Assembly: GCA_947561715.1 (NCBI GenBank)
Contig: OX387204.1
Location: 9,615,001 to 9,679,000, forward strand
Direction of reading: 5' to 3'
DNA length: 64,000 bases
Origin: Ascidia mentula
Lineage: Eukaryota > Chordata > Ascidiacea > Phlebobranchia > Ascidiidae
Below the pieces are notes generated by a model. It saw only the letters and a program-made list of their open reading frames with translations, was not told where the DNA came from and did no database searches. Below are positions 1 through 64,000 of this stretch, piece after piece; position 1 is the stretch's first letter, and every line of letters begins with the position of its first letter. Position numbers and translations under genes: made by a program.

Positions 1-424
1 TTTTTAAAAACGAGTTTGGTTCAATATCACTATATTGGTATACTGTACTTTTGTCATTTGATTGGAAGGTTTGAGATATGTCATCTCTGCTGTTGGGATG
101 GTTTCTATTTGTAGAAAAAGTTGAAAACAAAAATATTAGCAAAAAAATGGGCTTTACAATATATAATAATCTTACAATCGTTTTGGGTGATCAATGACAT
201 GTGCTGGGTTTTTTTGTTCTGCTTGTGCTGCAAAAAATATGGGTTGTGAATTCTAAAACATCACAATCACAGGTTCAAAACAAAACAAAAAATACTAAAT
301 TGGGTATTTCATATCAATCACTATCAAGATGAAAATTGATCAATTTTTATGATACATCAGAAGTTTCAAACTTTTATAAATGGCCCAGCATTTTGTAAAT
401 TGTGGAAGAAGTAAATATCCTAAC

Positions 425-1412
425 TGTGTTTTGTTGGAGTTGGTGTCTTGTTTGTGTGTAAGCGTTCAAGTGTGTTCAGAAATTGGACCTGAAAGCAACA
501 AACAAAACCTTATTATAATTTTACCTCTTATTAGTTAGTAAATAAGATACATAGATTCCACATGTAAAAGTTCTTTGCCTTCTTGTTGACAAAATGTCAA
601 AACTACAAACTCCATCAAACAAAATTAAAAAATCATATTATTTGGTACCTGCCACCGAGTCTGTTGATCCTGTAATAGCTCTAGATGATGTATTCGATGG
701 TTTGTTATATCTGTTAATTGCCTCTCAAGATCATACACATGTTTTTGTATATCGTGTTTGTTTACTAAACCAGGCTGTTTGGAAAGAATATCTAATTTCT
801 CTGTAAGTTCTGTAATTTGTTCTTTTAGATCTGTTTTTGCCTGAAATATAAATGTTTGGTGCTCATCAGCAGTTTGAAACCTACATAAAACCAAAAGAAA
901 TATAAGACTATGTTTTATGTCAATTTTCTCAGAATCTGCAGTTGATATTCCTTTGCCAACTTTGGTAGCAGAAGTTGAAAGTATATATCTGTAAGCCACT
1001 ACCACAAACAAAATCAGGACAATACATTAATAATAAATCAAATGAAACAAAAAAGTGCACTGGTAAACACTGGTGTAAAAAAACTTACACTGGAACTCTT
1101 TATATTTTTGTTGAATTCACAAACAGGGTGTTGGTGGTTTATGTTATCTACAGGTTTCTGTATCCTGCAAAAAAAAGTGTTAAAATTCATGAATTCTTTC
1201 AGATTTCACAGCTGATGTTTATCGAAGCGCTAAAGTGCACAATGGTTTAACACAATTACATTCTAAACACAACTATTAAAAAATAAATAAGATAACCTTA
1301 CTTGCAAAAAATGACACCAGTTTAACTTATACAACAAAAGCTTACTTGTCAGTGACAGCTTTTGCTAAGTGTTTTCGAACAGAATTTTCTGTGTATTGCT
1401 GTATATCAACAT
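425..1412 (-). CDS. KIAA0586: TALPID3-like centrosomal coiled-coil protein, three internal exons (partial gene)
   Basis: Three phase-compatible exons read leftward: 1346-1412 (67 bp), 649-880 (232 bp) and 425-488 (64 bp), each with AG acceptor and GT donor. The first gives a short segment ending in SVRKHLAKAVTD. The second gives a strongly heptad-like coiled coil (AKTDLKEQITELTEKLDI, then HHLELLQDQQ). The third starts VQFLNTLERL. The order (QYT...LAKA, then a ...DL..K....L coiled coil, then HLE.LQ.QQ) resembles the N-terminal third of vertebrate TALPID3/KIAA0586, a centriolar protein needed for ciliogenesis and Hedgehog signalling. What I see is the exon structure and coiled coil; the family name is from memory and tentative. 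The start exon and the rest of the gene were not found; the 3' part must lie left of the window. It could be another centrosomal coiled-coil protein. Confidence 0.5.
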
Positions 1413-4400
1413 CTGCAACAATTAACACAATTGTGTTTCCAAATTTGACTACTTCCACGGCAAATGTATGATTTGCACAATACTACATTATTTTGTCATA
1501 ATGCTCATATGAGTCTCTGCTACTAGTCATGGTAATACTTTATTGTTAGCTGCTTAGTTATGTAACACTTTTGAGCCATGTATTTATCATAGTCATTAGT
1601 TTGGTAATAAAATTTCGTAAACACTTTTGCTTCGAAAATGGAACCCAGCAGGATCACCCACTGTTTCCCCACAAGTTGGTGGGAGATCTGCAGACCTGTG
1701 GATTTCCCTTTGTCGGGGGTTCTTAAATGCTTTGGGTTTATGGCACACTTCTTAACAATTTTACATAATTCATATGAAACTTTTTTGAACACTATTGTTA
1801 GTTGTTGAAACTTTTGCAGTACACCTGAACTCATTTCATGGCACACAGTTTGAGAAACCCTGTTTTTTATGATTTTAAAGAAAAATGATTGAATTGGTTT
1901 ACCATTACTTTTAACACCATATTTAAAATTTTAGATTGCCCATCAGAGTCCGAAAGAGATCCCATAAACAGGAACTACATTGTATGCTAATAAAGCATTG
2001 ATATTTAAAAAATGCTTTAAACAACAATGTGTCAGAAGCAGCAGCAAATTTGAAACAAAGCATTTACATATTGACCACAGAGTTACATTATAAAAAAAGG
2101 ACACATCAATAACAGGTTTATTGAGCATTTGGTTTGTAATGCTCAACTATTCCACATATGCTGCAGCACAGTTATATTCTTTGAACAATTGAGCCTTAAC
2201 ACATTTGGGTCCCCGCTAGAGTATAGCAGTTGGGCATTCAAGCATACATTTTAAACTAAAAAAACGTTTAGTTCGCAAAAAAGTTTCAAGCACAGTACAT
2301 GGTGTTTGTCCAAGTTTACCTAAAATTTGAGGAATAGCTCTAGATTGTTACAAATGATGTGAATGTATTTATTTAATCAATGAATATTGGACACAAATTC
2401 GCACATTTGCAAAATGTTGGAAACAAATTCGCATATTTGAAAAATGTTAACAATATCTACACAAAGCATGAGCTACTGAAAAGAAAAAAATTTGCTAGTC
2501 TGCAAAATCAATGGTCACTACAATTTTTTCTGACATTTTTTCAAAAACTTTTAAAATTTCACGAAAATACTAACATTAGATTTACAGCTCAAAATTAAAC
2601 CCAAATAATGTTGGCTATTGGTTAAGAAACATTAAATCCCAATTTGGCAAGATTGGAATTATCCAAAAACTATTTGGTAGAATTGTGAAACTAATTTGTT
2701 TCTTACTGCACCTGATGTAAAATTTGCAGAGGTAACCTTTTTAACACCTTGATGAATAGTTCTTGGCATTTTTGCAAGAAAAACAAGAATATTATGACAA
2801 CAATACTTTTTTCTCGGAGTTAAAGTAATGTTACTTATATTGACGTATAAGTTCTATTTCTAAAAAAACAAGCAACTCGAATCCCCGGTTTTCTGTCTTT
2901 CCAGCTGTAATAAAAATTCAAAGAAACATTACATTTTGGAAAATAATTGCTTGAATTAAAAAAAAAATAAAAATAAGCCTCAAATAAGTGTTCTCGTGAG
3001 TAAATATCATCAAATAGATGTTCTTTTTTTATTTTTTTACAAAATTAGGCCAAACTGCAAAAAATCTAAATCAATTAAATTAATCATGCGTATTTTGTGC
3101 AAAAAATAACACAGAGGAGCAATACTTAAATAAATAGAATGGGCACCGATAAAACCATGAAGGTTATCAAGTCGAGCGAAAAAAATAAATGTCTTAAAAG
3201 GGCAATCAAGTTTATTAATAAATGACCTCCAAAATAATGGGCTATCTACAATTGAAATTGTGCGCCTGGTGCTGGTTACATATTTTCGTGGTTCTCCAGT
3301 TAAGTCAGTTTCAGTCTAAAATTATCACGTATAGTAATTTCTTGTTTCTTTCCTTTAACAAGTAATATTTCTTAAACTTTCCCGACCACCAAAATTTTGG
3401 CCCATCGCTACATGATGTAGGCCCCAATTTGGGAAAAGTTACACAGCTCTTTTGTCAAACTTGCAAGAGAGTTAAGACAAAAGACAATAATTAAGGTAGG
3501 CTATTTGAAATGCACCAACAATCGGACAATGTAATAAACGAACATCGAGGTGCGCTAATGTTTATAGTCAGGCACAACAGTTTATGTTGGCGGTGAACGC
3601 TGATTAGGTTGCAAAATGATGTGACGTAAGACAGGGGGTCCGAGAAAAAACATGTTCACAAAATGGGGTCCGCGGCCAAAAAAATTAGGGAAACCCTGAG
3701 TTAGAATACTTTAGTTTGATGATCATAATTATCAGGGTATATACGCGAAAATTGAATACGCCTACAATTTGACAGAGCCAAATGAAAAATCACAATCAAG
3801 CTATATTACGAACTTCGATTACCAATGAAGGTTTTTAAAACTACTTTAAACTATGAAGGCATTTCAATAGGGGCTATTTGTCCCATGGGATAAGCTCCGA
3901 CATATTCACGGGATTGTTCTCATTGTTTTTAACGTCACTACATTTTAAAGTCGAGCTGCTGCTAAGCATTTTGTCCATACAAGCATACCGCGCGAGGTAA
4001 TGTAATAACGCATGTTATTTTTTTCAAAGTGCTTTTTTGTTTATGCTTCCAAAGTTGATTTTTTGGCAAACCTCTTTTACGGTTGTTAATAGAGGTTTGT
4101 GAAATCCAGCCTAATAAATATTTGCTCGTTTAAAAACCTTTCATGAAGAGACACGGTTAATGGTCCTGCTGACGCCTACGGTGCTTTAAGCAAGGTCACA
4201 GAGATATACACTAGGTAGCCTACAATTTTTTGTCCTCTGCATCAAAAATCCTTGCTCTCTTGTTCCTCATATAAGGGTCGTTTAGTCTAGTTAAAATTTG
4301 AAAGTAATAATTCACGAACAATTTCACGTTTCATGGCCTTACTTTTTGTGATATGAACTTGAAATAATCTAAACTACCACATTTTACGATCTTTTTGCCA

Positions 4401-5772
4401 TTCCTAATTTTACCACTAGCACCACAAACTTGGTCCTAGTTTACTTACTTTATGATATTTCCAAGGTCTTCTGCAATAATGCACCTGCCGACTGTTCCGC
4501 TTGTTTCCCCAATAACCGTTGCTGGGTCTTGTGACTTATATCGGAACATAATATTCTTCAAAGTTAAAAACAATTATTGCTTCTGGATAGGACAGTATAC
4601 AGCAAGGATTTGTTGAGCCTCCTGGAGGATCTTACTACATACACGGGCACAAACAGCAATGGGGTAAACTAACTTCGGTGCTATTGTGTGGAGGAAAGAT
4701 GAACCTTGCATTGAACCACAATAGATGGGATACTTAAACGATTAATATTTCTGCAAATCCAATTGCATTTTTTGTTGTTTTTTTACCCTAAATAATGTCC
4801 AACAGGGAGGGATCAAATGCCCCCAGGAATCAAAAATTCACTCGTCCGGCAACAAATTTTGACCACAATGCATACATGAGGGAACCACAAATGACAATGC
4901 CCTCATACAATTAACTTTTCTGTAAATATAGCCTCAAGTTTGATCTGCCTTTTTAATTCAATTTTCTACAGCACTCTGCTCCAAGTAGCAACCGATTCAA
5001 ACCCCACTAAAACTGCCCGAAACTGGCTGAAATTCGCCAAACAACATGCCAACCTGGCACAGTTTGCCACAACCATTGTTATAACATTCTGCTTTATGTT
5101 TAAATGGTTTTCGGTGTTACCCACCCATCAGACAACACCGAAGGGAAGTTAATTACAGTATTAGTAGAAACCAACTGAATAACATTATTATCGGTGTTTG
5201 GATGTACATCAGTTAAGGTTTGGTATGTTGCTAAATTCTACAAATAACTTCTGACAGTAAATGTCTCTGAACATTAACTCACTCCAGAGAGAATTAGTTT
5301 GTGGTTATTTTTTGTACTTATCTTGAAGCAGAAACAAACATGCCGAAACTCCGGTGGTTTATTTATTATTACCGCACTCACCAACTTTGGTCAAAACAAG
5401 ATTATGAAATATGGTTGAAATGTACCATTAACAGCATGGGACATTTTTTTACTACCAGGCACAAATTATAATTATTGGGAGTCCTTAAATCATTGTTGGT
5501 ACAATTGTCCGAAAGTGCCCCAATCTGACAAAACGGTAAGTGGCATGTACTTAGTAATGACTGTTATAAAATTTCTAGCAAGCACATAACATGTAAAAGA
5601 GTGTTCCAAAGTCTTTGTTGTCTTTGTCCTGTACAAACCTAAAGAAAATGTTTCCAGCACTTTCCAATGTTAGCTGTACAATATTGCCCAACACAGTGTA
5701 GCAAGTTCTACATGTAGTTTTGCAATGTGAGTTGAACTTTTGTATGCATGTTTTGTCAAAATTGTGGATGGT
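1413..5772. other. Intergenic region with interspersed repeat fragments
   Basis: No coding exon is supported here. A hAT-like terminal piece reading CAGGGTTTCTCAAACTGTG on the minus strand ends near 1862; the same start recurs on the plus strand at 38275. Another terminal-looking piece (GGGAAACCCTG) ends near 3698. 2380-2460 holds two short direct copies around ACAAATTCGCA. A longer repeat at 4467-4620 recurs near 59816. A possible DDX6 polyadenylation signal (reverse AATAAATAAA) lies at 5358-5365. Otherwise the stretch is AT-rich and featureless to the eye. Confidence 0.5.
4467..4620 (+). repeat. First copy of the repeat at 59816-59965
   Basis: See the matching copy; both are about 150 bp and direct. 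Confidence 0.75.
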
Positions 5773-11956
<6,184 letters not shown>

Positions 11957-13490
11957 TACTGAACTAGACTTTGTTGCAGAAGGATTCAATTTTTTGTAGA
12001 TGTATAAGGGAAGAATGGATTGATTTATGTGAATGATGCAACAGCACTTGCCGTGCAAAATTCAAACAGTAACTATCCTTACAGCACAAATGTGCATGTA
12101 GAGAAATTATACAGAACACATGTAAGTTAGAACTTCTTTCACATATATTTAACTTACAAGATTTCCTAAAAACGAGACCAAAAGCAATCAGGTTATTGGT
12201 TATAATCAGTTTGAAGTCTGCAAATGTTGATTGATTTTTCATTTTAACAATATAGGCTACCAGTTATTTCAAGGCGGGGATTGCCAACAAATTTTTTGAG
12301 GTGTATGTGATTAAGTTTATGATTTAAATTACGATTTTTGTCTAATTTACAAGTCACAACGAGTAGTAAAAGCATTTCCAATGTTCCACTTGCAGAATAC
12401 ATCTTTTGGAACTTAATATTTGTTTTTTTCCTGTATTGCATATTCTAGACTAACATTCAAGTTGAAACATGTCTGTTATAAACTTTTCAGATGGAGATCA
12501 GCAAATGCACTTACAACATTCGTTTCATTTTCATACAACCACATTTCCATAACTTGCACAAATTTAAGGATTTCCTTGCTACCTGCATTTAGCAACAGAT
12601 TTGGGAAACACTGACTTAAACGCATTAGTCGCTCCGCGATTCATTAATAGGCCTATTGAAACAAAAAAACGGGTTTGGGATCGTCAGCGACTCGAAAAAT
12701 ACCAAAACCGGTTAATTTCAAGCCTAATTATGCGTAATTAAATAATAAACAAGCAGTACGTCCACTAATATTACACATGTTACATGCATTAACTCCGATT
12801 CCGTTTGATATGCCAAACTGGTGGATCCAACTTGGCACAGCGCATTTACAGTTCGCTATTCGCATCGATCTTCTCCTGCGTAAAGGATTATAAACGTCCA
12901 AACACGACACCACAGAAAACATAATGACCGGATACCACCGGATATTTTGGCATTTCTAAAATTTAATTGTCTTTTCCAAGCATACCGTGATTAACCAAAA
13001 TTCATGTTAGCCAAGGTATATTCATGAGCTCGGGCCAATGGTCCAAAATTTTTAACACCGTTCTTGAGAATCCTTTCTTTGGGGCCCCACATGGTTGTGA
13101 CACTGAACTTTGCAAGGATTGACAAATGTCCCGAATCAGAATTGTTACAAACTAATCCATAGGTCCGCAAGGAATATTCCAATGTTCCCATCAATACGCT
13201 AGTCCTTAGAAGATCATGCGTAACCTCATGCGGCTCTTTAATTACTCTGTTTTGGTTCCACAAACAAAGGAAGCGTATATCTATCAAAAAACAATGGCCT
13301 TAAGTAGACTGAGGTTATAGATTCCCTGATAAAATGAAAGATATAAAACAAGCGTGCTTAACAAAATGACTCACGTAGAAAAAGAATATCTTCATTAAAG
13401 TTATTTTACTGGGTCATGCAACCTTTACAAATGTGCTGCTTATTTATTTGCATGTATCTTACTCTTAATTTTAAGATAATTTTACTACTA
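11957..13490. other. Region upstream of DDX6; no supported gene
   Basis: Presumably holds the DDX6 promoter or outron. On the minus strand a pyrimidine-containing stretch ends in CTAG and then CAG two bases before the DDX6 ATG. A 98-codon open frame on the minus strand at 12991-13287 has reasonable composition but no recognised homology, no splice partner and no conserved motif, so it is not called as a gene. Confidence 0.4.
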
Positions 13491-13941
13491 GTAACATCGA
13501 AAATCACTCGTGCATAACCCTGCGTCACACAGTATACGAAATTGAATTTAAACACAATGTCAATTTGGCCTTTTATGTGACATCATGATGCAAAAGAACA
13601 TTTTTCCTTCTGTCATGCTTGGTAAAACTGAGTTTTTAAGGTGCCACGTGTAGCGTGCCGTAATTAGTGTCAAGTTTGTGTTACTGATGCTAAAGTTGTC
13701 TGGACTCTATTTCAATAAGGTTGAATAAGTTTGTAAAGCATTATCAATCTGATTGGTTTGTTGAGATTATTTGTGATCTGGCTCAAAACTCCGGTAAGGT
13801 TATTTTTATTAGCAATGAATAACTGGAATCATAACGTACGTTTTCTTCACATAAAACCGTGTTCGTGTTGTCAAGGTGTCTGTGTCCGTGTGCCAAATAC
13901 ACGCGTTTCCGGGAATTGAGATTCCTTCCTAGTGTGACGAC
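13491..13941 (+). repeat. Left LTR of the BEL/Pao element
   Basis: About 450 bp, starting GTAACATCGAAAATCACTCG and ending in GTGTGACGAC. It aligns along its length with 19104-19546. The exact outer base is uncertain by one or two positions because the flanks differ. Confidence 0.8.
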
Positions 13942-15138
13942 AGCGTGGTGCCAGACGCGCAAATTCTGCGGTTAAAAAAAAGGTTTCCGGAGATTTTCCG
14001 AAACAAAGTTTCCAAGAGGTTTTACTTTTTGACAATCTATGAAGAAATGGATAAGACTTTATTTCCGCTTGAGTCGCCGGAGCCTAAACGGTTGAGACCC
14101 CTCGCCGCTCAAGTCGTACTGTCCCATGACGAGATACACCGTCATGTCGACAAGCTCAACAGTTGGTATGTAGTGGCTGAGACAGGAATTTTAAATAAGG
14201 ACCACTCCCTACTGCAAGTAGCTAAGTTCCAAATTAACGAATGCTACTCACAGTTGCAAAATATGTACGACATGTATATTGCCTCTTGCGAAGACGCAGA
14301 GAACCGCGCTGCATGCGAGGACGAGTTGAAGTCCATGGAACAATGTAAGAAGGAGTTCGCAACCAGAATTGCGGAGTTAACGCCATTTGAACTACCAAAT
14401 GCATTGCCCGAATTTGTGCAGATTTGGAAAAGGTTGCTTTGGAAGCAGAAAGGCGAAAGTTAAGACAAAATACAATTGCCAGGCTGCCGATGCAAGGGCT
14501 AGAATATTGAATGAAGAACCCAATGATCTGACGTCATCGGACAAGGGGTCCAGCCAGAGCCAGAGCCCAGAAGTAGAATCGACTTCCTCGGTCCTGGCTG
14601 CCGAAGAGGTTCCGACGACGTCTTCTGCTACCCGAGATTGTACGTCCCATATCCAAATTGGGGAAGTACCACGTGACAACGTTTGTCCTCTTGTACGTGC
14701 TTTTCTCTACGAGAACTTCGGTAAGCCCTAATTGGTCGCTAGAGCACCGTAGAGGAGTTGACCAATGGTCCTAACTTTAAACCTGATGGTGCAGCCGGTA
14801 TACGCACCTATGTACAGACTATGAAGAAATGCTTGTTGGTACTTCGCCAACTTGGAAATTTTGTTGACTTGAACACTGTAGATCGTTTGGTGGCTTTGGC
14901 GAACAAGCTGCCATATGAATCGCAAAGGCTTTGGCGCCGCCGAGTTGCACAGATTGTAAAAAAAACTGGAAAGGAGGCAGATTTCGCAGATCCTGTTGAA
15001 TTTGTCGAAGGAGAATCTGCCGTAGTGAACACTTTACCCGGCCAGTTGTGTGTGTCCCGGAAAATTGAAGAAAAGAAACGTACTGGTGAACCCGGTGGAA
15101 TAAATGTCTAAGAAGGGATAAATTTATGTGCTATAACT

Positions 15139-15863
15139 CACTGCTTCCCAACCACCCATTGGTGGGTCGCGAAGCATTTCTAAATAGTACAGTTTTCTGT
15201 TGGATCACGAAATTATTGCATTATCATTACGTAACATCGTTTGGTCATGTCTCATTGTGGGTCCATGGGCGTCGATTTTTTAACGTTTTGTAAAATATTA
15301 AGGGTGACTTTTCCAGGTTTTAGAAAAAAACATTTCGTCAGTCGTATCGCCCTAAACATAGGCAAACGACGCAAATTCCGTTTCGTGTCAGTTTGTTTTT
15401 ACACCGAACCATATGTTGTTATGGCACTAAGTTTTAAACACTTAAACTACGGAACCCCCGACTGAAACCGGCACATTTTTGTTTCACTGGGTCTATTGCA
15501 GATTTAGTAATTATAAAGTAATTAACATAAAAATCTATTACGCAACAATGCCGATTCTTACCATTATGCCATAATAACTGCTGCGTTGGGTAATAATCCA
15601 CGAGACACTTGTGTTTGTCATGATTGTGACGGTGATAATACAGGTAGTTGGAAACTAGTTTAAGGTATAGTATAATGTATGTGGTTTCTCTGACAATAAT
15701 TTTTAATTTAAAACGAAATCCAGGGGTGACAATACATACCTTGTCACCCCTGTTTCTTTGTGAGGGGTGACATGTCACCCCTAAATCGACGCCTATGTGT
15801 GGGTCGCACAATAAAACTTGCATTAAAAGTGGGTCGCGAACTGAAAAAGGTTGGAAAGCACTG
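15139..15863. mobile_element. Non-autonomous hAT-type element inside the BEL element
   Basis: Ends CACTGCTTCCCAACC and GGTTGGAAAGCACTG form inverted repeats. The 8-bp flanks CTATAACT at 15131-15138 and 15864-15871 are identical, the classic hAT target duplication. Both ends carry GGGTCGCGAA-type subterminal sequence. A second element (15264-15797) has inserted inside it. Confidence 0.88.
15264..15797. mobile_element. Second non-autonomous element nested inside the first
   Basis: Inverted ends CATGGGCGTCGATTT and AAATCGACGCCTATG bound 534 bp. The flanks TGTGGGTC at 15256-15263 and 15798-15805 are identical 8-mers, again hAT-like. The right part contains a self-complementary stretch with GTCACCCCT and AGGGGTGAC near 15735-15780. 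No transposase is seen, so it must have been mobilised in trans. Confidence 0.85.
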
Positions 15864-18112
15864 CTATAACTGTTTTGGTTATCGACACACGTCGAGGTTT
15901 TGCACCAAGCCAAGTACATGTGCTGTTAGGGGCTGCACCCTTGCGCACCACACATTGCTGCACGAAGATATGCCAAATCCTGTACGTTCGAGGAGCGAGC
16001 CCCCCAGCAGCCAGACTAACAATTCTGCAGCCAGGTGCAATGCGATAAAAAAACGGCCATTCATCGTACTTTTTGGTTATTCCGGTGAAAATTCGAGCTA
16101 ATGGTCGAGAGGTCAAGATGACGCGTTCCTCGACCAGGGATCCGATACAAGTTTTTACGACAAAAGGTTAGCAGATCTACTTCCAATAGACGGAAGTCCG
16201 AAACAAGTTACCATGTCCTGCGTCGGGAAAAGGCCCGGAAATTACAGTGGAGTCAGCGCAAGTTTTCGCGTTTTGTCATTAAGTGAAGATGAAGAAATCA
16301 ATGTGGACAATGCCTTATCTTAGCGCTATTCCGGTCGAGCCTAATCTAACCCCTAGAAATACGGAATTGGACAGTCTTCTACACCTCCAGGAATTGGAAT
16401 TTCCTCAATTGTGTAATGGTGAGGTGCTACTACTAATTGGCACTGACGTTCCGTATGCCCATAGAGTCTTGGAGATGAGAGCAGGAGACCACAAACAACC
16501 ACATGCTGCGAGAACACCGCTGGGGCGGTCTCTCGTCGGCCCGTCTATCTGTCATCCTGCCGTTGATAATATTTCAGTTGATCTCTTTAAATGTGAATCA
16601 TGGAGAGAGGAATTCCAAAAAGAGCCTGGTAACATTCCGAGAATAGGAGAGTGCTCAACATGATGAAGGACTCGGTAAAACACACCGATGGACATTTCTA
16701 TTTGCCGCTTCCATGGCGAAGTGATGTTAGTCTGCCACAGGACAGCCGTTCTATGGCTGAGCTACAGCTTTGGTGGCTGAAGAAACGCTTGTCGCGCGAC
16801 CTCGTGTTAAAAGACATGTATAAAGAGAATATTCAATGTTACATCGACAAGGGCTACGCAGAGGAGGTCGAAGAAGCAGGAGGTGCCCCTGGCAAGGTGC
16901 ATTGGTATTGCCGCACCACCCGGTTCGGCATCCACGGAAGCCTGATATGGTACGCATCGTTTTTAACTGCGCAGCGCAGCATGAGGGGCTGTCGCTTAAC
17001 GACGCGTTGCTGCAAGGGCCCGATCTAGTAAACAGTTTAATCGGCGTTCTGGAAAGATTCCGTATGAACAGTATATAGCTTTAGTGGCGGATGTGGAAGC
17101 CATGTTCCACCAGGTCCGCGTTCAAAAACAGGACATTGATGCCTTGAGATTTTTGTAGTGGCCGGGGGGAGACTTATCTAAAACTTCTACGGTTCATCGA
17201 ATGCTGGTGCACATTTTTGGCGCCACGTCGTCGCCTGGCTGTGCCACATTTTGCTTGCGGGAGACGGCCGAAAAATTCGGTGGCAGATTTGACAGGGACG
17301 TTGGGGACATCGTTCGCAACGATTTTTATGTTGACGACTGTTTGACTTCAACCGATACAGTCGAGCACGCCGTTCGTATTGCAGCGCAGCTATGTGACTT
17401 GCTAAAAATGGGAGGATCTCGCCTCACTAATTGGATGTCTAACAGTCAAAACGTCTTGGATCAAATTCCCGAGACAGAAAGGGCGAAATCGGTATCTGAT
17501 GCAAATTTAGACGCCTCCGTGAAGGAGCGTGTGCTTGGCGCGTCTACTGGCGTGTGAAGAATGATGAATTTGGGTTTAGCATAGCTGATACAATGCAAGG
17601 CAATAAATTTACTATATTTTATCAGCTGTTAATGCGCTGTATACGACCCATTGGGTTTTGCGGCACCCGTTACTTTGATTGCTAAGGTGCTGCAGCTGGA
17701 AATAATTCGACAGAAATAGGGATGGGATGACGAGCTGCCAGAAGATGATGTTGAGGAATGGCGATCCTGGCTTTCCCAGCTGCCGGAGCTCGAAAAGCTG
17801 ACACTTCCCTGCTGTGTCAAACCTCCGATTGGTAAATGTTAATGGCAAAGCCCATTGCTCGTTTTTATATAATGCGGAATTGGAAATAATCAAGTACGTA
17901 CAACGTCAGTGCTGCTTCGCTTCCGTGATTGACATTTTGTCACAGGTCGGAATGTCTGAAAGGGAGTTGCAGAAGAAACTGAAGAAGTCGAAATATGCCA
18001 GTTCGTTGGCGAAGCTTAACCCCCAGCTGTTTGATGAAATTCTGCGGATTGATGTAACCCATCACATCACCTCCCAGTGCGACTGGCTGCGACCCTACGA
18101 CAGACGGTGATT

Positions 18113-18247
18113 CTCCGTGAGGAAATCACCTTTACATGGGCGCTCTATAAACCTTTATGGTTTTATCGGTGCCCATGCCATTTCATTTTCTTGTATATTG
18201 TTCTTTGCGTAGTTGCTTTTTCGCAAAATAAACATGATTTGATTTGA
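18113..18247 (+). mobile_element. LINE 3' tail fragment ending in a TGATT microsatellite
   Basis: A short stretch ending AAACATGATTTGATTTGATT, the form of a 5'-truncated non-LTR retrotransposon with a repeating 3' tail. It sits in the BEL pol region. The sequence just upstream, GACGGTGATTCTCCGTGA, recurs in reverse at about 52618-52638, supporting an interspersed repeat. Confidence 0.5.
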
Positions 18248-19103
18248 TTGGGGGAGGTTGAAGAAGGCGCCGATTGCCTTCGACGCAAAACACCCGATCA
18301 TACTGCCGTATGATCACCACTTGACAAGACTTGTTATTTTGCGCCACCATCACGAGGTTGCCCACTGCGGAACTGGCCACACTTGGACTTCGCTGTGCTG
18401 CGTCAGCGCTTCTGGATCATAAAGGAAGGCGCCGCAGTGAGGAAGGAACTCAACAAATGTATGCTGTGTCGCAAAAGGATTGTTCGACGTGGACAACAAC
18501 AAATGGCTGACTTGCCATTTGCCCGACGAGCCGCTGTTTTCTTACGTTGGCATCGACTACTTTGGTCCATTCATGGTGAAACCAGGAAGAAGCCGACCAA
18601 AAGAAATATACAGCGTTATTAGAACTAACTTTGTATGTGCCGAAAGGGTCCTACTTGAAGGACTCCAGCAATCCCGCCCAGCGTTCCTGTTGGGCTTCTC
18701 AATCCCAAAGATTGCTGCAGTCGAAGGCGGTGGAAACACATTCAATACCTCGCCGACGAATTTTGGAGACGATGATCACAAGGATATTTGCCCACAATTG
18801 CCTTGCGTCAGAAGTGGCCCGACCGACAACGCAATTTTCAACCCGGAGATGTGGTGATGATCGTAGATGAGACACAACCCCGACGTCGTTGGGAGATGGG
18901 ACGGGTTCTGCGTGCTGCGTTCCCGGACGGTCACGGTGTTGTCCGTCAGGTCGAAGTGAAAATGCAATCTGGCTTCACGTACCGCCGATTGCAAAATTGT
19001 GCTTGCTCTGCGAGGCGAGCACGACAAACGAATAAGTGCATCCGACGCATTCAGGCCACGCAGTCGTCGAACTGACCCTAAGCACACATTTAGAGGGGAG
19101 AAT

Positions 19104-19546
19104 GTAACATCGAAAATCACTCGTGCATACCCTGCGTCACACAGTATAAACGTAATTGAATTTGAACACAATGTCAATGTGGCCTTTTATGTGACGTCAT
19201 AATGCATTTTTCTTCTGCCATGCTTGGTAAAACTGAGTTGTTAAGGTGCCACGTGTAGCGTACTGTAATTAGTGTCAAGTTTATGTTGCTAATGCTAAAG
19301 TTGTCTTGATTCTATTTGAATAAGGTTGAACAAGTTTGTATAGCATTATCAATCTGATTGGTTTGTTGATATTATTTGTGATCTGGCTCAAAACTCCGGT
19401 AAGGTTATTTTTATTAGCAATGAATAACTGGAATCATAATGTACGTTTTCTTCACAGAAAACCGTGTACGTGTTGTCATGGTGATTGTGTCCGTGTGCCA
19501 AATACACGCGTTTTCGGGAATTGAGATTCCTTCCTAGTGTGACGAC
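19104..19546 (+). repeat. Right LTR of the BEL/Pao element
   Basis: Aligns with 13491-13941 with scattered differences and small gaps. Ends at GTGTGACGAC before unrelated sequence. Confidence 0.8.
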
Positions 19547-20533
19547 GGAGCTTTGCTGGAAACGTCTGTAGTTTGTTTCGTGTGTATAGGAAACTACTGT
19601 CTTTTGTTTTTCAGGACAATTAAGAAAATTGTTCGTTAAATCTTATGTAACCTGTTAAGTGTTGTTTTGTTTACTTGTGTATCTTTGTCAACATTATGCC
19701 AATAACCATTGTCTTGTATTGTTAAACCTTTTGTTGTGACGATATGCCTGGTCTAAAGTGTACTTTGTTACTTGCAGTTTTACTTGATTGCTCGTCAACA
19801 AATAACTGTTTTAAAGTCCTGGTCCAAACGTTTCGTTAAGAATTTTATATTGTTGAAACCGGCATTTTTCTATTGTGCTTATGGCCTAATATTTCCTTTA
19901 GAAAACCGTCCGCCAATTTTTCCATCTTAATCCCGTTGCAGTAATGCTAAATGAGACCAGCAAGGGCTTTGTTTATACAAATAAACTGTTGGAACCTTGT
20001 GTGGAGTGTTAGTGGGAAGAAGCCTGTAGCTGGGACCTGACAGGCGCGTTTTTTAATCTAATTTGAAGCACTGTGGACGTCTGTGCCCACCAGGAGCACT
20101 GAAGTAGACGTTACAGTGATACCAATTCGTTTATTTAAATTACGCGTTATCAGAGTCTTATCTATGCTGCTTAGCTCAAAACTACTTGACAATTTGTAGT
20201 ATTCGAACGCGAGCATAGATAAGTGTAAGGATTGAAACGTGACTCTGGCCGTAATATAACGTATAACTCGTAACCACCAGTGGTTTAATGATGTTTCACG
20301 TGTACTACGAACCTAAGAGTTGACACAAAATGCTTTTGTTGGGTTTTGTAGGTGCATAAACACAATCGTAATTAAAAACAAACTTTAACATTTATCGAAA
20401 ACCCGCTTTCCAAACACATGCCATTTTTTGTTAATCCAAGGACGAAATAGCTTTTTTCAGTGGTCTAGTTATTGCAGTGACATGCGGTTTTTACAGTCTT
20501 CTCTGAAAAAGTCATATTTGGCTTTATTTAAGT
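19547..20533. other. Intergenic; short palindrome near 20157-20224
   Basis: No gene recognised. CTTATCTATGCT at about 20158 and AGCATAGATAAG ending near 20224 are exact inverse complements separated by roughly 40 bases, so the stretch can form a 12-bp stem. No target duplication was found around it. Confidence 0.4.
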
Positions 20534-21144
20534 CAGTGGTTCTTATAACCTTTTAAACTCGCCGAACCCCTTGGATCCACTGCAAGCATTCGTCGAACCC
20601 CGATAACGAAAATAATAAGAAAAGCAACAATAGCAATATCCTAATTACATTAAACAGGCTTTTTGACAAAACGGATTTTTTTGTTTTACCGCAACTAGAA
20701 TGTAATGGTGTTCAAAGATGGGTCGGGAAGAAAAGTTAAATTTGCATCATATTTCATAGTTTGCATGCCCGGAGTCTTCACCGTACTTGTTAGCCTAGTC
20801 ACGGGAATGTCTTTTGATTGCACCACAGCATGTAAAAATATGCATTGAAACGCCCTTTTCTGAAGCATAACGATGTCATGTATGTGTTGATTTTTTACGT
20901 CATCCGTAACTACGAACAATTTTGCTATCTAAAATAACAAATAGTTGTCATGTTTATTGTTACATCACAGAAGTGAAACTAGTATCCAACCTCCCCGTTC
21001 CTACTTAACTCAAGAAACTAAATATTTGTGTTTCTGCAAATAATTTAAAAAAAATGTCTGAAATGTTCGCTGATATTTTGTAAACCATTTGACCTTCGTC
21101 GAACCCCTGAAGCATCGCCATCAAACCCAGGGTAAGAACCACTG
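20534..21144. mobile_element. hAT-type MITE with perfect 8-bp target duplication
   Basis: Starts CAGTGGTTCTTA and ends TAAGAACCACTG, 611 bp, flanked by identical ATTTAAGT at 20526-20533 and 21145-21152. Subterminal GTCGAACCCC motifs occur near both ends. The end sequence is shared with a weaker copy at 38333-38684. No transposase coding was recognised. Confidence 0.88.
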
Positions 21145-21442
21145 ATTTAAGTTAACAGACCCATTTTGTATTTCTTAGCTTTCAACTTTTTTTTCATTTC
21201 CGTGAAAAACCACAAAAAGGAATGTATTAATAACGCACATAAACACAAGGTTACATCCATGCACTTAACAAAATGTTTCGCATAGATAAGAAATATCTGC
21301 ATATAATTATGAAATATGTCACATTGTAAAATACATCACAATACTGATTTTTGTTGCTGTTATTTTAGTTTGTAAACATTAAAATAACATAGCCTATCGT
21401 AGCCTGCAATTCACAAACACAAATGGTTTTGCCACAACCACC

Positions 21443-21497
21443 AGCTGCACTGATGAGACCTTACAGGTCGAAACAGTGTGTACACCTGTCTGCAGCT
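21443..21497 (+). ncRNA. Hammerhead self-cleaving ribozyme, type I
   Basis: All three helices and the conserved core are visible. Stem I: AGCTGCA (21443-21449) pairs exactly with TGCAGCT (21491-21497). Core CTGATGA is 21450-21456. Stem II: GACC (21457-21460) pairs with GGTC (21466-21469) around the loop TTACA. Core GAAA is 21470-21473. Stem III: ACAG (21473-21476) pairs with CTGT (21486-21489) around a nine-base loop. Cleavage is predicted after C21490. Because stem I is the open helix, this is type I. Small type I hammerheads are known from Penelope-like elements and retrozyme-type repeats in animals. No second copy or flanking direct repeat was seen within a few hundred bases, so its host element is unidentified. 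In vitro activity is inferred from the fold. Confidence 0.88.
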
Positions 21498-22790
21498 CTC
21501 ATTGACTATTATGGCTCTTTTACGCATACAAATGTTTTTTGTTTTGGATTAAGGTTATGAAACGAAGTAAATAGCATATAGAAGTGCAGTGAACTTCGGA
21601 CCAGGTATTTTACGTCATAATTAGGCATTGTTAAAACACTTTTGCAAAAGCTTTTTGTCTCTATGACACGTTGACAGGAAGTTTAGAATTAAATCATGTC
21701 TGCTTGGAAAACTATATTCGAAAAAGTTTTAGTGTGTTAGTGAGATTTGCGGCAGCGTTTTGTTGGGTCATTTGTCAGAAAAGTTATTAGGCCTGAATTT
21801 GTTGTATGTGGAAGTACCGCAAAGGCAACTTTAAAATAATTTGCTCGATGTTTGTATAGGGAAGGAAAAACTTGTTTTGTCATGTTTAGCAAAAAACTGT
21901 CGTATAAGAAAGCATCCTTGTCTGTGGGTTGTGGGAAAACAGAAATGTGCATATTACTTTGTAATTGATGAAAAACAATGAACTTCACCGGATCGGTAAA
22001 CCAAGCCACCATGATGCCACAGCATTCGGCAACCATTTCGGAACAAAGCAAAGTCATCTTCTACACCAGAAACCCTCATTATCACGCTGTTACAGTGTGA
22101 CATTCGTGCAAAAACCTTCTGCAGAAAATTTGGATATATATGAGGAACTGTGGTTGCACAGGACACTGGCACAGATTAACGTGCAGAGTATGATTACACA
22201 TGCATGCAAATAGTATGTTTGCAATATGTGCCTTGTTTGTTTTCGATTGCGTTAGTTGTTTTGCTATAGCTTTCTATGTCGTTACGGTTGTGCGGCACTA
22301 TAACATACAATGATTATGTGCCTGAAGGCTCGAAAGTTGTCAGGCATCGTGCGATACATTTTTCGTTGGAATTTTATTGGCAGTCAGGTATTATTTCATT
22401 TCTTACTTATCCAGATTTTGTATTTGTATTTTTTTAGTTTTTATTAAGGTTACTTTCCCTTGTGTGGCAGACCTTCGTTTGTACTTAGTTATTTTGCGTT
22501 GCTTTTGTTTTTACACTTTGCAGAAACTTAGTTATTTTACGTTGCTTTTGCTTTTACACTTCGCAGAAACTGCCTCTTCAGGGCGAAATATTTTTTTCTG
22601 CAAATGAAAAACATCTTTAAAAGAGCTATCTGAAAGATTGTCGTAAAAGTTTTACTCAGCAATTACTTTGTAATTGTTTCATTACCAAATCTTTTTAAAA
22701 TTATTTCAGTAATTTAAAATTTTGGATTATTCTTTTTGCATCTTCTATTTAGATTACTATACCTGACTCCACTGCACAATTTTTGTATAG
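21498..22790. other. Intergenic; two adjoining minus-strand open frames of unknown nature
   Basis: Minus-strand frames at 21954-22172 and 21737-22057 overlap in different phases. No family was recognised. A 45-bp direct repeat containing CTTAGTTATTTTGCGTTGCTTTTG occurs twice around 22480-22570. Whether the open frames are a decayed element or chance is undecided. Confidence 0.3.
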
Positions 22791-22794
22791 CAGA

Positions 22795-23690
22795 GGTCCC
22801 CAACCTTTTTTAATGTATATGGAACGGTTTTGTCTTGGCATCTCTGCCACGGACATTTAGTTGAATCGTAGATAAACACAGCATAAACAAATAATGAATA
22901 CAAAAAGTAAAACGTTTTCTACGCTAATTTGAACCCTATGTGAACCCTGACATTGTTTGTCTGCAACAAGGTGGTCTCTCATATAGTTAAATGGCAGCAG
23001 CGTTTTCATTGCCCTTGTGGCGGTGTCAGGATAGTTTTGACTTAATTTTTATCCAAAACATCGGTAGAGCATTTTTCTTAAATATGCGTTTAAGGTCGCC
23101 ATCGTTAGCGATTTCAAGCAGCTGATTCTCTTGTTGCAAAGACATGTTCAAATCTCAGGGATTGTCAGCAAAAGTTTCACGGATCCAGTTTTTGATCTTT
23201 CGTGGCAGGAAAGTAGCGTTCTCTTGTGAAAGCAATGTCAGGTGATCAAGCACCAAAATCCTGTTAGTGTGTGAAACATGTCAGATATTCCACTCGCAAT
23301 CCCAGTTTGACTTTAAATGCAGCTACTTCATCTGCCAACTGAAACAAAGTTGTAATTTTTCGCTGAAGTGACCAAATAAGTTCATTAAAGAAGACTAAAT
23401 ATATTGCACAAATAAGCAAATTTGCCAGTTCTTGTTACTGAAATGAATCGTAAGTGGAGATTTTTTTCAAGCAAATATTTTGTAATGACTCTCGTAAATC
23501 AAACACCCTGTTCAGTGATCTTACTCTGGATTATTTCTGTGTGCAAGTGGAGATGTATGTGTTGTGCATCCATCTCTTCACAAAGTTGTTCAAACAGACG
23601 GGAATTGAGCGCATGTGCTTTTATGTGGTTAATAACTTTAACGACATATTCAAAACAGAAAAAGTTTAGGACAATTTTTTTCCATCTAGT
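22795..23690 (-). pseudogene. hAT transposase fossil (ZBED5/GTF2IRD2-like branch), C-terminal half
   Basis: Minus-strand translation gives hallmark hAT pieces. VVKVINHIKAHALNSRLFEQ lies at about 23590-23650, matching the 'vv..in.Ir.r.LN.r.F' block that precedes the HTEVRWL motif (here HTEI...). Near 22985-23030 a frame reads YPDTATRAMKTLLPF, the C-terminal dimerisation block. The pieces are in different frames with internal stops, and the HTEVRW continuation is lost, so it is a dead DNA-transposon gene. The left end AGGTCCCCAACC at about 22796 looks like a hAT terminus; the right end was not found. Confidence 0.65.
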
Positions 23691-23699
23691 TAGCATTCA

Positions 23700-25094
23700 C
23701 TTGCGTATAACACAATGCGTGGACACACATTATTTGTAACCTTTTTACATCTGCGTGGTTATACCAGCCACCCTGTCATCGCAGCTGCTCCGCCTCTGCA
23801 TACACCAACACAAAAAGACCAATCTATTTTTCCAGAAATATAGCTGTTTAGCGTTCCGCCGCTGTCGTGTTTGTTGACAATAGCAATGCACGATAACTGC
23901 AGACTCACACAAAGTGCATGGCAAATATCCATGATCAGATCTACTACGATAGTTAAGTTTTAAACATCGCAAAAATGTCTGTATTAACAACTTTTTTCTT
24001 GTGTAAGCTGCAGACAGGTGACTTTTTTCTTGTTTGCAGAACTCAGCAAAGTAAATGCAGAACACAGTAATCCATTTACTGAACCGTGTATTTTAGTGAA
24101 ATTGCCCGTATTTGAAATCATTCTGATGGAATACCTAGGATATCTACCGATTTAAATTACTTTCACGTAAAACAGAATTAAATTGTTGACAGGGATTTAA
24201 AAAAAAATATTGGTCCAGGAAAGTAGGTTGGCACTTGCTCGAATTTGACGATCCCCTATAGCAAAAAGCATAAAAAGGCCTTTGTTTGAAGTCATTTTGT
24301 AGAATACCTAGGATATTTTTCTCCCATTTGATAATGCCCTGTCGTGATAAAAATCCAGGAGTTGCTTGAATGTATAGGTAAAACATTCTTGTGAAATGGT
24401 GTTCAACGACGTAAAACGTATTTTTCGTATTTTTTTATTCTGCCAGTTCGGGTTATACCAATTTACGTAGCTAGGTCCGTTCCGCTGAGTTGCTTTTTTG
24501 TGTGCCGTGGATGCCTCAAGGAGATAATGGCCAATTATGTTTCATGTTTATTTACGTAGCACTGAATCATGTAAAATGTAAAAATTTGATTTTAAACGTC
24601 AAGGATAAAAGATGCATCATCCACTAGTTTCCGCATTCAAATAATGCAGCCTCAGGTTAGCTCCCACCGTCTAATGCTACATGTCCGCAAGTTGCAACAG
24701 GATCGCTAGGTCGTAAACAAATTTGAACTTCTGCTGAAAATTATAAAGATTGCATATGAGTAACAATTTTTTGTATTCTTCTGCAAAGATCATTTAACAA
24801 TATAAAATGGTAAGAATATATTCTAGTTTAGTTTGACATTATGAGATTAGAAAAAAATATTTTACTACATACTTTGCTGTTGCAATGCTTTTTGGACTAC
24901 AATATCAAGTGCCGTTTAGGGTTTCAAATATATAACCAGGATACATGCGAAATTATGAAAACTATCGATTTTTTTTCAAGAAATCTATATACACCTTTGT
25001 TTGAAAGTAACATCTACATCTTTCATAAAGTTTTTTCATGTAAAAAGAAGCATGTATTTTATACTGATGATGCTTGTATAACATTTAGTTTGGA
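23700..25094. other. Intergenic region upstream of UFD1
   Basis: No gene recognised. A short direct repeat around GAATACCTAGGATAT occurs near 24128 and 24303. The segment immediately before the UFD1 ATG ends in TATAACATTTAG, which has the form of a splice acceptor. Confidence 0.4.
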
Positions 25095-27685
25095 ATGCTG
25101 GATGATTTTCATGTTGGACCCCGGGGAAACGTATTTCACAACAAATATCGATGTTATTCTAGCAGTTTCGGTGCCCTATCAGAAACAAAAAGTAATGACA
25201 TTCAAAAGGGAGGGAAAGGTAGGTCTATAAGTAAATTTTGCATGCTGAATGAATGCATGTTAATGTTATATATTCACTTCAGTTATATATATATCTTGTT
25301 CATTTCCATTGTTTATACACCCACTGTTGTTAAATATTAAACAGTAGCCCAAAATATCTAACTTTCAATGTTTGTTCTAGTAATTCTGCCTCCATCTGCC
25401 TTGGATCAACTCAGTAAGTTACTGTTGTTTTCAAGTATTTTTTGGTCTAACCTTGACTACTTTTGTTTACAGGCAGATTAAATATTTCATATCCGATGCT
25501 ATTCAAACTTACAAATAGCAACATGACAAATCGGTCAACTCACTGTGGTGTGTTGGAATTTGTAGCCGAAGAGGGCATAATGTTTTTGCCATATTGGGTA
25601 TGTGAAACTTCATTTACCCACTAACCAATATAATTGTTTTTAAAAAATAAAATTGTACAACTTTTTTTATACTGCTATTTTTGCTGCCAGGCATACTTAC
25701 TAATCAGAATTGTTCTTCTGGCACTCAAGTTTCTAGTGTTTATTTGAAACCGACGTTTTCGCCAGAAGAACAATTCTGATTAACTTTTTTTATATTATAC
25801 TTTGGTTATGCAATCAAAATTTAATCCAATGTATAAATGTATACAAGTTTTGCCCGACATTGTCTTGTGTGAAGTCCCAAAAACTTAAGTTATGCCTTCC
25901 ACAACTTTGGTATCTACAGAGGTTCCTCAAACTGTGCAATAGTTTCAGTGGATATTAGATAAACCAAAGTGGGCAACTTGGTTGTAACTCCATCATCATA
26001 TTATGTGTTGCTTAAATAAAAAACAATTAATTTTTATGGTAATAAATCTCTGAATACTATTTGGCAATGTATTTCAGATAACTAACTGATATAAGTATAT
26101 TGATTTTATCCAAAGATGATGCAAAACTTACTTCTTTCTGAGGGTGATCTTGTGTTGATTGAAAATTGTACCTTACCTGTTGCAACATATGCAAAGTTCC
26201 AACCACAATCAATCGACTTTCTTGACATTTCGGACCCAAAAGCTGTGTATCCTTTCATTGTACAAATGTACAATACTACAATATATTTTACCAATTTATT
26301 AATTTGTTTATATAATGTTGCTGTTTGCTGTGAAGCAATCGTGTGGGAACCACTGATTTGATTTACATAGATTTATTACTTATTTTGCAAAGTGATAGCA
26401 AAAAATTTTACTTGGTTGTTGAAATTTCCAACAGTAAAATGGTTGCAGAAGATTACCACTGTCTTTTAAATTGGATTTTAAATCTCCTTTGAGATGATTT
26501 CTATTTCTAAATTTACATACTCCAGCTCTAGAATGTGTATCATATTTATTCTACTTAATTCGAGACGACTCAGACTTGAAAATGCTCTTCGGAATTTTGC
26601 ATGTCTTACTAAAGGGGATGTGATTGCTATTCAGTATAACAATAGACAGTAAGTTTTGTGTTCCAAAGAGGTATGTGTGTCCTTTTAATTTGAAAGGCTG
26701 GTAAGTCAATATCCTCATTGGTAGATATATCCTCATTGGCTGTATTCCATTTCCTGGTGTATTATTTTTAATGTGACATACAATAAACCTTTGTTAACCC
26801 AGATTTTTACCTAAATCTGATACAATTAGAGATATGGATGATTTCCTAATGCATACGCCTTCAGATAAACCGCAGCTTTGCTTAATCTGGATGAATTGAA
26901 TTCGCATTTACTGTGTTACCATGTTATATAGTGTGGTGCAAAAACGGCAAGTTATTGTTTGGACTAAAATCATTTAATATATTCAGGTATGAACTTTATG
27001 TTCTTGAAGTTCATCCACAGGATGCCGTATGTATCATTGAATGTGACATTAGTCTGGAGTTTGACACACCAGTGGGGTACCAGAAACAAGAAGTAGATAG
27101 TCCACCTGAAGAAGTGGGTTTAGCAAAACAAATATATACAATTTTCATAATTAAGTTCTTTAAATGTCATATTTCTCTCAGGCAGTCTTTGGAACACCAG
27201 ATGTTAAAAAAGCTATTGAGGACTATATAAAAGAAAATTCAGAGTTTTCAGTGAGTTTGTTGCAATGTCACAGTGTTGTTTATTTATTCCAGGAACCAAA
27301 TAGTTTTGTTAATTATGTGTTTGGAGGCATTTGATGGAGTTGGGTTCCGTCTTGATGGAAGGAAAAAAAACATCAAATCGAAAAAAAGTGAATATGATCC
27401 CAACCACTTAAAAAGAGGAATTCCTAATTACAAGTGGAAAGTTGGGTTCATTACGTACAACAGAAACAATGGGAAAACAAAAACAGAGGTTGACATTATG
27501 GAAGTTCTAAGTATATGTTGTAATTTATCAAACTAGCTTTTTTTCATTTTGCATTAAAAAGCTGTAACAGAATCAGTCATATAAGTTATTTGCAATGTAA
27601 CTATTTATAGAAAAGTGCTTCATCAAACAACTTCGCAGCATTTAATGGAAAAGGTCACGCATTACGAAAAAAGAAACTGAATTGA
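25095..27685 (+). CDS. UFD1: Ubiquitin recognition factor in ER-associated degradation, UFD1
   Basis: UFD1 pairs with NPL4 as the ubiquitin-binding cofactor of the AAA ATPase p97/VCP in ERAD. Nine coding exons join in phase: 25095-25218, 25381-25413, 25473-25597, 26116-26246, 26574-26648, 26987-27113, 27182-27250, 27327-27488, 27611-27685, giving about 306 residues (human 307). The UT3 double-psi barrel domain spans most of exons 1-6: [68 protein letters not shown]. The C-terminal half has RLDGRKK and [12 protein letters not shown], the conserved SHP-type/NPL4-binding region, and ends [15 protein letters not shown]. The ATG follows an in-frame stop and a splice-acceptor-like TTTAG only six bases upstream, consistent with a trans-splice site. 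The donor of exon 8 could alternatively be 15 bases further on (after 27503), which also keeps phase. Confidence 0.95.
25703..25785. repeat. Palindrome with Penelope/hammerhead-like core in a UFD1 intron
   Basis: Two 22-base arms, the left starting TAATCAGAATTGTTCTTCTG and the right its inverse complement, flank a ~38-base centre. On the minus strand the centre reads GGCGAAAACGTCGG then TTTCAAATAAAC, like the GAAAC-GTC part of Penelope-type hammerheads. The minus-strand Penelope fragment at 44843-45722 has the similar GCGAAACGTCAG next to TTCTTCTGG-type sequence. There is no CUGAUGA block, so it is not an active ribozyme as seen. Confidence 0.55.
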
Positions 27686-29144
27686 CATGGTCTTCCAAAG
27701 AAATGCCCTGGAACATGTATGCATGAATGGGAAACTAAAAAGTTTTATTAGCAAAACTCATTTAGTACACCAGTAAATAGGTAGTTAACTCATAGTGTGG
27801 TTGACCAGTAAGATGCATTCACTTTGACAGCTGCAGTGGCATGACTTATTGACTTTTGGATTCTTTATTTATATCACATTTGTGTTCTTTGTCATGTTGT
27901 CCCCTGAAGTAAAATGCAATACCTGACATGGCAAAAATACTTGTTTATTTTGTGATATAAACGTGTAATAATAGATACACATGAAAAAAATCCGAAAGGA
28001 TTCAGTGTTTCAGGCTGTGTAAAAAGCAAGCAGCTGGGTCCATGTTTACATTCGCATGGACTTCTCGCCCAAATATACAAATTAGGGGTAAATTACCTCA
28101 AACTTTGTTTTGTTTTTTATGTTGGTTTTTGGCACCAAACTTCACATTGACCAAGGGATCATCTTTGACAAAATTAAATCCGTAAATGAAACTTTGAATG
28201 CCAAATTACCCCGCCGTCCTAGCGAGCTATTGGCATTGATGATCATAGGCAACCTATCCAACAACGCCAAATTATGAAGAAAATACTTATAATATTGGAG
28301 TAAGGATATGATCTTCATATTCATACATTAATTTAAAATTTCTTGCTAGTCAATTTTAAAATTGTTGGCAAATCTTTTAGATCGTGCGACGTAATATTTC
28401 AATAAAACTGCTTTAACCTGAAAAGCAAGTGGTTAGCATTGGCCGCAAAACAAGGGACATCTTCAAATACGGTGGTTTCAGGACAATTTGGGTGATACCA
28501 TTCTTTACATTTAGAACTCTGTTTATTATCGGCCAAACTGCAACAGAGGTTTGTTGTTTCTGTTTGGGTTTTCTATTTGTAACTAACTTCTTTCGCATGA
28601 AAAGTTGAATAAAATGCCAACCTGCAATTCCAATAGTCAATAGTTTCAGTTTTATTTATGGTCTTATTGTACGTTCGTCATAAGTTACCTGATCAGGTTG
28701 AATATTCATGTATAAGGCTACCTCTAACGCGATTGCAAAATCTCCACGATTCACAGAACCAGTTTGCCGCGGGATATTAGGAAACCCAACATCAGTAGAA
28801 TTAGCTGCATTATGTTTGAAATAAGCAAATGTTCGTCAAAATTATACCTGACAGAAATGGAGTGTTGTTCTACGCCACTTAACAATAACGGTGTCACAAC
28901 CTATGTACAGTGCACCCAGAAGTTTGACGAATTAGAGAAAAATCCGTTTTGGTTGTGGTCTGGTTGGTCAAAAGATTGTTTTTGTCCTGGGGAAATTATG
29001 CACTAAATTTCAACAATAAACATATATTGCATTGGTGTTTTTGCCTAGCACTATCGGTTACCAAACAGATCCGTGGGGCATTAATGCGCTCCACAGTGGT
29101 TCGTCTCTGTTGTTCGGTACCCAACGGATCGACGTTGACCGAAA
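27686..29144. other. Intergenic, downstream of UFD1
   Basis: No supported gene. An 80-codon plus-strand frame at 28764-29006 and a 75-codon minus-strand frame at 28413-28640 are at the length expected by chance in this composition and show no recognised motif. A pair of GGTTCG/GGTACCCAACGGATC-like stretches lies just before the element starting at 29145. Confidence 0.3.
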
Positions 29145-29699
29145 CCCAGCAAACAATTTGACGTAATTTCTACGTAGATTTCGGGTTGCGTTTTGGTCTA
29201 ATCTACGTAGTGTCGGAATGTTTTTTTTACGTAAATCTGTCGACTCGAAACTACGTCTTCAAAACGTTTTCAAAAACGTCAACCACATACGTAGAAATGA
29301 CGTTCCGTACAGTAACGTTCAAAACCAACGTTGGCTGGACATTCGTTATAACGTTATGTTTACGTAGAAATGTCGACTCGAAACGATGTTTTCCTGACGT
29401 AGCTGTTTACGTCGCGAAAGGACATTTGTTTTACGTTACATTTTACGTCACAGGATTCGTCTATAAAACGTTGACGCGAATGTTTCTTTAACGTAAAAAC
29501 ATTGATTACTGTGACGTTGCAATTAACGTCTAATCTGACAACGATCTGACGATTTTGAAACGTTCCTTTCAACGCCAGATATACCTTTCAAAAAATTTAG
29601 ATTTTGTTAATTAGTAATTTTTGATTTATCTTACCAACGCCTGCACAATAAGCACCACCTGCAGTTTGTCAACATAAAATAATTTATTAAAATAACCCC

Positions 29700-30909
29700 A
29701 GCACAACAATATTATGCTAAATCCGTCATTGTGAAGGCAGTGGTGTCGTATAATCCGCTGCTGGAATTGGGGTACTGCAAAAACATAGCAAGAATATCAC
29801 CAATCAATATAATTAAAGTTTTATACAGCAGTGTCACACACTAAGACACAGTTTTAAAATTTACACAAAAACATACCCTTTAAAAGTCGCCACATTGCCT
29901 TTTCTCCGCATTGCCTTCTCGGTGCATGCTTAAAAAAACAACCCACTTCCTTTTGATTTCTTGGAGGCAGAATGTAGTTTTTCGGCGAGCTTCTGTAAAA
30001 ATGGAAATTTAACTTTAAAGTGCATTAAACAAGCCGTGACATGTACCGCAGTACCGGGACATAATATGTTATACGCATAGCAAGTATTATATGAAAAAAA
30101 GACTTTTATACTCTATAATTATAACTTAACACCCTATAGTTGATTTAAACAATCCGCTACAAGTTCATTATTATAGTATCCAGACAAAACCAGCACCTAC
30201 TTATTCATTTGTCCTGTGGGTGTTTTTTTTTTCCACATTCCCAGAAGTACCGTTGAGTAAATAAGATATCTAAAAATCAGGTTTTGGTGTAAGATTTAAA
30301 ACGCATGTCTTTGATAATTTTGGAACCAACGTAACTGTACATTAAATATGAAAAATAGCAATATATACAATACAACGATAAAGTTAAATTACCTTTACTT
30401 TCTGTAGGTTCCTTGTCCTGGTTTTCAAAATGATTCTCATGGAACTTTTGAACTTAACAAACAAATAATTTCACACCAAAGCCATTTACAAACGATTAAT
30501 CTGCAAAACAATCCAAGCACACTAAAGGCCAACAACAAACACAACATTTGCTGAATAGAACCAAACAAAATATATGTGGTAAGGGTATGCTATCATAGTA
30601 TAATACTATAATATCATCTGATGCTATTTCTGTTTCTGACATGTCAAAAGACTGGAGGATACCCATAAGTTTGATTTGACTCGCAGCCAATACCAATAAT
30701 ATATCCCTCCCGAGAGGAATCCAACGGTACTTTGAAAAACTTTCCCGCCAACCGGCTTCTCTCCCACAAGCCGCGGCAAGGCCAGATAGCGCCAAATTTT
30801 CTTTTACGAACATGTGAGGTATGCGGTGCGTTGACTTGCCGAACTGTGACCACACGCTGTGGCAAATCCATAAGGGACGAACTATAGCGAGGTCGGTGGA
30901 CAGTCCCAA
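29700..30909 (-). CDS. Possible multi-exon gene inside the ACGT-rich element, unknown product
   Basis: Minus-strand segments with splice-like borders: one ending at donor AAAG|GTAAT (exon low edge 30393, coding ...QDKEPTESK), one at 29877-29992 (TTTTACAG acceptor, GTATG donor, open frame containing PKNYILPPRNQKEVGCFFKH), and one starting at 29774 after TTTTTGCAG. Further upstream, open frames at 30496-30909 are basic and GC-richer than their surroundings (DLPQRVVTVRQVN). Phases were not all reconciled and no family was recognised. It may be the element's own gene or chance. Confidence 0.25.
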
Positions 30910-31169
30910 TTAATCACAGTGTGTGTGTCAAAGGGATGTAGAATTTGTCGAACTGTGTACGGGACAAATACTGCGCATATGACGTTAATATTTGCAAATC
31001 ATCACTCTAAAAACAACTGACCTTGCCCCATTTCCTAAAAACAGATGTTTAGAAGCATCTATAAAACCACACAAAGGCCTTTCCATCACGTTTACGTTTT
31101 CTTTTACAATTTTGGAAAGACTTGTCCTTCATTATCCTGCGATGCAAAATTATGCACAGTATTACAACA

Positions 31170-31595
31170 CTCTGTTTTGAGTCAAAAATGCAAAAACCGC
31201 ACTGCATAAACCGTTTTCTTTTAATTCTAATGGGTTTTAAGATCGAAACGACTAAAAAGCATTGCTAGGTGCCAGTCATATAGCCGAGCGCGCCGGTCGT
31301 GCCTTGTCTTCAAACAAGTTGTCAGTCCCCCATTCGTTTGTTTCAACTTCAATCGAAATCAAATTTTGCACATTATTTGAACACTCTATTTTGAAATGAA
31401 CTGCAAAAACCGCTTTCTTTTGATTGGAATGGCTTTCAAGAGCGAAACGGTTAAGCATTTCAATGGGCCAGTCAATAGCCTAGCGCGACGGTCGTGCCTT
31501 GTCTTTAAACAAGTTGTCAGTCTCTCATTCGTTTGTTTCAACTTCAATCGAAATCAAATTTTACACATTATTAGAACACGCTATTTTGAGTTGAA
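31170..31595 (+). repeat. 212-bp tandem duplication
   Basis: Two adjacent copies, about 31170-31380 and 31382-31595, sharing CGGTCGTGCCTTGTCTT, AAACAAGTTGTCAGTC and CTTCAATCGAAATCAAATTT in the same order with point differences. A shorter third piece begins near 31580. It lies within the ACGT-rich element, upstream of the 71-bp satellite. Confidence 0.75.
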
Positions 31596-32179
31596 CTGTA
31601 AAAACCTATGTGCAAAACGAATTCTGGACTTTCACTCTCATTTTGAATGTAATCGCTCTCTGTAATGGGAAAGTCCGTATTTTAGGTGTTTGTTTGATTT
31701 CAAATAAAGCAAATTTAGCAGTTTTATGAAATCCAATCCTGAAAAGTTTCCTATTGCACTAGAATTGACGCGAAGGGAGTCGGTCGACGTTGAGCAAAGG
31801 AATATCTGAAGCGTAAACAATTGTCAGATTTTGACTGATAAAACCTTTTTCCCATGTGAAACGTTTGCGGCCAAGATTTAATGGCTGCATCAACGGGGGA
31901 TAACGCGCCAAGAGTTTAAGCGAATGCGAAAATGATTATTGTTCTTAACCCAGATAGTTTGTTTGTAATTTAACTTTCTGAACGATGAATCAAAATAACA
32001 ATGTCTAGCCCACTTCGCCTCAAATATTAACGATATTTTACAACACTCTAATCTGGCCTATCTTGTCAATAATAATATCCTGCGAAAATACTCACAATTA
32101 TATTTTTTTAAATATATCAAATTAAAATCTTCTCTACGTTTTACGGAACGTAAGAATACAGGAACTAGGACTTTCCGAA

Positions 32180-34620
32180 AACAAAAACGTCTTTCTTACG
32201 TTAAATTTGACGTGCAATTGTGGTCGCATTCGGGTTGTATCGAAACGTATCAAATCAACATCTTTCCTACGTTAACATTGACGTGCAATTGTTGTCGCAT
32301 TCGGGTTGTATCGAAACGTATCAAATCAACATCTTTCTTACGTTAACATTGACGTGCAATTGTAGTCGCATTCGGGTTGTATCGAAACGTATCAAATTAA
32401 CATCTTTCCTACGTTAACATTGACGTGCAATTGTGGTCGCATTCGGGTTGTATCGAAACGTATCAAATCAACGTCTTTCTTACGTTAACATTGACGTGCA
32501 ATTGTGGTCGCATTCGGGTTGTATCGAAACGTATCAAATCAACGTCTTTCCTACGTTAACATTGACGTGCAATTGTGGTCGCATTCGGGTTGTATCGAAA
32601 CGTATCAAATCAACATCTTTCTTACGTTAACATTGACGTGCAATTGTAGTCGCATTCGGGTTGTATCGAAACGTATCAAATTAACATCTTTCCTACGTTA
32701 ACATTGACGTGCAATTGTTGTCGCATTCGGGTTGTATCGAAACGTATCAAATCAACGTCTTTCTTACGTTAACATTGACGTGCAATTGTGGTCGCATTCG
32801 GGTTGTATCGAAACGTATCAAATCAACGTCTTTCCTACGTTAACATTGACGTGCAATTGTAGTCGCATTCGGGTTGTATCGAAACGTATCAAATCAACGT
32901 CTTTCTTACGTTAACATTGACGTGCAATTGTGGTCGCATTCGGGTTGTATCGAAACGTTTCAAATCAACGTCTTTCTTACGTTAACATTGACGTGCAATT
33001 GTGGTCGCATTCGGGTTGTATCGAAACGTATCAAATCAACGTCTTTCTTACGTTAACATTGACGTGCAATTGTGGTCGCATTCGGGTTGTATCGAAACGT
33101 TTCAAATCAACGTCTTTCTTACGTTAACATTGACGTGCAATTGTGGTCGCATTCGGGTTGTATCGAAACGTATCAAATCAACGTCTTTCTTACGTTAACA
33201 TTGACGTGCAATTGTGGTCGCATTCGGGTTGTATCGAAACGTATCAAATCAACATCTTTCTTACGTTAACATTGACGTGCAATTGTAGTCGCATTCGGGT
33301 TGTATCGAAACGTATCAAATTAACATCTTTCCTACGTTAACATTGACGTGCAATTGTTGTCGCATTCGGGTTGTATCGAAACGTATCAAATCAACGTCTT
33401 TCTTACGTTAACATTGACGTGCAATTGTGGTCGCATTCGGGTTGTATCGAAACGTATCAAATCAACGTCTTTCCTACGTTAACATTGACGTGCAATTGTA
33501 GTCGCATTCGGGTTGTATCGAAACGTATCAAATCAACGTCTTTCTTACGTTAACATTGACGTGCAATTGTGGTCGCATTCGGGTTGTATCGAAACGTTTC
33601 AAATCAACATCTTTCCTACGTTAACATTGACGTGCAATTGTAGTCGCATTCGGGTTGTATCGAAACGTATCAAATCAACGTCTTTCTTACGTTAACATTG
33701 ACGTGCAATTGTGGTCGCATTCGGGTTGTATCGAAACGTTTCAAATCAACATCTTTCCTACGTTAACATTGACGTGCAATTGTAGTCGCATTCGGGTTGT
33801 ATCGAAACGTATCAAATCAACATCTTTCCTACGTTAACATTGACGTGCAATTGTAGTCGCATTCGGGTTGTATCGAAACGTATCAAATCAACGTCTTTCC
33901 TACGTTAACATTGACGTGCAATTGTGGTCGCATTCGGGTTGTATCGAAACGTTTCAAATCAACATCTTTCCTACGTTAACATTGACGTGCAATTGTGGTC
34001 GCATTCGGGTTGTATCGAAACGTATCAAATCAACGTCTTTCTTACGTTAACATTGACGTGCAATTGTGGTCGCATTCGGGTTGTATCGAAACGTTTCAAA
34101 TCAACATCTTTCCTACGTTAACATTGACGTGCAATTGTAGTCGCATTCGGGTTGTATCGAAACGTATCAAATCAACATCTTTCCTACGTTAACATTGACG
34201 TGCAATTGTAGTCGCATTCGGGTTGTATCGAAACGTTTCAAATCAACATCTTTCCTACGTTAACATTGACGTGCAATTGTGGTCGCATTCGGTATGTATC
34301 GAAACGTATCAAATCAACGTCTTTCTTACGTTAACATTGACGTGCAATTGTGGTCGCATTCGGGTTGTATCGAAACGTATCAAATCAACGTCTTTCTTAC
34401 GTTAACATTGACGTGCAATTGTGGTCGCATTCGGGTTGTATCGAAACGTATCAAATCAACGTCTTTCCTACGTTAACATTGACGTGCAATTGTGGTCGCA
34501 TTCGGGTTGTATCGAAACGTATCAAATCAACGTCTTTCCTACGTTAACATTGACGTGCAATTGTAGTCGCATTCGGGTTGTATCAAACGTTTCAAATCAA
34601 CGTCTGGGTTACGTCAATAA
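32180..34620 (+). repeat. 71-bp satellite, about 34 tandem copies
   Basis: The unit contains GTCGCATTCGGGTTGTATCG, AAACGTATCAAATCAACGTC, TTACGTTAACATTGACGTGC and AATTGTG. Copies begin every 71 bases from 32220 to 34563 with no length drift until the last, which loses a base. Each carries four ACGT words. Variant positions (GTGG/GTAG/GTTG; TATC/TTTC; CTTACG/CCTACG; CGTC/CATC) recur in blocks; stretches starting at 32504 and 32732 recur at 33143 and 33371, a shift of 639 = 9 x 71, so a nine-unit higher-order duplication is present. 71 is not a multiple of three, so the many 60-65-codon frames over it are not one coding sequence. Confidence 0.95.
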
Positions 34621-34915
34621 TTACGTGCAAATATGGTCAATTTGGGGTTTTCTAAAACGTATCGAAGCTACGTCCCAGTTACGTTAAAATTTACGTACAT
34701 AAATAGTTGCATTCAGGTTTTTATCTAACGTATATAGTGAACGTTTTACTCACGTTATTTATGACGTACTTTTTTGGTTAAGAAAACGTTCATTTCTAAC
34801 GTCAGTGTTACCAACTTTCATACGACGTTTAGTTTGAAAATAACGTGGTATGCAACCAATTTTCGACTTTCCAGCGACGTTGCGAACGTCGAAACTACGT
34901 TGTGTGTTTGCTGGG

Positions 34916-35350
34916 AAGGTACCACAAAGTGGAAATTAGTGTGCCCGCTAGTGTAAAAGCTAGCACTGTACCACTGTCAACAGCTGCACGGGTGTGTATA
35001 ACTATTCGCCTACTTTAAAAATGAATTTTCGGAGAGAAGGCTAATGGATGAGGCGCAATCGGGAAACAATAATGAAGCACTTGTTCAAAGGTCATGGTAA
35101 TTCAGTATACACAATTGCTACTTGTACTGTAGCAACATGAACAACTGTAACTTTTTACAGGTCATTGTAGTTCATGAGCAATTTAAATGCCATGACGGTG
35201 ACCTCATTGCATGTTCGGGTTGAGAATATTTAGGGTTTAAGGTTTCCAGCGTAACTAAACGCGACTTGAAGAGTCAGAATGAACATGTTCGTTATTTAAG
35301 CATGTCGTTTAGGCAGACTTTTGACCCTTTCTACCGACCACGGTCGCCTT
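34916..35350. other. Intergenic; nothing recognised
   Basis: Between the ACGT-rich element and the fold-back repeat. AGCTAGCACTGTACCACTG-like palindromic bits occur near 34975, but no gene or element end is supported. Confidence 0.3.
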
Positions 35351-35369
35351 CCAGCAACGTCTATTTTAA

Positions 35370-35560
35370 CATGTTGCTTATTTAAGGAACATGTAGCTTA
35401 TTTAACCAATATGTTGCTTATTTAACCAACATGTTTCTTAAATAAGCAACGTTGAATTATGACCCTTATGGCGCCAAGTAACAATTAGTTGCTTAATAAG
35501 CAACATGTTGGTTAAATAAGTAACATGTTGGTTAAATAAGCAGCGTGTTGATTCAGAGAA
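35370..35560. repeat. Fold-back array of ~20-bp units
   Basis: On the left, ATGTTGCTTATTTAACC recurs about three times (35375-35440). On the right, after ~60 bases, the inverse form GGTTAAATAAGCAACATG recurs about three times (35490-35550). The halves can pair as a long hairpin. Flanking copies of TTATGACCCTT at 35457 and 35563 add to the symmetry. Probably a small fold-back element. Confidence 0.7.
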
Positions 35561-35807
35561 ATTATGACCCTTCTGGCCATAGAAAACAAGCAAGCAACTT
35601 TAACCGTGTGGCTCAAATAAATCCCTCGATTTGCGTGGTTTGTTTAACGCCCAAATAAGTTTGTTACCACGTCCACATGCCATACATATATAGCATAGTA
35701 GACTACATATTTTATTGTTAAAGAAGTTTCACCATGCCAAATTTTCAAACAATGCTTCCTGGCAGTCATGCGTCATCTTCAAACAGACATATTTAACACC
35801 ATCTTGT

Positions 35808-36137
35808 AACATACGTCACAGAAAGCAGTGCCTGTATTGCGTAATGTTTTGCGTGTGTAACATACGTCACAGAAACCAGTGCTTGTATTGCGTAATGTTT
35901 TGCGCGCAGCTTTGCACATGTACTGCATAATCCCACAATGTGACCCAAATGATTGAGCCATCGAATATTCTCGAGTAAAGTGATTCATTCAACATCCTGT
36001 TTACCACATAAAATGTTCTCCTATGCTTATGTCACATCACACCTATGTTCTTGTATTATATTACTTCAAGCGCCTCATGATATCACGTGACATTATTGAC
36101 CAATCAGCTCTCATAATCGAGAGCGTTAAAAAGCCCA
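35808..36137 (+). repeat. Repeat copy A, inverse of 40937-41218
   Basis: Contains a ~50-bp tandem pair (35808-35856, 35857-35908) around AACATACGTCACAGAAA. From 35855 to 36137 the sequence is the inverse complement, with scattered differences, of 40937-41218, for example TCATGATATCACGTGACATT at about 36077. The copies face each other across KRTCAP2. Confidence 0.85.
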
Positions 36138-37381
36138 GGTGAGACCGGTAAATTCATTCTAATTCTATTTCATTCTAATTCATTCTATTTGCTGGCATCC
36201 TAACAACGTTGTATTGAAAGCTGTAAAGTACCGTCGTAATGAAGAAGATAACAGAAATGAATACAATTATTCGGGAAGAGATCTTGGTTCTGGGTGCTTT
36301 ATAGAACGGGGCAGAAGCAGGTTTACCCATCAAAGAGACTCAATAACCGCTCAGGCCATCGAGACACTGTTAAATATCTCTGAGACCCTTAGAGTTATTT
36401 ACAATCTCATAGGCTGAAAAAAATCAGACCCTAATATGTAGGTTTCGCGATAATTCTTTTTCATCACCCGAATAGAAAAGATGAATTCGTTCTGAAAATC
36501 AGTTACTGTAGCCTACCCGAAAAAAGTTGCTTAATTAACTCCATGGCACAAACAACAATTTTCCAAATCAGCTAATAGGCCTACCACAGTCAACATGAAA
36601 AGTTTACAAGTCTATTTAAACTATGCAAGTTTCCTTTGTGTTCTATCGATTCTATTATAGTATTTGTCGAAATTTTCATATTTTTTTTTCTTTGAATCAT
36701 GCGCGAAGGACATTCAACAAGATAACAAAGAAACAAAAAGAGGAGTAGATGCACTACCACGTATGACGTAAAAGACGCTATGACGTAAAAAAACATACTT
36801 TCCCTTTTTCAGGAAAACAAGTAATATTCGAAAAATAGTTACACTTGAATGCACATGATTGTAAATAACATATATATATATGGCTGTTCTACGATTCGGT
36901 AACAGAAAATCTCACGTTAAAATATCATAGTTATATTTAAAATTGTTGCCAAAAGACCTTGTCATTTTGACGAAAAGTAATGCAAGGTTAAATCTTAACT
37001 TCGTTGCATCATATTCTGTGGTTGCATAGACCTTACCCCAAACATGATCTCTTGCAAATTTTTTTTAATCATTTTGTCAATTTTAACATTAGAGTTTGTC
37101 TGTATGTTCAAACCACTGACTTTGCATGATTTTGTACTGTAAACCACGAATAAGAAGAATTATTTTTAGACGCCAGAAATTGTGCGCGTTCAAACGTAGC
37201 GAAATTTTCGATTTATTTCTACCCAGATTGCTGATGTGGCAACTAAACTGACAAGGCAACATCCAACGTAGTAGGGTACGTGTCGCGTGGTGCTGTTGTG
37301 TGATTGCAGTAATTTTTTTAGTTCTGTGTTGTTGTTGATTGAATATACTTGTTTTGCAGCGAAAATACAAACCATCATAAA
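36138..37381. other. Region upstream of KRTCAP2
   Basis: ATTCTAATTCTATTT repeats at 36155-36190 match the flank of the inverted copy near 40870-40920. A 67-codon plus-strand frame to 36417 lacks an ATG and has no known family. 37340-37359 ends in ACTTGTTTTGCAG, a strong acceptor-like sequence 22 bases before the KRTCAP2 ATG. Confidence 0.4.
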
Positions 37382-37783
37382 ATGACAATATCTGTCAAGA
37401 CTTCAGCTGTTGTTTCTTTGATTTTTTCTTTGCTTATGTTTTCTGGAATGCAGCTTTTCAGAGAGCAAATTGCATCAACTGAGGCCCTTACAATACTGGG
37501 AGGTCTTCTTGGGTCATTAATGTTCTTGTTTCTGCTAACTGCAATAAGTAACCTAGAGGCTATATTTTTGGATGATTACTTTCAAGCAAAACTGTTTCCA
37601 GAAGTTGTGGTTTCCATGGCTTTATCGACTGCAGCTTGTGGTTTGGTTCACAGAGTCAGTGTCACAACATGTGTTGCATTTTCTTGCATTATATTGTACT
37701 ACATCAACAAAATTTCTAATGGAAAATATCAAGGACATTCAATTTCACTAATCAAGCCAAAGATGAAAAAAAGGAAGCATTAA
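37382..37783 (+). CDS. KRTCAP2: Keratinocyte-associated protein 2 (OST complex subunit KCP2)
   Basis: KRTCAP2 is a small ER-membrane subunit of the STT3A oligosaccharyltransferase complex in co-translational N-glycosylation. This single-exon frame gives 133 residues (human about 136). Conserved blocks in order: FSGMQLFREQIASTEALTI, LGGLLGSLMFLF, FQAKLFPEVV, GLVHRVSVTTC and LYYINKIS, with a basic tail KPKMKKRKH. Hydrophobic segments at about residues 8-24, 36-56, 74-92 and 96-112 fit the three to four membrane helices of the family. ATG 37382 was chosen because MTISVKTSAVV aligns with the family start; translation upstream has no ATG. A splice-acceptor-like TTTTGCAG ends at 37359. A polyadenylation signal AATAAA lies at 37929. 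Confidence 0.96.
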   Translation: MTISVKTSAVVSLIFSLLMFSGMQLFREQIASTEALTILGGLLGSLMFLFLLTAISNLEAIFLDDYFQAKLFPEVVVSMALSTAACGLVHRVSVTTCVAFSCIILYYINKISNGKYQGHSISLIKPKMKKRKH

Positions 37784-38330
37784 TGTTTTCTTACTGTGAA
37801 CATTTGTCTGTCAAATAAGCTTATAATTTGTGTAACAATTTTGGATATAACACATAATGTATATAGTTAACTCATTTGTGTTTTTGAGTGGATTGTCCAT
37901 ATGTTTATTTGTAGTCCATTGAATTATTAATAAACATAACAGCATTTGCTTGCAGCCCATAAAATTAATAACTCATTGGTGCAGTTTTACTGTTGTGTTT
38001 ATTTAACTTAAAGTACTTTTTGCTAATAGTTGTTAAATGGTTGTGGCACGTTTAAATAAACAATGCTAGGTATTCTTGACAGTTTAGGTTCGTATTTGGG
38101 CATTTTAAAATATTTCTACTATTGTTACATTATTTATAAACACAATAAAGTGTGAGTATAAACAGACTGACCCATTTTGTTGTTAAATTAGTCATGTTTA
38201 AAAGAAACAATAAAGTGTGTTATGGCAGTTTTTAATTTACTATTTAAATCAACAAAAATAAAACGCACATGCATCAGGGTTTCTCGGACTGTGTGCCATG
38301 GAAAATTTTATTTAAAATGTTATAGGGCCT
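37784..38330. other. KRTCAP2 3' region and repeat start
   Basis: Contains the KRTCAP2 3' UTR with AATAAA at 37929-37934 and further AATAAA words near 38055, 38142 and 38208. At 38275 a hAT-like end CAGGGTTTCTCGGACTGTG begins; its counterpart is the inverse copy near 1862. Confidence 0.5.
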
Positions 38331-38332
38331 AT

Positions 38333-38684
38333 AAGTGGTTCTTAACCAAGGGGGCATCAACCATTTCTCATGGGGGGTGCAAGCTTTAAAACAAAACAAA
38401 AAAATTTTTGTTGTGACTTTAATGTCCTATACTGTCTGTCATATTTTTCTTACCAGTTTTCGGTCAAACATCTTGAACTTGAAATGAAAAATCCGCATGT
38501 GTAGTTGAATTACTGTTACGTCACAAAATACCTTTTGTGATGATTGATCTGTTTCGTCACCATTCAAATTCATTTTATTTTCGTAAACGTCAGCGAAAAA
38601 TCAGTACAACTGGCGATGGACAATTTAAAGGCACAAGACCGTTACTAAAAGGAGGTGTGATAGCAAAAAGGTTAAGAACCACTG
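38333..38684. mobile_element. hAT-type MITE, degraded copy
   Basis: Left end AGTGGTTCTTAACC and right end GGTTAAGAACCACTG are inverse complements and match the ends of the 20534-21144 element. The left terminal C is changed and no clear target duplication remains, so it is older. Confidence 0.65.
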
Positions 38685-39260
38685 TTACAAACTACTGCAA
38701 CGATTTCATAATTATCAAAACTAATTGATGCGTAATGGTCATATTGGTATGCCACAAAAGCCAAATTGGTCGTTATGTTGTGTGTAATTTCGAGTATATC
38801 GTCTTTGCTGGTGTTGGCCCAAGCCTGACCATGTCAACGCAAATTTGATTTGCCTTCAATGTATGTTGTACAACATTGTTTCACACGCCTGATGTCGCGG
38901 CCATTTCCTCTCTGACCATCCTTTGCTTTTGCAGGTGCAGTGACTGGCATTTTATACTCTATCGGTAATACACCATATCGAGTATAATATATATAAACCA
39001 ATTTTTATTCTATCGCAGCATTACGTAATCAACTGGTGTCAAAAACATTTCGCAGCCGTGGGTGGTTGATTACCCGGTAAACGTGCAAACAAAAGGTTCT
39101 AACGGCGTAAGCGATTTGTAGCCATGCTGTATGAATGAAATTTTTGTCATTCTTTCTTTATAAGCTAGCTAACCCTTAAACAGACGTGTATGCAAACCAT
39201 ACCGACGATATAAGGTTCAGACTTGTTTGCAAAATTGATAACGTGTGGTAAAATAAAACA
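38685..39260. other. Intergenic; nothing recognised
   Basis: Only a short inverted pair near 38955-38990 (TATCGGTA / ATATCGAGTATAATATA) stands out. No gene supported. Confidence 0.3.
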
Positions 39261-39261
39261 A

Positions 39262-39482
39262 AAAAAATTAACCCAATTTTTTTGGGTACAGTTCAAGCAT
39301 CACTTTACCCAAACACTTTTGGGTGAACAACAGTAAGCCCAATAATTTTTGGTATAATTATTTAGGTAACTTTCTTTTGGGTATAAATCATAAGGTAAAG
39401 CAGCATTTTACCCAAAACCTTTGGGTACGTTACCATTGTACCCAAAGTTGCCTTTGTAATTTTACCCAAATTAGTTTACAGT
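39262..39482. repeat. Element of repeated TACCCAAA / TTTGGGTA words
   Basis: About ten copies of TACCCAAA-type words and their inverse TTTGGGTA alternate over 220 bp, bounded by TTAACCCAATTTTTTTGGG on the left and TTTTACCCAAATTAG on the right. It is able to fold on itself in many registers. It looks like a small MITE with internal palindromes; target duplication not established. Confidence 0.6.
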
Positions 39483-40249
39483 GAACAACCATAAAATTAC
39501 AATACGGGTTTGTATTGCCTTTTATCCACATCTCATAAAATCTCGCCAGTCTTTACCTGTGCAGCGTCTGTTGTAAACGAATTCAACAATCAACCTAAAA
39601 TTATTCTTAGACAAAGTAAAACTGATGTCGTCGTGTATAATATGAGAAAAGGGGGGGTATTATTTTTAATCATTGTTGCGGTCTGACGATGTTTTAACAA
39701 ACGGAAAAACTTGGTAGAGATAAATCTCTCATGTTGGGGTAGGTATGAATATATTGAATATGTTTAAAATTAAACGAAAAAGTGTATTTTTGTATCATGA
39801 TTAACATTTGGTCGGTAGATAATTTTAGTGAAGATAGGCTATTACACAAGTTTGATATGGTTAGAAAGAGTTTTTATTGACGTTTTCAACGATGTATGAC
39901 TTGTTGTGTTGGCCGCGGCCCTGTAAAAAAGTTATGGCCGTTTATGACGGTATATTAATACTCGTCCCAATTGTTGTCAATTATTTCGCATTTTCCATCC
40001 CAATGATTTCGGCGAAATAAAAAAAAATCCACGAAAATTACTTTACGCATGAGTGAACACTGCTTAATTTAAGTTTCTCCGAAATTATAACATGTTCCAT
40101 ACGTGTTAGATATATAACTAACTAATCATCCGCAAAAAAAAACAATACAATCAGAAGAAATAAACAACAAATTAACAAAATAATCAAGGAAAGCAATATG
40201 GACCACATCTATGCTAAGATTACATACAAAAAGCAACTGTTAATGTAGG

Positions 40250-42000
40250 CCAAAAATCAATCACTTTCCGGGCCATAGAATTTCCTATAATTTTGCACAA
40301 GGCTTGCCTAGAGCTTGCAGGTGAACGTGAAATAAGTTAAAATACCAACCGGCTCCACAATTCCCAGCGAAATGGACTCAAAGGCAAGTCATTGTGTGTG
40401 ACTGCATAAAGGCTGCTTGTTAGCGCAATGGCGGCAGAGACATCTTGACATATTAGCGAAAATTCAAACACTTTCCGGAACATAGAATTTCCTATAATTT
40501 TGCACAGGGCTTGCCTAGAGCATGCAGGTGAACGTGATATAAGTTAAAATACCAATCGGCTCCACAATTCCCAGCGAAATGGCATTAAATACAGGTCATT
40601 GTGTGTGACGGCATATAGAGGCTGTTTGTGAGCGCAATGGCGGCGGAGACATCTCGATATGAAGCGCAAATTCAAACACTTTCCGGGCCATAGAAATTCC
40701 TATATTTTTGCACAGGCCTTGCCTAGAGCTTGCAGGTGAACGTGATATAAGTTAAAATACCAACCGGCTCCACAATTCCCAGCGAAATGGCCTCAACTTT
40801 CCGAATAATTATTGTATTGGAAACTGTTTATCGGCTTCATCAAAACGGTACATTACAACTTTTCAATAGAATGTTGATAGAATCGAAGCGAACAGAATAG
40901 AATCCAATAGAATAGCTTTTACAGGTAGATACTGATGGGCTTTTTGAAGCTCTCCATACTGAGCGCTGATTGGTCAATAATGTCACGTGATATCATGAGG
41001 CGCTTGAAGTAATATAATACAAGAACATAGGTGTGGTGTGACATATGCATAGGAGAACATTCTATGTGGTAAACAGGATATTGAATGAATCACTTTAGTC
41101 AAGAACATTCGATGGACCAATCATTTGGATTACATTATGGGATTAATCAATACATGTGCAAAGCTGCACGCAAAACATTACGCAATATAAGCACTAGTTT
41201 CTGTGACGTATGTTACAACAACATCCCTTTTTTCTAAATTGTTTAAAAGAAAGCAGGGGTTGAAAGGACTTCCTCGGATGCAAATATAAATATATAAAAA
41301 AAAACATTTATGGTAGACATAGTTTCGAAGGTGGGACTATTTCCGCGTAGACCTCAGTCATCAATACCTAGTTGTTTGTAACAATGGCCATAAGTGTTGC
41401 GACATAATGGGATAACCTTGCAGTGGTTTGAAGTATTTATATATAGTGAGCGGCCGTTAAGTCTATTTCGCTGGGAATTGTGGAGCCGGTTGGTATTTTC
41501 ACCTGCATGCTCTAGGCAAAAAAAATTATAGGAAATTCTATGGCCCGAAATGTGTTTGAAATTTCGCTTATATGTCAAGATGTCTCCGCCGCCATTGCGC
41601 TCACAAACAGCCTCTATGCCGCCACACACAATGACCTGCCTTTGAGTCCATTTCGCTGGGAATTGTGGAGCCGGTTGGTATTTTTATTTATATCACGTTC
41701 ACGTGCATGCTCTAGGAAAGCCCTGTGCAAAATTACAGGAAATTCTATGGCCCGAAAAGTGTTTGAATTTGCGCTTATTTGTCAAGATGTCTCTGCCGCC
41801 ATTGCGCTCACAAACAGCCTCTATGCCGCCACACACAATGACCTGCCTTTGAGTCCATTTCGCTGGGAATTGTGGAGCCGGTTGGTAGTTTCACTTATAT
41901 CACGTTCACCTGCATGCTCTAGGCAAGCCCTGTGCAAAATTATAGGAAATTCTATGGCCCGGAAAGTGTTTGAATTTGCGTTCTTATTTTTGCTTTTTTT
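40250..42000. repeat. Inverted pair of ~210-bp unit arrays (structure 1)
   Basis: The left array (40250-40800) holds about 2.6 tandem units containing ACTTTCCGGGCCATAGAA, ATTTTGCACAGGGCTTGCCT, CCGGCTCCACAATTCCCAGC and GCGCAATGGCGGC. The right array (41460-41990) holds about 2.6 of the same units in inverse orientation. Between them is repeat copy B (40937-41218). The units are diverged relatives of those in 42196-46385. The flank near 40045 (ACGCATGAGTGAACACTG) resembles the terminal sequence of that second structure, so both probably belong to one transposon superfamily. Confidence 0.75.
40937..41218 (-). repeat. Repeat copy B, inverse of 35855-36137
   Basis: Sits between the two arms of structure 1 and matches copy A in inverse orientation, for example AATGTCACGTGATATCATGA near 40979. 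Confidence 0.85.
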
Positions 42001-43120
42001 AAACTCTTTTGTCGTCTGATCGTGTTTATGTTTTTTGTTTTGTTGGTTTGTTGGTTTGATACATTCTTATGGCAATGATGCTGGATTGCTTGCTTGAGAA
42101 GGTTAAACTGAAGATTTTGTTCAGAATTAGTTTGCTACATATTCCTTTTTATGCGTTGTTTTGTGTCTTCTCAAAAGAGTTTGAATTGAAATGGTGAAAT
42201 ATATTTCACGCATGACTGAACACAACTTCAACAGATTTACCATAAACAAAACACAAGTATATGCCCAAATTAGAACAAAATGATCATCAAACGTCAATGT
42301 AACTTTGGCACCCCTCCGTGGTCAATTCTTACTATTTTGTTTCACAAAATATATATATTGAGGCAGCAATACTTGCGAATTTGGATGCGAACTTGCACAA
42401 AGCATAAAATGAAGAAGTCGCTTGATATAGGCGAACATTTGAAACCTTTCCGGGACGTGAGATTTTTTTTAATTTTGCACAGAGCTTGCTTGGAGCAGGC
42501 AGATGAACGCGGTATAAGTTAAAATCCCAACAGTTTTCAAGTTTCCCAGCGAAATGAACTTAACTGCAGGACACTGGCTGTGACGACATAGAGGGCTTTA
42601 CGCGCGTAGAAGCTGGCCACAAGACCCGTAGAAGCTGGCCACAAGAATTTAAAACCTTTCCGGGCATGAGATTTTGTTTAATTTTGCACAGAGCTTGCCT
42701 GGAGTTAAAATCCCAACAGTTTTCAAGTTAACCAGCGAAATGAACTGCAGGTCACCGGCTGTGACGCGCGTATAGGCTGGCCACAAGACCTCTTGCACAG
42801 GCGAACATTTCTTATAATAAAAAATGCAACTACCAGTAAATACCCTTTCTTTTACGCTGTTCCATGTCACATATTTCACTACATCGTCATTGTATAATGT
42901 CAAATTTTCTTGAGAAAGTTTATTCGCCAAATAATGACCCGAGTTAACACCCTATGTGAACAATAACAGACACAAGCCAAAACATTACTCCATGTGAAAC
43001 AGGCAATGGTAATGGTATGACAATGGTGATAGTAAAACCGAACCACGAATACAGCGTTTTTAAGTTTTCGAGTTTTTGTGAAAATTGTCAGAAGAAAACC
43101 GGGGACAAACGTAGAGCTGC

Positions 43121-44079
43121 TCAACGCGAAATCAAAAATATATCCAAACCCAATTGAACACAGGCAGTATTGCATAAAAAACAGATAGAAAACAGATAGT
43201 TTCGTATTAACATTATGTAAACCAAGAAGTTACAGCGCAATCTTGCAATACGAAAGGTATTTCGGTAATTTCCTAATTTGACTGGACTTTTTAAAGCAAT
43301 TGTTTTCTTTTCTGTACCAACAAGATGTTCCACAGCCAGTAAAGTATGGATATGCCCTTCTAGGCTGTCCATGTAATGGCGCAGCCCTACGTCCGAGAGA
43401 TGGAGTTGGTCGCTCCAATTATCTTTGTCGTTGGAGATATTAAAATCCAAGAAGGTGAGCCCATACTCCTCGGCAAGGTTGTGCAGTACCCAGTTGGCTT
43501 TTTGGACGCAATGTTCATGAAAACCAGACAGTTGCAAGGTCCTAGCCATCACAATCTGCATACAAATTATACAAAATAAATGTATATGTGTTGCTAAAAA
43601 ATGAAGTTAATTTTAACGTTACAGTCACAGGGAAAAAATGTAGTTTAACTCCTGGCAGTAACAGGAACAAACAGCAATTTTGTATAATACATGCAACCAA
43701 CCTGAGACTGCGGGTACGTTTGTTGGCACACCTCGATCAGATGTTGAAAATCGGTCCTGATACTGTTATGGTGGTGATCCGCATGCCGAGAGACCAAGTC
43801 GTTCGTACCAAGAGCCAGAATGATAAAATCAACTGACCCGAACCTTTTCCCGTACATGAGTTCCTCCGCTCCATGGTTCAGTGTTCCCCCTGGAATAGAA
43901 GTAGCACTAGTAAAAAGTTCACTATTCGACGATACCACCTGGGGGCAGACAATGTTCCTCCCGTTGCTGTCGGTCACCAACAACACGGAAGGAAGTGGCG
44001 ACCCCTCAGCACGGAGGTAACATGTCTGCTTTCCGGAAACTCCAACTTTATATTTCTTGGGCGGCGTTCTCCTTCCCAT
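43121..44079 (-). CDS. SGNH/GDSL hydrolase-like protein, two exons, inside the TIR element
   Basis: Exon 1 is 43702-44079, exon 2 43121-43555; the donor CAG|GTTGG and acceptor TATGCAG|ATTG keep phase 0, giving about 270 residues. SGNH signature blocks are visible: block I VLLVTDSNGRN with the nucleophile Ser, block II-like Gly in IPGGTLNHG, block III IILALGTNDL with the Asn, and block V DQLHLSDVGLRHY with the Asp-x-x-His pair. So the catalytic set Ser/Gly/Asn/His appears present. SGNH folds act as esterases or as non-catalytic binding modules; similar domains occur in ORF1 of some LINEs and in various transposons. The N-terminal basic stretch MGRRTPPKKYK could be a nuclear signal. The tail after about residue 190 is low-information. 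Substrate unknown. Confidence 0.65.
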
Positions 44080-44842
44080 CGTCGATTGCGGCTTCGGTCT
44101 TTCGTCGCTTTACACAGCAGTGTCGTTGGTGGTTGAGAAATTTACGTAATGAGCTCGTCGGGTACGGATGGTTTCACACGGTTGCGGCTTCGATCTTTCG
44201 TAGTTATTCACACGTAGAAAGTTGATAAATAGCAGTTTTCTGTCAGTAAAAATGATAGGTTGATGTGAAATGCGACGGATCTTAATTAGTTGCTGAACCA
44301 TACTTTTTCTATTAACAGTACAAACCAAACCTGACGGCTTCTTATTGTTGTATTTTCTGAAAGATTAATGAATTGTAACTATTTTTTTAACGCTTCTCTG
44401 GCATTTCGCTGGGAAAACTTGATAACTGTTGGGATTTTAACTTATACGGCGTTCATCTGTCTGCTCCAGGCAAGCTCTGTGCGAAATTTAAAAAAATCTC
44501 ATGGCCCCGAAAGGTTTCAAATGTTCGCCTGTACAAGAGGCCTTGTGGCCAGCCAATACGCGCGTAAAGACCTCTATGTCGTCACAGCGGGTGACCTGTA
44601 GTTAAGTTCATTTCGCTGGAAAACTTGAAAACTGTTGGGATTTTAACTTATACGGCGTTCATCTGCCTGCTCCAGGCAAGCTCTGTGCAAAATTAAAAAA
44701 ATCTCATGGCCCGGAAAGGTTTCAAATGTTCGCCTGTACACGAGGCCTTGTGGCCAGCCTATGCGCGCGTACAGGCAGGGCTCTATGCCGTCACAGCCGC
44801 TGACCTGCACTTAAGTTCATTTCGCTTGGAAACTTGAAAACT

Positions 44843-45722
44843 GAAATATGGAAGTGACGTTCTTCTGGTTCAAAATCAACAAATATACACCTTTTGTTGA
44901 AATAAAACTTGTATTTTCTGACGTTTCGCCTGCACAGTGCACACACGACTAGATTCTTCAGAGAATAAAACAGTCACAGTCACAATGGGGATTTTGAACC
45001 AAAGGGCAAAGAAATTCAGCTACGAAAAAGTACAAAAGGCCGCAACAGCTAAAACACAGCGGGACATAAATCAATGGACAATATCGATCACGGGTCAAAA
45101 GGCCAAACATAGGAAACAAAATGTCATGAATGGTTACGGGCGAAATAGCGGAACACGGGCGAGAGTATTTTTCCATCACTGCGATTTAACACATTAGGCA
45201 GCGAATTAAAAAATAATTTTCCACAACCAACCGTTTTGCCAAAATTGTTTCTTGTTTAAATACTTTTGCTTCCTTCCAATGGATACGGTGGTCAGTGTCA
45301 AGCATGTGAGCACATAGAGCAGATTTATTGGGTTCCATATTGCGTATGGCTGCCTTGTGTTCTTTAATACGCGACGTTAAATTGCGCTTAGTCTGGCCAA
45401 TATAGGACACAGTGTTACAATCAAGGCAAGGTATTTAGTAAACTACACCGATCATTTGAAGCATGGAAATACGGTCTTTGGGTTTGGGAAACATGTTTTC
45501 TAAAGTGCACACCGGTTTCATAACAACTTTTACTCCAGTGGCGTTGAGTATTCTAGATATCCGCTCAGAAACTCCCTGTACATATGGTATGGAAGTGAAT
45601 GCTGTATATGTTTGTGTGGGGTGTAAGATTTAGGTTAGCGGGAAATTTGTTTAGTTATTCTTTTTTAAACAAAAGGTGTATATTTGTTGTTTTTCACCAG
45701 AAGAACGTCACTTTCATATTTC
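44843..45722 (-). mobile_element. Penelope-like retroelement fragment (GIY-YIG endonuclease region)
   Basis: The minus strand encodes VSYIGQTKRNLTSRIKEHK, the GIY-YIG nuclease start with YIG, followed by HMLDTDHRIHW and ENYF, as in Penelope-like elements. Upstream sequence (about 45480-45600) resembles the linker GVSERISRILN...KPVCTLENMF that joins reverse transcriptase to the nuclease. Ends 44843-44905 and 45668-45722 are inverse repeats around ACGTTCTTCTGG. On the minus strand at 44915-44962, CTGAAGA...GCGAAACGTC resembles the hammerhead carried at Penelope termini. Most of the reverse transcriptase is absent. Confidence 0.75.
44915..44962 (-). ncRNA. Degenerate hammerhead-like motif of the Penelope fragment
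   Basis: Minus strand reads CTGAAGA, a potential hairpin with GTGTGTGCAC, then GCGAAACGTC. The core CTGATGA is changed to CTGAAGA and stem III would be at most two pairs, so at best a weak or dead ribozyme. Flanks TATTCT and AGAAAATA could form stem I. Confidence 0.35.
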
Positions 45723-46390
45723 ATTATGATACCTGGTGGTCAAAACCTATTTTCAGGTTTTAACTTTAATAACTGTTGGGCTGTATGTCGTCACAGCCGG
45801 TGACCTGCAGTTAAGTTCATTTCGCTGGGAAACTTGAAAACTGTTGGGATTTTAACTTATACCGCGTTCATCTGCATGCTCCAGGCAAGCCCTGTGCAAA
45901 ATTAAAAAAATCCTACGGCCCGGAAAGGTTTCAAATGTTCGCCTGAACAAGAGGCCTTGTTGCCAGACTATACGCGCGTAAAGGGCTCTATGTCGTCACA
46001 GCCAGTGACCTGCAGTTAAGTTCATTTCGCTGGGAAACTTGAAAACTGTTGGGATTTTAACTTATGCCGCGTTCATCTGCCTGCTCCAGCCAAGCTCTGT
46101 GCAAAATTTAAAAAAATCTTATGGCCCGGAAAGGTTTCAAATGTTCGCCTATATGAAGCGACTTCTCCACTTACGCTTCGTGTAAGTTCGCATCCAAATT
46201 CTCAAGTATTGCTGCCTCAATATATACATTTTGTGAAAAAAAATAGTCTGAATTGATCACGGAGGGGTGCCAAAGTTACTTTGATGTTTTTGAATGGTCA
46301 TTGTGTTCTAATTTGTGCATATACTTGTGTTTTGTTTATGGTAAATCTGTTGAAGTTGTGTTCAGTCATGCGTGAAATATATTTCGTTGA

Positions 46391-46761
46391 TATAAAAAAA
46401 ATTTTGCCGCAATGACAGAAGTGTTCAGATAGTTCGCTCTTCGCTCACTTCGCTGCCAGGCGCGCTGGTTGCCGTTAAGTCAAGTTTTTCTGCGCTTAAG
46501 TGAAAATTTTCGTAAATATCCAAACCAATGCATTTTTATCCAATTTTTACCTGCAGCATTGTAACGTTAAACCCATTGTTTAGTAAAGAAAATCTTGGAA
46601 ATCTGCTAAAAACTTGTGACGTTACATGCGTTTGAAGTTTTGTGGACTAGCTTGGTGTGTCGAGTGTCGTTTCTTGGATGATCCCACTGGTGTAATTTCG
46701 ACAGGCTTGGAACTTCTATTTACAAAACTTCAATTGTGTCTAAACTTACTGAAATTGAAAT
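46391..46761. other. Region upstream of TRAPPC11
   Basis: Short intergenic interval presumably containing the TRAPPC11 promoter. No element or gene recognised. Confidence 0.4.
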
Positions 46762-49700
46762 ATGGGCACATCAATTGCGTTTCCACCAGAACTGCAGTGC
46801 TGTCCTAAACCATTCGTTGTCTTAACTGGACTTGACATTACATTTAATGCTGTGCACAAATCTATTTGGGATGCTTTTAGCAACAACAGGTATAAAAATA
46901 GTTTTATCCAAATTACATTCAACCTATCTTATCTTGCCTTAATAAGCAATATTTGTTTGACAGTTATTTGAATTGTGCTGTTAAATACAAGAAAAAAATA
47001 AAATTTACCCCAACCCCAAACCCACTGAAATGGCCTACATTTTTAACATCCCTAAAACATTGCCCACAAAATAACATTTGTTTAACATTGTGCCTTCATT
47101 GATAAATAGAACCCCATTTTGAGGCCAAAATGTATGCATTGTTGAATGAATAAAATCATAATGATATGCATATTGTATTGTTTAAATAGAAGTATAATAA
47201 AGTTCTCATTCAAATCCATGTTGTCATGTATGGCCTAACCATATTAATAATTTTTGTAATTGGCAGAAGGCCAGATCGCTTGCAGGTGAAGTTTGCATGT
47301 CTACCGGGAGATCATGCGTTTCCCAGGTGCAAAACTAAAAGATCATCCTATGACTGGTATATTCCAAAAGGCCTGCTAAAAACCAAGTGGATGAACAAGC
47401 ACTTAAATGAAGTTCCTGCTTTGGTAGTGGTGTTTTTTGAATTGGATTGGGATGAGCTGGCTTGGAGAGAAAGACACTTAGCTTGTGCTTCTAGAGTCCA
47501 GGTTGTTAGAAGCAGTTTGCAAGGTAGCCTTATATATACAGATATACTCATTGTACCAGTGATACACATCACCAAAATACAGTTAACATTTTTTTGTAAC
47601 AGGCCGAAACACAAAAGTAGCTGTGGTTTTGATACAAAAAAGTACCCCTTTGCCCCCTGGTGAAGATATGGTTGCTGCTGAGAGAGCTGCAGCTTTGTGT
47701 AGTGCATGTGATCTTTCTTCCAAATCACTTTTTGTTTTACCACACAGTGACCATTTGCTTGGTTATATAGTAAGGTATAAATTTTTTAAACATATTTTAT
47801 ATGAAACTGTGTTGTAGGAACTTAACTATTTTCATTAGTTTTCGTAGTCATATGAACTTGACTAAGGCATAATGCTGATCATCATGATAGATTGTAAAAG
47901 ACTAGATAGTGATAAACAAAATAATGGAAATTCTTCCGAAAAGTATGTGTGGGAAGAAAGTCTGTTTAACCCCCATGGTTTGCTGTATTTTTGTCATCAT
48001 ACTTTTGTGATTCTGCAGATTAGAATCAGCATTTGTTGAGTTGGCACATACATACTATCACTCAGAACTACGGCGAGTGAAAGCACACAAGGAGTTTCTT
48101 AACAAAACTACACACCAGCTGCTGTTTCCAAGACATCAATTTAAAATTGCATTTTTTAGTGAATTTATGCAAGATTTCTCAACTGCTCTGAGGCACTATC
48201 AACAGGTATTGTATTTTTGTTCATACATGGAGTTTAGCAGTCTACTACTATGTTGAGAAATGTTGTATGTTGTAATAAAAATATTTTGCATAAGATTATT
48301 TAAAACTTTTTTGTTTCTATCCATAAGTTTAGCTTGTGTTGTTAAATTTGTAGTCATATAACCACATACATGAGTTGAGAACAAATGCAACAAATAACTT
48401 GGAGGTGAAGGTTGTTGGTGGATTTGTCAACTACAAAATTTGCAGAATATTTTTTCTTCAATTAAATGCACCATTGGATGCACTCAACCAATTTCAGCGG
48501 CACATTGAACAGTTTAAGCTGCAATTTGGAATTCCTGATTTAATGTTTGAGCATTGCGCCTGGTTAAGTCAACAATACCTATTGTTTGGAGATTTGTTTA
48601 ATATTGCAATTGATCAAGGTCTTGCTGCAATTCAAACGCAACATCCTGGATTTTACTATAAACAGGCCTCCCATTTTGCCACACTAAGAAAAAAATTTTC
48701 TTGGTCTGTTCAAGCATCTGTTGGCAATCTAAGCTACCCGTCACCAGATCCTTTAGAAACAGAGTGTCTTGAATTTTTTGGCCAGCGACCTTGGCGACAA
48801 GGCCATCAAAGAATTGATCCACCAGATGTGGAATTGGAAAGTAATGGTATCTTGGCTTTAAAAATACAAGAGTTGCAAGTTGATCACTCATGGAACATTA
48901 TTCCATTAATTAGTTCTGCAGTTTCTCAGTTCAAAAAGTTTCATTGTCCACGATTAAAACGTCATTTAACCATCAAAATGGGAATTGAGTATTTCCATGC
49001 AGAAGATTATAGCAAGGCCATTGCACTGTTGTGTAGATCAGTTCCTCAATATCGCGACTGCAAGTGGTGCTCAATATTAACGCAGCTTGTTTCCCTTGTG
49101 TTTGAATGCTCATATATGCTTGGCGATGTTCAAAATTACATAACTTCTGCCTTGGAACTGATGTTTGACCTCTCTGAGCTACCACCAGATAAAAAAACAA
49201 AAATTCAAAGAAGTATGTGTGATGTGCTGTGTGGAAAGATGCCCAAGTTCATTTTGCTTTCATCAAAGATTGTTAGTAAAAGCAATGATAGTCCACCAAG
49301 TGTTTGGAGAACATGGACTGAAAAATCTTCTTCTTCAATCTTGCATGTGGAAATGTCTGATTTGCTTCCATGTGTAGAATGCAAAGTAAAATTCTCTTTG
49401 CCAGAGGTTTCAATTGATTCATGTGTGCAGGTTGAGGTGAGGAGTTTAGTATATTGCCTATGCTTTACTTTTAACAGCTTGTTTATGTTGTCAGGTGTAC
49501 ACAAGAATTACATGTCTTGAACCAATGGAGTTTACAGAACTGTCAGTTTACTTCAGTAATTCATCCTACAATTCAAATTGTGTTGTGACTGACACTCAAT
49601 GTCATGGTGCACTCTATTATGAACCTAACGAAATTAAGCGGCACATGTTTGAATTTCCTGTTGAATATGAAGACCTGCATAAGTTTATACAGGTAATTAC

Positions 49701-51339
49701 AATCGGCTTGTTGGTGTTTGGTAAATTTATGTGTTCATGAGCAATGTTTAGGTAAAGAGTGTCAAATTAAAGCTTGGATTTAAAGCTGGAGGTTGCATTC
49801 TTCACCTAAATTGGCTTAAGGTCACTGATACTTACAATAACTCAAAGTCAGAAACTATTTGCAATCCAAACCAATCAATGCTCAATTGGAAAAATATTGT
49901 GGAAAGAAAGTCATTGCAAGTTATTGAAAGAAGATCAAGATTGCATGTTAATGTCATAAACGAACCACCAGCGTTGACTAATGAAGCATTTCCTATTAAA
50001 TTTTTAATCACTTCAGAAGAAAACCTGTCTGAAAATATTAATGTATTGGTTACATTGAAACCTGATGATCATGTTGAAGATTTCTTTCAATCTTCCTACA
50101 TATCCATGTCAGATAATCCACTTATACGACCCTGCAGAACTGTTGAAATGGAGTTTAAATCCTTGAAACAGAATGAAAAGTTTGAAATGGTTGTTTATTT
50201 TCGCTCAGCAGGCGCTGGCACTGCTACCTTAAACGTGCAATCAAATTACACTGTATCAAATTTACCTGTGCAGTCCACAGGTGCTGCTGACAAAGAACTT
50301 AACCACATCAATTGTCCCAGCAAGTCCAGTTTTAATGTGTGTTTTGATGTGATAGACCCATTTAGTTTTACTGCTCACTTGACATCAATGAATATGCAAT
50401 CTGTTTCATCAGTTTATTTTGGTCAGCCATTTATGATCCTTGCATCTTTAACTGCTCATAGCCCATGGCCAATTGAAATTCTTTCGAAGTGTCATGCTCT
50501 TCCCAACAACTCAGTCTTTAAGGTAATTTCTCATCTCCAACAAGATGAACTATGTGTTTTTTCTAATGAAGGAGAGAGTGTTGTAAAATGCTTGGTGCTT
50601 AATGCCCCCCTGGGTGATGGAAAACAAACTAAAGGTTTGTAACAAGTTAATGTACATTAAACCTAGAGATGGTAACATTTTATAGGTTTTTTTCAAATCT
50701 TCAAACATGTTCTTTTTGTGGCTTATTAAGTAGTAACTTGTGTTGTATTTTAGTTGAAATGGCTGAATTGGGCATTTACACAGTTAAGTGGAAAAGACAA
50801 ACAAGTAACAACCCACCAACAGAAACAATGCTGAAAATGCCTCGTGTACCAGTTCGGTATGATGATTTACTTACTGAATAGTGTGAAATAAAAGAAAAAA
50901 AATTACAGGTTGTTTCCAGTCACAATTTCAGCAAATTTTCCAGCACATGGGACCTTAAGACAGTTAATGAAAGTGGGATTTGACATACAAAACACAAGCA
51001 AAGAATTTAAAATCGTTGAAATAAGCTTTGAATCTGTTGAATCATTTATGTTTTCTGGACCAAAGCAGACAAAACTATTTTTATCACCATTAGACTCGCA
51101 TTCAATTGAATGTATTCTTATACCTCTTGCATTAGGATATCAGGTGAGTTAATAAGTTAAAAGGTTTCTATAAATCTGCCAACATAAACTATTTTTAGGC
51201 TCTGCCAAAAATCCAAATTCGTGGTGTTCATATGCATGAAAAAGGTACCTCTGATGTTTTACAAAGGGATGATTTGAATGCTTTCATGCTACATTCTTCT
51301 ATCCCTTCTGAAATTTACATAAAACCAAAGTTGTCATAA
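46762..51339 (+). CDS. TRAPPC11: Trafficking protein particle complex subunit 11 (Foie gras)
   Basis: TRAPPC11 is a subunit of TRAPPIII, which activates Rab1 in ER-to-Golgi traffic and autophagy. Ten coding exons join in phase: 46762-46889, 47267-47523, 47603-47774, 48019-48205, 48354-49436, 49495-49692, 49752-50634, 50754-50856, 50909-51143, 51199-51339, giving 1128 residues (human 1133). N-terminal blocks: [79 protein letters not shown]. The Foie-gras domain follows ([42 protein letters not shown]). The C-terminal Gryzun-like beta region includes NEPPALTNE and PAHGTLRQ and ends IYIKPKLS. The 1083-bp fifth exon is the largest. The start matches the family (short leader, then PELQCCPKP), so the N terminus is secure. 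Confidence 0.97.
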
Positions 51340-52789
51340 ATACTTAAATCAAGGTAAAAAAAAACATGCTAGTCTAAGATGTTTGTTTTATGTCCTTTGG
51401 ATTTTTTTTTATGGGATGTCCTTTCGTTTTAATTTAGCTAGGTTTGTAACTGTGTCTGAAAAAGTATACGTTAAAAATTAAGATATAAAATGAACATCAT
51501 GCTTATTATTGCACTATGTGAGATTATGTCACTTGTTGGTATTTCAATCAAAAGAGTTATGAATGGCGGAAATGATTTGGTTAAACATTAACTTTATTTG
51601 CTTTGGAGTTGGATTTATTTTGTGCAATAGCTCAGTAAATTGTTTTAAAGTTTTAAATGTAAGAAATAATGACAGGCCACATTCTGGGTCTCATAAATTA
51701 GTCATATTGTACGCGTACCTCATGTAACGTCCGAGAGAGACCGACGCCACGTGACTAATCAATAAAAAAATTAATAAAGTGCGCATAGGTTAGTTTGGTC
51801 GATAGTACCATAGCGTTGGCCAAGATAACTAATACCTTTATGTTATTCAAACAGCTAAAAAGTTAACTTCACGGTACAGTTGATCGCTCGGTCAGGAGCG
51901 GATCGACCTATCTAAAACATGTGATGGCAATTTCGGTCGTTAGACGAGTAGAGAGTTTCCTGGTCGGGAAATGGCCTTCTCGAACTTCTGCGTAACAGGG
52001 TATAATTGGATGTAACAATGCAAAGGGTTATGTACGGGTGCCAGTGTTAAGGTTGAATGAGCACAGATGCACGGGTAGTTGCCAAAAAAAGTAGTAAAAA
52101 AGTGTTGGTTTGTTATGTGAAATATTAATCACAGACACTACATTTGCAATTAAGTGAAGTCACCCATCTCCTCTTAACAATGCATTCAGAATTAGATGTC
52201 CTGCAACTGTTTCTGTTGTTTTTTCACCACTAATGCATCTTTTCTGGTGGCGGTGCATGTGCTCTGTTTGATACTTTCATGTTGCAAAATTTGACTCTCC
52301 TTGTATCCATCTACTGAAAATCTATAGTTTGCGCGATAAAATTGGGAATTATTTTGTTGTGATTTCGCTGTACGCACTGTTTTGCTTTGATGCCAATGCG
52401 ACAAATTTGAGATGATTTAGAAAAGAAACGCAAATTAATAAACCAGAAAGTATGTGTTAAGCAATTGGTGAGTTTAATATAAGCATTTTTGCATGTATTT
52501 GTCATGTGTAAAAATCTCGCGAAACTGTTGTGCAGCACTGCACAAATTAAATCACTTTTATATTGCACGCAATGTTATCATGTTGCAAAGTCACAGATAA
52601 ACCATAAAGGTCGTTTCGTCACGGAGAATCACCGTCTTTGACAACAATTTAGATAAAGGAGGGAGTTTAACACCACACAATAATCAGCGTGCCAGTAAAA
52701 AATTAATAGATAGTCAAAATTTATAGTCAAAAACCCAAATTCCAAAAGCTTCACACGTATCCAAAAAAATCCTTTTTGTGCCACTATAG
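51340..52789. other. Intergenic after TRAPPC11
   Basis: AATAAA words near 51763-51776 may end the TRAPPC11 transcript. At 52618-52638 GTCACGGAGAATCACCGTC matches in reverse the sequence at 18100-18120, marking an interspersed repeat piece. No gene recognised. Confidence 0.4.
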
Positions 52790-53342
52790 ACTTGATTTCA
52801 TTTTAGTGACCGATAATGTTCGGGGAAAGTGTGAAAGCACGGAAGTGATCCCAAGCGTCCGCTCCGATCACAACATAGTTAAACTAGAAATAAATTTAGA
52901 TGAAGTAAAGCGGGGTTAAGGATATTGGAAATTTTATACTTCCCTTCTTGAAGAAAAAGTATTCCGACACACGTAAGCACTCATTGCTTTGCAGACTTGA
53001 TTGTGATGCGCCTCAGTGGTCACAATCGTTCTTTTATTCGGTTGCAACAGATACAATACTCAACATAGAGACATTAATGCAACAAAGACACAAAATATTG
53101 TAATAAAGTAAAAACATGAGTGACAGAGTTTCTACGTTTCAGTTGTCATTATCAACACAAACACTTTGGGAATCCCTGCCTGCAAAAATGTAAACAAACT
53201 ATATGCAAAACAAAAAGAAATTGAGTCAAGGCTCGAAAGTTTAAATATAACATCTCAGCCACACGATAAAGCGACGACAATGTTAAGGCAAGAACTGAGG
53301 GATAAGTATGATTGTCGTATTGAAGACAAAACTAGAAGTGTC

Positions 53343-53575
53343 TGTTGTATTCTTCAGTCACAAACAGTTCAAGTGTATTGATACAAAACGGTGCGCAGGT
53401 TTTATAGGCAAAGCCAACACGCGAACAACGCCAGGAACGCAATTATTAGCCACTGAGGTGCGCAGTACATCCACAGGCGTGAGTCGCATTGCCAGACACG
53501 CTGATTGCACGGCGAGTCTTAAGCGCCGTTTTGTAAGGTCAACTTTGGGACACATAATGATACAATTACACAACA
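53343..53575 (-). repeat. 3' LTR of the gypsy element
   Basis: 233 bp, no difference seen from 57846-58078 by eye. Confidence 0.93.
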
Positions 53576-56500
53576 CCTCCCCGCCAATATTGGGTTATGG
53601 AACAACGCAAAATGACACTAATAACCATAAAATTTGGGAGGCTTCGGACGCCGTTTCGAGCGCCGGGGTAAACTCTCCCCGTGTGACAACTCCTGCGCCG
53701 CAGGTGAATGAGTATTGTCAGGACTAACGATAGTCTCAGGGGTGACCGTGTCGCGCGTATCGGCACGACCGGACTCTTCATCATCGGATGCATCGCGTGA
53801 TGTTGGGTTATCTGCTGGTTCATCTCCTGGCTCGTCATCTTGTGATGATGCATATCTGGGTCGAAGTTGGTCAATATGTCGTCTCCATATCGGACCTCGG
53901 GGAATAACTTTAACCCGAACACTTCGACTTCCGCAACGTTTGATGACCAGTGCGGGAACCCATCGTGGGTCTTTGTCATGCCGTGGTCCGTAATACAGTG
54001 CATAGCAAGGATCACCGACGTTGTATGTCCTGTTAACGCGTGTAGTGAAAACACCGTGTTTAACTCCTTGCAACTGCTTTTTCTGGACATCATGTACTGG
54101 AGAAGGCATCATGGTGTCAATCTTTGTTCGTATTTGCCTTCCGTTTAAAAGTTCACTTGGGAAGTATCCGCTACTGTTTGGTATACGGCGGTATTGCATG
54201 AGAAAAGTTCTCAATGCGTTCATGGGCGTCTCAGAAGACTTTCGTAATGCCTTCTTGAAAGTTTGCACCAAGCGCTCCGCTGCCCCATTGGTCGCAGGAT
54301 GATAAGGTGCGCCTGTAAGGTGAACAATCCCCCTTTCTTTGCAGTAGTTTCGGAACTCCTCCGATGTAAACGATGGTGCATTGTCGGACACTATTGAGTG
54401 TGGATATCCGAAATGCGCGAAATCTTGGTCGAGAAGATCCATTGTTGCTTTAGCGGTGATTGCTTGAGTACGGTGAATGCATGGATACTTCGTATAAGCA
54501 TCAATTACAACCAACCAGTTGTAACCCATAAAATTTATGGCATGGTCGACATGAATTCGACTCCATGGCTTCTCGGGTAGTATCCATGGATGTACGGGAG
54601 CCTTCGGCATTACGTTTCTGTGCTCATCACATGTGCCACACTTTCGACACATGTCCACAATGTCTCGATCTATGTTTGGCCAGTACACCACTGTCCTGGC
54701 CAGTTGCTTCATGCGCTGCATGCCGAAATGGCCCAAATGCAGTAGCTGCAAAACTTTGTCACGTAGTTTTGCTGGAATGACGATTCTGGAGCCATACATA
54801 AGAACTCCATATGACGTAGTGAGAAAATTACTCACTTTCCGGAATTCTTCCGTCGGTTCATCGGAAGATTGTCTTGGCCAACCTTCGTGCGTGTATTGAA
54901 TCACCTTGCTCAATATTGGGTCTTTTGAAGATTCTTTTCGTAGTGCTGAGGAGTCCATTTGCACTTGCATTCAGACTGTTTCGATGGCACAAACGATGTC
55001 TACGTCATCAGCACTTTCCTCTCCGTCGAAAGTTGTATCATCGCCTTGTGGAAGTCGGCTTAAAACATCAGCATTATTGTGTTCGTGGGTTTTTCTATAC
55101 TCGATGGTGTACTGAAATTGGTTCAAGAAAAGTGCCCATCGAGCCAACCTGTTGGCTGCCAAAGCTGGTGTAGGCTGTTGCGGACCAAATAAAGACATCA
55201 GTGGTTTATGATCCGTTATCAGGATGAATCTTCTTCTAAACAAATATTGAAAGAACTTCTTTAGAGCGTAAACGATTGACAAAGCCTCCTTTTGAATTTG
55301 ACTGTAATTCCTCTGGCTTTGTGTCAAAGTTTTAGAAACATTGGCAATTGGTCGCTCACTGCCGTCGGGAAAACGGTGAAACAACGTAGCACCAATTCCA
55401 ACACTTGATGCGTCACAGGCAATACCAACAGGAATGGATGGATTGAAATGAACCAACACTTGGTCTCTGGATAGTAAGTCCTTCAGCTGATTGAAAGAAC
55501 GTTCTTCTTTGTGACTCCATTTCCAAGGAATGCCTTTCTTTGTGAGACGGTAGAGTGGTTCTGCTACAGTTGAAAATTCTGCAGGCAAAAATTTTGCATA
55601 AAATTGTACAGATCCAAGGAAAGACCGCAGCGTCGGTACATCGTGCGGAGCAGGCATACGTTGTACAGCGTCGACTTTGGAACCCTTCGTGATGCCCTTG
55701 TTGGAGAGAACATGGCCAAGGTACTCAACCTGCTGTTGAGCAAATTTGCATTTTTGCTTCCTGCAACGTAAGCCTTTGTCTTGGAGCCGTTGCAACAAAC
55801 GTTTGAGATTGTGAAGGTGGTCCTTGGCAGACGAACCACTGACCAATATATCATCTAGATATACTGCTACACCCGGTAGGTCTTTAGTGATATCATCCAT
55901 AATTTCTTGAAAATAAGCTGGCGCAGAACTGATACCAAAAGGCAATACGTGAAGCCATAACCACCACCTAACTTCCGCATTAAATCTTCTGGTAATGGCA
56001 ATGGGTGACGATGAACTTCCAATTGTGAATTGACAGTCACGGAATAATCACCACAAATTCTTAAAGCAGGCTTTTGCGAAGAAGTGATTGATTTGCGGAC
56101 CGGAACTATTGGCGTACCCCAGTCGTTGAACTTCACTGGAGTCCAAATTCCTTTGCTTATCCCGGAATCTAAAACCTGGGACAAATCACTCTGCATAGCG
56201 AACGGAACTGAACGCGGTTTGCAGAAAACTGGTTTTGCGTCGTCCTTAAATTGTACCTCCAGTTCATAATCTTGAAGACAGCCTAAATTGGGCTTAAACA
56301 GTTCTGCGAATTCACTGCACAACTTGACACACTCTTCATGTAGTGATATGTCTTGCGGTTCTTGAGCGGTTACGGCTTGTAATACCTCTGCAGCTTGTAA
56401 GCTTGACTTGCCGTACAGAACTTTGTCCAACGAAATACCCATTTTCTGTATTCCGTTCCGCCCCACCAAATTCAAACGTGGAATGTCGCAGACGTTGAAA

Positions 56501-57845
56501 TGAAGGTAAGCTACTTTTCCGGAATCTGCATAACTGGTAGCAGACGTAAATGTGCCCATTACCGGCAAGTTGTGCCTGCTTGCAGACTGATACTGGGATG
56601 TTGCTTTGTGCAGCTGTGGAGAACCAATCTTCTTCCATGTTTCTTTTGACAGAAAATTTCCGCCGGTAGCTGTATCAAGTTCTATGTTCAGCGAACGATC
56701 GTTGATGCAAATTGGAACTTCCAACTTGGGCGTGGCTGCTTCAATACTGGAAACGCAATTCAGTTTCTCAATTCTTTTAACGCCATGGGACGAGCGCTGT
56801 CGAATCTTTTTGCGGCAAACGGATTCCAAGTGTCCAGTTAGGTGACAAAAATGGCAGGTTGCATTCTTGAAACGACATTCGGAAGCCTGATGCGAAGTCT
56901 TGCCACATCGATAACATTTCCTCCCTTCAGGTAATTGCACCGTCCTCGAATCCACTTTACGTTTCTCCCACGGCTTAGCTGTAGCACGTACCTTGAACAC
57001 CGAAGTCGATGGCTGCATCCCGTAAACAGTTTCTTTAGCCACTTTGGCAGCATCTTCGGTTTCAACCGCAATGTCAATCGCACGAGCAAAACTCAAGTCG
57101 TCATCCTTTGTCCTAAACAGAGCTTTTAAAACCGCCTCGTTTTCAATGGAACAGATAAAACGAGTGCGTAAAGCTTCATCCAAGGGATCTGTGATGGATG
57201 CAAAGTCGCAAGTTGCTGCGCTTTGTCGAATGCGAACAGCGAACTCTTGAATTGTTTCTCCCGGCTTGCGCTTCATGTCGGTCCAAAACTTGAACCTTTC
57301 GCGGACTATGAAACGTTTGGGGTCAAACTGAAACTTCATATGTTGGACGATTTCTTCTAACGTGAGCTCATTGATGTCTCTTGGTGGCGATTCCTGTGCA
57401 GCCAAATTGAAAAGCATCTTGTACACCGTTGAAGATTGATTCGTCAAAAATACCTTGGCCAGTCGATCGTCAGGTACCAAATGAGCTTTGGCAAACGTGC
57501 AAAACCGGGACCAGTAGTCAACCCACAGCTCTGAAGTCGAATCAAAAGGCAAAAAATTTGGCGTATTTAGATGAGTTACCGTTGATGCCGTTCCTTCCGT
57601 CGATCCTTCACTCGAGCGAGGCTTCCCCAGAATTGCTATCATCGCCTCCATTTGTTCTTGGTGTCGACGTTCTTGTTCTCCGTGTTGTTCTTGGTGTCGA
57701 CGTTCTTGTTCTTCAAGTTGACGTTCTTGAACTTCGCGATGACGTTCTTGGGCTTCGCGTTGACGTTCTTGGGCTTTAAGTTGACGTTGCATCATCTCCA
57801 CAAGCTTCTCCATGACCAGAAATCCCATCCTCGTCGCCAAATAAC

Positions 57846-58078
57846 TGTTGTATTCTTCAGTCACAAACAGTTCAAGTGTATTGATACAAAACGGTGCGCA
57901 GGTTTTATAGGCAAAGCCAACACGCGAACAACGCCAGGAACGCAATTATTAGCCACTGAGGTGCGCAGTACATCCACAGGCGTGAGTCGCATTGCCAGAC
58001 ACGCTGATTGCACGGCGAGTCTTAAGCGCCGTTTTGTAAGGTCAACTTTGGGACACATAATGATACAATTACACAACA
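57846..58078 (-). repeat. 5' LTR of the gypsy element
   Basis: 233 bp. On the minus strand it is followed by GTTATTTGGCGACGAGG, where the primer-binding site should lie. Confidence 0.93.
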
Positions 58079-58640
58079 GTGTCATTGTTAAAAGTAGAGT
58101 TCGTTGGGCTGAATACGGTGGGAAAAATAATTCATATTTTTTAAATCTTAAAAAAAGAAGGATGGAGAAAAAGTAAATAGCTAGATTGATGCATAAAAAT
58201 GACGTACAAACCGATCAAACCGCGATTCTACAACAACTCTCAGAATATTTTGAAAACCTTTATAAAAAATAAACTATCCCAGGGCAAACCAAGAAAAAAC
58301 GTGAATATCTGGACACAATTCCCACTTTAGTGTTAAGCGACGTTGATCGCGAGTCATGTGATTGTAGGGTTTTAAAAACAATGAAAAACAACATGTCGCC
58401 TGGATTGGATGGGTTTTCAGATTAGTGTTACAAAATGTTTTGGGAATGTTTAAACGGCAAAATGGTTGATCGGCATTTAACTACGCTTTTAAAATTCGGT
58501 TCCTTTTCGGGACAAATGGCCTGGGGGGGTTGTAACCTTGTTATCTAAGCCTGAAAAAAAACATTGCACCCAGAGATTTGTAGAACTATAACATAACAAT
58601 TCCGATCAATTTTATCAAATCAATTAGATAAACTCTATAC

Positions 58641-59815
58641 TTTTGTTTGGGGATTAAACTGGAAGAGGGCAAGTAGAATGTATTATGTGCAAAGATTGAA
58701 GAAGGAGGAATATATATGATAGACATTTGAGTCTTGTAGCCTATAAGTACAGCGATTCCCTTAGATAAGAAAAATTTGAATCCGAATTTTATGGCTCCGT
58801 GGAAAACTGTTAAAACAACTATAACATCAAAACAAAATGGTATGCATTGCATGCAGTGATCTCACGGTAAGCAATAAAATTATTAAAGCAGCATCTCTTC
58901 TTACATCCAATAACGAGTTAGAAGAGTGCAGTTGCTCTTCAGAAAGAACGCGATTATATGAAACTGGTCACGCATAATAGACACTGGAAAGCGTTTAGAA
59001 AAACTGGCATTTTAGCAACGATATATACAACGAAATGGTACGAGTGAAACGTCGAATATAGGATATAAGCCAACGGCCAAAGACTGATACGGCACGTTTA
59101 ATAATTTGTACTGGAAATAATTCGTCCGCTAATACTTGTTAACGTACACGTTAGTGCGAGCTGGTGCGCAAATCCAATGAGGGGATTTGTATTGACCATT
59201 TTCCGAATTGGTACGGTTTTGGTTTCGTGTTTGGCTTACGGTTTGCCTACTCGGTCATTGTTTGTGTTTTTGCTGTAGTGATATAATTGTAATGCGCTGA
59301 ATTCACCAATGTTTGTTTCGTAGTAGGCTATCCCATTTTTGTGCATAAATTCCAACTTGCCAATGTGGGCTCTGTAGGGATTTAGCCTGCTACATTGCGG
59401 TAGACTAACTCTTAACTATACTTCGAGGGCGCTAACTCACGAGTCTCAATAATTTAATGACAGAAGTGTCTTATTGAAATAGAACAAAGGGTAGTATCAA
59501 TAAGATAGAACCCAGGTTAACAATACACATAAATATTTATGATTAGGCATAGTCTACACGGGAAATAGGTCGTAAACAGGAAACGAATGATTGATACTAG
59601 ATCGGAAGGCGATGCAGATATTCTTATTCATCAATGATATTATTGGGTAAAATCTTGCAAAAAGGTGGTAAACAAGTTTGCAAGATTCCCTGCAACTATG
59701 TGACGTAGCATCTTGAAGTCCCGCGACGATATCGACACAGTTTCAAGCACCGATATTCGGATTCCGTTTAGGACCTATATGGCAATTAAACCAAACGAAT
59801 CATGTTTTCAAGGCC
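58641..59815. other. Intergenic; nothing recognised
   Basis: May include further decayed LINE sequence at its left side. No gene supported. Confidence 0.3.
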
Positions 59816-59965
59816 CCTCTGCAATATAAGCCTGTCGACTGTTCCGCTTGTTTCCCAAAAGACGTTGCTGGGTCTTGTGACTCATATGGGGACCTAATAT
59901 TCTTAAAAGTTAAAAAAAAATATTGCTCCTGGATGGGAAACTACACAGCATATGTGCTGACTCAA
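59816..59965 (+). repeat. Second copy of the repeat at 4467-4620
   Basis: Shares CGACTGTTCCGCTTGTTTCC, CGTTGCTGGGTCTTGTGACT, CATAT or TATAT, and TAATATTCTT...AGTTAAA in the same order and orientation as 4467-4620, with scattered differences. Family unknown. Confidence 0.75.
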
Positions 59966-60532
59966 CCGTGAAATTAACCTCACCAGTTGGTTAGTGACGT
60001 CCTCTATTGTGACAGAGGATCGATTAAAGGTGGGCATTTCCCGCCGGCGAAACTTGTTTTAATAGAAATACAAGTATGCGTCCTTAAATATGGAAATATT
60101 CCACTAAATATATTAAATATGTAAACTTACCACTCGGTACATCGCAATACACGTAAGTGGTGTGATACGCGGATAGTTGTTTTCAATGCCCAAACTGAAA
60201 TTTCAAGATGAAAAAGCAAATTGTGGGTTGATGTATTATTTATTGTATTTCAACAATGCACAAAACGCAACACTGATGGTATTTTTAAATAAACTTTGCA
60301 TAGACGTACATATGTCAGTACTTACAATAAAAGTATAATAATATACAATAAATGCCAAATCTTTTATAGTACAAAATGAGGTGATTTTTGTAATTTCTTA
60401 TAAAAAATATTATTTTAAACAACTATTAAAATTATTTTAGTAAATCATTTTATGTTTAAAATAATCAAAACTGTTACTTGAAAAATATTTCATTTCCTCA
60501 GTAATTGACTAAATTTTTTCATCATGCTTACA

Positions 60533-63500
60533 CTAAAGTAAACCACCACACCAAAGCAGCGCACACACAGTAATAAAAACCATAACTTGTATGCCATAGA
60601 CTTTTCTTATCTTCACTGACTTTACTTGACGTACATTTCCACATTCCTTCGGAAAGCAACCCTTTTCTTTAAAATGTTTTAAGTATGCTTCCTTTTCTTG
60701 AAATAAAGTATATATCCAATCTTCATTGACTGATGTATGGTCCGAGGCTAAAAGATTTTCAATGGGAAATATTCTGCCAAAAAATCGGGAAGACAGTTCT
60801 GCCATTGATATTTTACTTTTACTTACTTACTAAGAGCTTTTAATTACGACCACTGGGATACAGACAAATTATTTAATACCTGTAATGAACTGTAGTTTCT
60901 TGCACACCAAAGCAACCTAACATATACTGAACAGAACTCATTGACCTTTTGTACCCGATGGTAATATCCACAAGCCATTTTAAATGTTTTGTTTCATTTG
61001 TCTGTGTTTCTGTTATAAAAGTAAAAAAATACAGAATTCTGCCATCATGTTATGGGTATCATTGCTTAAATGTGCATAATTTTAAATTAAATAGTTTTCA
61101 CATGTAAGTATTATTTTGTCGTATGAAATAAACTCCTAAAATATTTTTAAGCCAAAATAGTTATAAGTGAAACTTAAAAAACTAATGCAGCAACATCTAT
61201 TTTTAACTTCATTTATTTAACCCCACTAATGTTTAACATAAGGCAGCAATGACAATTAGACGTCACCTTTTGGGGACTATATCAACTAAATGTTAAGAGA
61301 TAAAAAAAAATTTGCAATGCGGCAACAAACGAAATCCAAAATCAATACAAATAATATGGGTTGGTGGAAAAGTTGCGTTGCATTTCCAGGATTTGGGGTG
61401 TCGACATTTTTTTGGGGAATACCCCGATTTTCGCTGTAAATTAAGGTTAATTGTGGTCGAGCATTGCAAAATACGAGCGCAATGTGAATTTTTGCAGTCG
61501 TGCTTGAACCGTAATTTTATTACCCTTACTTTAAAAGAAAGGTCTTTGCAACCGAAAAAGGGATTAAATGTAGGTGTAGGCAAGAAAACATGCAAATCAA
61601 AACTATTATGCATGCGGTGGCCCGCTGTCCACCCTTGTACATTTGCATGCGCTAACAGTTTTAAACTTTAAAAGGCACATGTGTAATATTTACAATGTGT
61701 TCAACAACTAAACTAAATCGACTTTTCACAGAGGGAGGGCAACAACATGTATGACCACTGAAAAAAAAAAATTTATGGAGTTTGACGAAAAATGGCACTT
61801 GATTCATAACAATGCAACATGTTTGGCAACAATGCCATGTGTTTGTTAACAATGCTCTGTGTTAGATAACAATGGCTAGCTTAAGCAATATACTGGACCC
61901 TTGGACCCCCGTGGATACGCCTATGTGTGTAGTCATACTTTTTGTTGTGTAGTAACAATTATAAAGTTGGAACTTTTATGTGAGCTGAGAGAACCTGGCA
62001 AATAAATATATACTAAAAAATAAAATCAAACTTGAATATGTGGTAGTAATGCCCTGAAAATGTACTAATTCGTTAAATGATGATAATCATACAATTGAAA
62101 AGGTATTGTTGAAAAAATATGTAATAATTGTCCCAAACCTTTGTCACTTTGTTCATTCGGAATGCCATGAGGTTGATCATTAAACTTGGTGGTTTTCTGT
62201 GGAAGCAATGTGTTTACAATGCACTGCAATGCTCCTAACCTTGGATATGTCACATTTTCAAGTACTGGAAGGTCTCTTTTTTTGGCAAATCTAAATAAAT
62301 TATTTTGTTTTTTATGTTTTTTAGATGTTTTTTTTAAAAATACCTAAAAAATAAAAATACCAGCACTTGTTTAATTGGAAGCAGTTTTTAGCAAATAAAA
62401 TATACTCATAATAGAATAACTGAAGTGGCACTTTGGAGGTAAAATACATCTTTCATGGATGTAGTTGCAAGCAAACATTGTTTGCTTACCACTTAGCTGT
62501 TACCACTGTATGTGTTAAATTGAATCAGCTCATGGGAAAAGGGTACTTTGGCACTAAATGCCTAATTAGTTCTATAACTACAACATTTTACAAGAAAGAA
62601 AGTATTGTTTAAATAAACTTAGTTTTCAAAATACATTTTAGTGTAATTCATAATTTAACAGGGAAATGTTAACAGGTAAGTTTCCCGATTTCCTACTTTG
62701 GGTTAATTTTTGATAAGGGCTTCATAATAATTTATCAGGCTATTTAAATCCATGAAAATGCACAAACCTCTGACTTCCTGCCCTGCGCTTAAACAAAAGA
62801 CCACCTTCTGGAAACAAAATAAACCACTTATGACATCTTTGCCAGTTGTTTGTTTTAAGATTTGTTTTTAGCTGTGAAACTTGTAATTCAACAGATTCAT
62901 CTACTCCAAGTTTTAAAAAGGTAGGTAGTTTCCTTGCATCAGTACCCTTATTGGGAGAGAAAGTAGACTTAATATAAGCAATGTATTATTTTTTGTTATC
63001 AAATATTACTTGTAACAGAAAAATGTCACCATGGCATTTGGCAACCCAACCAAAATTAAAGTATTGAAATATCCAATCCATAATCCAATTTGTTGTCTGG
63101 AACACAGCCATATTCTGCAGACGTCAATAAAAATACTTAGTTATATTAATGGTTTGTTACAAATCAAATTGTTGTTTCTTGCATAATAAACTGAAACATA
63201 TTCAAATATCAGGACTGACAAAACTATTATGGTAATTAAGTCATGTGTATCAAGCAAAAAAAAGAGGTTTCATAGGTTTTGTCCAGAGCTGTCCTTATTT
63301 CTAAGATTTGTCCTTATATTAATGTTTTAGTCTTATTAAAGACTGGCCAGTAAAACATCTGTAAAATGTAGTAATATTTGAGTTGATTCCTATTTAGTTG
63401 TCTTTATTTTCTGTTTCACAACGATGGCTGCCTGGTTTTAACACAAACATGAAATTTCAATTATACATATAACTCGAAATCCCTATGAGGCAATATCTGT

Positions 63501-63946
63501 TTTAAACCATACTCCCTAGTTATCCAAAAAGCAAAATGTAACTGAAATATGGTTTGCTATACGAATGCAAGGTTGAAGCATGAAAATGCAAAAAAGCAAC
63601 TTTTGTCCAAATTTGCAAAGATCTAGATTAAATATTCCAGGTTATCTTAGGGTTTTTGTAAGATTGCGAATAATTTGTACTTCCTATTTTATTTGAATTA
63701 GACAGTTCCAACTTAACCAAATCTGGATTATCCAAGTTCTACTGTACTTACATATTAAAGGGTGTTTGTCAATAAATACATTGATAAGTGTTTTTGGTCA
63801 TATAAATTTCAATCATCTGGTTTATTATGAAATACATACATGAAGACATTTCATAATAGTCCCAATATCTGTAGGAGTTTGGTGATTGGCAATTAATAAT
63901 ACTCCATCATGCTTCAGGGTACTTATATCTCCTCCACTTTCAAATA
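60533..63946 (-). CDS. LPGAT1: LPGAT1-like lysophospholipid acyltransferase (C-terminal part)
   Basis: ER-membrane acyltransferase of the PlsC superfamily; LPGAT1 acylates lysophospholipids. Six exons join in phase: 63840-63946, 63010-63114, 62768-62946, 62139-62290, 60880-61009, 60533-60773, coding about 304 residues; human LPGAT1 is 370, so about 65 N-terminal residues lie beyond the window. Motif I is NHQTPTD (NHx4D, catalytic His/Asp) in the first visible exon. Then MDWIFQYFNFGWV, HGDIF, and motif III WFILFPEGG. FAKKRDLPVLENVTYPRLGA is the LPGAT1/LCLAT1-type block. VHYRIFPIEN and EDWIYTLFQEKEAYLKHF are characteristic of the subfamily C terminus. A final hydrophobic segment VMVFITVCALLWCGG fits a C-terminal membrane helix. 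LCLAT1 is the alternative, but the VHYR...W.Y..F.EKE arrangement favours LPGAT1. Confidence 0.9.
61290..61930. repeat. Interspersed repeat in an acyltransferase intron
   Basis: Lies between exons 60880-61009 and 62139-62290. It has spaced AACAATG motifs at 61808-61875 and ends GGACCCCCGTGGATACGCC, related to 8440-8900 in the DDX6 gene. The left end may be near 61300. Confidence 0.4.
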
Positions 63947-64000
63947 CTGCTCAAGAAAAAAGTTTTGTCTTGTTGTTTATACAAATCTACTGATCAGTGT

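Follow-up and report, generated by a model that had tools for sequence, protein, structure and literature searches.

Does the hammerhead motif that lies in a repeat-rich, intergenic place of the ascidian Ascidia mentula genome belong to a mobile element and, if so, which enzyme brought it there? The initial annotation had described this motif as having no recognisable host element around it. We have analyzed the window (the whole stretch of 64,000 nucleotides in which the motif was found) together with the relatives of the motif over the genome. The mitochondrial COX1 of the assembly has AGR codons as glycine, at positions where COX1 in general has this residue, and TGA as an amino acid, which is the ascidian code. 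The reading that we prefer, and consider likely, is that the window holds a truncated, probably inert copy of a non-LTR retrozyme family of A. mentula that would have been mobilised by Penelope-like elements resident in that genome.

The hammerhead motif and its insertion

Every part of the type I hammerhead that had been annotated was confirmed at its position. Stem I has 7 bp, with AGCTGCA (21443–21449) paired with TGCAGCT (21491–21497), and is followed by the core segment CTGATGA (21450–21456), a stem II made of GACC and GGTC with the loop TTACA, the GAAA at 21470–21473 and a stem III of 4 bp (A-U, C-G, A-U and G-C), after which come a bulged T and then a loop of the GUGUAC type. The predicted cleavage nucleotide is C21490. 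The minimum free energy fold contains the same stems I and II, and the folding energy was unexceptional (z −1.35; an equally good or better fold was obtained for 22 of 200 shuffles). A descriptor composed of the core, a 4-bp stem II, a 3-bp stem III and a 5-bp stem I found a single site in the window and none on either strand of 200 dinucleotide-shuffled windows, which bears out the earlier judgement that such a motif is very unlikely by chance.

Covariance models, of which the Rfam type I model had been proposed as a check, gave a divided answer. The Rfam scan of the window returned no family at gathering score, an outcome that the initial annotation had named as refuting, and in a relaxed scan the best hammerhead matches were RF03152 (19.9 bits, over a longer alignment) and RF00008 (19.2 bits). 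Genome-wide, RF00163 (Hammerhead_1, gathering score 34 bits) had no match over the cut-off among the 73 scored of 27,659 candidates; 32 of these 73 were weak matches, the best of them (26.7 bits) elsewhere than the window site, which was absent from the matches among those scored. On the other hand, a model built on 27 copies of other subfamilies, excluding the window subfamily, gave the window site 74.7 bits (E 1.4e-17) and the next site 13.7 bits. Since a model from this genome detects the motif, we consider the Rfam failure a limit of the models and not an absence of the motif.

Over the genome, a strict pattern, in which the letters of stems I and III are those of this family, had 1,536 matches, vs. 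0 for the reversed pattern, and the looser core CTGATGAN{9,20}CGAAAC had 4,433 in 196 Mb, vs. 38 for the reversed pattern, a set that also takes in minimal hammerheads of the Penelope type (the GAAACGTC type). A chance hammerhead-like sequence, which could be argued from the lack of an Rfam match over threshold and the unexceptional folding energy, has practically no probability left and is refuted by these shuffle and reversed-pattern controls. The motif is real, and its activity as a ribozyme is predicted.

Some 40 other places in the genome are homologous to approximately 21430–21532. In the aligned copies the 3′ end is common (GCGCATAT, the copies finishing in ...GGCTCTTTTGCGCATAT) and the 5′ end differs from copy to copy. 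The 3′ region of the window copy departs from the majority letters at a single position inside the element, 21522. The inner edges of the 12-bp repeats that flank it (Table 1) coincide with the start and the stop of the family homology, and the duplication scores 9, a value also reached by 13 of 158 controls when the left edge is left free. The copy is a single truncated piece with a single arm that, on its own, carries no tandem units and cannot display a one-sided tail. Judged by its sequence, it is a 5′-truncated member of a retrozyme-like family, ordinary for that family, and probably inert.

Table 1. Features of the insertion, in positions of the window.
Feature	Positions	Strand	Basis
Whole insertion: 5′-truncated retrozyme-like copy of 97 bp, with ribozyme and family 3′ end	21431..21527	+	Homology; ends by eye
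Type I hammerhead ribozyme	21443..21497	+	Parts read in the sequence, fold, covariance model, shuffle control; predicted cleavage 3′ of C21490
Element 3′ region; contains the "tail", absent from one arm in most head-to-head insertions	21498..21527	+	
Left target-site duplication, ACAAATGGTTTT	21419..21430	.	11 of 12 letters equal to the right copy; inner edge where family homology begins
Right target-site duplication, ACAAATGTTTTT	21528..21539	.	Starts directly after ...CGCAT, the family 3′ end

The window contains other features. An LTR-type retroelement occupies 53618–57945 on the minus strand; it has integrase (rve, H2C2) and RT-RNase H, and its frame of 692 aa matched nothing in Pfam. At 48375–50642 of the plus strand there is a gene of the Foie gras/TRAPPC11 type; Foie-gras_1 of Pfam matches the frame 48375–49520 (E 2.9e-44) and the next frame has no match. 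Tandem arrays are found at 32186–34605, where a unit of 71 bp is repeated about 34 times with 96% matches, and at 40252–44843, where there are three arrays with units of about 205–207 bp whose consensus sequences look, by eye, partly inverted to each other.

Units, duplications and decay of the family

The alternative of a domesticated ribozyme, used by the host at the window site, had been put forward in the initial annotation. The window ribozyme has the majority letters of a set of 30 copies over all its 55 bases, as a kept motif would, in a set that was selected by similarity to the window. However, it is one of many copies, with the edges of an insertion, and across the 30 copies the core positions depart from the majority at about the same rate as the other positions of the ribozyme (0.91 vs. 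0.84 differences per site), the core being intact in 22 and broken in 8. Domestication is thus very unlikely and, since the core is no better kept than its surroundings, it seems that copies, once inserted, are free to decay. The invariant core seen in alignments of copies picked by the core pattern is a selection effect and not evidence. Covariation of the stems within the family was not significant (91 of 500 shuffles) because the family is too uniform. The two forms in which loop III is most often found, GTGTACAC and TGGCCA, are both palindromes, something that might suit ribozyme dimers.

At one locus, L091, a single insertion located between two copies of ATAACACCTAAT (12-bp duplications) contains six units in direct orientation together with a partial one that is inverted. 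Its cleavage sites are spaced by 285, 286, 285, 285 and 285 bp, so that the units have 285/286 bp, within the range of about 150–450 bp of retrozyme tandem units (a comparison at the level of the family), and the G+C content of the unit is 47.4%, below the 50% that characterizes retrozymes. Retrozyme RNA circles are described as highly self-paired; the circular fold of this unit had −89.6 kcal/mol, a little better than in shuffles (z −2.26 vs. 100 shuffles; paired 67% vs. 63%). An array like that of L091 would be the expected product of several rounds on a circular RNA.

Outside the L091 array we used a duplication test anchored at the 3′ end of the family, in which 7 of 22 copies scored at least 10, vs. 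1 of 158 swapped controls, and the remaining 15 scored less than 10; in L044, one of the seven, about 14 nt separate the repeat from the arm. When the search was not anchored, copies were indistinguishable from controls. The duplications were of 5–18 bp in the cases read, and target-site duplications longer than 4 bp, as retrozymes have, are present in L091, in the 7 of 22 anchored copies and, with 11 of 12 letters, in the window. In L036, a copy of about 99 bp is found inside a repeat with TAAAT duplicated, and the empty version is located in the window at about 21019–21023 (by eye). The repeat, which serves as empty site for that copy, is diverged and common to L036 and window 20537–21126 (66–77% identity).

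The same family could in principle be a hammerhead satellite DNA, spread by recombination without reverse transcription; there is a 285-bp tandem array, and some copies clearly owe their number to the larger repeats that contain them (L083–L089). Against this, the matches are dispersed over nine large contigs and the copies read have common 3′ ends, variable 5′ ends and, in part, target-site duplications. This explanation is disfavoured, and we give it hardly more than a marginal chance.

By its sequence characters, the family conforms to the metazoan non-LTR retrozymes, an element type already described, here in A. mentula. The initial annotation was right in substance when it suspected a non-autonomous family with no recognisable host element (the strict pattern gives its number of matches). 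The element type is described in PMC7229834 (Cervera and de la Peña, 2020), where metazoan retrozymes are defined. As presented there, these have, like the Ascidia family, a type I hammerhead of canonical size, tandem units of about 300 bp, a G+C content under 50%, duplications of more than 4 bp and co-resident Penelope-like elements. In the 285-nt unit we noticed no LTR, primer-binding site or polypurine tract, which non-LTR retrozymes are without. The difference is that the Ascidia loci read are often single truncated copies or head-to-head pairs with a one-sided tail, and the main text of PMC7229834 does not contain the words "inverted," "truncat," "tail" or "head-to-head." The LTR retrozymes of plants (PMC4918200) are also described as non-autonomous and hammerhead-bearing, but they have LTRs and type III hammerheads according to PMC7229834, in contrast to the type I of the window family. 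The hammerhead repeats of newt and axolotl, as described in PMC7229834, share with the Ascidia family the type I hammerhead, the tandem units (330–350 bp) and the palindromic loop III, although their stem III has 1–2 bp instead of the 4 bp of the window family, a likeness by description and not by unit sequence. For tunicates, the literature search gave one relevant paper, on Didemnum vexillum, an ascidian for which nine type I hammerhead loci are given, and no report of such an element for A. mentula; none of the titles and abstracts listed reported a tail in retrozymes, in a search that left most subscription journals outside.

Head-to-head pairs and the one-sided tail

Among 100 listed of the 1,536 strict matches, neighbours at no more than 600 bp were 10 "−+", 0 "+−" and 5 "++," all of the last in the L091 array. 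In 32 head-to-head pairs the family 3′ end was found on one arm only in 27, on neither in 4 and on both in 1, a count that keeps the L014 row and one L044 row (both joining arms of neighbouring insertions), one L049 row that shares an arm with another, and L062, one point under the tail threshold. When loci that had been sampled twice, or are nearly the same (L053/54, L074/75/77/78 and L083–L089), are merged, the one-sided tail appears in 17 of 22 rows. By eye, the untailed arm ends about 0–12 nt past stem I and the tailed arm some 24–32 nt further. The last of the merged groups, L083–L089, is one head-to-head insertion at six sampled places of contig C1 (L088 and L089 are one place), with flanks much alike; this insertion is carried along in a larger repeat. 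Another reading of the head-to-head copies, a DNA transposon whose terminal inverted repeats hold the ribozymes, was rejected, as the arms differ by the tail, the 5′ ends vary and so do the duplication lengths.

There is a known counterpart of this pattern. Penelope elements are described in PMC3846280 with inverted pLTRs, duplications of 8–10 bp, a 31-bp tail on one pLTR and the head-to-head order as the most frequent one. In PMC11167929 a Penelope protein is reported to cut and extend both strands, with reverse transcription starting internally at two neighbouring sites, which set the limits of the tail; no difference in start site was seen there from one strand to the other, and the tail is termed unique to Penelope-like elements. 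The Penelope-like elements that carry minimal hammerheads (Cervera and de la Peña, 2014, as referred to in PMC7229834 and PMC7761336; anatomy in PMC3846280) are thus similar to the Ascidia retrozymes in the head-to-head arrangement, the tail of about 30 bp on one arm, the short duplications and the hammerhead near the 3′ end. At the level of the family, the head-to-head order and the tail of about 30–40 bp on one arm of Penelope-type insertions are found in the retrozymes, with tails of about 24–32 nt. Penelope-like elements encode, however, a reverse transcriptase and a GIY-YIG endonuclease, whereas the window family has a 285-nt unit and a hammerhead with a 4-bp stem III. We have not filed it as a Penelope-like element because the 97-bp insertion and the 285-nt unit are too short for both domains.

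Retrozymes and Penelope-like elements had both been named as possible hosts in the initial annotation, and both occur in this genome. In the three loci read with minimal hammerheads (L023, L073 and L076/L092), the frames just upstream resemble Penelope C-termini. Pfam GIY-YIG was over the cut-off in the L076 piece, fell short in the L023 piece (19.8 vs. 22.6 bits) and had no match in the L073 frame tested, which was not the frame nearest its hammerhead. Using the L076 piece as query of a genome search, the 150 scored of 1,219 candidates all had E ≤ 0.001, with open frames up to 841 aa. The neighbours at no more than 5 kb among these 150 C-termini were 20 "−+," 1 "+−," 1 "++" and 3 "−−." The excess of "−+" in retrozymes and Penelope-like elements indicates that the RNA 3′ ends point outward in both. 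Four of the five Penelope-like pairs fetched have a one-sided tail and a duplication (the fifth, L106/L107, is uninformative), with tails that by eye measure about 61 (L098/L099), 39, 27 and 25–30 nt; in the pair L102/L103 the duplication consists of a TA repeat. L063 has a one-sided tail of about 33 nt and an 11-bp duplication. In the minimal hammerheads of the Penelope type (L023, L061, L063, L073, L076, L079, L096 and L098–L101), by eye, an additional base seems to separate CTGANGA from stem II, and there seems to be GAAACGTC or GAAACGTT with a stem III almost absent.

The candidate mobiliser

The anatomy of the retrozyme insertions supports the Penelope machinery as mobiliser. The complete element would be a unit of about 285 nt with one type I hammerhead. 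Tandem copies would be transcribed and their hammerheads would cut the RNA into monomers, which a host ligase may close into circles. A reverse transcriptase would then copy the circle directly into a chromosomal site that has been cut, with short duplications as a result, and several rounds on the circle would produce the tandem arrays. We infer the self-cleavage, the circular RNA and the identity of the reverse transcriptase; as to the last, the Penelope-like elements found in this genome are the candidate because of the shared anatomy, i.e., head-to-head arms, RNA 3′ ends outward and a tail of about 24–32 nt on one arm only.

The explanation that competes best is that the same family was moved like a SINE by a LINE, its head-to-head copies being the result of LINE twin priming. 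LINE-type matches in long open frames are present, among them endonuclease matches in frames up to 1265 aa, and the variable 5′ truncation and the duplications of variable length fit LINEs as well. Twin priming, however, inverts the 5′ part of the RNA, while here both arms carry the same 3′ part, with starts some 24–32 nt apart, and the aligned copies show no poly(A) or simple-repeat 3′ end. Besides, the best 150 of 1,254 other reverse transcriptase candidates, a set that was not chosen for 3′ ends, had 0 "−+" neighbour pairs within 10 kb and 1 "+−." As a second control, none of 27 LINE endonuclease matches was less than 5 kb from another (by eye), a weak result, as this domain is far from the 3′ end. 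Altogether we consider movement by a LINE improbable, although clearly less so than a satellite or a domesticated ribozyme. Among the reverse transcriptase (RVT_1) matches of the genome there are some in open frames of 19,197, 10,416, 8,955 and 3,977 aa (contigs C51, C49, C15 and C21, respectively), which are perhaps long arrays without stops.

Returning to the Penelope-like elements, a short ATATNNNTGGC-like resemblance between their tails and those of the retrozymes was rejected as shared sequence by a shuffle test, in which 198 of 1000 shuffles reached the summed score, i.e., there is no significant likeness. Because the tail sequences are not alike beyond chance, recognition by the Penelope protein would perhaps rest on the structure or on the hammerhead region.

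The mobiliser of animal retrozymes is left between LINEs and Penelope-like elements in PMC7229834 (where the latter appear as a strong candidate) and in PMC11722881, and it is also left unsettled in PMC7761336. What makes this family of interest is its insertion anatomy, which points to reverse transcription of the Penelope type. A signature termed unique to Penelope-like elements, when found in retrozyme insertions, turns the question of the mobiliser into counting tails plus one in vitro assay, and in this genome short retrozyme insertions are numerous and occur alongside Penelope-like elements whose open frames are long. In a wider sense, we find it rather more probable than otherwise, with less assurance than for the A. 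mentula family, that metazoan retrozymes are parasites of Penelope-like elements, whose protein would take the circular ribozyme RNA, cut both target strands and start at two internal sites, hence the tail. If this is true, more than 1,000 copies in A. mentula record it, among them rolling-circle products that a single target-site duplication encloses.
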